From assembly GCF_900105355.1 (NCBI RefSeq), contig NZ_FNSC01000002.1:124001-188000 (forward strand): a DNA stretch of 64,000 nucleotides, in the 5' to 3' direction. This document shows positions 1 to 64,000 of the stretch, piece after piece (within the stretch, counting starts at the first letter, position 1; the number at the start of each line of letters is the position of its first letter). The translations under genes and the position numbers were made by a program. This DNA is from Pseudomonas anguilliseptica. Lineage in GTDB: Bacteria > Pseudomonadota > Gammaproteobacteria > Pseudomonadales > Pseudomonadaceae. Under the pieces are notes generated by a model. It was not told the DNA's origin, did not search any database, and saw only the letters and a program-made list of their open reading frames with translations.

Positions 1-370
1 AGAGCGTGATGCTTGGAGATGCAGAGGGCGCTCTGGTACTGATGCAGGACTTAAAAAACTGGGCGTGCGACTGGCGATGGATGACTTCGGTACAGGCTAT
101 TCATCGCTTAGCTATTTGCGCAAATTCCCCTTCGATGGACTGAAGATCGACCGTAGTTTTATGGCCGACTTGCATGACTCACCCGATAGTCAGGCGATCA
201 TCAAGGCAATTGTTGGGCTCGGTCGAGCGTTGTCGTTGACGGTTACTGCCGAGGGTGTCGAGACCGAGGAGCAACTTGAGGTCTTGCGCCAGTGTGACTG
301 TGATGAAGTACAGGACTATTTCTTGGCACGCCCGATGGATCCAGATGCCTTGCGCCTCTTGCTCCAGTAA
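1..370 (+). pseudogene. EAL-domain protein (c-di-GMP phosphodiesterase), 3' end only, with apparent frameshift
   Basis: This is the C-terminal part of an EAL phosphodiesterase cut by the window edge. The segment DDFGTGYSSLSYLRKFPFD followed by LKIDRSF, and later AEGVET, are hallmark motifs of the second half of EAL domains, which hydrolyse cyclic di-GMP. Bases 3-58 read in one frame (SVMLGDAEGALVLMQDLKN), while everything from about base 59 reads in the next frame (LGVRLAMDDFGTG). Adding one A to the six-A run at 53-58 joins the two frames into a normal EAL sequence. The stop is at 368-370. The lesion is either a real one-base deletion or a sequencing error in the homopolymer. The upstream domains are outside the window. 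Confidence 0.85.
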
Positions 371-560
371 TAAGCTTAAAGAGGGGCTGGCGGCACGGCT
401 CGTTGATATTTCATCTATACCCTAAAGGTGCTTTGTAACGTCTCCCTCTGCATTTGAGTAGGGGCCCCTGAATCTTGTGTGCCGATCACATAAATCCTCG
501 GAGGGAAGTGCGGTGGCGTTTGCCATGAGTGCAGTCTTTCAGTGAACAGGAGTAGTCAGT

Positions 561-2567
561 ATGTTTTTGGTTCCCGTTAGACTGTCGCAGCGTTTGACCC
601 TCGGTTGCGTCGTCCTTCTGATTCTGACCGCACTGGCGGTATTTGCGGTGATGGCCCTGCGTGGTCAGCCGCGTGTGGTGGCGGCCAGTGGCGAGCTGAT
701 CGAACAGACCGGCAGCGCCATCGTGCGCCAGCTGGCGTTGCAACTGGCCAAGATAGAAGGGGTGACAGCCAGCCTGGCGCACCTGGCCGAAGTGCTGCCG
801 CGTGAAGAGCCGCTGTACCTCAACAGCCTGCCTAATCTGATCGACAGCCAGGGTGAAAAAGCGATTGCCGGCGGCGGTGTGTGGCCGGAGCCAAATGCGT
901 TTACCGATGGTGTGGCGCGCCGTAGTTTCTTCTAGGCGCGTGGTGGTGACGGGCAGTTGGCCTATTCCGACGATTACAACACCGCCGATGGCCCTGGGTA
1001 CCACAACGATGCCTGGTACACCGGCGCGCGCAGCAGCAAGCCCGGCCAGTGCCTGTGGTCAGAGGCTTATCAGGATGCGGTGACCGGCGTGCCGATGGTG
1101 ACCTGCAGCGTGCCTTACCAGCTAGAAGGGCGCTTTGCCGGGGTAGCCACCCTGGATCTGCTTCTGGATGATCTGGCGCGTTTTCTCACCGAGCAGGGCA
1201 AGGTCACCGATGGCTATGCCTTCGCCCTCGATCAGGCCGGTAACGTGCTGCACTTTCCCGGCATGACCGGAACTAAGGGTGGCGCAATGCTCAAGTTTGC
1301 CGACCTGGCGCAGCAGCATCGCTGGCTTGAGCCGGTGCAGGAGGCGCTGAACCGCAGCAATTCTGGGGCGATTCGCAACCTGGACCTAGATAACGATGAG
1401 CAGCTCCAGCAGGCCAGCCGCGTCAGCCTGTTTGTGATGCCAGATACAGGCTGGGTGATTGGACTGGTTACGCCGCAGGAGCGGGTTACCGGCCTGGCCA
1501 GGGCGCTGACCTGGGAGATTCTGCTGTTCCTCCTGCCGCTGCTGGCGGTGTTGCTGGCGCTGGCCTGGTTGGCTGGGCGCAAACTGATCAGCCAACTGGA
1601 AGAAACCATTGCGCAGATCGACTCCCTGGGCCGTGGCTCGGCCAGCCGAGATGTCGAATTGAGTGTGGAACGCGAGGATGAAATCGGTGCGCTGCGCCAC
1701 GCGGTCAATCGCTATGCCGGGCAGTTACGCACCATGCTCCAGCGCATCGCCGAGGAGGCCGATCATCTGCAGGCCGAAGCCGCACAACTGGGCGGTTTGA
1801 GCAGTACCCTGGCCGGGCGCGCCGAACAGCAACGCCAGGAGAACACCCATCTGGCGGCGGCGATTACCGAAATGTCGTCGAGCGCCCAGGAAGTAGCGCA
1901 GAACACCAACGACTGCGCCAATACCGCACAGAGTTCATTGCTGGTGGTGCAGCAGGGGCAGCAGAAGGTCACCTCCAATAGCTCGGCGATTCAGGCGCTG
2001 TCGACGGAAATGGCCGGTGCGGCCATGGTGATCAGTCAGCTTGAGAAGGACAGCCAGCAGGTCGGGGCGGTGCTGGATGTGATCAAGGCGATTTCCGAGC
2101 AGACCAACCTGCTGGCGCTGAATGCCGCCATCGAGGCCGCGCGGGCCGGTGAGCAGGGCCGTGGCTTTGCCGTGGTGGCCGATGAGGTGCGCACCCTGGC
2201 GGGCAGAACTCAGGCTTCGGCCAATGAGATCAGCACCATGATCAGTGCGTTGCAGCAGGCTTCACGTCAGGCCGTGCAGGCCATGCAAGCGGGCGAGGCA
2301 CGTACCGAGCATGCGGTAGGGGAGGCCGAAGGCGCAGCGGCGGCGTTGTCCAGCTCGGTGCAGAGTTTCGATGACATCTCTCAACGCGCTCAGCAGATCG
2401 CCGTGGCGGCGCAGCAGCAAAGCCATGTAACTCAGGAGATCAATGAGCTGGCGGTGCGTATTCACAGCATCAGCGAAGAAAACGCCCGCGATGCCCAGGC
2501 CCTGGATGAAGTCAGCAGTGCCATGCAAGCGCTGTCGTCGCGGTTGACGGGGCTGAGCCGAGGCTAG
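561..2567 (+). pseudogene. Methyl-accepting chemotaxis protein interrupted by an in-frame amber codon
   Basis: Reading from ATG 561 to the stop at 2567 in one frame gives 669 codons with a single internal TAG at 933-935. N-terminal transmembrane helix at about residues 12-32, periplasmic Cache-type sensor (GGGVWPEPNAFTDGVARRSFF split by the stop, then [15 protein letters not shown]), second helix near 315-337, HAMP, and a full cytoplasmic signalling hairpin with the conserved tip [19 protein letters not shown]. Related receptors usually have Trp at the stop position (RRSFFW), so TGG to TAG is the likely change. As it stands the product is a 124-residue fragment; a weak internal restart at 957 would lack the first helix. 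Ligand unknown. Amber suppression or a sequencing error cannot be excluded. Confidence 0.85.
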
Positions 2568-3550
2568 GCGCAGTTAAGGTAGGGCGTACAGTCTGCGTAT
2601 CGGTGGTGGGTTTTAGAGCGTATAGCTCTGCTACCACCCTATTGAATCGCCCTGTTCAATAGCACATCGGCGGCCTGCTGTAGTGCTGCCCTGTAATGTC
2701 TATTGCTTAGTCTTTAATAAATAGCGGAGATACAAGCGAGGAGCGCAAAGTAGCAGTCATAGGGCCTTGCACGAGCCTTTCGCTAGATTGCGCACCACGT
2801 ATGGAAAGACAACGCCGAGGGGGCAGTGCATGCAGGTGATGATTGTTGACGATGATCCATGGATCGCTGATTTGTTAAAACAGATCGTCATAAATGTCCG
2901 CCCAGGGGTTCAGGTCAATTGTTTTGCTGATGTGCAAAGCGTTTTTGCTTCTTGGCGGGAAACACGCTACGCCTTGGTCCTGGCTGATTGGAATCTGTCC
3001 GACGGTTCGGGTGTGAATTTGCTGCAAAGAATTCGTGCACAGGACCGTGAAACACCACTGGTGATGATTACCGGCCGCTCTGACCGGCAGAGTGTGTTGG
3101 AGGTCAGACGGCTGGGTATTAGTGCTTTTATTACCAAGCCGTTTGATGTCCCACGTGTTGTCGCGTGTATCGAGGAACTCCTTCCACTGCAGGACGTTGT
3201 CCCTACTGCCCCCAGTATTCAGGAAGCATTTATTGCTTACTTAAGCGGCCTGGCCGCAGAGGACCTGGACTTGCCGATGCTTGAGAAGGTTAAAGAGCTG
3301 CTTCAGCTGGGTTATCGCGGGGAGTCGTTTGATCTGCGTGAGTTGGTGAGCAGCTGGCAAGGCGATCCGTCACTGTGTATGCACCTTATTGCTGCGTCCA
3401 ACAGCGCTGCCTATATCGGCTTTGGTGCGCAGTGCACCAGCTTAAGCGATGCACTCAGGCGGCTTGGCCCCCGTACCAGTGTGAATCTGGCAATGGGCTT
3501 TGCCTTAAAGCAGATCAGCATGCAGGGCAACTTAGTCTTGTCAGTGCTAA

Positions 3551-4736
3551 GGATGGTCTGAAGTAGCCATGTATTTCTGGCTGACTTCAGCCCCCGCCGA
3601 TTTTGAAAGCGGCAAATCGATCAAAAACGATCAGATTACCCATTCATTTCTGTGTTTTTAGCCGCCGCGAGTAGCTCGCGGCAGCCATTTCCCGCATTAC
3701 AGGCGCACCTCTCCTGCATTGGTCAGTAAATGTCGGCGTGCCATCCACAGGTTCGACAGCGCGAACAGCGTCACCAGTTGCGCCGTGTTCTTGGCCAAGC
3801 CACGGAAGCGTGTCTTTACATAACTGAACTGACGCTTGATCACCCGGAACGGGTGCTCAACCTTGGCGCGCACCTGGGCCTTCTCGATCTTGCGTTTGGC
3901 TTTGTACAGCGGGCTGCTCTTACCCAGCTTCTTATAGGTGCTGCGGCGGGCAGCAACCTGCCAGATCACCTCGCGCCCATCATGTTCGGGGCGCTTTTCG
4001 ACGCCGGTATAACCCGCATCGGCGCACACCACGTTTTCCTCGCCGTGCAGCAACTTGTCGACCTGAGTGACATCCGCCACGTTGGCCGCCGTGCCTACCA
4101 CGCTGTGTACCAGCCCCGACTCGTCATCCACGCCAATGTGCGCCTTCATGCCGAAGTAGTATTGGTTGCCCTTCTTGGCCTGGTGCATCTCTGGGTCGCG
4201 TTTGCCGTCCTTGTTCTTGGTCGAACTCGGCGCATTGATCAGCGTGGCATCGACGATGGTGCCTTGGCGCAACGACAGGCCACGGTCGCCAAGATAGCCA
4301 TTGATGACGGCCAGGATGCCGGCAGCCAACTCATGTTTCTCCAGCAGACGACGGAAGTTGAGGATGGTGGTTTCGTCGGGGATACGTTCCAGACTCAGCC
4401 CGGCGAACTGCCGCAGGATAGTGGTCTCGTACAGCGCTTCTTCCATCGCCGGGTCGCTGTAGCCGAACCAGTTCTGCATCAGGTGCACACGTAGCATCGC
4501 CATCAGCGGATAGGCCGGCCGACCGCCTTCACCCTTGGGGTAATACGGTTCGATCAGTGCGATCAAACCCTTCCACGGCACCACCCGATCCATCTCGATC
4601 AGGAACAACTCTTTGCGGGTCTGCTTGCGTTTGCCGGCGTACTCGGCATCGGCGAAGGTCATTTGCTTCATCGGAAAACTCGGCGGGTGGCGTCCGGGCA
4701 TTTTGCCAAAATCAGGAAGTCTTATTCAGAGTTTCC
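3551..4736. mobile_element. IS5-family insertion sequence, copy 1 (1186 bp)
   Basis: The boundaries are set by a 4-bp target duplication CTAA on both sides, matching the YTAR preference of IS5-group elements. The ends are imperfect inverted repeats: GGATGGTCTGAAGTAG at the left and GGAAACTCTGAATAAG (reverse complement of the right end); both share GGA, TCTGAA and a final AG. The element holds one transposase on the minus strand. A second copy at 24414-25604 is nearly identical, differing by a 6-bp tandem indel in the transposase gene and one base in a C run near the left end. Confidence 0.93.
3697..4701 (-). CDS. IS5-family transposase (copy 1)
   Basis: DDE transposase of 334 residues. The N-terminal DUF772 region runs through KGLIALIEPYYPKGEGGRP. 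The catalytic region has TIVDATLINAPSS (first Asp), VCADAGYTG (second Asp) and a C-terminal HPFRVIKRQFSYVKTRFRG block carrying the end of the DDE fold. Met at 4671 (MKQMTFADAEYAG) is an equally likely start. Compared with copy 2 it lacks two residues (KA) in the IEKAKAQVRAK stretch, a 6-bp tandem-unit difference that keeps the frame. Confidence 0.93.
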   Translation of the reverse strand: MPGRHPPSFPMKQMTFADAEYAGKRKQTRKELFLIEMDRVVPWKGLIALIEPYYPKGEGGRPAYPLMAMLRVHLMQNWFGYSDPAMEEALYETTILRQFAGLSLERIPDETTILNFRRLLEKHELAAGILAVINGYLGDRGLSLRQGTIVDATLINAPSSTKNKDGKRDPEMHQAKKGNQYYFGMKAHIGVDDESGLVHSVVGTAANVADVTQVDKLLHGEENVVCADAGYTGVEKRPEHDGREVIWQVAARRSTYKKLGKSSPLYKAKRKIEKAQVRAKVEHPFRVIKRQFSYVKTRFRGLAKNTAQLVTLFALSNLWMARRHLLTNAGEVRL

Positions 4737-5129
4737 CTAATGAAAGAATATTTGGACAGTGCCGTATCTCTGGCTGAGCGCGTGGTGGCGCTGGCTAAGC
4801 AGTGCGGCGTTGAGCCAGCGCCACTGCAAACTGCCGCCTTGTTACATCGTATCGGTGAGCTGTGTGTGATCTACCAAGCCTATAAGTGGGAAAGCCAGGG
4901 CAATAGGTTGGATGAGAGCCTGCTCATGCACGCTGTCAACGACTTTGCCGCACCGCTTGCAATCAAATTGAAAGCCCAGTGGAACGTACCTATGGCCTTG
5001 CGTGACATGATCGGGGCTGTTTATGCGCTGCCACAGGCGCAAATTCGACGTGAGCAGGTGTTGATGCGCCTGGCGGCGGCCATAAACAACAGCGAACCAC
5101 CTACCACCGTTGATCGGTTGATGCGGCTA

Positions 5130-6313
5130 GTGAGCTGTCTGTAAAATTCGTTAATCCAATGCCGGGCCAGTATACTGCGCGCTCTATCGTCATGAATTGA
5201 GCTCCCATATGGCCCGGCCAGCAGCCCCATTCTTCTTGAGTCCCAGTGATGCCGACATGCTGCAAGGCTGGTTACGCATGGGATCGCTGCCTCAGAGCAT
5301 CGGCCAGCGGGCCAGAATTCTGTTGCTGCTGGCCAACGGTCTCACGCCCAAGGAGATCAGCGAGCAGCTGCAAGTCTCTGCGCCAGTGGTCTTCAAATGG
5401 CGTAAACGCTACCAGGAGACCGGTCTGGAGGGGCTGAGTGACCTGCGGCGCAGTGGAGCGCCTCGCAAGCTCAACGAAGCGAAGATCAAGGAAATCCTGA
5501 CGCTGACGACCCAGCGAGTCCCGCGCGAAGCTACCCACTGGAGCCTACGGTTGATGGCCAAGTACGCTGGGGTCAGCATCTGGCAGGTCGCACAGGTGTG
5601 GGCTGCTGCCGACCTCAAGCCGCACCGGTTGAAAACCTTCAAGATCAGTAACGACCCGCACTTTGCAGACAAAGTGGTCGATGTCGTCGGGCTCTATTTG
5701 AATCCGCCCGACAACGCCCTGGTGCTATCTGTTGACGAAAAAACACAGATCCAGGCGCTGGACCGCACACAGCCCATGCTGCCGCTCAAGCCCGGGCAGA
5801 TTGAGCGGCGGACGCATGACTATAAGCGCCACGGTACGGCCAGTCTGTACGCAGACTTTGACATCCTGACGGGTAAGGTCATCGGCCGTATCACCCAGCG
5901 GCACAGGGCCAAGGAGTTTTTGGAGTTCCTTCGACAGATCGACCGCAGCACTCCCGCCGAGCTGGACCTGCATGTAATTCTGGACAACAGCTCGACTCAC
6001 AAGACCGCTGCCGTCAGGGAATGGCTGGAGAAGCATCCCCGTTTCAAGCTGCACTTCACACCGACCAGCGCCTCGTGGCTGAACGCCGTGGAGGGCTGGT
6101 TTGCGCAACTGGAAAGACGGGCGCTTTATCGTGATGCCTTCAGCAGCGTGGCTGACCTGAGAGCGGCGATACGTCGCTTCATTGAGGCTCATAACGAACA
6201 TTCGGCTAAGCCGTTCCGCTGGAGCAAAACGGCTGAGTCGATTATCAGCTCCGTGCATCGAGCAAAGCTGGCTGTAATTCGGAATGAGTTATTGGATTAA
6301 CCAGACAGGCCAC
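5130..6313. mobile_element. IS630-family insertion sequence, copy 1 (1184 bp)
   Basis: The element lies between two TA dinucleotides (5128-5129 and 6314-6315), the expected target duplication for this family. The ends are inverted repeats: GTGAGCTGTCTG at the left and GTGGCCTGTCTG (reverse complement of the right end). The same 1184-bp element occurs inverted at 55524-56707. The insertion replaced the last four residues of the HDOD regulator. Confidence 0.93.
5209..6300 (+). CDS. IS630-family transposase (copy 1)
   Basis: About 363 residues from ATG 5209 (MARPAAPFFLSPSD); a TTG at 5197 would add four. An N-terminal helix-turn-helix (LTPKEISEQLQVSAPVVFKW) recognises the ends and a DDE domain follows, with VDEKTQ (first Asp), ILDNSSTHK (second Asp) and WLNAVEGWF (Glu). 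These are the standard IS630/Tc1-mariner motifs. It differs from copy 2 by one residue near the N-terminus (SPSDADM here, SPSDAGM there). Confidence 0.95.
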   Translation: MARPAAPFFLSPSDADMLQGWLRMGSLPQSIGQRARILLLLANGLTPKEISEQLQVSAPVVFKWRKRYQETGLEGLSDLRRSGAPRKLNEAKIKEILTLTTQRVPREATHWSLRLMAKYAGVSIWQVAQVWAAADLKPHRLKTFKISNDPHFADKVVDVVGLYLNPPDNALVLSVDEKTQIQALDRTQPMLPLKPGQIERRTHDYKRHGTASLYADFDILTGKVIGRITQRHRAKEFLEFLRQIDRSTPAELDLHVILDNSSTHKTAAVREWLEKHPRFKLHFTPTSASWLNAVEGWFAQLERRALYRDAFSSVADLRAAIRRFIEAHNEHSAKPFRWSKTAESIISSVHRAKLAVIRNELLD

Positions 6314-8046
6314 TAGCCGGTTTGGAGTGACGTTTAGATATTCGTCTGGTGCGCTACCTGTCAGCCCAAAGCGAGCTAGGCTGAGTGAATATGGAGTTGC
6401 AACGCAAGGATCTGGAGCCGCGCATGCGCATAAGCAAAGGAATTGATGTCGAGTCGGTCATTCTGATCGTTGAAGACCAGACCACGGATGCGCTTGCTCT
6501 GCGTGAAACGGTGCGTGACCTAGGGGAGGTTCACGTGGCCAGTGACGGTCCTTCAGCCTTAGCGCTGGCCAGGCAGTGCAAGCCGGATCTTGTGCTTTTG
6601 GATATCGAAATGTCTGGCATGAGTGGCTTTGCCGTATGCAAGGCGTTCAAAGCCGATCCGAAACTCTGCGATGCCGCCATTATCTTTGTTACCTCCCATG
6701 TTCAATCTGAGAACGAGCTGCGCGCGCTGGAATATGGCGGTATTGATTTCATCCACAAGCCGCTAAATGCACCAGTGGCCAGGGCCCATATCAAAGCCCA
6801 CCTGGCGTTGCGTCATGCTGCGAAGAAGCTCGCTAACCATGATGCGTTGACCGGCTTACCAAACCGCACGCTGTTGCAAGACCGTACCGAGCAAGCCTTG
6901 CAAAAGGCTCGTCGCAGTCAGCTCCGCGTGGCCATGCTGTTGCTCGACCTGGATAACTTCAAAGGCATTAATGACTCGCAGGGGCATTCCATTGGTGATG
7001 CCCTACTCAAGGAGGTCGCAGCCCGGCTTTCGCTGGCCTCCAGGGCTTTGGATACGGTCAGTCGGCAGGGTGGCGACGAGTTCATCGTTTTATTACCAGA
7101 GGTCAGCGGTTTTGATGTGGTCGGTGATTTTGCCGAGCGGCTACTCACCACCATCAGCACCCCCTTCATTATTCAAGGTAATCGCTATGACCTGAGCGCG
7201 AGTATCGGCATCAGCCTGTTCCCTGACGACAGCGAGGACACCGAGTCGCTCTACCGTCATGCGGATTCGGCCATGTATCAAGCCAAACTCGATGGGCGTA
7301 ATCGTTGTCGCTTCTTTTCCCTCGATATTGAGCGCAGCACCCGTGGTCGGCATCTGTTGGAACAACATATGCGCACTGCGCTGGAAAATGGCGTATTTGA
7401 AGTTTTCTATCAGGCCAAGGTTGTGGCCACCGGGAATGTAATGGTCGGGATGGAGGCACTCGTACGCTGGCGTAGCAAAGAGGGCACCCTTATTTCGCCA
7501 GCTGATTTCATTCCGTTGGCCGAAGAGACCGGGCTGATCATTCCGATTGGTAAATTCGTGCTGCAGCAGGCCTGTCAGGATGCCCAGATGCTTGTCGCAC
7601 AAGGCATGCATTTTGTGGTCAGCGTAAATATATCGGCAGTGCAGTTTCGCGAAGAATCATTTTTACAGATGGTGCAAGACACGTTGCTTGCATCAAGGCT
7701 CGCGCCAGAGTTTCTTGAGTTGGAGATCACCGAGGGCGTGCTGGCCAGGGATGTCGCTAACACGCAGCATGTACTGACATCTCTGCGCAGCATGGGGGTG
7801 AGGATTGCGCTGGATGATTTTGGCACGGGTTACTCAAGCCTTACCTACCTCAAGCGCTTTCCAGTGGATGTGCTGAAAATAGACCAGAGCTTTGTACGTG
7901 ACATGCTGGTTGATAAGAGTGACGCCGCGATTATTGAGGCGATTGTCAAGTTGGCTCAGGCGCTCGGTCTTGAGCTAGTGGCTGAAGGCGTGGAGTCCCA
8001 GGAGCAAGCCGCCGCCTTGCAAGCTTTTGGCTGCCAAATTATGCAG

Positions 8047-9159
8047 GGCGGTTGCAGGAGCTGAGTGCAACACGGTTATTGAATTGACGCTGGCGCATCA
8101 TGCCGCATAGCCATGGCTTCTTGCATTACTTCGCTCATGACTTCGATCGGGCACTTGAAGTCGAAGCGCTTACGCGGCCGCATATTCAGTTGCAGTGCAA
8201 TGGCATCCAACTGTTCTTGGCTGTGTCCCGACAAGTCTGTGCCCTTGGGCAGGTACTGGCGAATGAGGCCGTTGATGTTTTCGTTGCTGCCGCGCTGCCA
8301 GGGGCTGTGTGGGTCGCAGAAGTAGATCGCTATGCCGGTTCTCTGGGTGATCTCGGCGTGCCGCGCCATCTCCCGGCCCTGGTCGTAGGTCATGCTCTTA
8401 CGCATCGCCAGCGGCATACGATTGAGTGCGGCGCTGAAACCTTCCATCGCCGAGGTCGCCGTCGCATCGTTCATCTTGATCAGCATCAGGTAGCCACTGG
8501 TGCGTTCTACCAAGGTGCCGACCGACGAGGCGTTGGCCTTGCCCTTGATAAGGTCGCCCTCCCAGTGGCCCGGCATCAGGCGGTCTTCAATCTCCGGCGG
8601 GCGCACGTGAATACTGACCAGCTCTGGGAGCTGGCCACGTCGATCCACGCCGCCAGAGCGCGGCCTGCGCGTCGTCTTGCTTTGGCGCAGGCAGATAATC
8701 AGCTCCTTACGCAGCTCGCCGACCGGCAAGGCATAGATCGCGGTATAGATCGTCTCGCGACAGACGTAGGCATCTCTGAGGCTGGGTATGTTCATGCTGC
8801 GCAGCTTGCCGGCAATCTGCTCGGGAGACAAACGCTCACGCAGCATATGGGTCACCAACTCGAAGCGTTCACTACCGGGCAGCAGCTTTCGCTTGGGCCG
8901 GCAGACTTGGCGCCGGGCTCTCATCTGCTGCTGCGCCGCACGGGCCGAGTAACGACCGCAGACCTCTCGATTACGGCGCAACTCGCGACTGATAGTCGAG
9001 GGGGATCGGTTGATCAGGTGGGCAATCTTGCGCAGGCTAAAGCCTTGGGCATGACCGATTTGAATAGTGGCGCGCTCTTCAACGCTGAGTTCGGAATAAG
9101 ACATAGGGGCAGCACCGTATCGGAAAGATCAGGTGTTGCACTCAGTTTTTGCCGCCGCC
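8047..9159. mobile_element. IS30-family insertion sequence (1113 bp)
   Basis: The ends are inverted repeats: GGCGGTTGCAGGAGCTGAGT at the left and GGCGGCGGCAAAAACTGAGT (reverse complement of the right end), both continuing GCAACAC. The flanking duplication is CAG, a 3-bp target duplication as known for IS30 elements. It carries one transposase on the minus strand, and only one copy is seen in the window. Confidence 0.92.
8076..9104 (-). CDS. IS30-family transposase
   Basis: 342 residues, normal for the family. The N-terminal helix-turn-helix (SLRKIAHLINRSPSTISREL) binds the inverted repeats. The integrase-like catalytic core has GHWEGDLIKG (first Asp), MTYDQGREM (second Asp) and NENINGLIRQYLPKG (Glu), the signature IS30 C-terminal motif. 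Start at ATG 9104 (MSYSELSVEERA). The frame is intact, so the element may still be able to move. Confidence 0.95.
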   Translation of the reverse strand: MSYSELSVEERATIQIGHAQGFSLRKIAHLINRSPSTISRELRRNREVCGRYSARAAQQQMRARRQVCRPKRKLLPGSERFELVTHMLRERLSPEQIAGKLRSMNIPSLRDAYVCRETIYTAIYALPVGELRKELIICLRQSKTTRRPRSGGVDRRGQLPELVSIHVRPPEIEDRLMPGHWEGDLIKGKANASSVGTLVERTSGYLMLIKMNDATATSAMEGFSAALNRMPLAMRKSMTYDQGREMARHAEITQRTGIAIYFCDPHSPWQRGSNENINGLIRQYLPKGTDLSGHSQEQLDAIALQLNMRPRKRFDFKCPIEVMSEVMQEAMAMRHDAPASIQ

Positions 9160-9363
9160 CAGGGCTATCTGTACTCTCGGCCTGTACCGTTTAACCAGTT
9201 CTGTGCATTGTTGGACTCTGGCAATCTAACTACTCGATAACAGATAGAACAGTTGTGCGGTGCGTTTTTTTGATTCACCAAACATCACTTATGCGTGACT
9301 TGCTCAGGTTTTTCTGTGGGTAACCATCACCGATCAGCGCTCTGAAATTGTTGTTGGGATGCT

Positions 9364-12300
9364 ATGTCAATAAAAGAGAGTTACGCCGTCGTTGCGGCCA
9401 ATAAATGGTCCATCACCAGCCTGCTTGTCGGGTTGGCTATCAGCATCGTTGTAGCTGTGGGGCTTGCTCAGTTCAATCATCGGGAGGCTGTTGAGGCTGT
9501 AAAGGCTGCTGCTGAGAAATCCGCTGATGCAGTGGTTAATCGCATAAAGCTTTATCAGTATGTTTTGCGAGGGGCTCGTGGCTCGATTCAGTCCATGGAC
9601 GAGAAAGCTATCACCCGTGAAGGTTTTGACCGCTACAGCAGGACGCGCAACGTTGAAGTGGAGTTCCCGGGCGCGCGTGGGTTTGGCTTTATTCGTCGCG
9701 TTGCCCCGCAGAGTGAAGCTGCGTTTTTGGCCCAGGCGCGTGCTGATGGCTGGCCAGATTTTGCCATCCGCCAGCTTGCGCCCCATGACGCCGAACGTTA
9801 TGTCATCCAATACATCAGCCCGGTCGAGCCCAACAGGGTAGCCATTGGTCTGGACATCGCCTCCGAGGCTAATCGACGGGAGGCTGCACGTTCCGCCATG
9901 CTGAGTGGTGAAGTGCGTCTGTCAGGGCCCATTACGCTGGTGCAGGCCACTGGCCAGCCGCAGCAATCCTTCCTGATCCTGATGCCGATCTACCGTGGTG
10001 GAGTGGATCCCGACACCATTGAAGCGCGTGAAGCGCAAGCGTTTGGCTGGAGCTATGCGCCATTGAGTATGGGCGAAGTGCTCAAAGGCATACGCCCGCC
10101 GGAGCAGGCAGTTAGCCTTGAGTTACGTGACATTACCGAACCCACACAAAGTGTCGTGTTTTATAACGATGAGGATGAACGTGCTCAGAAGGTTGTTCTC
10201 TCTCAGACGCTTGAGCGCGATGTGTATGGCCGGCGCTGGCAGGTGCAGTTTGGCGTGCACCCGCTGTTTATCAGCCAACTTCGCCAGTTTTCTCCGTTAC
10301 TGGCGCTGAGTCTTGGCTTCATCGTTTCTGTGTTATTAGCCGCCTTGGTAGGTGTGCTAAGTATCAGTCACACACGTCAGCAGCAAGTGATCGCGGAACA
10401 AGGCAAATTGGCCGCCATTGTTGAAAGTTCGGCCGATGGCATTATTGGTAAAAACCTAGATGGCACGGTGACCAGCTGGAATAAAGGTGCCGAGAGGCTG
10501 TTTGGGTTTAGTGCGAAGGAGGCGATAGGGCGACGCCTTATTGAATTGGTTATTCCTGAGGCGCTAAAAGATGAAGAGACAGAGATTCTTTCCACAGTTA
10601 AAGCGGGTGAGCACGTCCCCAGCTTTAATACCCTACGCCAAGATAAATACGGCAAGTTGATTCACGTTTCGGTTGCCGTTTCGCCTATTCGTAACTCTGC
10701 GGGCCAAGTCGTTGGGGCGTCGAAAACCGTCCGGGATAACACTAAGCAAGTGGCCGCTGATGCGAAAATTCATGAGCTCAATAACAGTCTTGAGGCTCAG
10801 GTCGTTCAGCGCACAGCGGAGCTGCGTGAGAGCAACTTGTTGTTGAGTAATGTGCTGCGCTCGGCCTCGGAAGTAGCAATTATTGCGACTGACCGGGAGG
10901 GCATCATTCGGTTATTCAATGCCGGTGCCGAGTGCATGCTGGGTTATAAGGCGCAAGAGCTGATCGATAAGAGCAGCTCTGCCAGCTTCCATCTCGGTCA
11001 AGAGGTGGCGGCTCGCTCGCTTGAATTGACTGCGCAATATGGCCAAGTGATTGAAGGGTTCCGAGTATTTGTGCACAAGGCCGAACTAGAGGGGGCGGAA
11101 ACACGTGAGTGGACCTACGTGCGTAAGGACGGCTCGCATTTACCGGTATCCCTGGCTGTTACGGCCATACGTGATGATGATGGCAATATCAACGGCTATC
11201 TGGGTATGGCAGTGGATTTGACTGCCGCCAAGGATTCTGAAGCTGCCGTTGCTGCAGCGCGTGATCAGTTGTTGATGGCAGCAGATGTGGCTGAGCTGGG
11301 TATCTGGTCCTGGACCCTGGCGGACAACTCCCTTAGTTGGAACGACCGCATGTTTGAGCTATACGGTCAGCCGCTCAGCCTGCGTGACAACGGCTTGAAC
11401 TATGAACACTGGTATTCACGTGTTCACCCCGACGATGTTTTGATGGCCGCCAAGCAGCTGCAAGGTGCGGTGGAAAAAGGCGAGGTTTATGACCCCGTCT
11501 TCCGCGTAGTCCGTCCGGATGGTTCGGTGTCTGTTGTCCAGGCCGGCGCCCAAGTTGAGCGTGATGAACAAGGCCTGGCATTACGGGTTACTGGCATCAA
11601 TCGCGACATTACCGTGCAGCGCGAGCTGCAAGCCCGTTTGCTGGATGCCAAGGAACAAGCGGATGCTGCCAGCGCAGCCAAGTCATCATTCCTGGCCAAT
11701 ATGAGTCACGAAATTCGCACGCCGATGAATGCGGTATTGGGCATGCTGCATTTGGTGCAGAACACCGAGTTGAATACGCGCCAGCTGGACTACATCAGCA
11801 AAGCTGAAACGGCCGCCAAGTCGTTGCTGGGGTTACTCAACGACATCCTCGACTATTCCAAGATTGAAGCGGGCAAGTTGCTGCTTGATGCACACTCTTT
11901 TGAGCCAGAGCCCTTGATGCGCGACTTGGCCACTGTTTTGTCTGGAAACCAGGGCGGCAAGGATGTTGAAGTCATGTTTGACCTCGACCCTGAGCTACCC
12001 AGCATATTATTTGGCGATAGCCTGCGTTTGCAGCAGGTGTTGATCAACCTGGCAGGGAATGCGCTCAAATTCACCCCGCAAGGACAGGTCGTTGTCAGTT
12101 TTGAGCAATTGCAGCGCCGGGGTGATGAGGTGCGTGTTCGCATCGAGGTCACTGACACCGGAATCGGCATAAATCCTGAGCAGCTGAAGCGTATCTTTGA
12201 TGGTTTCACCCAGGCTGAAGCCTCCACCTCGAGGCGTTTTGGTGGAACAGGACTGGGTTTGGTGATCTGCAAACGCTTGATCAACCTCATGGGCGGTGAG

Positions 12301-13872
12301 CTGCAGGTTAGCAGTGAGGTGGGGGCGGGCAGCCGCTTTTGGTTTGATGTCGATTTAGGGATATTTCAGGCCGTGCCGTTGCGCGAGCTTTGCCCAGGTG
12401 CTGACCAGCCATTACGCTTGCTGGTGGTCGACGATAATGAAGTGGCCGGATATCTGCTGCTGCGTACAGCCGAGGCTCTGGGTTGGCAGGCTGATCTGGT
12501 GCACGATGGCCTCGAAGCCGTGGAGCGGGTGCAACAGATGCAGCACGCGGGCAATGGCTATGACGTGATTCTAATGGATTGGCGCATGCCTTCCATGGAC
12601 GGTTTGAGCGCCGCGCGCCTGATTCGCCAGCAGAGCCAGGGGCAGCATACACCTGTGATCGTCATGCTCACGGCCTATGGTCGTGAGGTGTTGTCTGAAG
12701 CGCAGCAGGGGGGGGATGCACCGTTTGCGGAGTTCCTCAGCAAGCCGGTAACTCCTCAGTTATTGGCCGATACGATTCAGCGTGTATTGACGGGCGTGGG
12801 CGCGCCTCAACCAACGGTCGTAGCGCTGCGTGCCGCACAGCCAAAGCGCTTGGCTGGACTGCGTTTGTTAGTCGTCGAAGACAATATGCTTAACCGCCAA
12901 GTGGCGTTCGAGTTGCTAAAAGGAGAGGGCGCTGAGGTGGCTCTTGCCGAGGGTGGCCTTGAGGGCGTGCAGATTATCATCGAGGGAGCGGAGGCCTTCG
13001 ATGCCGTGTTGATGGACGTCCAGATGCCAGATATCGACGGCCTGGAGGCGACAAGGCGGGTCCGTGGTGATGCTCGATGTGGCGCGGTAAAGATCATTGC
13101 CATGACGGCCAATGCGTCCTTATCCGATGAACAAGAATGCCGAGCGGCAGGGATGAATGATCACCTCGGCAAGCCAATAGATCTGGAAAGAATGGTCGCC
13201 ACGCTGTTGCGTCATACTGGCCGCGAAGGCGTTGCATCATCAGCCCAGGTGCAAGCAGAGCCACACGACTCTGTGGTGGAGTCTGCCACTTCGATCGGGC
13301 AACGCTTTGGCGGTAATCTTCAGTTGATTCGCACGGTGTTGAGCAGTTTCGCACCAGAGCAAACCAAGCAACTCGTTCGGCTGCAGGAGCAGGTTGAGCA
13401 GCGTAATGCTGCCGGTGCTGCCGCTGTTCTACATGCCATTAAAGGCAGTAGCGGCACCATGGGGGCGTGGGCCCTGTCGCAACTGGCGGGTGAGCTGGAG
13501 CAGCAGTTACTGCATGCCGATGAAGCCACCAAGGCACAGCTGCTAGCCGAGGGTAGTTTCATTGAGGAACTGCATGAGTTGCTACGCAGCAGTGATCAGG
13601 CGCTGAAGGTTATGTTTGAGTTGCCTAATGAGTTGCCGTCAGCCGATATTGAGTCTGTTGGTTTACCGCTGGAACAGTGGCGTGAGGCCCTGCAGGATAT
13701 TCTGCAGTTGTTAGACGCGGGCAATATGCAGGCAATCGCCCAAAGCGAGGCATTGTTGGCGCAGACCTCACATGAATTGCGGCCACAATTTGGCAAGTTT
13801 TTAGACTTGGTGCAATCCTTAGACTTTGCTGCATCTTTATTGGCTGGGCATGAACTGCTGCATTCGGTCTGA
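9364..13872 (+). CDS. Hybrid sensor histidine kinase, CHASE-PAS(x3)-HisKA-HATPase-REC-REC-HPt
   Basis: 1502 residues, intact. An N-terminal transmembrane helix (about 16-38) and a periplasmic CHASE domain (FPGARGFGFIRRV, GLDIASE) are closed by a second helix near 308-335. Three PAS segments follow (for example ESSADGIIGKNLDGTVTSWN). The H-box FLANMSHEIRTPMNAVLGML has His782; the ATPase domain shows DTGIGI and GGTGLGL. Two receiver domains carry Asp1072 (LMDWRMP) and Asp1218 (LMDVQMP), and a C-terminal HPt has His1357 (LHAIKGSSGTMGA). This is a complete internal phosphorelay. Its neighbours suggest it feeds the diguanylate cyclase starting 10 bp downstream, probably co-transcribed. The start is ATG 9364; the signal sensed is unknown. 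Confidence 0.95.
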   Translation: MSIKESYAVVAANKWSITSLLVGLAISIVVAVGLAQFNHREAVEAVKAAAEKSADAVVNRIKLYQYVLRGARGSIQSMDEKAITREGFDRYSRTRNVEVEFPGARGFGFIRRVAPQSEAAFLAQARADGWPDFAIRQLAPHDAERYVIQYISPVEPNRVAIGLDIASEANRREAARSAMLSGEVRLSGPITLVQATGQPQQSFLILMPIYRGGVDPDTIEAREAQAFGWSYAPLSMGEVLKGIRPPEQAVSLELRDITEPTQSVVFYNDEDERAQKVVLSQTLERDVYGRRWQVQFGVHPLFISQLRQFSPLLALSLGFIVSVLLAALVGVLSISHTRQQQVIAEQGKLAAIVESSADGIIGKNLDGTVTSWNKGAERLFGFSAKEAIGRRLIELVIPEALKDEETEILSTVKAGEHVPSFNTLRQDKYGKLIHVSVAVSPIRNSAGQVVGASKTVRDNTKQVAADAKIHELNNSLEAQVVQRTAELRESNLLLSNVLRSASEVAIIATDREGIIRLFNAGAECMLGYKAQELIDKSSSASFHLGQEVAARSLELTAQYGQVIEGFRVFVHKAELEGAETREWTYVRKDGSHLPVSLAVTAIRDDDGNINGYLGMAVDLTAAKDSEAAVAAARDQLLMAADVAELGIWSWTLADNSLSWNDRMFELYGQPLSLRDNGLNYEHWYSRVHPDDVLMAAKQLQGAVEKGEVYDPVFRVVRPDGSVSVVQAGAQVERDEQGLALRVTGINRDITVQRELQARLLDAKEQADAASAAKSSFLANMSHEIRTPMNAVLGMLHLVQNTELNTRQLDYISKAETAAKSLLGLLNDILDYSKIEAGKLLLDAHSFEPEPLMRDLATVLSGNQGGKDVEVMFDLDPELPSILFGDSLRLQQVLINLAGNALKFTPQGQVVVSFEQLQRRGDEVRVRIEVTDTGIGINPEQLKRIFDGFTQAEASTSRRFGGTGLGLVICKRLINLMGGELQVSSEVGAGSRFWFDVDLGIFQAVPLRELCPGADQPLRLLVVDDNEVAGYLLLRTAEALGWQADLVHDGLEAVERVQQMQHAGNGYDVILMDWRMPSMDGLSAARLIRQQSQGQHTPVIVMLTAYGREVLSEAQQGGDAPFAEFLSKPVTPQLLADTIQRVLTGVGAPQPTVVALRAAQPKRLAGLRLLVVEDNMLNRQVAFELLKGEGAEVALAEGGLEGVQIIIEGAEAFDAVLMDVQMPDIDGLEATRRVRGDARCGAVKIIAMTANASLSDEQECRAAGMNDHLGKPIDLERMVATLLRHTGREGVASSAQVQAEPHDSVVESATSIGQRFGGNLQLIRTVLSSFAPEQTKQLVRLQEQVEQRNAAGAAAVLHAIKGSSGTMGAWALSQLAGELEQQLLHADEATKAQLLAEGSFIEELHELLRSSDQALKVMFELPNELPSADIESVGLPLEQWREALQDILQLLDAGNMQAIAQSEALLAQTSHELRPQFGKFLDLVQSLDFAASLLAGHELLHSV

Positions 13873-13882
13873 GGGTTTATTG

Positions 13883-14821
13883 ATGCAAACTTGGTTAAAA
13901 GCCACCCGGCAGAAGCCCAAGCTGCTTCTGGTGGATGATCAGCGCGTTAATATCCTCGTGCTGTATGAACTGTTTCGTGACGAGTGCGAAATTTTTATGG
14001 CTACCGACGGTGAGCAAGCGTTGCAGAGCTGCCGCACCGTATTGCCGGATTTAGTACTGCTTGATGTGCATATGGATGGGCTGGACGGTCACGAGGTATG
14101 CCGTCGTCTTAAAGACGATCCAGAAACACGCGACATCCCGATCATCTTTGTTACCGCTCAGGGCGAAGAGCAGGATGAAGTGCGCGGTTTTGAGTTGGGC
14201 GCGGTGGATTTCATCGTCAAACCGATCAACCCCGTCATTGTAAAAGCGCGGGTTAACACCCATCTGACGCTTAAACAGCAAACTGACATCTTGCGCTCCT
14301 TCGCGCTTTTGGATGGTCTGACAGGTGTTGCCAATCGACGTAAATTCGATGAAGAGCTGGCTCTTAATTGGCGGCAATGCCAGCGAGAGCAAGCGCCGTT
14401 GTCAGTGATCTTGATTGATGTTGATCACTTCAAGCGTTACAACGACCGTTATGGCCATCTACAAGGGGACGTTGGCTTGCAGGCTGTTGCCAAAGCACTG
14501 GGTAGTGCTATCAGACGGCCATACGATTTATTAGCGCGTTATGGCGGCGAAGAGTTTGCCTGTGTGCTGCCCAAAACCAATCTGATTGATGCCGTAAAGA
14601 TTGCGGAATGTATGCAAGCAGCCGTGCGGGCACTCAAGCTTGAGCACTTAGATTCTGCAGTAGATCAGGTACTGACCGTTTCGCTTGGGGTTGCGACTAT
14701 TGTGCCTACTGCTGGGACGACATCCGAAACGGTTGTAGCGGAAGCTGATCGGCAGCTCTATCAGGCCAAGCAAGCGGGGCGCGCTCGCGTTAGTTCGTGC
14801 TCGCTGGCTGATATGCAGTAA
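13883..14821 (+). CDS. REC-GGDEF response regulator (diguanylate cyclase)
   Basis: 312 residues from ATG 13883 (MQTWLKATRQKPKLLLVDDQ); an earlier in-frame start at 13826 would overlap the kinase gene. The receiver domain spans about 14-130 with phospho-acceptor Asp61 (LLDVHMDGLDG) and Lys in FIVKPINP. The GGDEF domain follows, with active-site GGEEF at about 221-225 and IDVDHFKRYND upstream, and synthesises c-di-GMP. No RxxD inhibitory site is obvious just before GGEEF. It starts 10 bp after the hybrid kinase, so it is its probable phosphorelay target. It appears to be the only complete c-di-GMP-synthesising gene left in this cluster. Confidence 0.93.
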   Translation: MQTWLKATRQKPKLLLVDDQRVNILVLYELFRDECEIFMATDGEQALQSCRTVLPDLVLLDVHMDGLDGHEVCRRLKDDPETRDIPIIFVTAQGEEQDEVRGFELGAVDFIVKPINPVIVKARVNTHLTLKQQTDILRSFALLDGLTGVANRRKFDEELALNWRQCQREQAPLSVILIDVDHFKRYNDRYGHLQGDVGLQAVAKALGSAIRRPYDLLARYGGEEFACVLPKTNLIDAVKIAECMQAAVRALKLEHLDSAVDQVLTVSLGVATIVPTAGTTSETVVAEADRQLYQAKQAGRARVSSCSLADMQ

Positions 14822-14916
14822 GGCCGATATAACGTAAGCGCTCCATAAACCTCATCTACAAATGATCCGCAGGCCAGCCAATGCTGAGCTCCAATTTCTT
14901 TCTGGAGCCAGCCGTC

Positions 14917-15276
14917 ATGATGCGCCCCGACGCCAAAGTCGAAAAAGTCTATCTATACCCCAAGCCGGTGGATTTCCGAAAATCCATCGATGGCCTGGCC
15001 GCCCTGGTCGAGCTGGATATCAAGGTGGCGGTGTTCGACCCGGTGCTGTTCGTCTTCCTCAACCGCGCGCGCAGCCGGGTGAAGATTTTGTATTGGGAGC
15101 GCAACGGCTTTTGCCTGTGGCTCAAGCGATTGGAGGCTGAACGCTTCAAGTCGCATCCGGAACCTGGCGAAGATGCGATCGTGCTGACGGCCCAGGAGTT
15201 GAACTGGTTGTTGGACGGTATCGACCTGTGGCGCAACCGGCCGCACCAGGTTTTGACCCCTAGGTTCGTCACCTGA
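14917..15276 (+). CDS. tnpB: IS66 accessory protein TnpB (copy A)
   Basis: About 119 residues from ATG 14917 (MMRPDAKVEKVYLYPKPVDF), which has GGAG upstream at a suitable distance; an in-frame ATG at 14881 would add 12 residues. It matches the IS66 Orf2/TnpB family: DFRKSIDGLAALVE, then VFLNRARSRVKILYWERNGF and LWLKRLEAERF. TnpB is needed for transposition in IS66 elements, but its biochemical role is not settled. It lies 18 bp before tnpC. The protein is identical in the three full copies. Confidence 0.9.
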   Translation: MMRPDAKVEKVYLYPKPVDFRKSIDGLAALVELDIKVAVFDPVLFVFLNRARSRVKILYWERNGFCLWLKRLEAERFKSHPEPGEDAIVLTAQELNWLLDGIDLWRNRPHQVLTPRFVT

Positions 15277-15294
15277 GCCGGTATAATCCACGGC

Positions 15295-16851
15295 ATGATT
15301 TCTGTGCCCGAAACCCTTCCTGATGACCCCGCCGCGCTCAAGCAATTGCTCGCTGAGGTGTTGTCGTCGGCGCAGGAATTGGCCAAGGACAAGGATGGGC
15401 AGATCGAGCGCCTGCGCGAACAAAACGCGCTGTTGATCCAGCGCCTGTTCGGCCGTAAATCCGAGCAGAGCAGCGACCCGGATTCACCGCAGCTAGAGAT
15501 GTTCAACGAAGCGGAAAGCCTGGCCGAAGCGGCGGCTGAAGCTCCGGCCGCTGAGGTCGAGGAAGAAGTCGTTGCGCCGACCAAGCGCCGCGGCAAGCGC
15601 AAGCCGTTACCGGCCGAACTACCGCGTGTCGAGGTCATCCACGAACTGCCCGAACACGAACTGACCTGCGAATGCGGTTGCCGCAAGCAGGCCATCGGCG
15701 AAGAAACCAGCGAGCAGCTGGAAATCATCCCGATGCAGGTTCAGGTGATCCGCCACATTCGCAAGACCTATGCCTGCAAGGCCTGCGAAAGCGCGCCGGT
15801 CACCGCTGACAAGCCGGCCCAACTGATCGAGAAAAGCCTGGCCAGCCCGAGCGTGCTGGCGATGCTGCTGACCAGCAAATACGCCGACGGCATCCCACTG
15901 TATCGCTTCGAAAAGATGCTCAGTCGCCATGGCATCGACATCCCCCGGCAGACCCTGGCGCGCTGGGTGATCCAGTGCGGCGAACTGCTACAACCGTTGC
16001 TCAACCTGATGCGCGACAGGCTGCTGGACAGTCCGGTGATCCACTGCGATGAAACCCGCGTGCAGGTGCTCAAGGAGCCTGGGCGCGATCCGAGCAGCCA
16101 CTCCTGGATGTGGGTGCAGACCGGTGGCCCGCCTGGCAAACCGGTGATCCTCTTCGACTACACAACCAGCCGCGCGCAGGAGGTGCCGCTGCGCCTGCTC
16201 GACGGTTATCGCGGCTACCTGATGACCGACGATTACGCCGGCTACAACGCCGTGGCCGCACAACAAGGTGTTGAACGCCTGGCCTGCTGGGCGCATGCGC
16301 GGCGCAAGTTCGTCGAAGCGCAAAAGGTGCAACCGAAGGGCAAAACCGGGCGTGCCGACATCGCGTTGGGGATGATCAACAAGCTCTACGGCATCGAGCG
16401 CGAACTTAAGGATGCCAGCGATGAACAGCGCTACCGGGGCCGCCAGCAGCACAGCCTACCGCTCCTCGATCAGCTCAAGACCTGGCTGGAGAAAACCCAG
16501 CCGCAGGTCACGGCGCAGAATGCCCTGGGCAAAGCAGTGAACTACCTGGCGAGCAACTGGAGCCGACTCGAACGCTACATCGAGGCTGGCCACCTGCCGA
16601 TCGATAACAACGCTGCCGAGCGCGCGATCCGGCCCTTCGTCATAGGTCGCAAGAACTGGCTGTTCAGCGACACGCCGAAAGGCGCGACCGCCAGCGCCCA
16701 ACTCTACAGCCTGGTGGAAACCGCCAAGACCAATGGCCAGGAGCCCTACGCCTGGTTGCGCCATGTCCTCGAACGCCTGCCGCTGGCCAACAGCGTTGAA
16801 GCCTACGAAGCGCTGCTGCCTTGGAACTGCCAACCAACGACGCCACTGTAA
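15295..16851 (+). CDS. tnpC: IS66 transposase TnpC (copy A)
   Basis: 518 residues. An N-terminal coiled coil with leucine-zipper character ([20 protein letters not shown]) is followed by a zinc-finger-like CECGCRKQ...CKAC pair, the DDE domain ([23 protein letters not shown]) and the conserved [20 protein letters not shown] block, then an IS66 C-terminal region ([15 protein letters not shown]). The frame is intact. At positions that vary among copies it has Ser in EKSLASPS, Thr in EKTQPQV and Pro in GHLPIDNN. Confidence 0.95.
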
Positions 16852-17002
16852 AACGCAAAACCTCTCCAGAGGGAGGTGGGGTCTATGGAGCGCTTACGAT
16901 ATAACCCGCACCTTCTTTTCAGGCGCAGCACCTGTTAATTCAGCAAATTAAGACCGGGTGCGGGTGCTCTAACTGTCCCGCATCGTGTCTCTACCTGTGG
17001 CG

Positions 17003-17140
17003 TTAGCGGCTCAGACGTTGCAACTCACGCCGCACCATCTGCGCATAAGCGGCAGGTGTGAGGGCATACAGTTCTGCTGCTACCCAACTCAACCAGGCTC
17101 CACCCCGTTCAGTTTTAGCGGCTAGCAGGCGCAGTGCTTC
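17003..17140 (-). pseudogene. C-terminal fragment of an unrecognised protein, cut by IS66 copy B
   Basis: On the minus strand, 45 codons ending in TAA at 17003-17005 stay open from the IS66 copy B boundary: EALRLLAAKTERGGAWLSWV, then AAELYALTPAAYAQMVRREL, then QRLSR. Its codon use and amphipathic helical character look like a real protein tail, convergent to the diguanylate cyclase gene. I do not recognise the family. The upstream part is not at the expected flank of any other IS66 copy in the window, so it was probably lost by recombination. The remaining inter-IS DNA (16906-17002) holds a CCCGCACC/GGGTGCGGG inverted pair with a long loop and no gene. Confidence 0.5.
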
Positions 17141-17223
17141 GTAAGCGCTCCATAAACCTCATCTACAAATGATCCGCAGGCCAGCCAATGCTGAGCTCCA
17201 ATTTCTTTCTGGAGCCAGCCGTC

Positions 17224-17583
17224 ATGATGCGCCCCGACGCCAAAGTCGAAAAAGTCTATCTATACCCCAAGCCGGTGGATTTCCGAAAATCCATCGATGG
17301 CCTGGCCGCCCTGGTCGAGCTGGATATCAAGGTGGCGGTGTTCGACCCGGTGCTGTTCGTCTTCCTCAACCGCGCGCGCAGCCGGGTGAAGATTTTGTAT
17401 TGGGAGCGCAACGGCTTTTGCCTGTGGCTCAAGCGATTGGAGGCTGAACGCTTCAAGTCGCATCCGGAACCTGGCGAAGATGCGATCGTGCTGACGGCCC
17501 AGGAGTTGAACTGGTTGTTGGACGGTATCGACCTGTGGCGCAACCGGCCGCACCAGGTTTTGACCCCTAGGTTCGTCACCTGA
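17224..17583 (+). CDS. tnpB: IS66 accessory protein TnpB (copy B)
   Basis: Identical in protein sequence to the copy A TnpB (DFRKSIDGLAALVE; KILYWERNGF), same start choice (ATG 17224 with upstream GGAG) and same 18-bp spacing to tnpC. Confidence 0.9.
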   Translation: MMRPDAKVEKVYLYPKPVDFRKSIDGLAALVELDIKVAVFDPVLFVFLNRARSRVKILYWERNGFCLWLKRLEAERFKSHPEPGEDAIVLTAQELNWLLDGIDLWRNRPHQVLTPRFVT

Positions 17584-17601
17584 GCCGGTATAATCCACGG
17601 C

Positions 17602-19158
17602 ATGATTTCTGTGCCCGAAACCCTTCCTGATGACCCCGCCGCGCTCAAGCAATTGCTCGCTGAGGTGTTGTCGTCGGCGCAGGAATTGGCCAAGGACAAG
17701 GATGGGCAGATCGAGCGCCTGCGCGAACAAAACGCGCTGTTGATCCAGCGCCTGTTCGGCCGTAAATCCGAGCAGAGCAGCGACCCGGATTCACCGCAGC
17801 TAGAGATGTTCAACGAAGCGGAAAGCCTGGCCGAAGCGGCGGCTGAAGCTCCGGCCGCTGAGGTCGAGGAAGAAGTCGTTGCGCCGACCAAGCGCCGCGG
17901 CAAGCGCAAGCCGTTACCGGCCGAACTACCGCGTGTCGAGGTCATCCACGAACTGCCCGAACACGAACTGACCTGCGAATGCGGTTGCCGCAAGCAGGCC
18001 ATCGGCGAAGAAACCAGCGAGCAGCTGGAAATCATCCCGATGCAGGTTCAGGTGATCCGCCACATTCGCAAGACCTATGCCTGCAAGGCCTGCGAAAGCG
18101 CGCCGGTCACCGCTGACAAACCGGCCCAACTGATCGAGAAAAGGCTGGCCAGCCCGAGCGTGCTGGCGATGCTGCTGACCAGCAAATACGCCGACGGCAT
18201 CCCACTGTATCGCTTCGAAAAGATGCTCAGTCGCCATGGCATCGACATCCCCCGGCAGACCCTGGCGCGCTGGGTGATCCAGTGCGGCGAACTGCTACAA
18301 CCGTTGCTCAACCTGATGCGCGACAGGCTGCTGGACAGTCCGGTGATCCACTGCGATGAAACCCGCGTGCAGGTGCTCAAGGAGCCTGGGCGCGATCCGA
18401 GCAGCCACTCCTGGATGTGGGTGCAGACCGGTGGCCCGCCTGGCAAACCGGTGATCCTCTTCGACTACACAACCAGCCGCGCGCAGGAGGTGCCGCTGCG
18501 CCTGCTCGACGGTTATCGCGGCTACCTGATGACCGACGATTACGCCGGCTACAACGCCGTGGCCGCACAACAAGGTGTTGAGCGCCTGGCCTGCTGGGCG
18601 CATGCGCGGCGCAAGTTCGTCGAAGCGCAAAAGGTGCAACCGAAGGGCAAAACCGGGCGTGCCGACATCGCGTTGGGGATGATCAACAAGCTCTACGGCA
18701 TCGAGCGCGAACTTAAGGATGCCAGCGATGAACAGCGCTACCGGGGCCGCCAGCAGCACAGCCTACCGCTTCTCGATCAGCTCAAGACCTGGCTGGAGAA
18801 ACCCCAGCCGCAGGTCACGGCGCAGAATGCCCTGGGCAAAGCAGTGAACTACCTGGCGAGCAACTGGAGCCGACTCGAACGCTACATCGAGGCTGGCCAC
18901 CTGCAGATCGATAACAACGCTGCCGAGCGCGCGATCCGGCCCTTCGTCATAGGTCGCAAGAACTGGCTGTTCAGCGACACGCCGAAAGGCGCGACCGCCA
19001 GCGCCCAACTCTACAGCCTGGTGGAAACCGCCAAGACCAATGGCCAGGAGCCCTACGCCTGGCTGCGCCATGTCCTCGAACGCCTGCCGCTGGCCAACAG
19101 CGTTGAAGCCTACGAAGCGCTGCTGCCTTGGAACTGCCAACCAACGACGCCACTGTAA
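17602..19158 (+). CDS. tnpC: IS66 transposase TnpC (copy B)
   Basis: 518 residues, same domains as copy A (coiled coil, CECGC zinc-finger-like region, [18 protein letters not shown]). It differs from copy A by Arg in EKRLASPS, Pro in EKPQPQV and Gln in GHLQIDNN, plus silent changes. The frame is intact. Confidence 0.95.
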
Positions 19159-19204
19159 AACGCAAAACCTCTCCAGAGGGAGGTGGGGTCTATGGAGCGC
19201 TTAC

Positions 19205-19844
19205 ACTTCATCGAGTTTGCGCACCACTTCATCGTCGGCGTGCCAGCGTTTGAGTTGCTGCTCACACTCGGCCACGCACTGTTCGTGCAGGTTGATTTCC
19301 GCCAGGACGATATGCAGTTGATGGCTCAAGGGGGGGCGACTTCTGGGCGCTCAACCAACTCGTGGGCCGCACGGATAAACGCGGCGGTGGCGACCGGGGC
19401 TTCGATACCCGCTTCGCGCAGGATGCCGCGCAGCAGGTTGATCCGCTGGGTACGGCTTTTCTTCCTGGTTTCGCGCAGCCCGTGCAGTTGCTGCACCTGT
19501 TGTTGCTCATGGGTTTTCACCGGCACCGGATAGATATCCTTGCAGCGCGCGGCCTCCAGCATCGCATCACAGTTATTACGGTCGGTTTTGTTGCGGCGTC
19601 GATACGGGCGTACATAGCGCGGGGGGATCAGCTTTATCGAATGGCCCAGTGCCTGTGCCACGCGCCCCCAGTAATGGGCCGTGCCGCAAGCCTCCATCAC
19701 CCACTCGACCGGCTCAGTTTGCTCCTGTATATATCGCCTGAACGCCTCTCGGTTCAGCCGCTTGCGCTGCACCACCTGGCCGGAACGGACACTCTCGGCA
19801 ACTTGGTAAACGGACTTGGCCAGATCAACCGCAATTCGTTTCAT
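19205..19844 (-). pseudogene. IS110/IS1111-type transposase, N-terminal part, frameshifted
   Basis: It starts at ATG 19844 (MKRIAVDLAKSVYQVAE). The RuvC-like DEDD domain has IAVDLAKSVYQV (first Asp), VMEACGTAHYWG (Glu) and RRNKTDRNNCDAMLEAAR (last Asp pair). The frame closes at 19326 because a C run (G run at 19330-19336 on the plus strand) is one base short: adding one C continues with LSHQLHIVLAEINLHEQC and on to KLDEV at the IS66 boundary. The C-terminal part is at 22736-23149. With the frameshift repaired and one GATGAAGT removed, the two parts give exactly 349 codons, supporting both the frameshift and the split. Confidence 0.88.
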
Positions 19845-19916
19845 CGCGCCTCTCCCTTTGTTCAGTCACCGCGGTTCTGGGTATAGAAGTGTGGCGCGGG
19901 GAGAGTCCATTACAGC
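19205..19916. mobile_element. IS110/IS1111-type element, 5' part (inverted, truncated by IS66)
   Basis: This is the left part of an IS1111-type element, read on the minus strand. Its subterminal repeat is at 19898-19909 (TGGACTCTCCCC on the minus strand), matching GGGGAGAGTCCA at 23397-23408 at the far end of the 3' part. The outer limit 19916 assumes the 7-bp tail beyond the repeat that is usual for IS1111 elements. The inner end is the IS66 junction with GATGAAGT (19205-19212 as ACTTCATC), repeated at 22736-22743. Joining both parts gives an element of about 1380 bp. Confidence 0.85.
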
Positions 19917-19979
19917 ATTCAAATCGTTCGCTTCGCTCTCTGGGACGGGCTAAAGCCCGCCCCTTAACCAAACGTTAGC
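19917..19979 (-). other. Integron attC site, larger part (split by the IS1111-type element)
   Basis: Immediately outside the IS1111 end, the plus strand carries a hairpin (GGGACGGGCTAAAGCCCGCCC) [arms GGGCGGGCT/AGCCCGCCC type] and then CTTAACCAAACGTTAGC, a textbook attC right end with GTTAGC as the R' core. The missing left core (GTCTAACAAGTGGT on the cassette strand) lies at 23412-23425 beyond the other end of the element. Joined, they form an attC of about 77 bp, the size known for pseudomonad chromosomal integrons. Because this DNA was inverted, its cassette strand is now the plus strand; before the inversion it was the minus strand, like the cassettes at 23.4-24.4 kb. Confidence 0.8.
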
Positions 19980-20073
19980 GAGCGTCTGCTCCGGGTCGAT
20001 TCTGTTGAAAAAGTAGCGACCTCCCCATGCCGTTGGCAAAATTGCTCTGTCAGCGAGCGTGGGGGCGAACAGC

Positions 20074-20308
20074 ATGATGGGACAGTTACCGGGAGGACAG
20101 CAGCGCCTGTTCTACTCGTTCAATCTGGAAGATCACGTCCCGGGCCAACACCTCCTGCGCAGCATCGACCAGTGCCTGGATCTCAGTGATCTGCGTGCCT
20201 ACCTGGCGGATTTCTATAGCCCCATCGGGCGTCCCTCGATTGACCCGGAGTTGATGGTGCGCATGCTGGTCGTCGGCTACTGCTATGGCATTCGTTCCGA
20301 GCGGCGAT
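20074..20308 (+). pseudogene. IS1182-type transposase, N-terminal fragment
   Basis: It starts at ATG 20074 (MMGQLPGGQQRLFYSFNLED). The segment HLLRSIDQCLDLSDL, then YSPIGRPSIDPELMVRMLVV and GYCYGIRSERR, is the typical N-terminal block of IS1182-family transposases (IS4/IS5-like superfamily). The similarity stops after RSERR at about 20308, and the frame closes at 20346 in unrelated sequence. The catalytic domain is missing. The element's left end probably lies near 20000 (CTGTTGAAAAAGTAGC). Confidence 0.75.
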
Positions 20309-20468
20309 TCAGTTCTTTTCCAACCAGACGAAACAGAACCGGTTGAAAGCGGCCACACTAATAATCGGAGCCAATCAGTGGCTATGCCATGTCGATGGCA
20401 TTGAGCAAAGCTGCAGGCATATGCATACTTATCGCGAACTTAGATTGAGCCCCTCACCTTGAACCTTC
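20309..20468. other. Unassigned 160-bp segment between the IS1182 fragment and IS66 copy C
   Basis: No open frame of note and no recognisable RNA. It begins abruptly where the IS1182 transposase stops being recognisable and ends at the IS66 left boundary with flank GAACCTTC. It is probably the end of another mobile element or host DNA captured by deletion; I cannot identify it. Confidence 0.4.
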
Positions 20469-20514
20469 GTAAGCGCTCCATAGACCCCACCTCCCTCTGG
20501 AGAGGTTTTGCGTT

Positions 20515-22071
20515 TTACAGTGGCGTCGTTGGTTGGCAGTTCCAAGGCAGCAGCGCTTCGTAGGCTTCAACGCTGTTGGCCAGCGGCAGGCGTTCGAGGA
20601 CATGGCGCAACCAGGCGTAGGGCTCCTGGCCATTGGTCTTGGCGGTTTCCACCAGGCTGTAGAGTTGGGCGCTGGCGGTCGCGCCTTTCGGCGTGTCGCT
20701 GAACAGCCAGTTCTTGCGACCTATGACGAAGGGCCGGATCGCGCGCTCGGCAGCGTTGTTATCGATCGGCAGGTGGCCAGCCTCGATGTAGCGTTCGAGT
20801 CGGCTCCAGTTGCTCGCCAGGTAGTTCACTGCTTTGCCCAGGGCATTCTGCGCCGTGACCTGCGGCTGGGTTTTCTCCAGCCAGGTCTTGAGCTGATCGA
20901 GGAGCGGTAGGCTGTGCTGCTGGCGGCCCCGGTAGCGCTGTTCATCGCTGGCATCCTTAAGTTCGCGCTCGATGCCGTAGAGCTTGTTGATCATCCCCAA
21001 CGCGATGTCGGCACGCCCGGTTTTGCCCTTCGGTTGCACCTTTTGCGCTTCGACGAACTTGCGCCGCGCATGCGCCCAGCAGGCCAGGCGCTCAACACCT
21101 TGTTGTGCGGCCACGGCGTTGTAGCCGGCGTAATCGTCGGTCATCAGGTAGCCGCGATAACCGTCGAGCAGGCGCAGCGGCACCTCCTGCGCGCGGCTGG
21201 TTGTGTAGTCGAAGAGGATCACCGGTTTGCCAGGCGGGCCACCGGTCTGCACCCACATCCAGGAGTGGCTGCTCGGATCGCGCCCAGGCTCCTTGAGCAC
21301 CTGCACGCGGGTTTCATCGCAGTGGATCACCGGACTGTCCAGCAGCCTGTCGCGCATCAGGTTGAGCAACGGTTGTAGCAGTTCGCCGCACTGGATCACC
21401 CAGCGCGCCAGGGTCTGCCGGGGGATGTCGATGCCATGGCGACTGAGCATCTTTTCGAAGCGATACAGTGGGATGCCGTCGGCGTATTTGCTGGTCAGCA
21501 GCATCGCCAGCACGCTCGGGCTGGCCAGCCTTTTCTCGATCAGTTGGGCCGGTTTGTCAGCGGTGACCGGCGCGCTTTCGCAGGCCTTGCAGGCATAGGT
21601 CTTGCGAATGTGGCGGATCACCTGAACCTGCATCGGGATGATTTCCAGCTGCTCGCTGGTTTCTTCGCCGATGGCCTGCTTGCGGCAACCGCATTCGCAG
21701 GTCAGTTCGTGTTCGGGCAGTTCGTGGATGACCTCGACACGCGGTAGTTCGGCCGGTAACGGCTTGCGCTTGCCGCGGCGCTTGGTCGGCGCAACGACTT
21801 CTTCCTCGACCTCAGCGGCCGGAGCTTCAGCCGCCGCTTCGGCCAGGCTTTCCGCTTCGTTGAACATCTCTAGCTGCGGTGAATCCGGGTCGCTGCTCTG
21901 CTCGGATTTACGGCCGAACAGGCGCTGGATCAACAGCGCGTTTTGTTCGCGCAGGCGCTCGATCTGCCCATCCTTGTCCTTGGCCAATTCCTGCGCCGAC
22001 GACAACACCTCAGCGAGCAATTGCTTGAGCGCGGCGGGGTCATCAGGAAGGGTTTCGGGCACAGAAATCAT
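20515..22071 (-). CDS. tnpC: IS66 transposase TnpC (copy C)
   Basis: 518 residues, intact, same domains as the other copies. It has Arg in EKRLASPS (as copy B) but Thr in EKTQPQV and Pro in GHLPIDNN (as copy A). Silent sites agree: it is B-like at the GTTGAGCGC site and A-like at CTCCTCGATCAG and GCCTGGTTGCGC. The switch lies between the positions equivalent to copy B 18583 and 18770. Confidence 0.95.
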
Positions 22072-22089
22072 GCCGTGGATTATACCGGC

Positions 22090-22449
22090 TCAGGTGACGA
22101 ACCTAGGGGTCAAAACCTGGTGCGGCCGGTTGCGCCACAGGTCGATACCGTCCAACAACCAGTTCAACTCCTGGGCCGTCAGCACGATCGCATCTTCGCC
22201 AGGTTCCGGATGCGACTTGAAGCGTTCAGCCTCCAATCGCTTGAGCCACAGGCAAAAGCCGTTGCGCTCCCAATACAAAATCTTCACCCGGCTGCGCGCG
22301 CGGTTGAGGAAGACGAACAGCACCGGGTCGAACACCGCCACCTTGATATCCAGCTCGACCAGGGCGGCCAGGCCATCGATGGATTTTCGGAAATCCACCG
22401 GCTTGGGGTATAGATAGACTTTTTCGACTTTGGCGTCGGGGCGCATCAT
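22090..22449 (-). CDS. tnpB: IS66 accessory protein TnpB (copy C)
   Basis: Same protein as in copies A and B, start ATG 22449 (MMRPDAKVEKVYLYPKPVDF), 18 bp upstream of the copy C tnpC. Confidence 0.9.
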   Translation of the reverse strand: MMRPDAKVEKVYLYPKPVDFRKSIDGLAALVELDIKVAVFDPVLFVFLNRARSRVKILYWERNGFCLWLKRLEAERFKSHPEPGEDAIVLTAQELNWLLDGIDLWRNRPHQVLTPRFVT

Positions 22450-22532
22450 GACGGCTGGCTCCAGAAAGAAATTGGAGCTCAGCATTGGCTGGCCTGCGGA
22501 TCATTTGTAGATGAGGTTTATGGAGCGCTTAC

Positions 22533-22735
22533 GAACACCGCCACCTTGATATCCAGCTCGACCAGGGCGGCCAGGCCATCGATGGATTTTCGGAAATCCA
22601 CCGGCTTGGGGTATAGATAGACTTTTTCGACTTTGGCGTCGGGGCGCATCATGACGGCTGGCTCCAGAAAGAAATTGGAACTCAGCATTGGCTGGCCTGC
22701 GGATCATTTGTAGATGAGGTTTATGGAGCGCTTAC
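22533..22735. mobile_element. IS66 remnant, copy D (203 bp of the left end, inverted)
   Basis: This segment repeats the last about 200 bp of copy C: the start of tnpB, the upstream leader and the terminal GTAAGCGCTCCATAAACC (minus strand). It begins directly at the copy C boundary inside the sequence GAACACCGCC of tnpB. One base differs from copy C (TTGGAA versus TTGGAG before CTCAGC). Its outer end abuts GATGAAGT, so this remnant belongs to the IS66 that inserted into the IS1111-type element. Confidence 0.9.
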
Positions 22736-23149
22736 GATGAAGTCAGCGGTATTGGCCTGCTGACCGCCAGCGCCCTGAAAAACGCAGTCGGCAAGCCCGA
22801 GCGCTTTGCCAGTGGTCGTCAACTCAGCGCCTGGCTGGGCCTGACACCACGCGAATTCAGTAGCGGCGACCGGCGCAAGTTGGGTCACATCAGCCGACAG
22901 GGCAACGTCTATGTGCGCACCTTGTTAATCCACGGCTCGCGAGCGGCCTTGCTGGCAGCACAGCGCTGTCAGGCTCGCTCACCGGAAAAACTGACCCAAT
23001 TGCAACGCTGGGCCGTCGAGACGGCAGCCCGTATCGGCCACAACAAAGCGGCTGTAGCCCTGGCCAACAAGTTGGTCAGGATTTGCTGGGCCGTATGGTG
23101 CCATGAGCGGCGTTTCAGTGGTAACTGGCAAAGCCTAAAGCCCGCCTGA
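22736..23149 (+). pseudogene. IS110/IS1111-type transposase, C-terminal part
   Basis: It opens in frame from the IS66 junction: DEVSGIGLLTASALKNAVGK, the Transposase_20 (helix-hairpin-helix) region with LSAWLGLTPREFSSGDRRK, then LGHISRQGNVYVRTLLIHGS, which holds the conserved catalytic Ser region of IS110 proteins. It ends WQSLKPA at 23149. It completes the N-terminal part at 19205-19844. It has no start codon of its own that would give a functional enzyme. Confidence 0.88.
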
Positions 23150-23396
23150 CGGCGGGGTAATCAGAAGGGAGAGATGGTTTTCTTGTGGTTGTGGTGAGCA
23201 GCAGCACTGTCGGAACAGGCGAGTCCTGCAGCGGAATAAGGCCGATAATAATCATGATCCGCGTGATCGATTGAACGCTTGGCCCCCGCTGCGCGAACTA
23301 CAGAGTGGCCAGGGCGGTGAGCCCAAAACAGGCCGGATATACGAATGCAACCGCGCTGACGACAGGTGCAAAAGCAAAGCTTTGCTCACTACTTGT
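23150..23396 (+). ncRNA. Candidate guide (bridge/seek) RNA region of the IS1111-type element
   Basis: In IS1111-group elements the non-coding region between the transposase stop and the right repeat encodes the RNA that pairs with donor ends and target. Here that region is about 247 bp, free of open frames, and includes paired segments such as AGCAAAGCTTTGCT near 23373-23386. No promoter or exact RNA ends can be assigned by eye, and I could not establish a guide match to the attC target. The call rests on position and family knowledge. Confidence 0.4.
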
Positions 23397-23411
23397 GGGG
23401 AGAGTCCATAT

Positions 23412-23425
23412 ACCACTTGTTAGAC
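23412..23425 (-). other. Integron attC site, left core (split by the IS1111-type element)
   Basis: On the minus strand this reads GTCTAACAAGTGGT, the R'' core (RYYYAAC) and adjoining bases of an attC, right after the GNAT cassette gene. Its partner half is 19917-19979. It marks the 3' end of the GNAT cassette. Confidence 0.78.
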
Positions 23426-23433
23426 GGTGCCAA

Positions 23434-23901
23434 TTATAACTTCACTTTATTATTAGGAAAGTATTCAAGTATCTCATCGCCCGCATCATCAAATAGACCA
23501 GTGGAGCGCCAGCCTAGGTGCCTATAAAAACCATATGAACGAGCTTTTGGATCGGATGAGCATCCGAGGAAAAGTCTTTCGAATCCTAAAGGCTGGAAAG
23601 ACTCAATCATTTGATTTAGTAGTACTTTGCCAACACCTTTATTTTCATATTCTGGTAATAGTGCCAAAACAACAATTTCTCCAGCGTGGCTATCACCGAA
23701 GCAATAGCCAATAATCTTCCCTTCACAAACACTAACGTAACCCGGTAAGGAGCCATCGCTAATTCCTGCTTTCCAGCTATCTAAAGTAATACCGAGCTCT
23801 TCCAATTGTTCGACAGAGAAAGCATTTTCTCTCGTCTTTTCTCTCAAGGCGATGCATTCGGCCGTATCGTCAGGCGTTGCTATCCTGTATGCAACTTTCA
23901 T
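23434..23901 (-). CDS. GNAT-family N-acetyltransferase carried as an integron cassette
   Basis: 155 residues from ATG 23901 (MKVAYRIATPDDTAECIALR), which has GGAG nine bases upstream; the frame could extend to 23913. The acetyl-CoA binding motif A is clear: VVLALLPEYENKGVGKVLLN with the R/QxxGxG/A-type loop (ENKGVGK), followed by FYRHLGW. The substrate cannot be predicted. The gene is visibly AT-richer than its surroundings. It sits between attC sites (23933-23984 upstream, 23412-23425 downstream), which is the single-gene, promoterless organisation of an integron cassette. It is not one of the aminoglycoside acetyltransferases I recognise. Confidence 0.85.
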   Translation of the reverse strand: MKVAYRIATPDDTAECIALREKTRENAFSVEQLEELGITLDSWKAGISDGSLPGYVSVCEGKIIGYCFGDSHAGEIVVLALLPEYENKGVGKVLLNQMIESFQPLGFERLFLGCSSDPKARSYGFYRHLGWRSTGLFDDAGDEILEYFPNNKVKL

Positions 23902-23932
23902 CAGGGTCTCCACATTTATCTCTTGGTTGGAG

Positions 23933-23984
23933 ATCTAACGTCTGAGCTCAGCCGCACCGGTGTCGGCTGCAGCGATTTGTTAGC
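23933..23984 (-). other. Integron attC site (complete)
   Basis: On the minus strand the site runs from GCTAACAAATCGCTGCAGCC to GAGCTCAGACGTTAGAT. R'' core GCTAAC and R' core GTTAGAT lie at the ends, and GCAGCCGAC pairs imperfectly with the CGGCTGAGC arm around ACCGGT. These are the cores and folded shape of a short attC (about 52 bp). It follows the stop of the small exported protein by 5 bp and precedes the GNAT cassette. Confidence 0.85.
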
Positions 23985-23989
23985 AATCG

Positions 23990-24280
23990 TTATTTGATAA
24001 GTGCCTTAGCGCATTCAACAAACGGCTTAACCGCGGCTTGCATTGCGGGGTCTCCTGGCCTCGTACCGCCGACGGTTAAGTCGAAGCCTCCGTTGAACAT
24101 CTGATTAGGTTTGGTTGTATCAATTGTGCCGGTGATTTTCAGGTCAAACGTGTGTCCGCTTGGAAGTAATGACGCACATGACTGAATGGTCCTGCTAGGC
24201 TGGTCGGCACTCACCGACAATGCGACAGTTCCAGCGAGTGCGATTATTGCTGTAATAGCGAGGGCAATTCTTGTGATCAT
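23990..24280 (-). CDS. Small exported protein of unknown function carried as an integron cassette
   Basis: 96 residues from ATG 24280 (MITRIALAITAIIALAGTVA), preceded by AAGGAG. A clear Sec signal peptide (hydrophobic core at about 6-20, probable cut after VSA) leads a short soluble domain with two cysteines (SCASLLPSG and VECAKALIK) that could form a disulfide. No family recognised. It lies in a cassette bounded by attC remnants at 24398-24413 and the complete attC at 23933-23984. The leader between the attC and the start is about 117 bp, long for a cassette, and holds no other convincing gene. Confidence 0.75.
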   Translation of the reverse strand: MITRIALAITAIIALAGTVALSVSADQPSRTIQSCASLLPSGHTFDLKITGTIDTTKPNQMFNGGFDLTVGGTRPGDPAMQAAVKPFVECAKALIK

Positions 24281-24397
24281 CGTTTACTCCTTATGATTTT
24301 TATGGTTTTTGGATCTTCAAAGTGAAGCGCACCGAGAACGGCGGGCGGTTCACGGCTAGGTTCGACAAAATGGTACAGCGTTAGTTCCTCGACGATT

Positions 24398-24413
24398 GCT
24401 AACGTTTGGTTAA
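24398..24413 (-). other. Integron attC right end, cut by IS5 copy 2
   Basis: On the minus strand this reads TTAACCAAACGTTAGC, identical to the right end of the attC at 19917-19979 (L' and R' cores). IS5 copy 2 begins at 24414, exactly after TTAA, which fits its YTAR target. The rest of this attC is absent from the other IS5 flank. Confidence 0.8.
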
Positions 24414-25604
24414 GGATGGTCTGAAGTAGCCATGTATTTCTGGCTGACTTCAGCCCCGCCGATTTTGAAAGCGGCAAATCGATCAAAAACGATCAGATTA
24501 CCCATTCATTTCTGTGTTTTTAGCCGCCGCGAGTAGCTCGCGGCAGCCATTTCCCGCATTACAGGCGCACCTCTCCTGCATTGGTCAGTAAATGTCGGCG
24601 TGCCATCCACAGGTTCGACAGCGCGAACAGCGTCACCAGTTGCGCCGTGTTCTTGGCCAAGCCACGGAAGCGTGTCTTTACATAACTGAACTGACGCTTG
24701 ATCACCCGGAACGGGTGCTCAACCTTGGCGCGCACCTGGGCCTTGGCCTTCTCGATCTTGCGTTTGGCTTTGTACAGCGGGCTGCTCTTACCCAGCTTCT
24801 TATAGGTGCTGCGGCGGGCAGCAACCTGCCAGATCACCTCGCGCCCATCATGTTCGGGGCGCTTTTCGACGCCGGTATAACCCGCATCGGCGCACACCAC
24901 GTTTTCCTCGCCGTGCAGCAACTTGTCGACCTGAGTGACATCCGCCACGTTGGCCGCCGTGCCTACCACGCTGTGTACCAGCCCCGACTCGTCATCCACG
25001 CCAATGTGCGCCTTCATGCCGAAGTAGTATTGGTTGCCCTTCTTGGCCTGGTGCATCTCTGGGTCGCGTTTGCCGTCCTTGTTCTTGGTCGAACTCGGCG
25101 CATTGATCAGCGTGGCATCGACGATGGTGCCTTGGCGCAACGACAGGCCACGGTCGCCAAGATAGCCATTGATGACGGCCAGGATGCCGGCAGCCAACTC
25201 ATGTTTCTCCAGCAGACGACGGAAGTTGAGGATGGTGGTTTCGTCGGGGATACGTTCCAGACTCAGCCCGGCGAACTGCCGCAGGATAGTGGTCTCGTAC
25301 AGCGCTTCTTCCATCGCCGGGTCGCTGTAGCCGAACCAGTTCTGCATCAGGTGCACACGTAGCATCGCCATCAGCGGATAGGCCGGCCGACCGCCTTCAC
25401 CCTTGGGGTAATACGGTTCGATCAGTGCGATCAAACCCTTCCACGGCACCACCCGATCCATCTCGATCAGGAACAACTCTTTGCGGGTCTGCTTGCGTTT
25501 GCCGGCGTACTCGGCATCGGCGAAGGTCATTTGCTTCATCGGAAAACTCGGCGGGTGGCGTCCGGGCATTTTGCCAAAATCAGGAAGTCTTATTCAGAGT
25601 TTCC
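24414..25604. mobile_element. IS5-family insertion sequence, copy 2 (1191 bp)
   Basis: Same ends as copy 1 (GGATGGTCTGAAG at the left; GGAAACTCTGAATAAG inverted at the right). The flanking tetranucleotides are TTAA (24410-24413) and CTAG (25605-25608): both fit the YTAR target rule but they are different, so the two flanks come from two separate insertions that recombined. Confidence 0.92.
24559..25569 (-). CDS. IS5-family transposase (copy 2)
   Basis: 336 residues, intact DDE transposase (TIVDATLINAPSS, VCADAGYTG), the same as copy 1 except for two extra residues in IEKAKAQVRAK from a 6-bp tandem unit. Alternative start MKQMTFADAEYAG at 25539. Confidence 0.93.
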   Translation of the reverse strand: MPGRHPPSFPMKQMTFADAEYAGKRKQTRKELFLIEMDRVVPWKGLIALIEPYYPKGEGGRPAYPLMAMLRVHLMQNWFGYSDPAMEEALYETTILRQFAGLSLERIPDETTILNFRRLLEKHELAAGILAVINGYLGDRGLSLRQGTIVDATLINAPSSTKNKDGKRDPEMHQAKKGNQYYFGMKAHIGVDDESGLVHSVVGTAANVADVTQVDKLLHGEENVVCADAGYTGVEKRPEHDGREVIWQVAARRSTYKKLGKSSPLYKAKRKIEKAKAQVRAKVEHPFRVIKRQFSYVKTRFRGLAKNTAQLVTLFALSNLWMARRHLLTNAGEVRL

Positions 25605-25667
25605 CTAGGTATCAGCGGCTGAATACAGCGTCATCAGCTGGCACGATGGCCAGCTGATGAGCGCGTT

Positions 25668-26330
25668 TTACTGCTTCTTGCCCCAGAGTTTTTCCAGGCG
25701 TTGATCACGACCGCAGCCGTTGCGGTAGTAGTTGTAGCGCAGCGGATTACGTTGGTAGTAGTCCTGGTGATAGTCCTCCGCCGGGTAGAAGGTGCTGGCG
25801 GCGAGGATTTCCGTGACCACCGGGGCCGGTAGGCGCCCGGACTTCTCCAGGGCGGCCTTGGAGGCTTCGGCCAGTTGCTGTTCTTCGGCGCTGCTGTAGA
25901 AGATCGCGCTGCGGTACTGCGGGCCACGGTCGCAGAACTGAGCATTGGCAGTGATTGGGTCAATGGTGGGCCAGAAGGCTTCCAGCAGCTTGGCGTAGCT
26001 GGTCTTGCTCGGGTCGAAGCGCACCTGCACCGCTTCGATATGCCCACTGGTGCCGGCAGAGACTTGCTCGTAGGTGGGGTTGTCGACATGTCCGCCGATA
26101 TAGCCGGAGGTGGTTTCAATCACTCCGGGCACTTTGTCGAAATCTGATTCGGTGCACCAGAAGCAGCCACCGGCAAAGATCGCCACGCCAGGGTTTTCCA
26201 CCGTTGACGCACCGACTTGTGGCTGCGGCGCCTGTGCCGCGGTGGGTTCACAGGCAGCCAGCAGGCCGCCCAGAGCGAGGATGCTGCTGGCCAGCAAACG
26301 GCTGCGCCAGGTAGAGGGGATGGCAGTCAT
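25668..26330 (-). CDS. msrA: Peptide methionine sulfoxide reductase MsrA, lipoprotein form
   Basis: It reduces the S-epimer of methionine sulfoxide in oxidised proteins. The catalytic motif GCFWCTESDFD is at about residue 55; further family blocks are TSGYIGGHVDNPTYEQVSAG, VRFDPSKTSYAKLLEAFW and RGPQYRSAIFYSS. The N-terminus is a signal peptide with lipobox LLAAC (Cys27), so the enzyme is predicted to be anchored on the periplasmic side rather than cytosolic. It follows msrB by 2 bp on the same strand; the pair forms a periplasmic methionine-repair operon. Its 3' side is 60 bp from IS5 copy 2. Confidence 0.95.
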   Translation of the reverse strand: MTAIPSTWRSRLLASSILALGGLLAACEPTAAQAPQPQVGASTVENPGVAIFAGGCFWCTESDFDKVPGVIETTSGYIGGHVDNPTYEQVSAGTSGHIEAVQVRFDPSKTSYAKLLEAFWPTIDPITANAQFCDRGPQYRSAIFYSSAEEQQLAEASKAALEKSGRLPAPVVTEILAASTFYPAEDYHQDYYQRNPLRYNYYRNGCGRDQRLEKLWGKKQ

Positions 26331-26332
26331 GT

Positions 26333-26848
26333 TCAGCTCCGCAGCTCAGGTAAGGCTTCGCCTTCGGGGATAAAACGCAAGGCCACGCCGTTGTTACACC
26401 AGCGTTCGCCGCGTGGTTTCGGGCCGTCGTCGAAGACATGGCCCTGATGACCGCCGCAGCGTGCACAGTGATATTCGGTGCGCGGGAAGAACAGCTTGAA
26501 GTCGCGCTTGGTGCCCATATGGCCGGCAATCGGCTGGGTAAAGCTGGGCCAGCCAGTGCCGCTTTCATATTTGTCCTGGCTGGCGAACAGCGGCAGGTAG
26601 CAGGCGGCACAAATGTAGGTGCCGTAGCGCTTCTCCTGATTCAGCGGGCTGCTGCCGGGGGCTTCGGTGTCTTCTTCGAAGAGCACGGCATAGGCTTCGG
26701 GCGTCAGCAGATCACGCCAGTCACTGTGGGGTTTATTCAGCGGCGTCACGCTGCTGGCGATGGTTTGCGCCAGGCTGAGCGGAACGTGACCGAGCAGGGG
26801 CAGGGTTGGCAACAGGGCCATTCCCTTGAGCAAGGAGCGTCTTTTCAT
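26333..26848 (-). CDS. msrB: Peptide methionine-(R)-S-oxide reductase MsrB with Tat-like signal
   Basis: 171 residues. It reduces the R-epimer of methionine sulfoxide. The zinc pairs CAAC and CARC (YICAACYLPLF, YHCARCGGHQGHVF), the GTGWPSF block and the catalytic-Cys region RWCNNGVALRF are present. The N-terminus MKRRSLLKGMALLP with a hydrophobic stretch resembles a twin-arginine signal, so it is probably periplasmic. It is the first gene of the msrB-msrA operon. Confidence 0.93.
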   Translation of the reverse strand: MKRRSLLKGMALLPTLPLLGHVPLSLAQTIASSVTPLNKPHSDWRDLLTPEAYAVLFEEDTEAPGSSPLNQEKRYGTYICAACYLPLFASQDKYESGTGWPSFTQPIAGHMGTKRDFKLFFPRTEYHCARCGGHQGHVFDDGPKPRGERWCNNGVALRFIPEGEALPELRS

Positions 26849-26968
26849 GGCAGTGCTCTGTATGAGGTGTGGCCAATAGACAGAGGCAACGCCGAGTTGT
26901 TACAGGCGTGCCGGCTGCGCGCGCGAATTTCCTCGCGGTAAGTTGTAAGCAAAGATAAACCGCACGGC

Positions 26969-28005
26969 TCAGGCGACAGGTAGGCTGCTGGTGGTGTCGA
27001 CACCGTCATCAATGATGATGCAGTTACGCCCGGCATTCTTGGCGCGATACAGGCGTTCGTCGGCACGCTGCAGCATGCTTTCCCAGTGCTCATCGCGGCG
27101 CAGGATGGCACCGCCGATCGACATGGTTACCACCCCGCCAGGCCCGTGCAGATGCTGCGCCACTTGCTGCTGCAAATGTTGTGCGGCTGCCAGCAGGCCG
27201 GCGCGCTCGGTGTTGGGCAGCAGTAGGAGGAACTCCTCGCCGCCGAAGCGGAACAGCCGGTCTTCCTTGCGCGAGGAGCTTTTGATCAGTTTCACGAAGT
27301 CCACCAGCACCTGGTCGCCGGCCTGATGGCCATGGTTGTCGTTGATCCGTTTGAAATGATCCAGGTCCATCACCAGCACGCCGTAACTGTTGCCGTGCGG
27401 CGGTAGATGGAGGCAGCGATCTTCAGCTCTTCATTCATCGCCCGGCGGTTACGGGCGCCGGTCAGCGGGTCGTGGATGGCCAGTTGTTGCAGCTGGTCGC
27501 GCTGGCTGCTGGTGCGGTAGGCAAAGACGAAGCTGAGGATGCTGGCCATCATGCTGGTGACCAGGAATGAAACCATCTGGTAGTCGCTTTCGAACACTGC
27601 TCCAGGGTTCAGCTGGCCATAACCAACCAGGGTTGTGATCACCAGAATGGTGGCAATCAAGGCCTTGGTGGGCGACACCATAAAAAAGTTGAAGAGGATC
27701 AGCGGGTAGATCCAGAACAGGCCGTTGACGCCCAGATTGATGGCGATCAGGGTCGAGCCGAAAGAGAAGATGCTGGCCAGATAGATGCCGGGTTTGACGG
27801 TGTCACCAGTGCGCCAGGCATAGAGCACCGCGAGCACGGTGGAAACCACAATTACGGTGTCGGCGGAGCCTACCAGGTAGTTACCGGTTGCTAGCCGGTA
27901 AACGGCATAAGGGGTAATACCAATTACGCCAAACAGGCCCATCAAGGTAATGATGGACAGTTGGAAGTCGTTACGCAGGCGCCTGAGCAGCCGCGATATG
28001 CGCAT
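26969..28005 (-). pseudogene. Membrane-anchored diguanylate cyclase with a frameshift
   Basis: It starts at ATG 28005. About six transmembrane helices occupy residues 15-175 (for example LSIITLMGLFGVIGITPYAV), followed by the GGDEF domain start HDPLTGARNRRAMNEEL. The frame runs off after IYRR at about 27402 and stops at 27370. The other frame resumes at once with GVLVMDLDHFKRINDNHGHQ and contains FRFGGEEFLLLLP and the stop at 26969. One missing C in the GGCGG-type run near 27394-27403 would restore IYRRHGNSYGVLVMD. Without the repair there is no active site. A real deletion or a sequencing error are both possible. Confidence 0.85.
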
Positions 28006-28135
28006 AGGTAAAGGCCATTGTTATCATTGTTATGAGCTAAGCATGCAGAGCTTGCCCTGGCGATGGCAATAGTAAAATTCAGCAAAGTGCCAGCATGGGC
28101 CACTATCTGCCGAATGGAACCCTGATTATCTGGTA

Positions 28136-28570
28136 TTAGGGTTTCAGCCCTTGTGCCGCAAGGCTTGGGCAAGGCACGCAGAAGAATGCCTGCAGGCTTT
28201 TGTTGCGCTGATAGCGGGCCAGGCGTTCAGCCAATGGCTGAGGCAGCTCGGGGCAGGGGGCAAAGCCCAGGCGCAGATAGAAGTCGCTGAGCTGCGGATG
28301 GCAGAACAGCCAGACCGGTGTGGTGCAGTCGGCCAGCGCGGTTGCGATCAACTGGCGTGCCACGCCTTGCCTGCGCCAGCGTGTATCGACCAGCAGGCTG
28401 GTTAACCAATGTCCGTGTGCGACCTGCTGTAGGCAGAGCGCGGCGACGATTTCCCGATCTTCTGCCACCCACAGCTGTGCGCCGGTAGTGGCACGCATGG
28501 CTGAGCGTTGGCTGCGGTAGAACTTGTCGGCAAGTGGTTTGAGCGGGGCGGGGAGTAGGCGGTAGTGCAT
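28136..28570 (-). CDS. GNAT-family acetyltransferase
   Basis: 144 residues. The GNAT core is seen in LTSLLVDTRWRRQGVARQLI (motif A with RRQGVA binding acetyl-CoA pyrophosphate) and DFYLRLGF (motif B). The N-terminal part is short and the C-terminus (FFCVPCPSLAAQGLKP) is not part of the fold. The substrate is unknown. It is divergent from the pppA-like gene; the 220 bp between them (28571-28789) show no gene. Confidence 0.85.
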   Translation of the reverse strand: MHYRLLPAPLKPLADKFYRSQRSAMRATTGAQLWVAEDREIVAALCLQQVAHGHWLTSLLVDTRWRRQGVARQLIATALADCTTPVWLFCHPQLSDFYLRLGFAPCPELPQPLAERLARYQRNKSLQAFFCVPCPSLAAQGLKP

Positions 28571-28789
28571 TGCAGATTGTCGTTGCGCGGCTGATTGAAC
28601 GCCTGAGCAGGCGCTTGGCGGGTGCGACGAGTCTACGCCCTTGCGGATCTGGGTTCGACTGGTTAACAGTTCACCGGCAAAGTCGCTGGCTGGCGGTGAC
28701 AGCCTGAGCGTGCCGCCGCATCATGGGCGCATTACGCCGTGTACAGCCTGCTTGCTGTGCGACTGTTGACCCCCTGAGTCGAGACGTTG

Positions 28790-29563
28790 ATGGAACAAGC
28801 GCTGATTTATGCCGGCCAGAGCGTGCCTGGGCGGGTGCGTGGGCACAATGAAGATGCTCTGTTGTGTTGCTCGCAGCTGAATTTGTGGGCGATTGCCGAC
28901 GGCATGGGCGGCCATCAATGTGGCGAAGTGGCCAGCGCCTTGGCGTTGCAAGCGCTGCAGACTGCCTGCGCCGAAGGCCAGGAACTGCTCGACGCGGTGC
29001 ATGCGGCCAATCGGGCGATTCTCAGCGTGGCGCGCGCCGATGAGCAGCGTGGTATGGGCACGACCCTGGTGGCGGCACGCTTTGCTGGCGCCGCGTTCAG
29101 CATTGCCTGGGTCGGCGACAGCCGCGCCTATCGGGTCAGCGCCGGGCATATCGAGCGCCTGACCCACGACCACAGCTGGGTACAGACAATGATCGATGCC
29201 GGGCAGATGAGCGTCGAGGTGGCGCGTAGCCATCCGCAGCGTAATGTCATTCTGCAGTGCCTGGGTCGTGATGATCAGCCGTTGCAGGTTGGCATGTTGC
29301 AAGGCTCGCTCAGTGAGCATGAGTTGCTGCTGCTGTGTAGCGACGGACTGACTGGTGAGCTGGAAGATGCGCAAATCCAGCAGCTGTGCAGCAACGCCCA
29401 GACCCTCGATGAGCTGGTGGAGCAGCTGCTGGCGCAGGCCAACGCAATGGGTGGCAAGGACAATATCTCCTGTATCGTGCTCGGCCTTGATGCAGCTGCG
29501 CCCAGTGTTGAGGCCAAACCGCGTGGTTTGCTCAGCCGTCTGTTTACCTCTCGCAAGCCCTAA
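28790..29563 (+). CDS. PP2C-family Ser/Thr protein phosphatase
   Basis: 257 residues from ATG 28790 (MEQALIYAGQSVPGRVRGHN); TTG 28787 is also possible. The metal-binding and structural motifs of PppA/Stp-type phosphatases are all there: RGHNEDALL, IADGMGGH, RGMGTTLVAA, WVGDSRAYRV, LLCSDGLTGEL and GGKDNISCIVL. It removes phosphate from Ser/Thr residues and is expected to oppose the kinase encoded 23 bp downstream. The same phosphatase-kinase-FHA trio occurs with type VI secretion loci, but no T6SS gene is visible here, so it is named by activity only. Confidence 0.93.
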   Translation: MEQALIYAGQSVPGRVRGHNEDALLCCSQLNLWAIADGMGGHQCGEVASALALQALQTACAEGQELLDAVHAANRAILSVARADEQRGMGTTLVAARFAGAAFSIAWVGDSRAYRVSAGHIERLTHDHSWVQTMIDAGQMSVEVARSHPQRNVILQCLGRDDQPLQVGMLQGSLSEHELLLLCSDGLTGELEDAQIQQLCSNAQTLDELVEQLLAQANAMGGKDNISCIVLGLDAAAPSVEAKPRGLLSRLFTSRKP

Positions 29564-29586
29564 CCTGCCGGTGTGCACTGACTCCC

Positions 29587-31077
29587 ATGACTGAACAATT
29601 GCTCGAGATCCCCGGTTATCAAGTGCATGGCCGCCTGGGTAAAGGCGGCATGGCCGAGGTTTACCTGGCCACCCAGGCGTCGCTGCAGCGCAAGGTGGCG
29701 ATCAAGGTATTGCTGAGCGCGGATGATCAGGCGTTCAGTCAGCGCTTTCTCAAGGAAGGCCACATCGTGGCGTCCCTGCATCACCCCTCGATCATCACCA
29801 TCTATGACATCGACCAGCTCGCCGATGGTCGCCACTACCTGACCATGGAATTCATCCCAGGCGGCGATCTGGCGCAGCACAAGGGCGAAGTGTTCGATCT
29901 GCCGCGCGCGCTGCGTATCGTTCAGCAGGTGGCCAGCGGCCTGGCCGTGGTGCATGACAAAGGTCTGGTACACCGCGATATCAAACCGGCCAATATCCTC
30001 TTTCGCAGCGACGGCACGGCGGTAATCACCGATTTCGGTGTGGCCAAGGAAGTCGAACTGGACCATGACCTGACCCAGTTTGGCATCGCCGTTGGCAGTC
30101 CGTCCTACAGCAGCCCTGAGCAGGCGCAGTGCCAGGCCCTGGATGCGCGCAGTGATATCTACAGCCTGGGGGTGATCCTGCTGGAGATGCTCACTGGTAG
30201 TAATCCCTATCGCGCCGCCAACTACACCCAGACCGTGATGAACCACCTGCAGATGGACGTGCCGCAACTGCCGGCGCATTTGCAGAACTACCAGTGGCTG
30301 CTCGAGCGCATGCTGGCGAAAGAGCCGGATGAGCGCTTTGCCGACTGCAAGGTGTTGCTGGCCAGCCTCGATGAACTCACCCGCGATGACCCGGACAGCA
30401 CGCGCATCGCCCCCGCGCTCAGCATGGGCAAACCGGCCAGAGGTAAAACTGCGCGCAGTACGCTGTGGGTCTCGCTGCTGGCCGGCATCGTATTGCTGGC
30501 TGGCGCGGCCGGCGGCGGTTATTACCTGTATCAGCAGAAGCAGATCAGCGACTACCTGGCGCGTGCCGAGCTGCGCCTGCAAAACGGTAACCTGCTGGAG
30601 CCGCCGCAGGACAATGCCGATTACCTGTTCCGCCAGGTGCTGGCGTTGGATGCGGATAACCCTGCGGCTCTGGATGGCCTGGCGCGGGTGTTGCAGGCGC
30701 GGATCAATCAGTACCTGCAACTTGCCGAACAACGCCTGGCTGATCAGCAATTGCTGCTGCCGGAAGATGACAGTGCCACTCACTACTTCCGCCAGGTGCT
30801 GGCCTGGGAGCCGGACAACCTGCTGGCTCTGGCCGGGATCAACCGGGTGGCGCAGCGTTATATCGAGCAAAGTGAGGACGCCTACAAGCGCCGCGAGTTT
30901 GCCCAGGCTTTGGCGCTGGTGCAGCAGGGCCTGGAAGTTGAGCCGGCCAACGAGCAGTTGTTGCAGCTGCTGGATGGTCACGAGCAGCGTGTGCGCTTGA
31001 CCCAGACGCCCCGGCGGCGGCCTGCGGCGGCACCGGTTAACCCGGTCAAGCGGCTATGGAACAACTTATTTGATTGA
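29587..31077 (+). CDS. Membrane Ser/Thr protein kinase (Hanks type) with extracytoplasmic repeats
   Basis: 496 residues. The kinase domain is at about 10-265: glycine loop LGKGGMAEVYLA, VAIK lysine, catalytic loop HRDIKPANILF, DFGVAK, activation segment GSPSYSSPEQAQ and DIYSLGVILLEMLTG. A transmembrane helix lies near 297-317 (LWVSLLAGIVLLAGAAGGGY). The outer part contains two copies of a repeat of about 65 residues (DNADYLFRQVLALDADNPAAL and DSATHYFRQVLAWEPDNLLAL), TPR-like helices probably used for sensing or binding. It is coupled to the phosphatase upstream and followed by an FHA protein, the natural reader of phosphothreonine. Confidence 0.93.
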   Translation: MTEQLLEIPGYQVHGRLGKGGMAEVYLATQASLQRKVAIKVLLSADDQAFSQRFLKEGHIVASLHHPSIITIYDIDQLADGRHYLTMEFIPGGDLAQHKGEVFDLPRALRIVQQVASGLAVVHDKGLVHRDIKPANILFRSDGTAVITDFGVAKEVELDHDLTQFGIAVGSPSYSSPEQAQCQALDARSDIYSLGVILLEMLTGSNPYRAANYTQTVMNHLQMDVPQLPAHLQNYQWLLERMLAKEPDERFADCKVLLASLDELTRDDPDSTRIAPALSMGKPARGKTARSTLWVSLLAGIVLLAGAAGGGYYLYQQKQISDYLARAELRLQNGNLLEPPQDNADYLFRQVLALDADNPAALDGLARVLQARINQYLQLAEQRLADQQLLLPEDDSATHYFRQVLAWEPDNLLALAGINRVAQRYIEQSEDAYKRREFAQALALVQQGLEVEPANEQLLQLLDGHEQRVRLTQTPRRRPAAAPVNPVKRLWNNLFD

Positions 31078-31192
31078 GTCGTCATGCTGGCGTATTGCTA
31101 CCGGGCTAATTGGCAGGCAGCATGCGCGCCTCGCTCGTAGCGTCGGCAGTTGAGGCCGAGCTGTGGCTAACTGATTTTGCCGGAGTACGCAG

Positions 31193-32053
31193 ATGCTCAG
31201 AATTCACTTCAGTGATAATCGTCAGGCGCCAATTTGGCTGGTCGACGAGCGTTTCACCATTGGCCAGGACAGCCGCAACAGCCTGGTGTTGGTGGACCCG
31301 AGTATTGCTCCGTTTCATGCGGAAATCCGCCAGGACCATGGCTTCTACTACCTGACCGATGTCGGCAGCCCGAGCGGCTCCTTCGTCAATGACGAACGGA
31401 TCAAAACGCGCTTTCAGCTGCGCGCCGACGACCGCGTGCGTCTGGGTTCTGTAGAGCTGCTGCTGGTCGACCCGGCGCGCAGCAAGACCAAGGCCGAGCA
31501 GGCCGCACGCTGGTATCTGCAGGTGATTCAGGGCGAGCACGAAGGCAAGAAATTCCATATCAACGGCTCCATGACCTTTGGCCGCTCGGTGAAGTGCGAG
31601 CTGTGCTTCAGTGATCAGGAATTGTCGCGTCGGCACTGCGAGTTCTACCTCAAGGATGACGTGCTGGAGGTCAAGGATCTGGCCTCGGCTAATGGCCTGC
31701 TGGTCAACCAGCAGAAGGTTTCGACGGCGGTATTGCAACCTGGCGACCAGCTGAAGATGGGCTCGGTAAGCCTGCTGGTGATCGGCCCGAAAAGTACTGT
31801 GGCGCCGAGTGAGGATGAAGATGCCACGCTGTTTATGCGTGCGGTGGACCTGCCCAAACCACTCAAGTCGGCAGCCCTGTCCAGCTCGCCGAGCAGCCAG
31901 ACCAACCCGCTGCGCACGGCCGCTCAGGCCAACCCCATACGCGCTGCGGCGGCTCCCGTCAGTGCGCCCAGCGGCCTGAACAAACCCCTGCTGGCTCTGG
32001 CGTTGCTGCTGGTGATTGGGCTGTTGGTGGCGGCTGCGGTGTTTGCGCTTTAG
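31193..32053 (+). CDS. Double FHA-domain membrane protein
   Basis: 286 residues from ATG 31193, with GGAG upstream. The first FHA domain (about 18-80) shows FTIGQDSRNSLVLVD, PFHAEI and GSFVNDERI; the second (about 122-190) shows MTFGRSVKCELCFSD, LSRRHCEFY and SANGLLVNQQKV with the conserved Arg, Ser-x-x-His and Asn. A C-terminal transmembrane helix (LLALALLLVIGLLVAAAV) anchors it with the FHA domains in the cytoplasm. It probably reads phosphothreonine made by the kinase just upstream. Confidence 0.88.
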   Translation: MLRIHFSDNRQAPIWLVDERFTIGQDSRNSLVLVDPSIAPFHAEIRQDHGFYYLTDVGSPSGSFVNDERIKTRFQLRADDRVRLGSVELLLVDPARSKTKAEQAARWYLQVIQGEHEGKKFHINGSMTFGRSVKCELCFSDQELSRRHCEFYLKDDVLEVKDLASANGLLVNQQKVSTAVLQPGDQLKMGSVSLLVIGPKSTVAPSEDEDATLFMRAVDLPKPLKSAALSSSPSSQTNPLRTAAQANPIRAAAAPVSAPSGLNKPLLALALLLVIGLLVAAAVFAL

Positions 32054-32181
32054 CCCGCTCTTGTTGGGCAGGCAACGTGCTGCTCGATTAGTGAATGGGC
32101 TGACTTGATACGACAGTGCTAGATGGCTGCTTTGGCGTTAGGCTACGCCTCTTTGCACTGCCATCTGTTGTCGGAGTCTCC

Positions 32182-33504
32182 GTGAAGCCATTGCTCCTGT
32201 TGCTATCTGCCTGTTGTCTGGTGTGCCAGCCGTTAAGCGCGCTGGCCTGGTCGAATCATTCGCTGGGTAGTCAGTTGGCGTTGCAGGCCGTGCCGGAGCT
32301 GCAGCGCACCTTGAGTTACGAGCCGCTGGAGGCTTTTCTCGACGCACAGGCGCCGGCCATCGAGCAGTTGTTGGATCAGCAGGAAGCCTTTGCCCGCGCG
32401 CATTTTCCGGACTATCCGGCGCGTCCGGATGCCTTGCGTTTTAGCGCTGCGAGCGCAACTGCGGCTGACAGGCGCAGTGCGTTTCTGCAGGCGCTACGGG
32501 TCAATCCGCAGATTCGCCTGGCCGGTTTCGTTCAGCAGTTGCCAGGGCAGGCCGATGACGGTCGGCCGCGTTTGGCTGCCGAGCAAGTGCTGGTGTTTCG
32601 CAAAATCGGCCCCTGGAGCCACTGGCGCTACCTGGCCTTGCAGCCGGGTGATGACGTGAGCGCTGTGCAAGTGCTGAGCAGTGCCGCCGATGAGCCGGAC
32701 TATGGCCACGACATCAACCTGTTCAGCGACAACCCGGGCGAAGTCGGCGCGCACTACAACTTCGGCGCGCAGCCCTTTGGCGATGCGCGCTTCGAGTATT
32801 CCTCCCAGGCACCATTCCATATTGGCTATTACCACGAGCCGGAGCTGGTGCTGCAGGCCGCGCCTTATCTGCGCCGTACCCTGCCGCATTGGCGCATCTA
32901 CCAGTACACCGGTCTGGCACGGCTGGCCCTGGAAAGCGGGCATGATTACTGGGGGTACCGTTTTCTCGGCTGGGCGCTGCACTACATGCAGGATCTGACC
33001 CAGCCTTACCACGCCAAGACCGTACCGGGCTTTGCCACGGCAGAGCTGATGCTGATCGCCCTTAAAGGTGCAGCTGGTTATCCCGAAGATCGTCTGGCGG
33101 CGATTGCCCGCGTGGCGGATCGGCATACGGCGATCGAGGAATATCAGCTCGAGCGTATGCAGCAACTGATGGACGAGCAGGCGGCCTCGCCCCTGTTGCA
33201 GGCCTATACGCAGAACCCCCAGGACAGCTATCCAGCCTATTCGGTGGACTACGCACAACAGGTGGTGGCGGCCGAGTCCTATGTCAGTGCCGATGCCTTT
33301 GACGAGTTGATTGGCCAGTGGATGGCGCGCAAGCCGGCGGCGGCTCCGGGTTTCAGCGGTGGTAATCAGTTGGCTCAGGCGCAAGCAGATCCGCTGCTGG
33401 AGCAGTTGCTGGTGGAGCTGTTCAAGCGCTTCGGTGCGCACACTCGCAATGTGGTGCAAACCACCCTGGCGCAGCCTGCGCCTAGCGTACCGGTGGCGCC
33501 GTGA
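32182..33504 (+). CDS. Exported phospholipase C / P1-nuclease-like zinc hydrolase (putative)
   Basis: 440 residues from GTG 32182 (VKPLLLLLSACCLVCQPLSA), which begins a proper signal peptide; an earlier TTG frame start at 32116 would bury it. Cleavage after ALA leaves Trp as the mature N-terminus (WSNHSLGSQLA), matching zinc-dependent phospholipase C and P1/S1 nucleases, where the N-terminal Trp is a zinc ligand. The segment GWALHYMQDLTQPYHAKTVP resembles the HxxxD...PxH zinc motif of that fold. Other possible ligands: HYNFG, HIGYYHE, ESGHDYWGY. The substrate is not proven. Its end overlaps the convergent gene by 23 bp. Confidence 0.65.
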   Translation: MKPLLLLLSACCLVCQPLSALAWSNHSLGSQLALQAVPELQRTLSYEPLEAFLDAQAPAIEQLLDQQEAFARAHFPDYPARPDALRFSAASATAADRRSAFLQALRVNPQIRLAGFVQQLPGQADDGRPRLAAEQVLVFRKIGPWSHWRYLALQPGDDVSAVQVLSSAADEPDYGHDINLFSDNPGEVGAHYNFGAQPFGDARFEYSSQAPFHIGYYHEPELVLQAAPYLRRTLPHWRIYQYTGLARLALESGHDYWGYRFLGWALHYMQDLTQPYHAKTVPGFATAELMLIALKGAAGYPEDRLAAIARVADRHTAIEEYQLERMQQLMDEQAASPLLQAYTQNPQDSYPAYSVDYAQQVVAAESYVSADAFDELIGQWMARKPAAAPGFSGGNQLAQAQADPLLEQLLVELFKRFGAHTRNVVQTTLAQPAPSVPVAP

Positions 33505-34369
33505 ACCACAGCTCGCGCCGTTGCAAGGGCGTGGCGTTGGGTAGCAGTGGATTATGCAGTTCGATCAGCTGACGCTGGTCGAGTCGCGCGCGTTGCAGGC
33601 TGGCGGCAAAGTGCTGCTGGAACAGCCGCTCGAAGGAGCCATCGGCAATCGCTTTCTCCATGCCGATGCGCACGGTTTCCGCCAGTTCCGGACGTTTGCG
33701 CGAGAAGAAGAAATACATTGCCGTGGGGTAGTGCAGCAGTACATGCGGATCAACGACCAGTTGTTTCGCGCGCGGGTGCTCCAACTCATCCCAGACCTCG
33801 ATCACCGAGCGCGGAAAGTAGTCGAAGCGCTGCGCCTGCAGCATGCGAAACAGGCTGCCGTAACTGGACGAAACCCTGAGCGGCAAACCATGGTTGCGAA
33901 GGATTTCACTGTCCGGCCAGTCGTGGCCCTGGCCGGCAGAGAACTCGCGTAGCTGCTCAAGGGTGCGCACGTCTTTCAGCAGCTGCGCACGGTCTTTGGG
34001 CAGCAGGGCGATGCGCCAGCCGAACAGGCCCTTGTCCAGCGGAATGCGCACTGGCAGCAGGCGCTGCTCGCGCTCGACGCTGGTCATGCTCCAGGCCACG
34101 TCGAGGCGGTCGTTGTGCTCCAGGTTAACCAGCGCGCGTTCCTGCTCCATGCTGTAGTGCGAAGGCTCCAGCCGCAGTGAGCTGCCGGCTTTATCCAGCG
34201 CCAGTTGCAGCTGCGCCAGGGCATAGAGGGAGCGAAACTCATCGCCATCAGCCCTGCGTGGGTAGCGCAGGGTGCCGCTGTCATCGGCCTGCAGTGGTGG
34301 GGTTAGCAGGCTGGCCAGCAGCAGGCCGCAAAGCCAGCGCCAGGCCGCCTGCGAAAGCGTGCGGGGCAT
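33482..34369 (-). CDS. Periplasmic solute-binding-like protein (family 3 fold)
   Basis: 295 residues. Signal peptide at 1-28 (WLCGLLLASLLTPPLQA). The body has the layout of family-3 extracellular binding proteins: LRLEPSHYSMEQERALVNLE, RLDVAWSMTSVEREQRLLPV, then a second lobe with TAMYFFFSRKRPELAETVRI and GSFERLFQQHF. No permease or ATPase gene is near, so it may be an orphan sensor-type binding protein rather than a transport component. Ligand unknown. It is convergent with, and overlaps by 23 bp, the phospholipase-like gene. Confidence 0.8.
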   Translation of the reverse strand: MPRTLSQAAWRWLCGLLLASLLTPPLQADDSGTLRYPRRADGDEFRSLYALAQLQLALDKAGSSLRLEPSHYSMEQERALVNLEHNDRLDVAWSMTSVEREQRLLPVRIPLDKGLFGWRIALLPKDRAQLLKDVRTLEQLREFSAGQGHDWPDSEILRNHGLPLRVSSSYGSLFRMLQAQRFDYFPRSVIEVWDELEHPRAKQLVVDPHVLLHYPTAMYFFFSRKRPELAETVRIGMEKAIADGSFERLFQQHFAASLQRARLDQRQLIELHNPLLPNATPLQRRELWFTAPPVR

Positions 34370-34485
34370 TTCGGTTAGAGTCCTTTCAATACCGGCCCGG
34401 GGGTACGTGACCGGGCTGTGCGGCGCGTATTATGCCAGCCTGGCGCGCCGCCGTTATGCCGTAGGTCGCATGCCCTGAAACCAGG

Positions 34486-36228
34486 CTAGGCGTTGCTGCG
34501 CAGAAACTGTCCGTAGCCGCGTGCATGTCCCAGGTCGCTGGCGAATTTGCCCTGTTGAAAGGCAATGCGCCCATTGATCAGCACGGCCTCCACCGCAGCG
34601 CCGCGGTTGACCATGCGCTGCAGGCCGCCGAAGGCCTCCATCGGTGCTTCCTGGTAGCTGGCCAGGGATTCATCCAGCGCGCTTGGGTCGATGATTACCA
34701 GATCGGCACGAGCGCCTTCGTAGAGCCTGCCGGTGTCAATGTCGAACCACTCGCCCAGCTCGCCGGTCAGGCGCCAGATCGCGGTTTCAATCGGCATTAC
34801 CGGTTGGCCGCGTAACTCGGCGTCACGAACCAGTTTGAGCAGGCGCACTCCGAAGTTGTAGAAAGCCATATTGCGGATATGCGCGCCGGAGTCGGCAAAG
34901 CCGATCAGGGTGCTGGGCTCGCACACCAGTTTTTCCACCACCTCGGGGCGATGGTTGGCGATCAGCGTGCGCCAGCGCAGGCGCGGGCCGTGGGCCACCA
35001 GCAGGTCGAGGAACTGATCGGCAGGGTGTGCGTCGCGGGCTTTGGCCAGTTCGCCGACGCTTTTGCCGACTACGCTGGCGTCCGGGCAATCGACAATCCA
35101 GGCGTCGTCGAAGTCGCGGTGCCAGACCCGTGGGCCGAATTTTTTCTCCACGTCCTGGCGAAAGCGCAGGCGGTAGGCCGGGTCTTGGAACAGTTGACTG
35201 CGCATGTCGTGGTTGGCCAGGTGCAGGGCGGCTTGGCCGGCGGGAAACTCCTCGAAAACCACAAACTCCATGCCGTCGGCATAGGTTTCGAATGGCACCG
35301 GCAGGGTTTGCCAACGGAAGTCGGAATGGGTCAGGCGATTGATCCAGCGGGTCAGTGGGCCAAGTACCGGCGCCAGCCACGGGTCGGCTTTGACATCCAT
35401 GAGGGTGATCAGGGTGGTCTTCAGCGGCTTGCGCCACCAGCCGCCGATGCTGTCCCAGAGAAAGGCCAGCACATTGAGCTTGGTCACCTGGTTCGGCGCG
35501 CCCTGATGGATGCGTCCACGCCGGCGCAGGATCTTGTTCAGCCGTGCGTACTCGGCCCAGGGCGCATACACCGAGGGCAGGGATTTCGAGCGCTGGCGGT
35601 CGCCATCGAGTTTGTCCCAGGGGTTGGTCATGCTCGACAGGCCGAGCAGGCCGGCATCCAGCGCCTCTTCCAGTAGGCGTTCCATCTGCTGCAGTTCGTT
35701 TTCGCTGGGGCGCACCTGGGCATCGACCGCGCGCGCAAGGCCGAGTACAGCGACGCGCAGGTCGGAGTGGCCGAGGAAGGAGCAGACATTCGGCCCCAGC
35801 GGATGCTGATCGAGAAAGGCGGCGAACTCGCCGGCGCTGTTCCAGGTCTTGCGCGCCTGCAGCAGCGGCAACACATGCTCGCGCGGCACTGATTCGACGC
35901 GGGTGAACAGATCCGAGCAGTCTTCCGGGCTGGACAGCACCATGCTGATCGAGCAGCTGCCGATCATCACTGTGGTCACACCATGGCGCACCGATTCCTT
36001 GAGTGCCGGGGCGGCCACCAGTTCGGCGTCGTAATGGGTGTGCATGTCGATAAAGCCGGGCGTTACCCAGCGGTTTTTCGCATCGATAACTTGGCCACAG
36101 CCGCTTTCATCCAGGGCGCTGGTGCTGATGCAGGCCAGCTTGCCATCGGCGATGCCCAGGTGACGCAGCACCCCAGGCGCGCCGCTGCCATCGAAAAACA
36201 GCGCGTTCTTGATCAGCGCATCGAACAT
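34486..36228 (-). CDS. Amidohydrolase, N-acyl-D-amino-acid deacylase-like
   Basis: 580 residues from ATG 36228 (MFDALIKNALFFDGSGAPGV); an in-frame upstream extension to 36447 lacks family similarity. Metal-binding motif GFIDMHTHYDAEL at about 65, further histidines in SFLGHSDLRVA and ADSGAHIRNMAFYNFG, and a C-terminal composite domain (ARADLVIIDPSALDE; MVNRGAAVEAVLINGR). This is the layout of D-aminoacylase/dihydroorotase-like hydrolases, which cleave N-acyl or cyclic amide bonds with zinc. The exact substrate is not predictable. It stands alone between the binding-protein gene and a small conserved gene. Confidence 0.87.
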   Translation of the reverse strand: MFDALIKNALFFDGSGAPGVLRHLGIADGKLACISTSALDESGCGQVIDAKNRWVTPGFIDMHTHYDAELVAAPALKESVRHGVTTVMIGSCSISMVLSSPEDCSDLFTRVESVPREHVLPLLQARKTWNSAGEFAAFLDQHPLGPNVCSFLGHSDLRVAVLGLARAVDAQVRPSENELQQMERLLEEALDAGLLGLSSMTNPWDKLDGDRQRSKSLPSVYAPWAEYARLNKILRRRGRIHQGAPNQVTKLNVLAFLWDSIGGWWRKPLKTTLITLMDVKADPWLAPVLGPLTRWINRLTHSDFRWQTLPVPFETYADGMEFVVFEEFPAGQAALHLANHDMRSQLFQDPAYRLRFRQDVEKKFGPRVWHRDFDDAWIVDCPDASVVGKSVGELAKARDAHPADQFLDLLVAHGPRLRWRTLIANHRPEVVEKLVCEPSTLIGFADSGAHIRNMAFYNFGVRLLKLVRDAELRGQPVMPIETAIWRLTGELGEWFDIDTGRLYEGARADLVIIDPSALDESLASYQEAPMEAFGGLQRMVNRGAAVEAVLINGRIAFQQGKFASDLGHARGYGQFLRSNA

Positions 36229-36352
36229 CGGCAGGCTCCTGAGCGAATGCAATCGGCCAGTCGAGCTTAGTCTGCTGCGCGCGGCGGCTGTGAAGGCGTA
36301 AGTGAACAAGCTGGGGTCTATTCGGCCATGCGCGCGTAAACCCGCTAACCAC

Positions 36353-36679
36353 TCAGGCGTTAAGGCGACGACGCTCGGCGCTGATCTCCGGCATATCGGT
36401 GCGCCGCACATAGACCCGCAGCGGTTCGCTGATAGCCAGGCGGTCATCGATGTTCTGTGCCAGCAGCAGTTGCAGACGCGTGCGGTCGAGGTTCATCAGC
36501 TCGCCGTCAAAGGCGCGCCAGACGAATTCGCAGGTAGGGGTGATGCTTTGTTCGAGTACGTCGAGGCCGAAGGAGTCTTCGGAAAAACGCACGATATAGC
36601 GCCCGGTCTTGGCATTGAAACCAACAAAACCCTGCAGTTGGTCGGCAGCCGCGCAAATGCTGGCAGAGGTGATGCTCAT
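36353..36679 (-). CDS. Small conserved hypothetical protein
   Basis: 108 residues from ATG 36679 (MSITSASICAAADQLQGFVG), chosen because GAGG lies nine bases upstream; the frame extends to 36715. The protein appears soluble, with FVGFNAKTGRYIVRFSEDSF and a basic tail (RRTDMPEISAERRRLNA). No domain recognised. Coding character (codon bias, conserved-looking hydrophobic pattern) supports a real gene. The region 36716-36882 downstream of the lipoprotein gene has no feature. Confidence 0.65.
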   Translation of the reverse strand: MSITSASICAAADQLQGFVGFNAKTGRYIVRFSEDSFGLDVLEQSITPTCEFVWRAFDGELMNLDRTRLQLLLAQNIDDRLAISEPLRVYVRRTDMPEISAERRRLNA

Positions 36680-36882
36680 GGAAGCCTCGTCGATGGCAGT
36701 GGAAGTCATCGGCATAGGCTAAAGCGCTCTGGGCAGAGGATCTTGCGATGGATCAATAAGTGCGCGGGTGGGCTGTTTGGAACCACTAGCATTGTGGCCG
36801 TGGTTCCGGGTGTTGCACGGCAATAGGTCACCTCAGGCAGCACGCAGGTGCTGTCTGGGGTAACGGGGAGGCGGGTATTGGT

Positions 36883-37497
36883 TTAACGGGTGCTGGAAAA
36901 TGCGCTGATCTTGCCGAACGGCGAGCTGTGCATATCAACCTTGACCGCCATCAGCGGCGAGTTGTTGACCCAGACATCGTCGATCACGATGGTTTCACCG
37001 ATATCGTCGTTATCGGCGGCCACCAGTAGGTAGTAGGTACCGTCTTCGGCGGCTTCACCATCCCAGCTCAGGCTGATCTGCCCGACCACGGCTTCGGCGT
37101 GCGAGGGCTTGTCGGCAATCACCGCGCCGTAGGCATCCAACAGCATGGCGCGCGGCTTCAGGGCATATTTGCTGACGCCCATGCACGGTTCGTTGCACAG
37201 CGAATGCACATTGAGGGTGTAGCGCTCGCCCTTTTTCAGCTGCAGGGAAAAGATCCGGTAGTTGGAGATCGAGCTGCCGAAGTCCAGCCGCGGTTCATCG
37301 GCGCTGATCGGCCATTGCGGCGCCAGCAGGCCAGGGTTGAGCGGCAGCGGAATGGCCTGGGTGTTGTGGATGGCTTCCAGGGCGCTCTTGGCCATCGGGC
37401 TTTTGCCCGCCATGACCTCTTGCTGGTAGGTCGTCTGCGGGTTGCTGGCGCAGGCGCCAAGCAGCAGGCAGACGGCCAGAATCAGAAACTTGTGCAC
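36883..37497 (-). CDS. Outer-membrane-type lipoprotein of unknown function
   Basis: 204 residues from GTG 37497 (VHKFLILAVCLLLGACASNP), with AGGAG eight bases upstream; the longer frame to 37563 has no ribosome site. Lipobox LLGAC gives a lipidated Cys16; no Asp at +2, so outer-membrane sorting is expected. The body has DFGSSISNYRIFSLQLKKGE, SLCNEPCMG (probable disulfide) and VVAADNDD-like stretches typical of a beta-sandwich (YYLLVAADNDDIGETIVI). It recalls MalM-like periplasmic proteins, but the evidence is weak. Confidence 0.75.
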   Translation of the reverse strand: MHKFLILAVCLLLGACASNPQTTYQQEVMAGKSPMAKSALEAIHNTQAIPLPLNPGLLAPQWPISADEPRLDFGSSISNYRIFSLQLKKGERYTLNVHSLCNEPCMGVSKYALKPRAMLLDAYGAVIADKPSHAEAVVGQISLSWDGEAAEDGTYYLLVAADNDDIGETIVIDDVWVNNSPLMAVKVDMHSSPFGKISAFSSTR

Positions 37498-37687
37498 GGT
37501 AAAAACTCCTGTGTGACAACGTCCTTGTGTACACGCCGAGCGCTGGTGGCGCGGCGGACGCATATTCTACTCGCTTTGTGCGATGCGCGGAGTGGCCAAT
37601 CTGCCAGTACGACGAACTGCGCACACTGAACGGCGCCGTTCGTAGGCCCGCCACGCGTCCTACGCGGCGGACCTGGTCAGCCTCTGT

Positions 37688-38389
37688 TTAACCGGAAAGC
37701 CCGACGTAGACGTTCTGCACGTCATCGTGTGCGTCGAGCGCTTCGAGGAAGGCTTCGACCTCTTCCAGTTGTTCGGCGCTCAGGCTGCTCACCGGGTTTT
37801 TCGGGATATAGCCAATCTTCGCCGAGTTGACGCTGAAACCATGTTCCGGCAGCGCGCGGCACACGGCGTCGAGGTCGGTTGGTTCGGTGATAAACAGGGT
37901 GTTGCCTTCATCAGCCGGCTCGAAATCCTGAGCGCCGGCTTCGATGGCGGCCATTTCCGGGTCGGCATCGCTCTCAGTGCTGGCTTCGATCATGCCCACA
38001 TGGTTGAAGTCCCAGGTCACCGAGCCGGAAGCGCCCATCTGGCCCTTGCGGAACAGCACACGGACTTCTGCCACAGTGCGGTTGATGTTGTCGGTCAGGC
38101 ACTCGATGATCACGGGCACCTGATGCGGGGCGAAACCCTCATAGGTGGCGGAGTGGAAGGTTACGGTGTCGCCCAACAGGCCTGCGCCTTTCTTGATTGC
38201 CCGCTCGAGGGTTTCCTTGGGCATCGAGGCTTTTTTCGCCTGATGGATGGCCAGGCGCAGTTTGGGGTTCAGGTCCGGATCGGCGCCGTTGCGGGCGGCG
38301 ATCATGATTTCCTTGACCAGGCGGCCGAAGATCTTGCCTCTGGCGTTGGCCGCGGCTTCTTTAGGTTTGGCTTTCCACTGAGCGCCCAT
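37688..38389 (-). CDS. YebC/PmpR-family protein (YeeN-like paralogue)
   Basis: 233 residues. It begins [20 protein letters not shown] rather than the canonical MAGHSKWANIKHRK, which marks the second YebC-type paralogue. Family blocks: [49 protein letters not shown] and [24 protein letters not shown]. YebC proteins have been described as transcriptional regulators and, more recently, as ribosome-associated factors that relieve proline-stretch stalling; which applies here is unknown. Monocistronic, divergent from the EamA gene. Confidence 0.92.
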
Positions 38390-38661
38390 GGGTTATCTCG
38401 TCGTTGCGGGTTGATGGGTGGATCTCGGGTCTGCTACGCGTCGGCGATACGGCGTTTAAAATGGCCTCGCTCGAGCTGCGCAAGATCCGAAACGAATTCT
38501 AAGGGCTGCGATTCTAGCCCTTCGAGGCGCTGGCGGCACCTGTGGCGCTGCAATCTGCCGATCAGTATTGTGCTGTACGGCTTATTTGCCGGGTCTCTGT
38601 ATGGGCACTATGGCGCTGCTGGCCGCTTTAATAAGCGCTGATTGATTAGTCTGGAGCGCCC

Positions 38662-39478
38662 ATGCAACCCAAGGATTTACTGCTGGCCCTGGTGGTGGTC
38701 ATCGTCTGGGGCATGAATTTTGTGGTGATCAAGATCGGCCTGCACGAGATGCCGCCGATGCTGCTGGGTGCGTTACGTTTTCTGCTGGCGGCCTTTCCTG
38801 CCGTGCTGTTTATCAAGCGTCCGCAGATTCCGCTGCGCTGGCTGCTGGCCTATGGCGTGACCATCTCGCTGGGGCAGTTCGCCTTTCTCTTCTCGGCCAT
38901 GTCCGTTGGCATGCCGGCCGGTCTGGCATCGCTGGTGCTGCAGTCACAGGCGATGTTTACCCTGCTATTTGCCGTGCTGTTGCTGGGGGAGCGCTTTCGC
39001 CTGGCCAACCTGTTTGGGTTGCTGGTGGCGGCCGGCGGTTTGCTGCTGATTGGCTCGCAGGGCAATGGCCTGATGACCTTGGCCGGTTTTCTGCTGACGC
39101 TCTGCGCTGCCGCCGCTGCCGCCGCTGCCGCCGCTGCCGTTTTTGGCGCTGTCCTGGCTGATGGAAGGCCCCGAGGTGATCGAGTCAGCGCTGCGCGGAT
39201 TCAGCCTGGATACCTTGCTGGTGCTGATTTACCTGGCGTTCGGCGCGACCATTCTCGGCTATGGCCTGTGGAGCCGCTTGCTGTCGCGTTATCCGGCCAG
39301 CCAGGTGGCGCCGTTTTCGTTGCTGGTGCCGGTGGTCGGGCTGACGTCTTCGGCATTGCTGCTCGATGAACGCCTGAGCAGCTTGCAGCTAGTCGGTGCG
39401 CTGCTGGTGATGCTTGGCTTGCTGCTGAATTTTTGCGGTGGCTGGTTACAGGAGCGTTTGCGCGCGCGTTGGGCCTAG
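38662..39478 (+). pseudogene. EamA/DMT-family transporter with internal deletion and frameshift
   Basis: ATG 38662 (MQPKDLLLALVVVIVWGMNF) opens a 10-helix EamA exporter. The first half is normal up to LLTLCAA, where the frame enters four 9-bp units of GCTGCCGCC (about 39106-39140) and continues out of frame (AAAAAAAAAVFGAVLADGRP). The second half resumes in another frame at about 39140 (LPFLALSWLMEGPEVIESAL) and runs to stop 39478. Compared with family members about 35-40 residues between the halves (start of the second EamA repeat) are missing. The repeat-rich junction suggests slippage or deletion; an assembly collapse is the alternative. Confidence 0.82.
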
Positions 39479-39489
39479 GCCTTATAAAA

Positions 39490-39643
39490 CCTGTTTACGA
39501 GCTTGCGAGCTAGAGTCCTGCAAGGCGCTACGCCAGTAACAGCCTCCGGCTGGTCAAAACGGCGAGGAAGCGGAGTGTACTGTTGTACATGAGCATTCTG
39601 AGTCTGTTTTTAACGTGGCAGGGCCGACGCGCAGCAGATCGTA
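39490..39643 (-). repeat. Dispersed intergenic repeat, copy 1
   Basis: The sequence matches, in opposite orientation, the intergenic segment 44826-45002. Shared blocks include GGCGCTACG, AACAGCCT, GGTCAAAAC, GACGAGGAA-like, TTGTACAT, and GCAGGGCCGACGCGCAGCAG followed by ATCGTA. It lies just after the EamA remnant and contains no gene. It is more degenerate than copy 2 at its left end. Confidence 0.75.
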
Positions 39644-39652
39644 ATCCGGTTT

Positions 39653-39904
39653 TTAGCGTTTGCCCATGGCACGGCGAGTGCCACTTGGCGCTGGGCCAAT
39701 CTTCTTTTCGTGGCTCGACTTGTTGCCTTTCTGGTGCCAGGGCTGGTCGTCCTGTTTGCCGGAGGCGGCTTTGGCTGCGCCGAATAGCGAAGCGAAACCA
39801 GCGGCTTTAGGCCGACTGACAGGCGTAGCCTGGTCAGTGAGTGGCGCGGCGCTGTCGGCAGACTGAACGGCGAGGGTGGGTTCAGCTGCTGGAGTCTGGG
39901 TCAT
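39653..39904 (-). CDS. Small conserved basic protein of unknown function
   Basis: 83 residues from ATG 39904 (MTQTPAAEPTLAVQSADSAA). Low-complexity Ala/Pro-rich N-terminus, then a strongly basic C-terminus (HQKGNKSSHEKKIGPAPSGT, RRAMGKR). The conserved-looking C-terminal block and normal stop suggest a real gene, with no recognised domain and no membrane segment. It may bind nucleic acid judging by charge alone. Confidence 0.6.
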   Translation of the reverse strand: MTQTPAAEPTLAVQSADSAAPLTDQATPVSRPKAAGFASLFGAAKAASGKQDDQPWHQKGNKSSHEKKIGPAPSGTRRAMGKR

Positions 39905-40057
39905 GACGAGGTCCGCGGGTGCGAGAAGAAAAGGCCGGCGAGTATACCTGGCTATTGCCCGAGGTTCTGGACTATGGGGCTGTGGCGTGGTGCCTGATGG
40001 ACGCTGCGTGAAAAAAACAGGATTCGCCGGGCCGGGCGGCCCAGCGAACAGGCAGGA

Positions 40058-40339
40058 TCAGTCCTGGCGGCTGGTTACTTCCAGCAGGTGGTAGCCGAAC
40101 TGGGTCTTCACCGGGCCTTGCACCACGTTGATCGGTGCGCTGAATACCACGGTGTCGAATTCCTTGACCATCTGGCCTGGGCCGAACGAGCCAAGGTCAC
40201 CGCCGCTGCGGCTGGATGGGCAACTGGAGTTGTCTTTGGCGACTTGGGCGAAGTCGGCACCGCCTTCGATTGCGGCTTTCAGTTCGTTACACTTGTCTTC
40301 GCTGGCAACCAGGATGTGACGGGCAGTGGCGCGGGCCAT
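40058..40339 (-). CDS. ppiC: Parvulin-type peptidyl-prolyl cis-trans isomerase
   Basis: 93 residues, the size of a free-standing single-domain cytoplasmic PpiC. It has the whole rotamase domain: ARHILVASEDKCNELKAAIE, GADFAQVAKDNSSCPSSRSG, GDLGSFGPGQMVKEFDTVVF and TQFGYHLLEVTSRQD with the conserved His pair. No signal peptide. AGGAG lies just upstream of ATG 40339. It accelerates prolyl isomerisation during folding. Confidence 0.95.
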   Translation of the reverse strand: MARATARHILVASEDKCNELKAAIEGGADFAQVAKDNSSCPSSRSGGDLGSFGPGQMVKEFDTVVFSAPINVVQGPVKTQFGYHLLEVTSRQD

Positions 40340-40492
40340 GAGAATTACTCCTTATAAAGAAGCGGCAAAGCCTACCGCAATCGTTGGGCTATTCAAACGC
40401 CGTGCGTGTGACGTTTATCGGTTGAGTCATAAAAATCTGCCTGGAGCGCTGATTCACGCCGCGTTGCGTTGAGACCTGAATGGCATGCATAA

Positions 40493-40522
40493 AAAAGGCT
40501 TACCCATGGGTAAGCCTTTTGT
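40493..40522. terminator. Rho-independent terminator (bidirectional) downstream of sstT
   Basis: Perfect hairpin AAAAGGCTTACCC/GGGTAAGCCTTTT around CATG, with A and T tracts on both sides, 16 bp after the sstT stop on its strand. It could also act on reading from the opposite direction. Confidence 0.88.
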
Positions 40523-40537
40523 TGGTTCGGCAAGCGT

Positions 40538-41758
40538 TTAGCTGTGTTTTTGCTCAGCCTGGCAAGCGGCGGCGGTGAACAGCACGTCGGTGGAGGAATT
40601 CAGCGCGGTTTCCGCAGAGTCCTGCACGATGCCGATGATAAAGCCGACGGCGACCACCTGCATGGCCACCTCATTGGGGATGCCGAACAGGCTGCACGCC
40701 AGCGGGATCAGCAGCAGCGAGCCACCGGCCACGCCCGACGCGCCGCAGGCGCTGATCGAGGCAAGCAGGCTGAGCAGCAAGGCGGTTGGCAGGTCGACGG
40801 CGATGCCCAGGGTGTGCACGGCGGCCATGGTCAGTACGGTGATGGTGATCGCCGCGCCGGCCATATTGATGGTCGCGCCCAGTGGGATCGATACCGAGTA
40901 GGTTTCCTCGTGCAGGCCCAGACGCTGGCAGAGCTGCAGGTTGACCGGGATATTGGCCGCCGAACTACGGGTAAAGAACGCCGTCAGGCCGCTTTCGCGC
41001 AGGCAAGTCAGCACCAGCGGGTAGGGATTGCGACGGGTCTTGAAATAGACAATCGCCGGGTTGGTCACCAGGGCGACAAACAGCATGCAGCCCACCAGTA
41101 CCAGCAGCAGGTGTGAGTAATCGAGCAGGGCCGACATGCCTGACTCGGCCAAGGTGGCGGCAACCAGGCCGAAAACCCCCAGTGGCGCCAGGCGAATCAC
41201 CAGCTTGACGATGCTGGTAACTGCGCCGGAAAGGTCTGCGAGCATCTGCTTGCTGCTCGGGCTGGCGTGACGGAAGGCAAAGCCCAGGGCAATGGCCCAG
41301 GCCAGGATGCCGATAAAGTTGCCTTTGAGCAGGGCGTTGACCGGGTTATCCACCACATTCAGCAGCAGGGTTTTCAGCACTTCGCTGATGCCGCCGGGTG
41401 GCGACAATTCGGCGCTGTTGCTCACCAGAGTCAGGCTGGACGGGAACGCAAAGCTGGCGGCTACTGCAATCAGCGCGGCGCTGAAGGTGCCGATCAGGTA
41501 CAACAGCAGAATCGGTTTGATATGGGTCTGCTGGCCTTGCTGATGGTTGGCAACGGACGCCGCCACCAGTACGAATACCAGCACCGGAGCCACGGCCTTC
41601 AGCGCCGAGACAAACACCGTACCGAGGAAGCTGACGCTTGCCGCGGCTTCAGGCAGGAACAGCGCCAGGGCGATACCAGCCACTAGGCCGATGGCGATTT
41701 GCAGCACCAGGCTGGTGCTGTTGAGCAGTTGGACAAGCGGGTGTTGGGCAGTGGTCAT
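40538..41758 (-). CDS. sstT: Na+/serine-threonine symporter SstT
   Basis: 406 residues from ATG 41758 ([20 protein letters not shown]); the frame extends further upstream but without family similarity. A dicarboxylate/amino acid:cation symporter with eight or more hydrophobic helices, the HP1-like serine-rich stretch [20 protein letters not shown], the [15 protein letters not shown] motif of TM7 and [20 protein letters not shown] of HP2. These match SstT, which imports serine and threonine with sodium. Single gene followed by the hairpin terminator at 40493-40522. Confidence 0.95.
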
Positions 41759-42030
41759 GACATGCATCTCTACTTGGCGGGCAGGCCTGCGATCTCTTCC
41801 TATTGCCTGTCGGGCTCGAGGCGCCGGGGCTGGATGCATGGCTGCAGTGCGCGTTATGAGGCTTTTCGCGGGGGATGGAACAAGGCCACGCTGAAAAATA
41901 GCGCGCGACTCTATCACAGTGATCCGCTTTTACGCGCCGCCGAAGTGTTAGCCCGCCCAGCGGTGGTTATACCTATCAACCGGTCGTCAGGCGGGCTAGG
42001 CTAGGGCCTTTGCGAGGCCGTGAGGTTGTT

Positions 42031-42690
42031 ATGTCCAACGAAGATGCGAGCGCTATGGCGGTTGAAACCCTGACGATCGTCGAAGCGCGGGTGCTGGGTT
42101 GCCTGATTGAAAAGCAGCTGACCACTCCCGAAGCCTACCCCCTAACGCTGAACGCCCTGGTATTGGCCTGCAATCAGAAAACCAGCCGTGAGCCGGTGCT
42201 CAACCTTACCGCCGGCCAAGTCGGGCAGGCTCTGCGTAGCCTGGAAGGGCGCGAAATGGCGCGTCTGGTGATGGGCAGCCGAGCGGATCGCTGGGAGCAC
42301 CGTGCCGACAAAGCGCTGGAGCTGGTCGCGGCGCAAGTGGTGTTGCTCGGTCTATTGCTGCTGCGTGGTCCGCAGACCCTCAACGAACTGCTGACACGCA
42401 GCAGTCGCATGCATGATTTCGATGATGCCGAGCAGGTTCAGCATCACCTTGAGCGCCTGATCAGTCGCGAACTGGCCTGCCTGCTACCTCGTCAGTCGGG
42501 GCAGCGTGAAGACCGTTATATGCACGCTCTGGGTGATCCGGCGGATTTGCAGGCGGCATTGTCGGCCAGGGCCAGTGAGCCGCAGCGCGCTGCGGCGGGC
42601 GGTCAGCAGGATGAGCGCCTGGAAGCTCTGGAGGCGCGTATTGCGGCGCTGGAAGAACGTTTGGCGCAGTTGGAGTCGGCTGCGCAGTAA
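42031..42690 (+). CDS. yceH: YceH family protein (DUF480)
   Basis: 219 residues from ATG 42031 ([20 protein letters not shown]). Two winged-helix repeats characteristic of DUF480: [20 protein letters not shown] with [19 protein letters not shown], and [20 protein letters not shown]. The C-terminus is a short coiled coil ([20 protein letters not shown]). The function of the family is not established. Terminated by the hairpin at 42694-42722. Confidence 0.95.
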
Positions 42691-42693
42691 ACA

Positions 42694-42722
42694 AAAAAGG
42701 TGCTCGATTGAGCACCTTTTGG
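42694..42722. terminator. Rho-independent terminator shared by yceH and the convergent repeat-protein gene
   Basis: Hairpin AAAAGGTGCTC/GAGCACCTTTT around GATT, with A tract before and T tract after, directly after the yceH stop and 20 bp after the stop of the convergent gene. Confidence 0.88.
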
Positions 42723-42741
42723 TGTTGCCTATTAACTGTGA

Positions 42742-43134
42742 TCAGCTAAAGCGCAGGCCGGGTGTACGTTCGGCACCACCTTCTGCAACGCGGTTTGCGC
42801 CAGTATGGTCAGCACCGTCTTCGGCAACACGCAGATGCTCTTGCAAGCGGTCGGCGCCACCTTCGGCGACACGGCTAGCGCCAGTACGATCGGCACCGTC
42901 TTCGGCGACACGCAGACGCTCTTGCAGGCGATCAGCGCCACCTTCGGCGACACGGTTTGCACCAGTGCGCTCAGCGCCGCCTTCAGTTTGCAGGTTGCTG
43001 CCAAAACCCATCAGGGTTTTTACGCTGCTGTCCTGCATTTCACCCAGCAGTGGCTGCGGGTTGTTCTGTGGCAGGGCAAAGGCGCTGATGGACAGGCTGC
43101 TCAGGATTACGGCGGTGAGAATTTGCTTTTTCAT
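42742..43134 (-). CDS. Exported protein with tandem VAEGGADR-type repeats
   Basis: 130 residues from ATG 43134 (MKKQILTAVILSSLSISAFA), a Sec signal peptide with cut after AFA. After a linker (LPQNNPQPLLGEMQDSSVKT) the protein consists of near-identical units: NRVAEGGADRLQERL, RVAEDGADRTGAS, RVAEGGADRLQEHL, RVAEDGADHTGAN, RVAEGGAERT. The double unit is 27 residues (81 bp) and is repeated with very little divergence at DNA level. Similar repeat proteins are common in pseudomonads but of unproven function. Convergent with yceH. Confidence 0.85.
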   Translation of the reverse strand: MKKQILTAVILSSLSISAFALPQNNPQPLLGEMQDSSVKTLMGFGSNLQTEGGAERTGANRVAEGGADRLQERLRVAEDGADRTGASRVAEGGADRLQEHLRVAEDGADHTGANRVAEGGAERTPGLRFS

Positions 43135-43405
43135 GTTCAGGCTCCTCGTAAGGGCGGGTGTAAGTGAGTGCGGAGCCAATGATACGGATGAAAATTTGAT
43201 GAAGAAGTGCAGGCTGGGTATGGTAATCATCGATGGCGTCGATAGTTGGTTTAATGCCTTATTTATCAATAATTTATGTTCAATTATTGAAGTCTAAAAG
43301 ATAATTTATGGAGCGATTGTGCATGATCATTAATATCTAATTAATCGATGTATCGTGTTTTCTAGTCTGCGCTTCAGGTGGCAGGCATGGCTTTGCTTGA
43401 AATAT

Positions 43406-43443
43406 CGAACGGCTGGTGCGTATTTTGTACGCTTCGCCGTTCG
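43406..43443. promoter_or_regulatory. Strong hairpin in the leader of the glutamine-synthetase-like gene
   Basis: Arms CGAACGGC and GCCGTTCG enclose a second stem (GTGCGTA/TACGC) around TTTT, 36 bp before the start codon at 43479. The surrounding 43200-43400 is AT-rich and has no gene. It could be a leader structure or a remnant of a small palindromic repeat; no T tract follows. Confidence 0.4.
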
Positions 43444-43478
43444 ACTACGGCCTCTTGCATCAATAAGGACAACAGCAA

Positions 43479-44822
43479 ATGAGTACCCTCGACCGCACCG
43501 CCCTGGCTGAGTTGTTGCGTGGTGTTGATGAAGTTGAATGTGTGACGCCAGACCTCAATGGCGTGCCGCGTGGCAAGGTGATGACGGCTGAGGGTTTTCT
43601 GCAGGGGCGGCGCTTGCAGTTGGCGCGCGGGGTATTGCTGCAATGCATCATGGGGGGCTACCCGGCGCCGTGTTATTACGGCAGTGATGATGGGGACCTG
43701 GCCTTGAATGCCGAGCCGACACAGATTCATCGGCTGCCCTGGAGTGAAACGCCGCGCGCGCTGGCCATCTGTGATGCCGATGAGTTCGATGGACGCAGCT
43801 CCGGCTTGTCTACCCGTGGTCTGCTCAAGCAGGTGATTGCGCGTTACGCCAGCCATGGTTGGCAGCCGGTGGTGGCGACCGAGCTGGAGTTTTTCGTGTT
43901 TGCCCGCAATGCCGAGCCACTGCAGCCGTTTCAGCCGCCGCTGGGGCTCGATGGTCGGCGTGAAGACGGCGGCTCAGCCTTCAGCGTGAGTTCTAACAAC
44001 GGCCTGCGCCCGTTCTTCCAGGAGGTCTACCAGTGCATGGCGGCTCTGGGCCTGCCGCGCGATACCTTTATGCATGAGATGGGCGTCAGCCAGTTCGAGA
44101 TCAACCTGCTGCACGGCGATCCGCTGCTGCTTGCCGACCAGACGTTTCTGTTCAAACACCTGCTCAAGGAAGTCGCGCTCAAGCACGGGCTCACAGTGGT
44201 GTGCATGGCCAAGCCGCTGGCGCACACGCCCGGCAGTTCCATGCATATTCATCAAAGCGTGGTGGAGCAGGGCAGCGGGCAGAATATCTTCAGTGCGGCC
44301 GATGGCCAGGCAACGCCGGCGTTTTACCAATTTATCGCCGGGCAGCAGGCGGCCATGGCCGATTTCACCCTGCTATTTGCCCCGCATGTGAACTCCTATC
44401 AGCGCCTTTGCCATCCTTATGCTTCGCCGAACAACGCCTGCTGGTCGGAGGATAATCGCGCCGCTGGCCTGCGCATTCCCGCTAGTGCGCCTGTGGCGCG
44501 GCGGGTGGAGAACCGCTTGCCGGGCGCCGATGCCAATCCTTATCTGGCGCTGGCGGCGAGCCTTGCAGCGGGTCTGTATGGGATTGAGCAGCAGCTGCAG
44601 CCCAGTGCGCCGATTCAGGGTGAGTTCGAAGTGCCGGACGAATTGGCGCTACCCTGTACCATGCATGCCGCGATTGAGCGTCTCAAGCGCAGTCCGTTGG
44701 CGCTGGAACTGTTCGGCAAAGAGTTCATCGAAGGCTACATTGCCAGCAAGACATTGGAGCTCACCAGCTTCTTTGACGAAATTACCCCGTGGGAGCGCCG
44801 CGTACTGGCGGCCCACGCCTAA
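43479..44822 (+). CDS. Glutamine synthetase family ligase (gamma-glutamylpolyamine synthetase-like)
   Basis: 447 residues. It has an N-terminal beta-grasp (CVTPDLNGVPRGKVM) and a catalytic domain with ATELEFFVF (metal Glu), GVSQFEINLLHGD, GSSMHIHQS (ATP/ammonia site His), APHVNSYQRL, NNACWSEDNRAAGLRIP and ENRLPGADANPYLALAASLA. It lacks the tyrosine adenylylation loop (NLYDLPP type) of GlnA. The group includes PuuA/PauA-type enzymes that glutamylate putrescine and other polyamines; which amine is used here is unknown. No other polyamine gene is adjacent. Confidence 0.88.
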   Translation: MSTLDRTALAELLRGVDEVECVTPDLNGVPRGKVMTAEGFLQGRRLQLARGVLLQCIMGGYPAPCYYGSDDGDLALNAEPTQIHRLPWSETPRALAICDADEFDGRSSGLSTRGLLKQVIARYASHGWQPVVATELEFFVFARNAEPLQPFQPPLGLDGRREDGGSAFSVSSNNGLRPFFQEVYQCMAALGLPRDTFMHEMGVSQFEINLLHGDPLLLADQTFLFKHLLKEVALKHGLTVVCMAKPLAHTPGSSMHIHQSVVEQGSGQNIFSAADGQATPAFYQFIAGQQAAMADFTLLFAPHVNSYQRLCHPYASPNNACWSEDNRAAGLRIPASAPVARRVENRLPGADANPYLALAASLAAGLYGIEQQLQPSAPIQGEFEVPDELALPCTMHAAIERLKRSPLALELFGKEFIEGYIASKTLELTSFFDEITPWERRVLAAHA

Positions 44823-44825
44823 GAA

Positions 44826-45002
44826 CCTGCCTACGATCTGCTGCGCGTCGGCCCTGCTGCGCTAAAAACCGGCTCGGATGCTTATGTACAACTCGTACAC
44901 TTGTGTACGAGCCCAGTCCGTTTCCTCGTCTGTTTTGACCCGCCGCAGGCTGTTCCTAACGTAGCGCCGTAGGGCTCTCGCTTGCGAGATCGTAGACAGG
45001 CT
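44826..45002 (+). repeat. Dispersed intergenic repeat, copy 2, with terminal inverted repeats
   Basis: About 177 bp, bounded by CCTGCCTACGATCT and AGATCGTAGACAGG, which are inverted repeats of 14 bp with one mismatch. The interior matches 39490-39643 in reverse orientation. It includes a nested palindrome TGTACAACTCGTACACTTGT-like stretch and no open frame. The layout (short, non-coding, terminal inverted repeats, more than one copy) resembles a MITE or a BIME-like pseudomonad repeat. Confidence 0.75.
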
Positions 45003-45048
45003 CTAAAAACCTGGCCGCCGAGCATGATTTCGGCTGCCCTTTGGAGCC

Positions 45049-46389
45049 ATGCGCCGCCCCATGTCTGTGATCCTCAAATCATTTAGTTCGCTGTATTTCG
45101 CCACCCTGTTGATGCTACTGGGCTCGGGTTTGTTGAGTACTTACCTGGCGCTGCGATTGGCGGAAACGGCCGATGGTTTGTGGGTTGGTGCGCTGATGGC
45201 GGCCAACTATGTGGGCTTGGTGCTGGGCGGCAAGATTGGTCATCGGCTGATTGCCCGGGTTGGCCATATTCGCGCTTATGTCGCCTGCGCCGGCGTGGTC
45301 ACCGCAGCAGTGCTCGGGCATGGGCTTAGCGACTGGCTACCCAGCTGGTTGCTGCTGCGTATGCTGGTCGGTCTGGGCATGATGTGCCAGTACATGGTGA
45401 TCGAGAGCTGGCTCAATGAGCAGGCGGAAACCAGCCAGCGTGGCCAGGTGTTTGCCGGCTATATGGGGGCCTCTTACCTCGGACTGATCCTCGGTCAGTT
45501 GGTGCTGGTGGTGCATCCGACGCTGGGTCTTGAGCTGCTGATGCTGGTGGCGCTGTGTTTTGCCCTGTGCCTAGTGCCGGTGGCATTGACTCGTAAACTG
45601 CACCCGGCGCCCTTGCATCCAGCGCCGCTGGAAATGCGCTTCTTTATTGACCGTGTGCCGTTGTCGCTGACCACCATTGTGGTCTCGGGCCTGCTGATCG
45701 GCTCGTTCTACGGCCTGGCGCCGCTGTACGGCACGCGCATGGGCTTATCTACCGAGCAGATCGGCCTGTTTATGGGCTGCTGCATCATTGCTGGTCTGGT
45801 GGTGCAGTGGCCGTTGGGCTGGCTGTCTGATCGGCATGACCGCGTGCAGCTGATTCGCGGCTGTGCCGCGTTGCTGGCGCTGGCCGCGTTGCCACTGGCG
45901 ATTCTGCCGCAGGCCAGCTTGCCGCTGTTGTTTGCCGGCGGCTTTGCGGTGTGCGCCTTGCAATTCAGTCTCTATCCGCTGGCAGTGGCGCTGGCCAATG
46001 ACCATGTCGAGGCCGAGCGACGGGTATCGCTGACGGCCATGCTGTTGGTGACCTTCGGTGTTGGCGCGAGTATCGGGCCGTTGCTGGCGGGCGTGCTGAT
46101 GCGCTTTCTTGGTGCCAACATGCTGTACGCCTTCGTCTGTGGCTGCGCCTTGATTCTGGTGCTGCGTATTCGGCCGGAGCGCGTCACTCATCTGCATCAG
46201 GTCGACGACGCACCGTTGCACCACATTCCCATGCCGGACAGCACCACCAGCTCGCCGCTGACGGCGGCACTCGACCCGCGTGTCGATGAGCAGGTGGTGC
46301 ATGAACAGATGCACGACAACAATGCCGTGCAAGAGCCGGACGCCGAACCAGCAGGGGAGTCGCCCACTCAAACAGAGGCGCGCGGATGA
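45049..46389 (+). CDS. MFS transporter, YcaD-like
   Basis: 446 residues with 12 predicted helices. It begins MRRPMSVILKSFSSLYFATL. Motif-A-like loop GGKIGHRLIARVGHIRAY, then LLRMLVGLGMMCQYMVIESW and NEQAETSQRGQVFAGYMGAS, a pattern seen in YcaD-type major facilitator proteins. The second half repeats the loop (GWLSDRHDRVQLIRG). An acidic, Pro-rich cytoplasmic tail of about 70 residues ends TQTEARG. The substrate is unknown. Its stop overlaps the next gene's start by 4 bp, so the three genes 45049-47686 form an operon. Confidence 0.9.
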   Translation: MRRPMSVILKSFSSLYFATLLMLLGSGLLSTYLALRLAETADGLWVGALMAANYVGLVLGGKIGHRLIARVGHIRAYVACAGVVTAAVLGHGLSDWLPSWLLLRMLVGLGMMCQYMVIESWLNEQAETSQRGQVFAGYMGASYLGLILGQLVLVVHPTLGLELLMLVALCFALCLVPVALTRKLHPAPLHPAPLEMRFFIDRVPLSLTTIVVSGLLIGSFYGLAPLYGTRMGLSTEQIGLFMGCCIIAGLVVQWPLGWLSDRHDRVQLIRGCAALLALAALPLAILPQASLPLLFAGGFAVCALQFSLYPLAVALANDHVEAERRVSLTAMLLVTFGVGASIGPLLAGVLMRFLGANMLYAFVCGCALILVLRIRPERVTHLHQVDDAPLHHIPMPDSTTSSPLTAALDPRVDEQVVHEQMHDNNAVQEPDAEPAGESPTQTEARG

Positions 46390-47078
46390 CACCGCTGCTT
46401 AGCGTGGTGATCCCGGTGCGCAATGAGGCTCAGACGTTGCCGGCCCTGTTGGATGATCTGGCTGATCTGCGCGCTGGTGGTGTCGAGTTGATCCTGGTCG
46501 ATGGCGGCAGCACTGATGGCACCTGCGAGCTGGCGCTGGGGCGGGTTGATCAGTTGCTCAGAACAGCACCGGGCCGCGCCTTGCAGATGAATGCTGGCGC
46601 GGCCTTGGCTCGCGGTGAGTACCTGTGGTTCGTGCATGCCGATACGCGGGTCAGTGCTGAATCGCTGGACAGTCTGCAGCGCGCGCTTAGCGAGCGGCCG
46701 TTGTGGGGGCGTTTCGATGTGCGCTTGTCCGGCCCGGGCCTGGCGTTGCAACTGATTGGCGCGATGATCAGCCTGCGTTCGCGCCTTAGCGGGATTGCCT
46801 CGGGTGATCAGGGCATATTCGTTGCCCGGCAGAGATTTGAGGCTTTGGGTGGTTATGCGCAGATTCCGCTGATGGAAGATTTGCAGCTGTGCCGCCGTTT
46901 GAAGGCGCTGGCTCGCCCGCGTTGTCTGCGTCCACCGTTGTCGACCTCCAGTCGGCGCTGGGAGCAGAACGGGATCTGGCGTACCGTGATGCTAATGTGG
47001 TGTCTGCGGTTGGCCTATTACTGTGGCGCCAGCCCGGACAAACTGGCTCGTCAGTACCGTCGAGGGTCGCTGCTATGA
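46386..47078 (+). CDS. Family 2 glycosyltransferase (TIGR04283 type)
   Basis: 230 residues. GT-A fold with SVVIPVRNEAQTLPALLDDL at the N-terminus, LILVDGGSTDGTCELA (nucleotide-sugar binding), GRALQMNAGAALARGEYLWF, the DxD-like HADTRVS and LMEDLQLCRRL. This matches the TIGR04283 group, often paired with TIGR04282 proteins as here. The start overlaps the MFS stop (ATGA), and its own stop overlaps the next start. The acceptor is unknown. Confidence 0.9.
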   Translation: MTPLLSVVIPVRNEAQTLPALLDDLADLRAGGVELILVDGGSTDGTCELALGRVDQLLRTAPGRALQMNAGAALARGEYLWFVHADTRVSAESLDSLQRALSERPLWGRFDVRLSGPGLALQLIGAMISLRSRLSGIASGDQGIFVARQRFEALGGYAQIPLMEDLQLCRRLKALARPRCLRPPLSTSSRRWEQNGIWRTVMLMWCLRLAYYCGASPDKLARQYRRGSLL

Positions 47079-47686
47079 ACCTGTCGATCTCATTGCATAT
47101 GCTCGCGCGAGCACCTGTTGCCGGGCGGGTAAAAACGCGTCTGATCCCAGCCTTGGGGGCTCAGGGCGCCTGCGATTTGCAGCAGTTGCTGTTGGAGCGT
47201 GCGTTGCAGTTACCGGCCCATGGCTTTAGTGAGCGTTTTCTGTGGTTGGACGATTTGCCGGGCGCGGATTTGCAGGCGTTTGCGCAACGTCTTGGCTGGA
47301 CGCTGGTCGAGCAGCCGGCAGGCGACCTGGGTGAACGCATGCGTCGTATCGCCACTCTGGGGCTGGCGGAAAGCGATGCGGTAATCCTGATTGGCAATGA
47401 CTGTCCGGCACTTGACGGCGATTATCTGCAGGCGGCTTGCGGCGCGTTGCAGGAGCGGCCCGTAGTTATCGGTCCGGCAGAAGACGGCGGTTATGTGCTG
47501 CTGGGGCTGCGCCGCATAAACGCTGCCTTGTTCAGTGATATGCCATGGGGAACGGAGCGGATCTTTGACATGACGCTGCAGCGGCTGCAGCAGCTGGACT
47601 GGTGTCCGGCGCTGCTGCCTGCGTTGTGGGATGTGGATCGGCCTGAGGATTTATCGCGCCTGGCTGCACTGAATATCTTGATCTAG
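47075..47686 (+). CDS. TIGR04282/DUF2064 glycosyltransferase-like protein
   Basis: 203 residues from ATG 47075 ([20 protein letters not shown]), overlapping the previous stop by 4 bp; the open frame extends upstream only inside that gene. The family signature [19 protein letters not shown] resembles nucleotidyltransferase-type loops, followed by [33 protein letters not shown] and [16 protein letters not shown]. It works with the TIGR04283 partner in an uncharacterised glycan or glycolipid pathway. Convergent with flgZ; stop codons overlap by 4 bp. Confidence 0.9.
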
Positions 47687-48432
47687 AACAGCCCGTCACT
47701 CTCGAAGCGCCGCGCTTCACGTTGTATCTGGTAGACAAAACGTTCGACCAGGCGCTGCTCCTGGCCATTGATGCGGTGAAAACGTGCGCCAACAAAGGTG
47801 GTGTCGACCTTCTCTTCATACTGCACATGACGCATTTCAATGGCAGTGGTCATGGCGCCGAAAGGAAAGCGGGCGGTAAACCGCTCGTATACCTGACCAG
47901 CTTGCAGGCTGCTGCTGATATTGCCGGGAAAGCGCAATTTGCAGCCGGTAGCAGAGATATCCAGTAAATGTCCGGGTATGGCTGTGCGTAGTTTATCGCC
48001 GGCCAGCTCGATCTTGATCAGTTCGCTTTGCTTGAGCGGTGCACGGAAGGCACTGCGCCGTTGGTGGTAGGTCACCTCAAGCGGCATTGGGCTGAAATAG
48101 CAGCGCGCACCTTCATGCTCGGTGATGCGCACGCTCTGTTCGCATTTCCAGGCTACGCGCACTCCTTCATGGAAGGCTTCGACATTGAACGCCTCGCCAT
48201 TGGCCAGGTAGCGCTCGCCGTCGTTTGGAACCAACTCATCGAGAATCAACAGATTCTTGTCGCGATCCACATTGATCACGTAGCTCTGGAAGCGCTGATT
48301 GCGTTCGTGGAAGGTGATGATCAGCGGGTCATGGTTTTGTTGCAGTTGGCGCAGGTTGGCAACTATTTCCACCGGTGCCTTGAGCACCTTGGGTGGCTGC
48401 GGGCCATCTTCCTGGCTAAAAGGACTGGACAC
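47683..48432 (-). CDS. flgZ: PilZ-domain flagellar brake protein (YcgR/FlgZ type)
   Basis: 249 residues from GTG 48432, because GGAGAG lies nine bases upstream; an ATG at 48453 would add seven residues. An N-terminal YcgR domain (about 20-110: [20 protein letters not shown]) is followed by PilZ with the c-di-GMP motif YHQRRSAFR (RxxxR) and [12 protein letters not shown] ([D/N]xSxxG). It binds c-di-GMP and slows the flagellar motor. It closes the flgA-flgM-flgN-flgZ series, in the order of P. aeruginosa. Confidence 0.93.
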
Positions 48433-48513
48433 GGTCCATAACTCTCCGAGCAAATGCTATGGCACTAGCATACTGGCAATGTGACAGTATGTCCCCTGTG
48501 CCTTTTATAGGTT

Positions 48514-48981
48514 TCAGGCCTGGCTGAGCGGGCGCTGCTGGCCGATTCTAGCGGCACTGCCGCGGCTGTCATAGAGGCTGGGCGTCTCGTTGCCACGCAG
48601 AATGCCGAGCATGCTGTGAGCCGAGGCCTGGCTGGAGCGAATCAGTCGGCCATTGCGCAGGTTGGCCGCTTGGCAGCGCTCGAGCAGGGCGTTGAGTTGA
48701 TCGCCACGCTCAAGCAACAGTTCGCCTTGGCTGGACTGTGTGGCAAGCGCTTGCAGGCCCGTGCGGTCGGGGCTGAGGTTGAGGCTGGCGAGTAGCTGGC
48801 TGCGTTCCTTGCCATGCTGGTCAAGCAGGCTCAGCAGCGGCAGCTTGTCAGCCAGAATGCTCTGCAGGCGGGGGAGGTCGCGGTCAGTGAGAGCTTGAAA
48901 CTCGGTGTCGATCAATTCAAGCAACTGCTCAGCGGTGCCGATATCGTTGGTGAACAGTTCAAGCAGGCTGGTGTCGTGCAT
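48514..48981 (-). CDS. flgN: Flagellar export chaperone FlgN
   Basis: 155 residues, largely alpha-helical: LLELFTNDIGTAEQLLELID, TEFQALTDRDLPRLQSILAD, then RGDQLNALLERCQAANLRNG. The low-complexity C-terminus (SLYDSRGSAARIGQQRPLSQ) is typical of pseudomonad FlgN. It chaperones the hook-filament junction proteins FlgK and FlgL. It is 84 bp downstream of flgM and probably shares its sigma-28 promoter. Confidence 0.92.
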   Translation of the reverse strand: MHDTSLLELFTNDIGTAEQLLELIDTEFQALTDRDLPRLQSILADKLPLLSLLDQHGKERSQLLASLNLSPDRTGLQALATQSSQGELLLERGDQLNALLERCQAANLRNGRLIRSSQASAHSMLGILRGNETPSLYDSRGSAARIGQQRPLSQA

Positions 48982-49065
48982 TGCGGGCTCTTCGGGGTAA
49001 CAGACGCTGCAGGAGGTGCGCGCAGTGTCTATTGGGCGGCCAATTACCCCAGCGTAGTCCGGTGA

Positions 49066-49410
49066 CTAGCGCTGGGATTCGAAATTAAGCAGTTTGCTGG
49101 CGACGCGCTGGCTATCGACTTGGTAGCTGCCATCTTCGATCGCCTGCTTGAGCTGAGCGACGCGTTCTTTGTTGACGGTCGGCTGGTCGCGCAGTTTTTC
49201 GCTAACTTTTTGCAACTGTTGGGCCTCGCGGCTCAGCTGTACCGACTCGCCGCTCTTGCCGGCTTGCTGCGCCTGCTCGACGGGGCTGGGTACGTTGCCG
49301 GGTTGTTTACCGCCGATGGCTTCGTTCTGGCCACCTGCCTGCGCACTGCCGGTCCGCCCCGAGTTGGCTGGCGATGCGGCATTGTTGAGCCGGTTGATGT
49401 CAATGACCAT
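49066..49410 (-). CDS. flgM: Anti-sigma-28 factor FlgM
   Basis: 114 residues. The C-terminal sigma-binding segment is [20 protein letters not shown], then [20 protein letters not shown] and ASKLLNF, as in FlgM proteins; the N-terminal half is Gly/Ser/Gln-rich and unfolded. It holds FliA (sigma-28) inactive until it is exported through the completed hook-basal body. A sigma-28 promoter lies upstream. Confidence 0.95.
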
Positions 49411-49449
49411 GATGCAAAACCTCGAACAGTGTTTGGACGCTTGCCTAGC

Positions 49450-49476
49450 TTGTCGGCATTGCCCTGAAAAACTTTA
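49450..49476 (-). promoter_or_regulatory. Sigma-28 (FliA) promoter of flgMN
   Basis: On the minus strand TAAA (49473-49476), 15 bases, then GCCGACAA (49450-49457). This matches the FliA consensus TAAA-N15-GCCGATAA with one mismatch. The -10 box is about 40 bp before the flgM start, giving the usual feedback loop in which FliA drives its own inhibitor. Confidence 0.9.
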
Positions 49477-49567
49477 GGGCAAAAAAGTGTGCGTCAGGTA
49501 ACAGTCTAAACACAGTGTGGATAATCGTCAGCTCACCGAGTGCACAAAGTTAAAACAAGAAGCATGC

Positions 49568-50326
49568 CTACATCGCGACTTCAACCTGTCCAGGCCCAAC
49601 TACACGGGCTCTGATCACTCGATTGGAACGTTGATTGCGCACGCTGATCTGTTTGCCTATCGTGCCGTCCGACAAGGCTTCGCCGGGCATGCGTACGCTG
49701 ATGCCAGCGCTGCGGGCGCTGATCACGACCTGATCACCTTTGCGTATGGCCTCGGCCGCTTGCACATGAATCGGCGCAAGCACCTGATCGGGCAACAATG
49801 GCCGCGTCAATTTTTTGCCGATTGCTTGCTTGAGAGCGGTCAGATAACCCTGGTTGAGCAGCCCAACATCTCGTTCGGCTAACACCACATCCATATCCGT
49901 CAGCAGATTGTTGCGTTTCAGCGGGCGACTGGCGATCACCACTTCGCGGTACAGGCGCACTTGCCCAGGTACAAATACTGTCCAGGGGGCCGCACCGTCA
50001 CAGCGTACGCGTAAGGTCACGCGGCCAATAGGCTCAGCAGGGCTTTCCAGGGTAGTGGTCAATGGCTGTGGGCACAGCGGCAGGCGCAAGCGTGGGTCGA
50101 GTCGGCTGATTTGAATCTCATGGCGGCCAGCGATTTTGCTACGCTGTAAATAATCACTCACCGCTTGCTCAAGAAAAACTTCGCCAGCGCCGATAAGTTG
50201 TTCAGGTCGTGTGGCGTTGGCTGTTGCCAAGGCGCTATAGCCGAGTGCCAGCAAAGCGGGTACAACTGCCAGCCAGTAGCGGCATTTTGCCAGTGAGTGT
50301 CGGTTAGTTGTCGTTTCAGTGTTCAT
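49568..50326 (-). CDS. flgA: Flagellar basal body P-ring formation protein FlgA
   Basis: 252 residues with an N-terminal signal/anchor (YWLAVVPALLALGYSALATA). The SAF-like domain and the C-terminal FlgA chaperone domain are clear: VVIASRPLKRNNLLTDMDVV, then IGKKLTRPLLPDQVLAPIHV, GDQVVISARSAGISVRMPGE and SDGTIGKQISVRNQRSNRVI. It assists FlgI P-ring assembly in the periplasm. Divergent from cheV; the 73 bp between them hold both promoters. Confidence 0.95.
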   Translation of the reverse strand: MNTETTTNRHSLAKCRYWLAVVPALLALGYSALATANATRPEQLIGAGEVFLEQAVSDYLQRSKIAGRHEIQISRLDPRLRLPLCPQPLTTTLESPAEPIGRVTLRVRCDGAAPWTVFVPGQVRLYREVVIASRPLKRNNLLTDMDVVLAERDVGLLNQGYLTALKQAIGKKLTRPLLPDQVLAPIHVQAAEAIRKGDQVVISARSAGISVRMPGEALSDGTIGKQISVRNQRSNRVIRARVVGPGQVEVAM

Positions 50327-50399
50327 GTGGGTTGGATAGCAAGGCGCGTGCCGCCTGCTACGCTGACAGCAATCTGTTACTCAAATAAGGAGTTTGGGT

Positions 50400-51332
50400 A
50401 TGGCCGGTGTGATGGATTCGGTTAACCAGCGAACTCAGTTGGTTGGACAGAATCGTTTGGAGTTGTTGCTGTTTCGTCTGAACAGCAACCAACTGTATGG
50501 GATCAACGTATTCAAGGTGAAAGAGGTGCTGCAATGCCCCAAGCTCACCATCATGCCGAAATCCAGTCCGGTTGTTCGCGGTGTCGCCAGTATTCGTGGC
50601 GGCACTATTCCGATTCTTGATTTGTCCATGGCCACCGGCAGTGCGCCGCTGGCCAATATCGACAACAGCTTCGTCATCATCACTGAGTACAACACCAAGG
50701 TTCAGGGCTTTCTGGTGCACTCGGTCGAGCGCATCGTCAACATGAATTGGGAGTCGATTCATCCGCCACCCAAGGGCACCGGGCGTGACCATTACCTGAC
50801 GGCGGTTACTCACTTGGATGACAAGATGGTCGAAATCATCGATGTTGAGAAAATCCTCGCGGAAGTAGCTCCGACCTCTGACGTGATCTCCGAAGGTGTG
50901 CTTGACGCAAAGACCCAGGCGCGCGCAGTGAGCATGCGTGTACTCACGTGCGACGATTCATCTGTGGCGCGCAAGCAGGTGACCCGGTGCCTGGAGACTG
51001 TTGGCGTCGAGGTGGTGGCGCTGAACGACGGACGTGAGGCGCTGGACTATCTGAATGCGATGGTTGAAGAAGGCAAAAATCCTGCAGAGGAGTTTTTGAT
51101 GCTGATTTCCGACATCGAAATGCCGGAAATGGATGGCTATACGCTGACCGCACAGATCCGCGCCGATCCGCGCATGCAAAAGCTGCACATCATCCTGCAT
51201 ACTTCGTTATCTGGCGTGTTCAACCAGGCCATGGTGAAGAAGGTGGGCGCAGATGATTTTCTCGCCAAGTTTCGCCCGGATGACCTGGCGGCACGGGTAG
51301 CTGCCCGCATCAATATCGCGGCAGGGGACTGA
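50400..51332 (+). CDS. cheV: Chemotaxis coupling protein CheV
   Basis: 310 residues from ATG 50400 (MAGVMDSVNQRTQLVGQNRL), AAGGAG upstream. An N-terminal CheW-like domain (LFRLNSNQLYGINVFKVKEV, GVASIRGGTIPILDL) is followed by a receiver domain (TCDDSSVARKQVTRCLE, phospho-Asp in LMLISDIEMPEMDGYTL, Lys region replaced by AKFRPDDLA). It couples chemoreceptors to CheA and is tunable by phosphorylation. cheR follows 14 bp later, one operon. Confidence 0.95.
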   Translation: MAGVMDSVNQRTQLVGQNRLELLLFRLNSNQLYGINVFKVKEVLQCPKLTIMPKSSPVVRGVASIRGGTIPILDLSMATGSAPLANIDNSFVIITEYNTKVQGFLVHSVERIVNMNWESIHPPPKGTGRDHYLTAVTHLDDKMVEIIDVEKILAEVAPTSDVISEGVLDAKTQARAVSMRVLTCDDSSVARKQVTRCLETVGVEVVALNDGREALDYLNAMVEEGKNPAEEFLMLISDIEMPEMDGYTLTAQIRADPRMQKLHIILHTSLSGVFNQAMVKKVGADDFLAKFRPDDLAARVAARINIAAGD

Positions 51333-51346
51333 GGGCCTGGCCCTCA

Positions 51347-52204
51347 GTGAATCATATGTTTGTCGAGGCCTCGCGAGTGTCTACAGGTAATTTGGATTTC
51401 GAGCAGTTCCGGACTTTCCTGGAAAAAGCCTGCGGCATCCTGCTTGGCACCAACAAGCAGTATCTGGTTTCCAGTCGGCTCAACAAATTGATGGAGCAGA
51501 ACAGCATCAAGACCCTGGGTGAGCTAGTGCAGCGCATGCAGAGTCAGCCACGCAGCGGTTTGCGCGAACAGGTGGTTGATGCCATGACCACCAACGAAAC
51601 CCTGTGGTTTCGCGATACCTATCCGTTCGAGGTGCTGAAAAAACGCGTGCTGCCGGAGATGATCAAGGCAAGCCCCGGTCAGCGCCTGCGCATCTGGTCG
51701 GCGGCTTGTTCGTCCGGGCAGGAACCTTATTCGCTGTCGATGACTGTCGATGAGTTCGAGAAGACCAATATTGGTCAACTCAAGGGCAGCTTGCAGATTG
51801 TGGCCACCGACCTCTCGCCGACCATGTTGATCAACTGTAAATCCGGTGAGTACGACAGTCTGGCGATGGGGCGTGGGCTTTCTCAGGAACGACTGCAGCG
51901 CTATTTCGACCCCAAGGGGCCGGGGCGCTGGGTGGTCAAGCCGGCGATTCGTAGCCGTATCGAGTTTCGTCCGCTGAACCTGTTGGACAGTTACGCCAGC
52001 CTGGGCAAGTTCGATGTGGTGTTCTGCCGTAACGTGCTGATCTATTTTTCGGCCGAGGTGAAGAAGGACATCCTCACGCGCATTCATGCCATGTTGAAGC
52101 CCGGCGGTTATCTGTTCCTGGGGGCGTCTGAAGCGCTCAATGGCTTGCCTAACCACTACCAGATGGTGCAATGCAGTCCCGGGATTATCTACAAAGCGAA
52201 GTAG
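51347..52204 (+). CDS. cheR: Chemoreceptor methyltransferase CheR
   Basis: 285 residues (GTG 51347; ATG 51356 and GTG 51377 are alternative starts). An N-terminal CheR domain (FEQFRTFLEKACGILLGTNK) precedes the SAM-binding domain with RIWSAACSSGQEPYSLSM, IVATDLSPTML, FDVVFCRNVLIYFS and LKPGGYLFLGASEALNG. It methylates glutamates on MCP signalling hairpins. It ends at the terminator 52219-52251. Confidence 0.95.
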   Translation: MNHMFVEASRVSTGNLDFEQFRTFLEKACGILLGTNKQYLVSSRLNKLMEQNSIKTLGELVQRMQSQPRSGLREQVVDAMTTNETLWFRDTYPFEVLKKRVLPEMIKASPGQRLRIWSAACSSGQEPYSLSMTVDEFEKTNIGQLKGSLQIVATDLSPTMLINCKSGEYDSLAMGRGLSQERLQRYFDPKGPGRWVVKPAIRSRIEFRPLNLLDSYASLGKFDVVFCRNVLIYFSAEVKKDILTRIHAMLKPGGYLFLGASEALNGLPNHYQMVQCSPGIIYKAK

Positions 52205-52218
52205 TTATCGCAGGGTTC

Positions 52219-52251
52219 AAAAAACGGGACGCCAGTGGCCTCCCGTTTTTT
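52219..52251. terminator. Rho-independent terminator between cheR and the convergent PBP gene
   Basis: Hairpin AAAAAACGGGA/TCCCGTTTTTT with an 11-base loop, T tract on the plus strand and A tract on the other side, placed between the cheR stop and the stop of the convergent PBP gene, so it can serve both. Confidence 0.87.
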
Positions 52252-52260
52252 ATTCCGACC

Positions 52261-55200
52261 TTACAAGCTGCTGGCCTTAACCGCAGGCGTAAATGGCAGG
52301 CATTTGCTGTGAGTATCCGGCTCAAGATAAGGCTGCAGAATCGGCGCCATGCCTTTGAGCACCTGTACCGGTAGCGCTGAGGTGAAGCGGAAGCTTTCTG
52401 CCGCGCGGCCAGGGACGAAGGCAGTAAGGGTGCCGAAGTGACGTGGGCCGAGGTAGAAGACAAAGGTTGCTGTGCGGTTCATCGCGCGTGAGCTGAGTAC
52501 CCGGCCACCGGCGCCGACGGTTTCGATGCGGTTATCACCGGTGCCGGTTTTGCCGCCGACTTTCAGCGGTTGGCTGTCAGCCTGAGTAAAGCTGCCCAGC
52601 AAGCGTCGCGCAGTGCCTGCCTCAACCACATCGGCGAGGGCGCTGCGCAGCGCGGCCGCGACCTCAGAGGCCATGACTCGCTTGCCTTCGGTATGGTCGC
52701 GTACCACCAGGGTGTCATAGGGTGTATCAGCGGCGAAGTGCAGGCTGTCGATGCGGGCAGTGGGTTGCCGAATGCCGTCGTTCTGAATAATCCCGACTAG
52801 CTCGGCCAACGCTGCTGGGCGATCACCGGAGCTGCCGATGGCGGTGGCCAGCGATGGCACCAGATGGGCGAAAGGGTAACCGAGGTTTTGCCAGCGCCGG
52901 TGAATATCGAGGAAGGCCTCCACCTCGAGCATGATGCGGATGCGGCTATCGCGGGCGCTCTTGTGTCGGCTGCGGAACAGCCAGCCGTAGACCTCCTGGC
53001 GTTCGTCCTGGCTGGCGGCCACCGCATTGCTGAAAGTGGCTTGCGGTTGTTCGATCAGGTAGCCCAAGAGCCACAGCTCAAGTGGGTGGACGCGGGCGAT
53101 ATAGCCCTGATCCGGCAGGCTGTAGGTGCCGGGTCCGTATCTCTTGTAGAGATCTGCGATGCGCTTATCGCTGAGCTTTTCCTGGGGGAGGTACTTGCGC
53201 AGGAAGGCGGCGAAGCCGGCTTCATCGCTATGTGGAATCAGGTAGCGGTGCACGGCGGCGAGGCGTACCGAGGTGTGGCGCAGGCCGTTGAGAAAGGTGT
53301 CCAGGCGCTGTTGTTCCGGCTGGCCCTGGTATTTGCGCCAGAAACGCAGCAGGAAGGTGGTGCCCTCACGGTCGGCGAAGTCCTCTAGATAGGCCTGGCG
53401 GCGCGGATCCTTGTCGTCCTTGAGCAGCTCGGCGCTGTTGTTCGGGGCCTGATAGGTGCTGTAGCGCACCAGGTCGCGCATCAGGCGGATAAATGGCAGG
53501 TTGAGCGACTCGCGCAGGGCTTCACGCATGCTGGCGATGCGCTGGTTATCCTCACGGCGGAAGTTGGCGAAGGTGTGAATGCCGCCGCCAGTAAAGAAAC
53601 GCTCACCCGGGTTTGCGGAATATTTGCGTTCAAGCGCCGCATCCAGCATGGCTGGCAGGCTGGCATTGGGAGTGCTTTGCAGATAACCGATGGCCCAGCG
53701 GGTAAGGTTGTCCTGGGCGTTGACTGCGCGCAACTCGCTGGCGCTTTGGCCTGCATGGCGCTGGTGCAGCTCGGCGATGATTTCCAGGTAGGTAGCCAGC
53801 ACCCGGAGTTTGGCGGTGGAGCCCAGTTCCAGCTTGCTGCCTTCGTTGATATCGAACGGCTGGTCTGTGCTGTCGGTTTGCACCCGCACCACGCTGCCGT
53901 TACTGGTGCGCTCGAACAAAGTGAAGCTGTAGCGCACATCGGCGGTCTTTTCCGGGGATAGCAGGCGCTCGCCAAACAGACCGATCTGCCCGGCAAATTC
54001 CGGGTCGGCCAATTGCTGCAGGTACTGACTGGCGGCTTGCTGCAGCTCGTTGTTCAGCGTGCTGGTGGCACTCAGGTCGAGGCGATCTAGGTCATACAGT
54101 GGCATGTTGAGCATGGCTGACAGCCGCGCTCGCGAGACGCTGATGCCCTTGTTGCTGTCCACCGGCTGCAGGTTGGGCTCCAGGGCCCAGTCGCGGTAGG
54201 TGAGTGGCTGGTTCAGCGCCGCATCGCGTAGCGCTGCGTCAATCAGGCCGCCGCCGGCCAGCAGGCGGATATGGCTGTCAGTCAGTTCGGCCAGGTCATT
54301 GCGGCCCTGCGCCAGGTAATAGGATGGGCGGCGCTGGGCAATCATCAGGGCCAACACCTGGCGCAGGGCCAGACCGCGCTCAGCCAGGCTCGCATCTGGC
54401 GAGCGTGTGGGGTCGAGCAACCGGTTGACCTGGGCGAAGTCCGCGCCGAACCAGATGCGCAGACCATCAGCCAGGCCATGCACCTCGCCATGTCCAGGGG
54501 CAGCAGACAGCGGCACGCTGTTGAGGTAATCGCGAACGATATTTTCTCGCGCAGCCAGTGTCTGCGGGCCGCTCTGGTAGGCACGCACGCTGGCGGAAAG
54601 CATCTGCCGCAGTTTTTCCGTGGCCGACAAGGTCAGGCCGTCCGGGGAGTGGCGATATTTCTCCAGCTGGGTGGCCAGGGTGCTGCCACCTGCAGACTGG
54701 TCCTGCATATCCAGCAGTTTGCCGACCTGGGAGATGGCCGCCATGACGAAGCGTGGCCAGTCCACTGCCGGGTTGGCCAGCGGCTGCTCGGGGTCGAGCA
54801 GCTTGCGGTTTTCAATAAACAGCAGGCTGCCGGCTACCAGCGGCGGGATGGCGTTGAAGCTTGGGTAGCGTTGTTGCGGGTAGCGGAATTCATAGAAGGG
54901 CGTACCGCTGCAGTCACTGATGCGCAGGCCGCTCTGGATCTTCTCCGGGTAGGGTACAAACAGGCCGCGCTGGGCATAGTCGAGCAAGGCGGGGGAGAAC
55001 TGCGCCTGTTGTTGCACGATAAAACTGCGCTGACCAAGCCGCTCCAGCATCAAGGGCAGGTTGGTGTAGCCCTGGCGCTTATCGAAAGGGCCTTCCTTGG
55101 GGTAGATGATCGATGGGCTGGGCCCCGGTTTGACCCGATAACTGAGGGTTTGCGCATAGCGGCTGATTTCCTGAGCCTGAAAGCGCGAGGTGCGGGCTTC

Positions 55201-55350
55201 CTCGACAAGCAAAAAACCGCTAGCGATGCACAGCAGCAGAACAAGCAGCCAGAAGGTGACTTTCAGCTTGCTGGTGCGCTTGCGCCGGTTGGGTTGTTCG
55301 CTGGCCGGCAGGGTGGTGATGTCGAGTTGCCAAGGTGCGCCCATATTCAT
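52261..55350 (-). CDS. Bifunctional class A penicillin-binding protein (transglycosylase-transpeptidase)
   Basis: 1029 residues with one N-terminal membrane anchor (VTFWLLVLLLCIASGFLLVE). The GT51 domain has LLFIENRKLLD (catalytic Glu in ENRK, where EDRRF is usual) and AGGSTLATQLEKYRHSP. The transpeptidase shows LELGSTAKLRV (SxxK serine), LRESLNLPFIRLM (SxN) and VGGKTGTGDN (KTG). It is larger than PBP1a/1b and carries extra segments between the domains, like a less studied pseudomonad class A type. It polymerises and crosslinks peptidoglycan in the periplasm. The 173 bp before it, up to IS630 copy 2, hold no gene. Confidence 0.9.
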   Translation of the reverse strand: MNMGAPWQLDITTLPASEQPNRRKRTSKLKVTFWLLVLLLCIASGFLLVEEARTSRFQAQEISRYAQTLSYRVKPGPSPSIIYPKEGPFDKRQGYTNLPLMLERLGQRSFIVQQQAQFSPALLDYAQRGLFVPYPEKIQSGLRISDCSGTPFYEFRYPQQRYPSFNAIPPLVAGSLLFIENRKLLDPEQPLANPAVDWPRFVMAAISQVGKLLDMQDQSAGGSTLATQLEKYRHSPDGLTLSATEKLRQMLSASVRAYQSGPQTLAARENIVRDYLNSVPLSAAPGHGEVHGLADGLRIWFGADFAQVNRLLDPTRSPDASLAERGLALRQVLALMIAQRRPSYYLAQGRNDLAELTDSHIRLLAGGGLIDAALRDAALNQPLTYRDWALEPNLQPVDSNKGISVSRARLSAMLNMPLYDLDRLDLSATSTLNNELQQAASQYLQQLADPEFAGQIGLFGERLLSPEKTADVRYSFTLFERTSNGSVVRVQTDSTDQPFDINEGSKLELGSTAKLRVLATYLEIIAELHQRHAGQSASELRAVNAQDNLTRWAIGYLQSTPNASLPAMLDAALERKYSANPGERFFTGGGIHTFANFRREDNQRIASMREALRESLNLPFIRLMRDLVRYSTYQAPNNSAELLKDDKDPRRQAYLEDFADREGTTFLLRFWRKYQGQPEQQRLDTFLNGLRHTSVRLAAVHRYLIPHSDEAGFAAFLRKYLPQEKLSDKRIADLYKRYGPGTYSLPDQGYIARVHPLELWLLGYLIEQPQATFSNAVAASQDERQEVYGWLFRSRHKSARDSRIRIMLEVEAFLDIHRRWQNLGYPFAHLVPSLATAIGSSGDRPAALAELVGIIQNDGIRQPTARIDSLHFAADTPYDTLVVRDHTEGKRVMASEVAAALRSALADVVEAGTARRLLGSFTQADSQPLKVGGKTGTGDNRIETVGAGGRVLSSRAMNRTATFVFYLGPRHFGTLTAFVPGRAAESFRFTSALPVQVLKGMAPILQPYLEPDTHSKCLPFTPAVKASSL

Positions 55351-55523
55351 TTAGCCTGATGTACTCATCCATAGGTTTGACAGGTTGCTGAATAACATCA
55401 GCGGGTTTGAACACTGAGCTCCTCTCAGCTGGCCACTGTTTGCAGTTTAGTCGCTGGTGCAGCGGGCAGGCCGGGATGGGCTTGGCAGGCAGAGGGTTTT
55501 TCACTGTTTTTTATCTGCCGCTA

Positions 55524-56707
55524 GTGGCCTGTCTGGTTAATCCAATAACTCATTCCGAATTACAGCCAGCTTTGCTCGATGCACGGAGCTGATAATCGAC
55601 TCAGCCGTTTTGCTCCAGCGGAACGGCTTAGCCGAATGTTCGTTATGAGCCTCAATGAAGCGACGTATCGCCGCTCTCAGGTCAGCCACGCTGCTGAAGG
55701 CATCACGATAAAGCGCCCGTCTTTCCAGTTGCGCAAACCAGCCCTCCACGGCGTTCAGCCACGAGGCGCTGGTCGGTGTGAAGTGCAGCTTGAAACGGGG
55801 ATGCTTCTCCAGCCATTCCCTGACGGCAGCGGTCTTGTGAGTCGAGCTGTTGTCCAGAATTACATGCAGGTCCAGCTCGGCGGGAGTGCTGCGGTCGATC
55901 TGTCGAAGGAACTCCAAAAACTCCTTGGCCCTGTGCCGCTGGGTGATACGGCCGATGACCTTACCCGTCAGGATGTCAAAGTCTGCGTACAGACTGGCCG
56001 TACCGTGGCGCTTATAGTCATGCGTCCGCCGCTCAATCTGCCCGGGCTTGAGCGGCAGCATGGGCTGTGTGCGGTCCAGCGCCTGGATCTGTGTTTTTTC
56101 GTCAACAGATAGCACCAGGGCGTTGTCGGGCGGATTCAAATAGAGCCCGACGACATCGACCACTTTGTCTGCAAAGTGCGGGTCGTTACTGATCTTGAAG
56201 GTTTTCAACCGGTGCGGCTTGAGGTCGGCAGCAGCCCACACCTGTGCGACCTGCCAGATGCTGACCCCAGCGTACTTGGCCATCAACCGTAGGCTCCAGT
56301 GGGTAGCTTCGCGCGGGACTCGCTGGGTCGTCAGCGTCAGGATTTCCTTGATCTTCGCTTCGTTGAGCTTGCGAGGCGCTCCACTGCGCCGCAGGTCACT
56401 CAGCCCCTCCAGACCGGTCTCCTGGTAGCGTTTACGCCATTTGAAGACCACTGGCGCAGAGACTTGCAGCTGCTCGCTGATCTCCTTGGGCGTGAGACCG
56501 TTGGCCAGCAGCAACAGAATTCTGGCCCGCTGGCCGATGCTCTGAGGCAGCGATCCCATGCGTAACCAGCCTTGCAGCATGCCGGCATCACTGGGACTCA
56601 AGAAGAATGGGGCTGCTGGCCGGGCCATATGGGAGCTCAATTCATGACGATAGAGCGCGCAGTATACTGGCCCGACATTGGTTTAACGAATTTTACAGAC
56701 AGTTCAC
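55524..56707. mobile_element. IS630-family insertion sequence, copy 2 (1184 bp, inverted)
   Basis: Same length and ends as copy 1, flanked by TA at 55522-55523 and 56708-56709. It is inserted in the 5' part of a TonB-dependent receptor gene. Confidence 0.93.
55537..56628 (-). CDS. IS630-family transposase (copy 2)
   Basis: Same protein as copy 1 (VDEKTQ, ILDNSSTHK, WLNAVEGWF) apart from Gly for Asp in SPSDAGM; start ATG 56628, with an in-frame TTG at 56640. Intact frame. Confidence 0.95.
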   Translation of the reverse strand: MARPAAPFFLSPSDAGMLQGWLRMGSLPQSIGQRARILLLLANGLTPKEISEQLQVSAPVVFKWRKRYQETGLEGLSDLRRSGAPRKLNEAKIKEILTLTTQRVPREATHWSLRLMAKYAGVSIWQVAQVWAAADLKPHRLKTFKISNDPHFADKVVDVVGLYLNPPDNALVLSVDEKTQIQALDRTQPMLPLKPGQIERRTHDYKRHGTASLYADFDILTGKVIGRITQRHRAKEFLEFLRQIDRSTPAELDLHVILDNSSTHKTAAVREWLEKHPRFKLHFTPTSASWLNAVEGWFAQLERRALYRDAFSSVADLRAAIRRFIEAHNEHSAKPFRWSKTAESIISSVHRAKLAVIRNELLD

Positions 56708-56842
56708 TAGCGCGTTCAGCGATTGTGCGAGGGGCGCGGCGGGTAGGTCGAAATCGATTTCGCTGGCAGCCTGGGACATCGACGACAGGCCGAGCAGCAG
56801 GCTGCTGGCCAACAGGGTAAGGTGCCGGGTCGGGGTTTTCAC
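56693..56842 (-). pseudogene. TonB-dependent siderophore receptor, 5' remnant truncated by IS630
   Basis: GTG 56842 opens a signal peptide (VKTPTRHLTLLASSLLLGLS, cut near SQA) followed by EIDFDLPAAPLAQSLNAL, the first strand and helix of the STN (secretin/TonB short N-terminal) signalling domain found in FecA/FpvA-type receptors. The reading then enters IS630 and stops at 56693 (VNCL). On the other side of the IS the frame continues only AADKKQ and stops, so the remaining about 700 codons were deleted. The position directly after fecR fits the standard FecI-FecR-receptor order. Confidence 0.82.
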
Positions 56843-56923
56843 TGATGGGGCTCCGGGAAAGAAAAAGGGACGTTCCTGGAAATAGCCGCTTCAGACACGG
56901 CAAAACCCTACCTCGTGGTGCAA

Positions 56924-57751
56924 TTATTTTTTCAGGTTGCGCCGGCTCAGGCTCAGCGTGCCGTCGGTTGCCGTGTGCAGTTCCACTGGCAATATCTGCG
57001 GCAACAGGGTCAGCAGAGTGCCCAGGTTCGCGCGTTCGAAGGTGCCGGACACCGGCAATTGGGCCAGGTCAGGCGTGGCGAGGTGTACGGCGGTGTTCTG
57101 CTGGCGCTCGAGGGTATCCAGCACCTCGATCAACGGGGTGCGCTCGAACACCAGACGGCCTTCGGTCCAGCCGCTCAACGCCTGGGCGTCGACCTGAGTC
57201 GGCTCGCCCAATTGGCCGCTTCGTGACAGCAGCTGATGGCCAGGGCTGAGCAGTTGTTCAGTCGTCTGACCTCGCACGCCGACTCGGCCTTCGACGACGG
57301 AAATACGCACGCTGTCCGCCAGACGGCTGACGTTGTAGCGCGTGCCGAGCACTGTGATCTCGGTTGAGCCGGCCAGAGTCCTGAACGGGCGGTAGAGTGC
57401 CGGCGCGACATCGAACAATGCCTGGCCAGCCTGCAATGCCACGCGGCGGCTGCGCAGGTGCCAGCTGACCTCGATCTGACTGGCGCCGTCGAGGGTGACG
57501 CGGCTGCCATCGTCCAGTTCGAGGCGCTGAACCTGCCCGGCCGCGCTGATGTAGACGTCGCGGTGATAGGCCGGGTCGAGCCAGAACAGCCCGCCAGCCA
57601 GCACCATCAAAACGGCCAGCACGCCGGATATGCTGTTGTGATGCCTGGTCTTCTGGGGTGGCGAGGGCAGGGGGAAACGTTTCTTAAGTTCGTCGCGATG
57701 GCGCGTTAGTGCGTCGTCCGTGGGGTTGTGTTCGTCAGCTGGGCGGTTCAT
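56924..57751 (-). CDS. FecR-family anti-sigma regulator
   Basis: 275 residues from ATG 57751, overlapping the sigma-factor stop by 4 bp (ATGA). A cytoplasmic N-terminal part (RHRDELKKRFPLPSPPQKTR) precedes one transmembrane helix (SISGVLAVLMVLAGGLFWLD). The periplasmic FecR domain has LELDDGSRVTLDGASQIEVS, VLGTRYNVSRLADSVRISVV and EGRVGVRG, and a C-terminal STN-like part. It would relay the receptor's iron-siderophore signal to the sigma factor. With the receptor destroyed, the circuit lacks its input. Confidence 0.92.
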   Translation of the reverse strand: MNRPADEHNPTDDALTRHRDELKKRFPLPSPPQKTRHHNSISGVLAVLMVLAGGLFWLDPAYHRDVYISAAGQVQRLELDDGSRVTLDGASQIEVSWHLRSRRVALQAGQALFDVAPALYRPFRTLAGSTEITVLGTRYNVSRLADSVRISVVEGRVGVRGQTTEQLLSPGHQLLSRSGQLGEPTQVDAQALSGWTEGRLVFERTPLIEVLDTLERQQNTAVHLATPDLAQLPVSGTFERANLGTLLTLLPQILPVELHTATDGTLSLSRRNLKK

Positions 57752-58329
57752 ATGCAGGCCTTCGTGTAACCCAGGCGTGCCAGGCACTTGGTCATACCGA
57801 GCTTGAGGTGTTTTTCCACGGCCTTCAGCGAGATGCCCAGTTGTTCGGCGACCTGCTGCTGCGGCAGCTCATGAATCTTGTGCATGACGAATACCTGCTG
57901 GCAGCGCGGCGGCAGCTCGGCAATGGCGACGCACAGACGCTCCAGTTCGTCGGCTGCGGCATGCCGGCGCTCCGGGCTTGGCGCGTTGCAGAGCACCTCG
58001 TTCAGTTCCGCCTGCACGTCCACCCAGCTCTGGCGGCGTCGTTCGCTGCGATAGTGGCTGATGGCACGATCATGGGTGATCTTGTGCAGCAGTGCCAAGG
58101 GCACGCGTACGGCCTCCTTCCCGGGTGATTCCAGCAATTGCGCGCAGACGTCATGCACCACTTCGCGTGCCGCCTGACGGTCACCAAAGCGGCGGCGCAC
58201 GGAGTCGACCAGCTCGTCATAGTGGCGGGCAAGGGTGGTGATCAGGGAGGGTTTGGCGGATGCGTGAGGCAAGGGGCGAGCTTTGTAGGCATGATTATTT
58301 GTGCAAATATAAATGAGAATTCTTTGCAT
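57748..58329 (-). CDS. FecI-type ECF sigma factor
   Basis: Up to 193 residues. Region 2 (LARHYDELVDSVRRRFGDRQ, AAREVVHDVCAQLLES) and region 4 helix-turn-helix (ELPQQQVAEQLGISLKAVEK) match iron-starvation ECF sigma factors. The annotated ATG 58329 lies inside a Fur-box-like sequence, and the first about 25 residues (MQRILIYICTNNHAYKARPL) do not resemble the family, so the real start may be a downstream non-ATG codon before LITTLARHYDEL. Expected to activate the receptor gene now lost. Confidence 0.9.
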   Translation of the reverse strand: MQRILIYICTNNHAYKARPLPHASAKPSLITTLARHYDELVDSVRRRFGDRQAAREVVHDVCAQLLESPGKEAVRVPLALLHKITHDRAISHYRSERRRQSWVDVQAELNEVLCNAPSPERRHAAADELERLCVAIAELPPRCQQVFVMHKIHELPQQQVAEQLGISLKAVEKHLKLGMTKCLARLGYTKACI

Positions 58330-58330
58330 T
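58312..58330 (-). promoter_or_regulatory. Possible Fur box of the sigma-factor gene
   Basis: On the minus strand AATGCAAAGAATTCTCATT resembles the Fur consensus half (ATTCTCATT versus ATTATCATT), in an AT-rich patch within GC-rich DNA. FecI genes are usually Fur-repressed. The match to the other half is poor. Confidence 0.35.
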
Positions 58331-58410
58331 TAAAGCTGCGCCTGTGCGTGCCTTGTCCCCGACACTTGCTTGGCCGATTCAGGGCAGGCCCAGGGACTGA
58401 AAGGGCGGGA

Positions 58411-58878
58411 TCAGTCCAGCGGCAACTCGGTGGTGCGTTTCACCTCGCTCATGGCGATATGCGAGTGCGCTTCGTGTACGTGCGGGCGTTGCAGCAGGTG
58501 GTCGCGCAGAAAGCGCTCGTAGCTGGCGATGTCCTTGGCCACCACCTTGAGCAGGTAGTCCGAGCCGCCGGCCATGGTGAAACACTCCAACACTTCCGGG
58601 TAACCGACCACCGCCTGCTCGAATTCTTCCAGGTTGCTGCGCCCGTGCGCCGACAGCTTGATATCGACAAATACGGTGATGCTAAAGCCCAGTTGCTTGT
58701 GGCTGAGCAGGGCAACCTTGCGCTCGATGATGCCTTCTTCCTGCATGCGATGAATCCGCCGCCAGCAAGGCGATTGTGACAACTCCACCTTCTCGGCGAT
58801 CTCGGCGGCGGAGAGGTCGGCGTTATGTTGCAGCAGGCGGAGAATCTTGCGGTCGATGGGGCTGGGTTTTTCTTGCAT
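58411..58878 (-). CDS. Lrp/AsnC-family transcriptional regulator
   Basis: 155 residues. The N-terminal helix-turn-helix is SAAEIAEKVELSQSPCWRRI and the C-terminal RAM ligand-binding domain contains VFVDIKLSAHGRSNLEEFEQ, VVGYPEVLECFTMAGGSDYL and LLQRPHVHEAHSHIAMSEVK. It is divergent from the indolepyruvate oxidoreductase gene (201 bp apart), so it very probably controls that operon in response to an amino acid. Confidence 0.93.
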   Translation of the reverse strand: MQEKPSPIDRKILRLLQHNADLSAAEIAEKVELSQSPCWRRIHRMQEEGIIERKVALLSHKQLGFSITVFVDIKLSAHGRSNLEEFEQAVVGYPEVLECFTMAGGSDYLLKVVAKDIASYERFLRDHLLQRPHVHEAHSHIAMSEVKRTTELPLD

Positions 58879-59079
58879 GACTGTTCCGAATTTTTTGTTC
58901 TTGTTGGATTAATCATGCGCAGTATCTGTAAAACGGCCAGCAAAAAGAAATAAAAAAGCCGTGCGCTCCGTTCATATTCTTGGCTATGCGCCTTGTGTGG
59001 TGATCCCGCACTAGGCTTAACAAGGGTGGCATTAACCGTTGCCAACCCAGCTCTCGATAAAAATAACAGGAGCACCATC

Positions 59080-62000
59080 ATGTCTCTGGCCGAGATCCGC
59101 CTGGATGACAAGTACCGCCTTGCTACCGGTCACCTCTACCTGACCGGCACCCAGGCGCTGACCCGTCTGCCCATGCTGCAGAAGCAACGCGACGCAGCTC
59201 ATGGCCTGAATACCGCGTGCTTTATTTCCGGTTACCGTGGCTCGCCGCTGGGCAACCTCGACAAGAGCCTGTGGGATGCCAAGGAGTACCTCAAAGACAA
59301 TCACATCCACTTCCAGTCGGGGGTCAACGAAGAGTTAGCCGCCACCTCGGTGTGGGGCAGCCAGCAGACCAGTCTGTTCCCCGGTGCGCGCTACGACGGC
59401 GTGTTTGCCATGTGGTACGGCAAGGGTCCGGGTGTGGACCGCTGCGGTGATGTGTTCAAGCACGGCAACTCGGCCGGCGTCTCCGAGCATGGCGGTGTGC
59501 TGCTGCTGGCCGGCGACGACCATGGCTGCAAGTCCTCGAGCATTGCCAACCAGAGCGAGCATGCGTTTATCGCCGCCTCGATACCGGTACTCAACCCGGC
59601 CAACGTTCAGGAGATTCTCGATTACGGGATCATCGGCTGGGAGCTTTCGCGTTACAGCGGTTGCTGGGTGGCGCTGAAAACCATCGCCGAAAACGTCGAT
59701 TCTTCCGCCGTGGTGGATGTCGACCCGCTGCGCATGCAGGTGAAGATTCCCGAGGACTTCCAGCTGCCGGAGGACGGCGTGTATATCCGCTGGCCTGACC
59801 CGCCCCTTGCTCAGGAAGCGCGCCTTAACACCTACAAAATCTACGCCGCCCGTGCCTTTGCGCTGGCCAACAACCTCAACCAGATCAAGCTCGATTCGCC
59901 CAACCCGCGCCTGGGCATTATCACCACCGGTAAGTCCTATCTCGACGTGCGCCAGGCCCTGGACGACCTCGGTCTGGACGAAGCGCTGTGCGCCCAGGTC
60001 GGCCTGCGCGTACTCAAGGTCGGCATGAGCTGGCCGCTGGAGCCTGTTTCGGTGCATGAGTTCGCCGAAGGCCTGGACGAGATTCTGGTGGTCGAGGAAA
60101 AACGCAGCATCATCGAAGACCAGCTCACCGGTCAGCTGTACAACTGGCCCGTGGGCAAGCGCCCGGTGGTGGTGGGCGAGTTCGACGAAGCCGGGCATTC
60201 GCTGCTGCCGAACCTGTCCGAACTGACCCCGGCGATGATCGCCCGCGCCATCGCCAAGCGCCTCGCGCCGATCTACAGCAGCCCGCAAATTGAAGAGCGC
60301 CTGGCCTTCCTCGCCGCCAAGGAAGCCTCGCTGGCCGCGCCTAAGCATCACACCGTGCGCACCCCGCATTTCTGCTCCGGATGCCCGCACAACACCTCGA
60401 CCAAACTGCCGGAAGGCAGCCGTGCCCAAGGCGGTATTGGTTGCCATTACATGACCCAGTGGATGGACCGCAATACCGACACCTTTACCCAGATGGGCGG
60501 CGAGGGCGCGACCTGGATCGGCCAGGCGCCGTTTACCGACACCCCGCATATCTTCCAGAACCTCGGCGACGGCACCTACTTCCACTCCGGCCAGCTGGCC
60601 CTGCGTGCGGCCGTGGCCGCCGGGGTGAATATCACCTACAAAATTCTCTACAACGACGCCGTGGCCATGACCGGCGGCCAGCCCATCGACGGCGAACTGC
60701 GCGTCGATCAGCTGAGCCAGCAGGTGTACGCCGAAGGGGTGAAACGCATTGCCCTGGTCACCGACGAGCCGGAAAAATACCCGACGCGCAACACCTTCGC
60801 GCCTATCGTCACCTTCCACCATCGGCGTGATCTGGATGCTGTGCAGCGTGAGCTGCGCGAGTTCCAGGGTTGCTCGGTGATCATCTACGATCAGACCTGC
60901 GCCACCGAGAAACGTCGTCGGCGCAAGCGCGGCAAGCTGGTCGACCCGCAGAAGCGTGCCTTTATCAACCCGGCGGTGTGCGAGGGTTGCGGCGATTGCA
61001 GCGTCAAGTCCAACTGCCTGTCAGTGCTGCCGCTGGAAACCGAGTTGGGGCGTAAGCGCGAGATCGACCAGAACTCCTGCAACAAGGATTTCAGCTGCGT
61101 GGAGGGCTTCTGTCCGAGTTTTGTCACTGTGCACGGCGGCAGTCTGCGCAAACCCACGGCCGTTGGCCTGGGCGCGCTATTTATCGCCTTACCGGAACCG
61201 CGCCAACCTGCGCTGGATCGCCCTTGGAATATCCTCTTGCCGGGTGTCGGCGGCAGCGGCGTGACCACTGTCGGCGCGTTGCTCGGCATGGCTGCGCATA
61301 TCGAAGGCAAGGGCTGCAGCGTGCTCGATCAGGCTGGCCTGGCGCAGAAATTTGGCCCGGTGATCACCCATATCCGCGTCGCCGCCAAGCAGAACGATAT
61401 CTTTGCCGTACGCATCGCAGCCGGGGAAACCGACCTGCTGCTCGGTTGCGATCTGGTGGTGTCGGCCAGTGAAGAGGCCCTGGCCAAGCTGAATGACAAG
61501 ATCGCCCATGCGGTGGTCAACAGTCATGAAGCTGCAACCGCCGAATTCACCCGCAACCCCGATGCCCAGGTGCCTGGCGCGGCCATGCGCGAGGCGCTGA
61601 TCGAAGCGGTGGGGGCGAGCAAAACCCACTTTGTCGATGCCAGCCGTCTGGCCACCCGCCTGCTTGGCGACAGCATCGCCACCAACCTGTTTATGCTCGG
61701 TTTCGCTTACCAGAAAGGCCTGGTGCCGGTTTCCTCTGAAGCCATCAACAAGGCCATCGAGCTTAATGGCGTGGCTGTGCAACTGAATCAGCAGGCCTTT
61801 CTCTGGGGCCGTCGTGCGGCCCATGATGCGGTCGCGGTGGAGCGTCTGGCCAAGCCAGACGTGATCGAAGCGCCGCATTGCCAGACTCTGGACGAAATCG
61901 TCGCTGATCGCGTGGTGCGCCTGACTGCCTACCAGAACGCCGCCTACGCCGAGCGTTACCGCGAGCAGGTGGCGCGGGTGCAGCAGGTCGACAAGAGCGC

Positions 62001-62547
62001 TGACCAAGCGTTGAGCAAGGCAGTGGCGCGTTACTACTTCAAACTGCTGGCCTACAAGGACGAGTATGAAGTGGCGCGGCTGTACAGCGATGGCAGTTTT
62101 ATCCGTCAGTTGGAGGCGCAGTTCAGTGGCGACTACCGCTTGCAGTTCCACCTGGCACCGTCCTGGCTGAGCAAGCCGGACGCCAGCACCGGTGAGCCGC
62201 GCAAGCGCGCCTTTGGCCCCTGGATGCTCAAAGCGTTTGGCGTATTGGCCAAGTTCAAGTTCCTGCGTGGCACGCCACTGGACCTGTTTGGCTACAGCGC
62301 CGAGCGCCGGCTTGAGCTGCAGCTGATCGACGACTACGAGCAGGATCTGGAGTACCTGCTCAAGGAGCTCAACGCCGACAACTACCGCACGGCCTTGGCC
62401 CTGGCTGAGCTGCCGGAGCAGATCCGCGGCTATGGCCACGTCAAGGAGCGCAGCCTGGCCAAGGTGCGCGAGCAGAGCAGCCAGCTCAAGGCGCGCATGC
62501 TGGTCAGCGAAATTCAGGCCGTGCAGTTGTTCGAGCCGGCCGCATAA
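59080..62547 (+). CDS. Indolepyruvate ferredoxin oxidoreductase, fused alpha-gamma type
   Basis: 1155 residues from ATG 59080, with a ribosome site (ACAGGAG); the frame opens further upstream without similarity. It oxidatively decarboxylates aryl or branched 2-oxoacids to acyl-CoA. The N-terminal pyrimidine-binding domain has CFISGYRGSPLGNLDKSLWD; the TPP domain has HFCSGCPHN, GGIGCHYMTQWM and GGEGATWIGQAPF; an iron-sulfur segment has CEGCGDCSVKSNC and CNKDFSCVEGFCPSF; the gamma domain has LLPGVGGSGVTTVGALLGMA. The single-chain form is common in proteobacteria. Next to it is an amino acid dehydrogenase supplying 2-oxoacids. Confidence 0.93.
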   Translation: MSLAEIRLDDKYRLATGHLYLTGTQALTRLPMLQKQRDAAHGLNTACFISGYRGSPLGNLDKSLWDAKEYLKDNHIHFQSGVNEELAATSVWGSQQTSLFPGARYDGVFAMWYGKGPGVDRCGDVFKHGNSAGVSEHGGVLLLAGDDHGCKSSSIANQSEHAFIAASIPVLNPANVQEILDYGIIGWELSRYSGCWVALKTIAENVDSSAVVDVDPLRMQVKIPEDFQLPEDGVYIRWPDPPLAQEARLNTYKIYAARAFALANNLNQIKLDSPNPRLGIITTGKSYLDVRQALDDLGLDEALCAQVGLRVLKVGMSWPLEPVSVHEFAEGLDEILVVEEKRSIIEDQLTGQLYNWPVGKRPVVVGEFDEAGHSLLPNLSELTPAMIARAIAKRLAPIYSSPQIEERLAFLAAKEASLAAPKHHTVRTPHFCSGCPHNTSTKLPEGSRAQGGIGCHYMTQWMDRNTDTFTQMGGEGATWIGQAPFTDTPHIFQNLGDGTYFHSGQLALRAAVAAGVNITYKILYNDAVAMTGGQPIDGELRVDQLSQQVYAEGVKRIALVTDEPEKYPTRNTFAPIVTFHHRRDLDAVQRELREFQGCSVIIYDQTCATEKRRRRKRGKLVDPQKRAFINPAVCEGCGDCSVKSNCLSVLPLETELGRKREIDQNSCNKDFSCVEGFCPSFVTVHGGSLRKPTAVGLGALFIALPEPRQPALDRPWNILLPGVGGSGVTTVGALLGMAAHIEGKGCSVLDQAGLAQKFGPVITHIRVAAKQNDIFAVRIAAGETDLLLGCDLVVSASEEALAKLNDKIAHAVVNSHEAATAEFTRNPDAQVPGAAMREALIEAVGASKTHFVDASRLATRLLGDSIATNLFMLGFAYQKGLVPVSSEAINKAIELNGVAVQLNQQAFLWGRRAAHDAVAVERLAKPDVIEAPHCQTLDEIVADRVVRLTAYQNAAYAERYREQVARVQQVDKSADQALSKAVARYYFKLLAYKDEYEVARLYSDGSFIRQLEAQFSGDYRLQFHLAPSWLSKPDASTGEPRKRAFGPWMLKAFGVLAKFKFLRGTPLDLFGYSAERRLELQLIDDYEQDLEYLLKELNADNYRTALALAELPEQIRGYGHVKERSLAKVREQSSQLKARMLVSEIQAVQLFEPAA

Positions 62548-62570
62548 CAAACCCCTGACGCTTATAACCT

Positions 62571-62600
62571 TCACCCTCTCCCTTAACCGGGAGAGGGTGA
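62571..62600. repeat. Intergenic hairpin between the oxidoreductase and dehydrogenase genes
   Basis: Perfect 12-bp arms TCACCCTCTCCC and GGGAGAGGGTGA around TTAACC. No T tract follows, so it may be a processing or partial attenuation structure, or a small dispersed repeat of the CCCTCTCCC type common in proteobacterial intergenic DNA. Confidence 0.7.
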
Positions 62601-62628
62601 CCTCTTACAACAAAAAAACGAGGCACCT

Positions 62629-63681
62629 ATGTCCGTGTTTTCCCATATCGATTTCGACCACCACGAGCAGGTGGTCTACGGCCACGACAAGGCCAGCGGC
62701 CTGAAGGCGATTATCGCCATTCACAACAGCAACCTCGGCCCGGCTCTTGGCGGTTGCCGCATGTGGCCCTACGCCAATGACGATGAAGCGCTGCGCGATG
62801 TGCTGCGCCTGTCGCGCGGCATGACCTACAAGTCGGCCCTGGCCAACCTGCCGCTGGGTGGCGGCAAGGCGGTAATTATCGGCGATCCGCATACCGGCAA
62901 GAGCGCGGCGCTGTTTCAGGCTATGGGCGATTTTGTCGACAGCCTCGGCGGCCGCTATATCACCGCCGCCGACTCCGGCACTGGCGTTGCGGAAATGCAG
63001 ATCATGGCCGAGCGCACGCGCCACGTATCCGGCGCCGAGCTGCGCGAAGCCTTCGCTGGCGGCACGCGTAATGGCGACCCGTCACCGTCCACTGCTTACG
63101 GCGTGTTTATCGGCATCCAGACCGCAGTCAAACACCGCCTGGGCCGTGATGACCTGCACGGTCTGAAAGTCGCGATCCAAGGGGTAGGGCAGGTTGGCTT
63201 CGACCTGGCGCGTCAGCTCAAAGCCGCTGGGGCCGAGCTGTGGGTAAGCGATATTGTCGAGGCCAATGTACGTAGCGCGGTCGAGCAGCTGGGTGCAACC
63301 GCCGTCAGCCAGCAGGCAATTTTCGGCCTGGATGTCGATGTATTCGCGCCGTGCGCCATGGGCGGCATCATCAACCAGCAAACTCTGGAAGCCCTGCGTG
63401 CACCGATTATCGCTGGGGCCGCAAACAACCAACTGGCCGATGCCAGCCTGGCGGAAACCCTGCGCCGCAACGAGTGCCTGTACGCGCCGGATTACGCGAT
63501 CAATGCCGGCGGCATTATCGATGTCTATTACGGTCGCAGTGGCGGAAGTGCTGCGCAGCTGAAAGCGCATATCGAAGGCATCGGCGCGACCCTGGAACAG
63601 ATCTTCCAACGCGCCGATGCGGCGAGCAAAACCACGGTGGAGATTGCCGATCAATTGGCCGAAGAGCGGTTCGGCCGATAA
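62629..63681 (+). CDS. Leucine/valine/phenylalanine-type amino acid dehydrogenase
   Basis: 350 residues. NAD-dependent oxidative deamination of hydrophobic amino acids to 2-oxoacids. Substrate domain: [33 protein letters not shown] (catalytic Lys in GGGK), [12 protein letters not shown] and [12 protein letters not shown]. Nucleotide domain: [32 protein letters not shown] and [20 protein letters not shown]. This is the leucine dehydrogenase length and pattern rather than glutamate dehydrogenase. It probably works with the upstream oxidoreductase: amino acid to 2-oxoacid to acyl-CoA. Confidence 0.92.
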
Positions 63682-63724
63682 AAACGGCTAAACGTAGCCC
63701 CACTACCGACACGTTTTGCATTAC

Positions 63725-63793
63725 TTGTAGGAGCGGCCTTGGCCGCGATGCTTTTAGGCCGACGTCGATTCGCGGGCAAGCCCGCTCCTACAA
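63725..63793. repeat. Pseudomonas REP pair (inverted)
   Basis: TTGTAGGAGCGGCCTTGGCC and, in opposite orientation, GGGCAAGCCCGCTCCTACAA. Each contains its own small hairpin (GCGGCCTTGGCCGC; GCGGGCAAGCCCGC) and together they form a larger stem with TTGTAGGAGCGG arms. This is the classical two-REP element of Pseudomonas intergenic regions. Confidence 0.93.
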
Positions 63794-63858
63794 AAGCGCT
63801 CGTCTGTTGAGCGCAGACTGTGCAGACATAGCTTTAGAGATGGTTTCTTAGTCCAACA

Positions 63859-64000
63859 TCAACGCCAAACTAATCCCATGCGGCTTAACCCCTGACTGGC
63901 ATAAAACGCATGGGCAGCTTCACGGCTCTGGCTACTGGACAGTGCCACCTTGTAACAACCCCAGGCGCGGGCGCGTTCGATGGCTTTGCCCATCAGCGTC
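63859..64000 (-). CDS. GNAT-family acetyltransferase, C-terminal part (cut by window edge)
   Basis: On the minus strand the frame open from the window edge reads TLMGKAIERARAWGCYKVAL, SSSQSREAAHAFYASQGLSR, MGLVWR and stops with TGA at 63859-63861. The pattern of a helix after the acetyl-CoA loop, then WGCYKV and REAAHAFYASQGL, is that of GNAT acetyltransferases of about 150 residues. The acetyl-CoA binding loop itself lies outside the window. Confidence 0.78.
   Translation of the reverse strand, partial: TLMGKAIERARAWGCYKVALSSSQSREAAHAFYASQGLSRMGLVWR

Follow-up and report, generated by a model that had tools for sequence, protein, structure and literature searches.

Probable remnant of a chromosomal integron, broken up by insertion sequences, in Pseudomonas anguilliseptica

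The region described here lies within a stretch of 64,000 nucleotides of P. anguilliseptica DNA (the window) and is, with high confidence, a CALIN-like fragment of a Pseudomonas chromosomal integron that was dismantled by IS1111-type, IS66 and IS5 elements. In the same reading, and just as confidently, it comprises two gene cassettes, encoding a GNAT acetyltransferase and a 96-aa protein of exported type, together with the attC end of a third cassette, all on the minus strand after one inversion is undone. Both cassettes are severed by insertion sequences from the integrase gene, which persists elsewhere in the same genome, and the region is a clear instance of an already known phenomenon. The original prediction had described a remnant of an integron cassette array broken up by insertion sequences, with three sites carrying attC cores. 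This description was supported, as all three sites are present in the sequence and two of them score strongly with attC models (Table 1), so that the outcome named beforehand as refuting it, failure of all three sites against such a model, did not arise.

Table 1. Features of the cassette array fragment and of the adjoining insertion sequences
Feature	Positions	Strand	Evidence
Segment apparently inverted with respect to the remaining array, between two oppositely oriented IS66 copies	19205-20468		repeats and duplication
IS1111/IS110-type transposase gene, 5' part	19326-19844	-	PF01548 49.6 bits; NF033542 136.1 bits, slightly below cut-off 140
Split attC, 3' part	19918-19979	+	R1 match 19907-19980, 65.9 bits; faces opposite way to 5' part
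IS1182-type transposase gene, 5' fragment past attC end	20059-20346	+	NF033551 72.9 bits, cut-off 270
IS66 element between the two IS1111-type parts	20469-22532	-	NF033517 476.7 bits; NF033819 (TnpB) 107.3 bits
IS1111-type element, 3' part and right end (GGGGAGAGTCCAT, then ATAC)	22736-23413	+	NF033542, C-terminal stretch 58.1 bits, cut-off 140
Split attC, 5' end (R'' core), GTCTAACAAGTG	23414-23425	-	sequence; similar to attC sites from other genomes
Cassette gene 1, GNAT acetyltransferase	23434-23901	-	155 aa from ATG (159 aa from GTG at 23913); PF00583 46.7 bits
Complete short attC	23933-23985	-	TGCTAAC...GTTAGAT; stem with bulged base; R2 52.6 bits
Cassette gene 2, 96-aa protein	23990-24280	-	N-terminal signal-like segment, judged by eye
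IS5-cut attC, 3' end (R' core) of next upstream cassette, TTAACCAAACGTTAGC	24398-24413	-	16-nt end
IS5-family element	24414-25604	-	NF033581 356.4 bits; flanks TTAA / CTAG, no matching target duplication

attC sites

Rfam models, applied at their gathering thresholds, produced no match in the window, and two attC models of our own, distinct from the published attC model, were therefore built. The Pseudomonas-type model R1 was trained on all 45 of its candidate attC sites, which came from other genomes (alignment A1). The covariance model R2 comprised 26 attC sites from other organisms, with no source record naming Pseudomonas; 28 of 50 candidates were aligned first, three badly aligned ones were removed and two added (27), and one more was then removed. 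The training sites were obtained with a core-plus-hairpin filter, which returned 133 sites vs 72 on the other strand.

The complete site, predicted with cores GCTAAC and GTTAGAT, was recovered by R2 with an E-value of 4e-12 (8.5 kb searched, filters off) and was also the top R2 match genome-wide (E 2.4e-9, with scoring covering 150 of 3432 first-look candidates). The R2 alignment paired the cores and the stem. R1 gave just 13.9 bits for this 53-nt site, similar to its 13.6 bits for a stretch across the IS right end. Folded as single-stranded DNA, the site was mildly better than shuffled sequences (z -1.67; 12 of 200 shuffles were as good). Judged by its R''/R' cores, L''/L' arms, bulged base and hairpin it is an attC-type site, for which recombination by IntI is predicted.

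The site thought to be split by the IS1111-type element was found to be of the long, 76-nt type, with a genome-wide E-value of 1.3e-15; the R1 score of its 3' part includes the adjoining IS tip. When compared with the 34 attC sites of 76 nt among the 45 in A1, this part was identical at 60 of 62 positions in the best case and at a median of 58 of 62, and the 5' part was identical to attC sites of other genomes at up to 11 of 12 positions. Both parts are thus present, but they do not lie in the same orientation today, a point that the original prediction had missed. The third site, predicted to be cut by IS5, was likewise present, and the first 15 nt of its remaining end occurred in 36 of 45 attC sites of other genomes. 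As a stub of 16 nt it is too short to score (6.7 bits, E 1.5), and its missing half was not found among the loci compared. The sequence said to be shared by two of the sites proved to be the 17-mer CTTAACCAAACGTTAGC, common to the IS5-cut and split sites, of which the genome contains three exact copies and nine with at most two mismatches (reversed control, none).

Cassette genes and insertion sequences

A cassette had been defined as a single gene followed by an attC in one orientation, and this arrangement was seen for the 96-aa gene, which is followed by the complete site (23985-23933), and for the GNAT gene, where an attC 5' end follows at 23425 and the matching 3' part has been displaced. 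The claim that the genes are AT-richer than the host held relative to the window, with which the comparison was made (GC of 42% for the GNAT gene and 50% for the 96-aa gene vs 59%). Within the genus sample, the nearest GNAT relative (86% identical) lies between attC sites in an array of another genome, whereas relatives with 57-62% identity (L156, L157, L236-L238) are in loci without an attC match, and the family is therefore not confined to cassettes. Relatives lacking an adjacent attC, which the original prediction had named as evidence against cassettes, were thus found at 57-62% identity and not for the closest one in that sample. A protein search also yielded GNAT homologues at 87-91%, some of them named Halomonas or Vreelandella. 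For the 96-aa protein, no relative beyond its own genome was found in 298 genus genomes (the one positive genome being its own), the protein search returned a single cluster marked as the window's own, and Pfam and NCBIfam gave no match. Both cassette proteins were also listed in the protein search with a contig of 5,238,386 bases, which tentatively favours a location on the chromosome rather than on a plasmid.

The pieces of the IS1111-type element in the window and an intact copy elsewhere in the genome (347 aa, NF033542 292.6 bits, cut-off 140) encode a DEDD transposase of the IS110/IS1111 kind, and GGGGAGAGTCCAT at both element ends forms subterminal inverted repeats. Of the 11 IS1111-type right ends in the genome, four lie in attC sites with both parts recognised (the window copy and three others, all inserted at the attC 5' end), two lie beside an attC core only, and five lie elsewhere, most of these sites retaining part of the end motif. 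The motifs TAACAA and TTGAAC follow the transposase gene in this order, 25 nt apart. They may belong to a guide RNA that matches both strands of the target, with the complement of the top strand first, or may be fortuitous, as this stretch contains two other 6-nt matches. The family members ISKpn4, ISPst6 and ISPa25 are described, in the available part of PMC11187229, as targeting attC sites and inserting at one end. In its features, the present element resembles them by its IS110/IS1111-type transposase, its subterminal inverted repeats and its insertion at one attC end, and differs from them in the five of 11 right ends outside attC sites.

The end of the IS66 element is present a second time, as a 203-bp duplicate that follows it and reaches to 22735. 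The inverted IS66 arms show 100% complementarity along 2067 nt and are separated by 1264 nt. The halves of the 8-bp IS66 target duplication GATGAAGT lie on opposite strands (reverse complement at 19205-19212, direct at 22736-22743), indicating that 1.26 kb was probably flipped between the inverted copies. The flanks on the outer sides of this IS66 pair did not match each other, so that a single flip is insufficient to explain everything. The IS5-family element beside the cut attC has no matching target duplication, whereas 19 of the 24 IS5 copies for which both ends could be seen carry one (33 distinct right-end flanks were seen, with a genome total of 67). Matches of the window to genomes G014 and G042 begin 69-71 bp past this element. 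The segment adjoining msrA in G014 is mostly found at C1:123209-127003 in the present genome, close to an IS5 copy; this copy was considered as the rearrangement partner at msrA and was dropped, having matching duplications.

The nesting of the elements makes the following order of events likely. A cassette array would have been built by IntI, and an IS1111-type element, whose kind may find attC ends by means of its transposase and a guide RNA, would have entered the GNAT cassette attC at its 5' end. Insertion of an IS66 copy into this element would have produced the 8-bp duplication, and recombination with an inverted IS66 copy would have flipped positions 19205-20468. IS5 would have inserted into the next attC, and a later rearrangement at IS5 may have removed the other half of that site and placed the fragment beside msrA. 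Since neither cassette retains two intact flanking attC sites, neither should now be excisable, and both are presumably frozen in place.

Integrase gene and origin of the fragment

In a complete integron intI lies beside the cassettes; here, as predicted, the window holds none. A profile search of the genome gave eight matches, all outside the window, and only that at C1:3603114-3604055 was above the cut-off. It is a full-length intI (490 bits), up to 96% identical to the intI genes of other Pseudomonas. The array had been thought to be an orphan remnant or to continue elsewhere, and the second option holds, as intI and further attC-bearing fragments occur elsewhere in the genome. Mixed attC types, the 76-nt Pseudomonas type together with the 53-nt type, were also found at C2:16519-19183 and C1:4558255-4559444.

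This mixture bears on the rather unlikely alternative that the array was acquired by horizontal transfer after it had been detached from an integrase, and is unrelated to the genome's own intI. The difference between the attC types, the shorter of which fits the other model, would suit such an origin, as would the Halomonas- and Vreelandella-named GNAT homologues; the same kind of mixture at two other places in the genome speaks against it, as does the occurrence of the 76-nt type beside intI relatives in other Pseudomonas. It is also unlikely that the two genes were inserted singly at secondary (attG-like) sites by an integrase acting in trans, instead of being detached from a main array. The cassettes are consecutive, in one orientation and bounded by IS elements, and the attC pieces left at either end show a formerly longer array, even though the full-length intI makes activity in trans possible and off-target insertion is among the published origins of CALINs (PMC8618304, in the part available). 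Chance look-alikes of the cores adjoining ordinary genes are extremely improbable in view of the genome-wide E-values of both scoring sites and of the close GNAT relative between attC sites in another array, common as GNAT genes are (at least one match with E no higher than 0.001 was found in 156 of the 298 genus genomes, counting its own).

Detachment from a chromosomal integron, the preferred reading, agrees with what is described for CALINs, which are clusters of attC sites lacking an integron-integrase and for which the available text of PMC8618304 gives three origins, among them detachment through genomic rearrangement. The threshold, as quoted in a part of PMC12444791, is at least two attC sites with no nearby intI; in the present fragment the models support two sites, of which one is split and displaced. 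It resembles a CALIN in that its cassettes carry attC sites with no intI nearby, but differs in having just one intact site out of three and in that its two scoring sites now lie on opposite strands. A tool that groups attC sites of the same strand may therefore miss this fragment. The region is thus a readable case of how an integrase-less cassette cluster forms, in which a single genome combines target duplications, displaced halves of attC and a surviving intI, in keeping with the proposed rearrangement route. It also suggests that attC-directed and other insertion sequences immobilise cassettes, a route by which mobile genes may become fixed chromosomal genes. More tentatively, and with considerable doubt, an attC-targeting, probably RNA-guided IS might turn the attC sites of cassettes into patches of shared homology, so that recombination between IS1111-type, IS66 and IS5 elements would scatter a chromosomal integron into pieces of one or few cassettes, some excisable in trans by the surviving integrase and some, like the present one, locked.

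The long site is of the 75-78-nt attC kind that lies beside intI in the chromosomal integrons of other Pseudomonas; the present genome differs from these in that attC sites supported by the models occur at seven loci at least, and intI at one of these. Matches far apart or on several contigs were also observed in further genomes sampled from the genus, and such scatter is therefore not unique to the present genome.

attC sites of the fragment

Rfam models gave no match in the window at their gathering thresholds. Two covariance models of attC, R1 and R2, were built from the surroundings of intI relatives in other species (the best 80 of 567), using a filter for core-bounded, hairpin-forming sites that was loose, with 133 sites on the cassette strand vs 72 on the other. 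R1 comprised 45 sites of 75-78 nt from records naming Pseudomonas, Stutzerimonas or, once, only a gammaproteobacterium. R2 comprised 26 sites from nine loci, none named Pseudomonas and one Stutzerimonas (L153); the other loci were from Contendobacter, Rhodanobacter, Frateuria, Lysobacteraceae, Planctomycetota and one unplaced gammaproteobacterium. The scans of the genome (5.23 Mb, three contigs) scored 150 of 1569 (R1) and 150 of 3432 (R2) first-look candidates, and site counts are lower bounds.

R1 detected at least 11 full-length sites, including window 19907-19980 (65.9 bits), and at least two weak partial sites (E 0.27). R2 detected at least four, of which the complete short site of the window scored 52.6 bits and the others 47.1, 46.1 and a weak 25.7, in agreement with its original prediction as an attC. 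Because R1 scored this site (13.9 bits) about the same as a stretch across an IS right end (13.6), it is a different type of attC from that of R1; its single-strand fold was weakly better than those of shuffles (z -1.67). The split attC was borne out in its 3′ part, recognised by R1, but the two parts no longer share one orientation. The stub cut by IS5 was not scoreable (6.7 bits, E 1.5).

Features of the fragment (19.2-25.6 kb, in order) and of attC loci in the genome (C1 and C2, contigs; bare positions refer to the window, which is C2:124001-188000)
Feature	Position	Remark
Part of IS1111-type element, then attC 3′ part	attC 19918-19979 (+)	first
IS1182-type fragment		second, after attC 3′ part
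IS66 element		third, between two parts of IS1111-type element
Remainder of IS1111-type element, then attC 5′ end	attC 23414-23425 (-)	after IS66
GNAT gene, then complete short attC	attC 23933-23985 (-)	after attC 5′ end
96-aa gene		signal-like start (judged by eye); after complete short attC
16-nt attC end, then IS5	24398-24413; 24414-25604	last
intI	C1:3603114-3604055	full-length
IS30 element		near intI; 330.6 bits
IS1111-type copy with internal deletion		inside an attC, near intI
IS5, further attC, 137-aa gene		near intI
attC loci on C1	1217252-1219220; 1342867; 3599105-3600522; 4558255-4559444	R1/R2
attC loci on C2	16519-19183; 38199; window	R1/R2
Eighth locus	C1:2229749	attC-like core only, between IS1111 and IS5 ends
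Weak site	C1:1035671	weak R2 match

Disruption by insertion sequences

Five complete copies of the IS1111-type element were 99.7-99.9% identical across 1370 nt, and its spread therefore looks recent. Four of 11 right ends (L056, L061, L063 and the window) lay within attCs with both parts recognised, two (L057, L058) were bordered on the right by no more than an attC core and five lay elsewhere. TTGTTA was exact at the junction in six of the 11, one of these outside an attC, and the remainder shared 2 to 5 of the six letters within the positions tried. According to PMC11187229, IS1111 members targeting attC use a guide RNA; 6-nt stretches that match the target strands in the expected order were found downstream of the transposase gene, at a level within chance. 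Two copies at separate locations, L060 (C1:3283530-3284545) and L061 (C1:3600519-3601534), just one of them inside an attC, carried an identical internal deletion of 354 bp, which would fit a deleted form that moved or was copied.

IS66 elements make 8-bp target duplications. IS66 copy A (14834-16897) had GATATAAC on either side. The copy within the IS1111-type element was followed by GATGAAGT at 22736, and the other half of this duplication was found as the reverse complement at 19205, adjoining a different IS66 copy. The two IS66 arms were 100% complementary across 2067 nt. A flip of 19205-20468 via recombination of the inverted IS66 copies is the simplest explanation and would have left the attC parts, formerly one site, in the opposite orientations seen today. 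The outer flanks, AGTGCTTC (17133-17140) and GAACCTTC (20461-20468), matched in neither sense, and at least one event besides the flip is therefore indicated. At 22329-22734, 203 bp of an IS66 end were also duplicated exactly in tandem.

The two 4-bp flanks of the IS5 element differed, TTAA against CTAG. Comparison of 33 distinct right-end flanks, from 67 ends in the genome, gave 24 copies with both ends visible; 19 had identical 4-bp flanks and five did not, and the copies next to attCs, one in the window and one at the intI locus, were among these five. Where stretches of two other genomes, G014 and G042, align to the window, the match begins at 25673 and 25675, just beyond IS5. No partner of the presumed rearrangement at this IS5 was found among the flanks compared or segments compared with G014. 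The IS5 end TTCAGAGTTTCC matched 67 places in the whole genome, indicating a heavy IS load. The left flank of IS5 at L040 (C1:1702938) and the right flank at L197 (C1:2230024) resembled the halves of a single insertion into an IS1111-type element, since separated by what looks like recombination; the L197 copy's own flanks, however, agree in 4 bp.

The two cassettes

Excision of a cassette by IntI is a recombination of two attCs. Each of the two cassettes has an intact attC on one side; on its other side the 96-aa cassette has a stub and the GNAT cassette a site that is split and displaced. Neither should therefore be excisable as a cassette. The fragment belongs to an already known type, since PMC8618304 gives rearrangement as one of three origins of CALINs and PMC12444791 reports that about half of Xanthomonas genomes have CALINs apart from the intI locus.

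GNAT matches (E up to 0.001) occurred in 156 of 298 genus genomes, own included; among the matches listed, only three besides its own exceeded 50% identity (86, 58 and 57%). The 86% relative lay in a 3.46-kb locus of another genome (L155) with seven R1 sites, all oriented alike and including one on each side of the gene; an attC there was likewise entered by an IS1111-type end. When R1 and R2 were run on 15 of 33 GNAT loci, matches (E up to 0.1) were confined to the window and L155. No attC was detected by either model at the 57-62% relatives (L156, L157, L236-L238) or more distant ones among the 15, so that occurrence apart from attCs, which would speak against a cassette, applies to these relatives but not to L155. 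In the order sample, three of 389 other genomes matched at E up to 1e-35 (61-62% identity), and the nearest named proteins among the 120 listed of 1513 matches were from Halomonas and Vreelandella (87-91%). The 96-aa protein occurred in one of 298 genus genomes, its own, and the single cluster from a protein search (10 candidates, restricted to relatives sharing short words) was labelled as that of the window itself.

Integrase and scattered attC loci

The array had been expected to be an orphan remnant or to continue elsewhere, and a continuation was seen: a full-length intI match on C1 (490 bits, cut-off 265) and model-supported attCs at seven or more loci of the genome. The remaining seven genome matches to intI, and all matches in 14 control genomes, were below the cut-off. 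At least 59 of 199 genus-sample genomes, own included, had one or more R1 matches (up to 24 candidates scored per genome), and among the matches listed some genomes had sites far apart on one contig or across many contigs. Scattering of attCs is not peculiar to this genome.

At L022:8519-11183 (C2:16519-19183), bounded on one side by an IS66 end, oppositely oriented attCs meet at a 64-bp spacer (9796-9859), one of them scoring just 24.1 bits. GAGCGTCTGCTCCGGGTCGA follows the attC end at window 19980-20000 and at L022:9840-9862, on opposite strands, and may be a common cassette start or a dispersed repeat.
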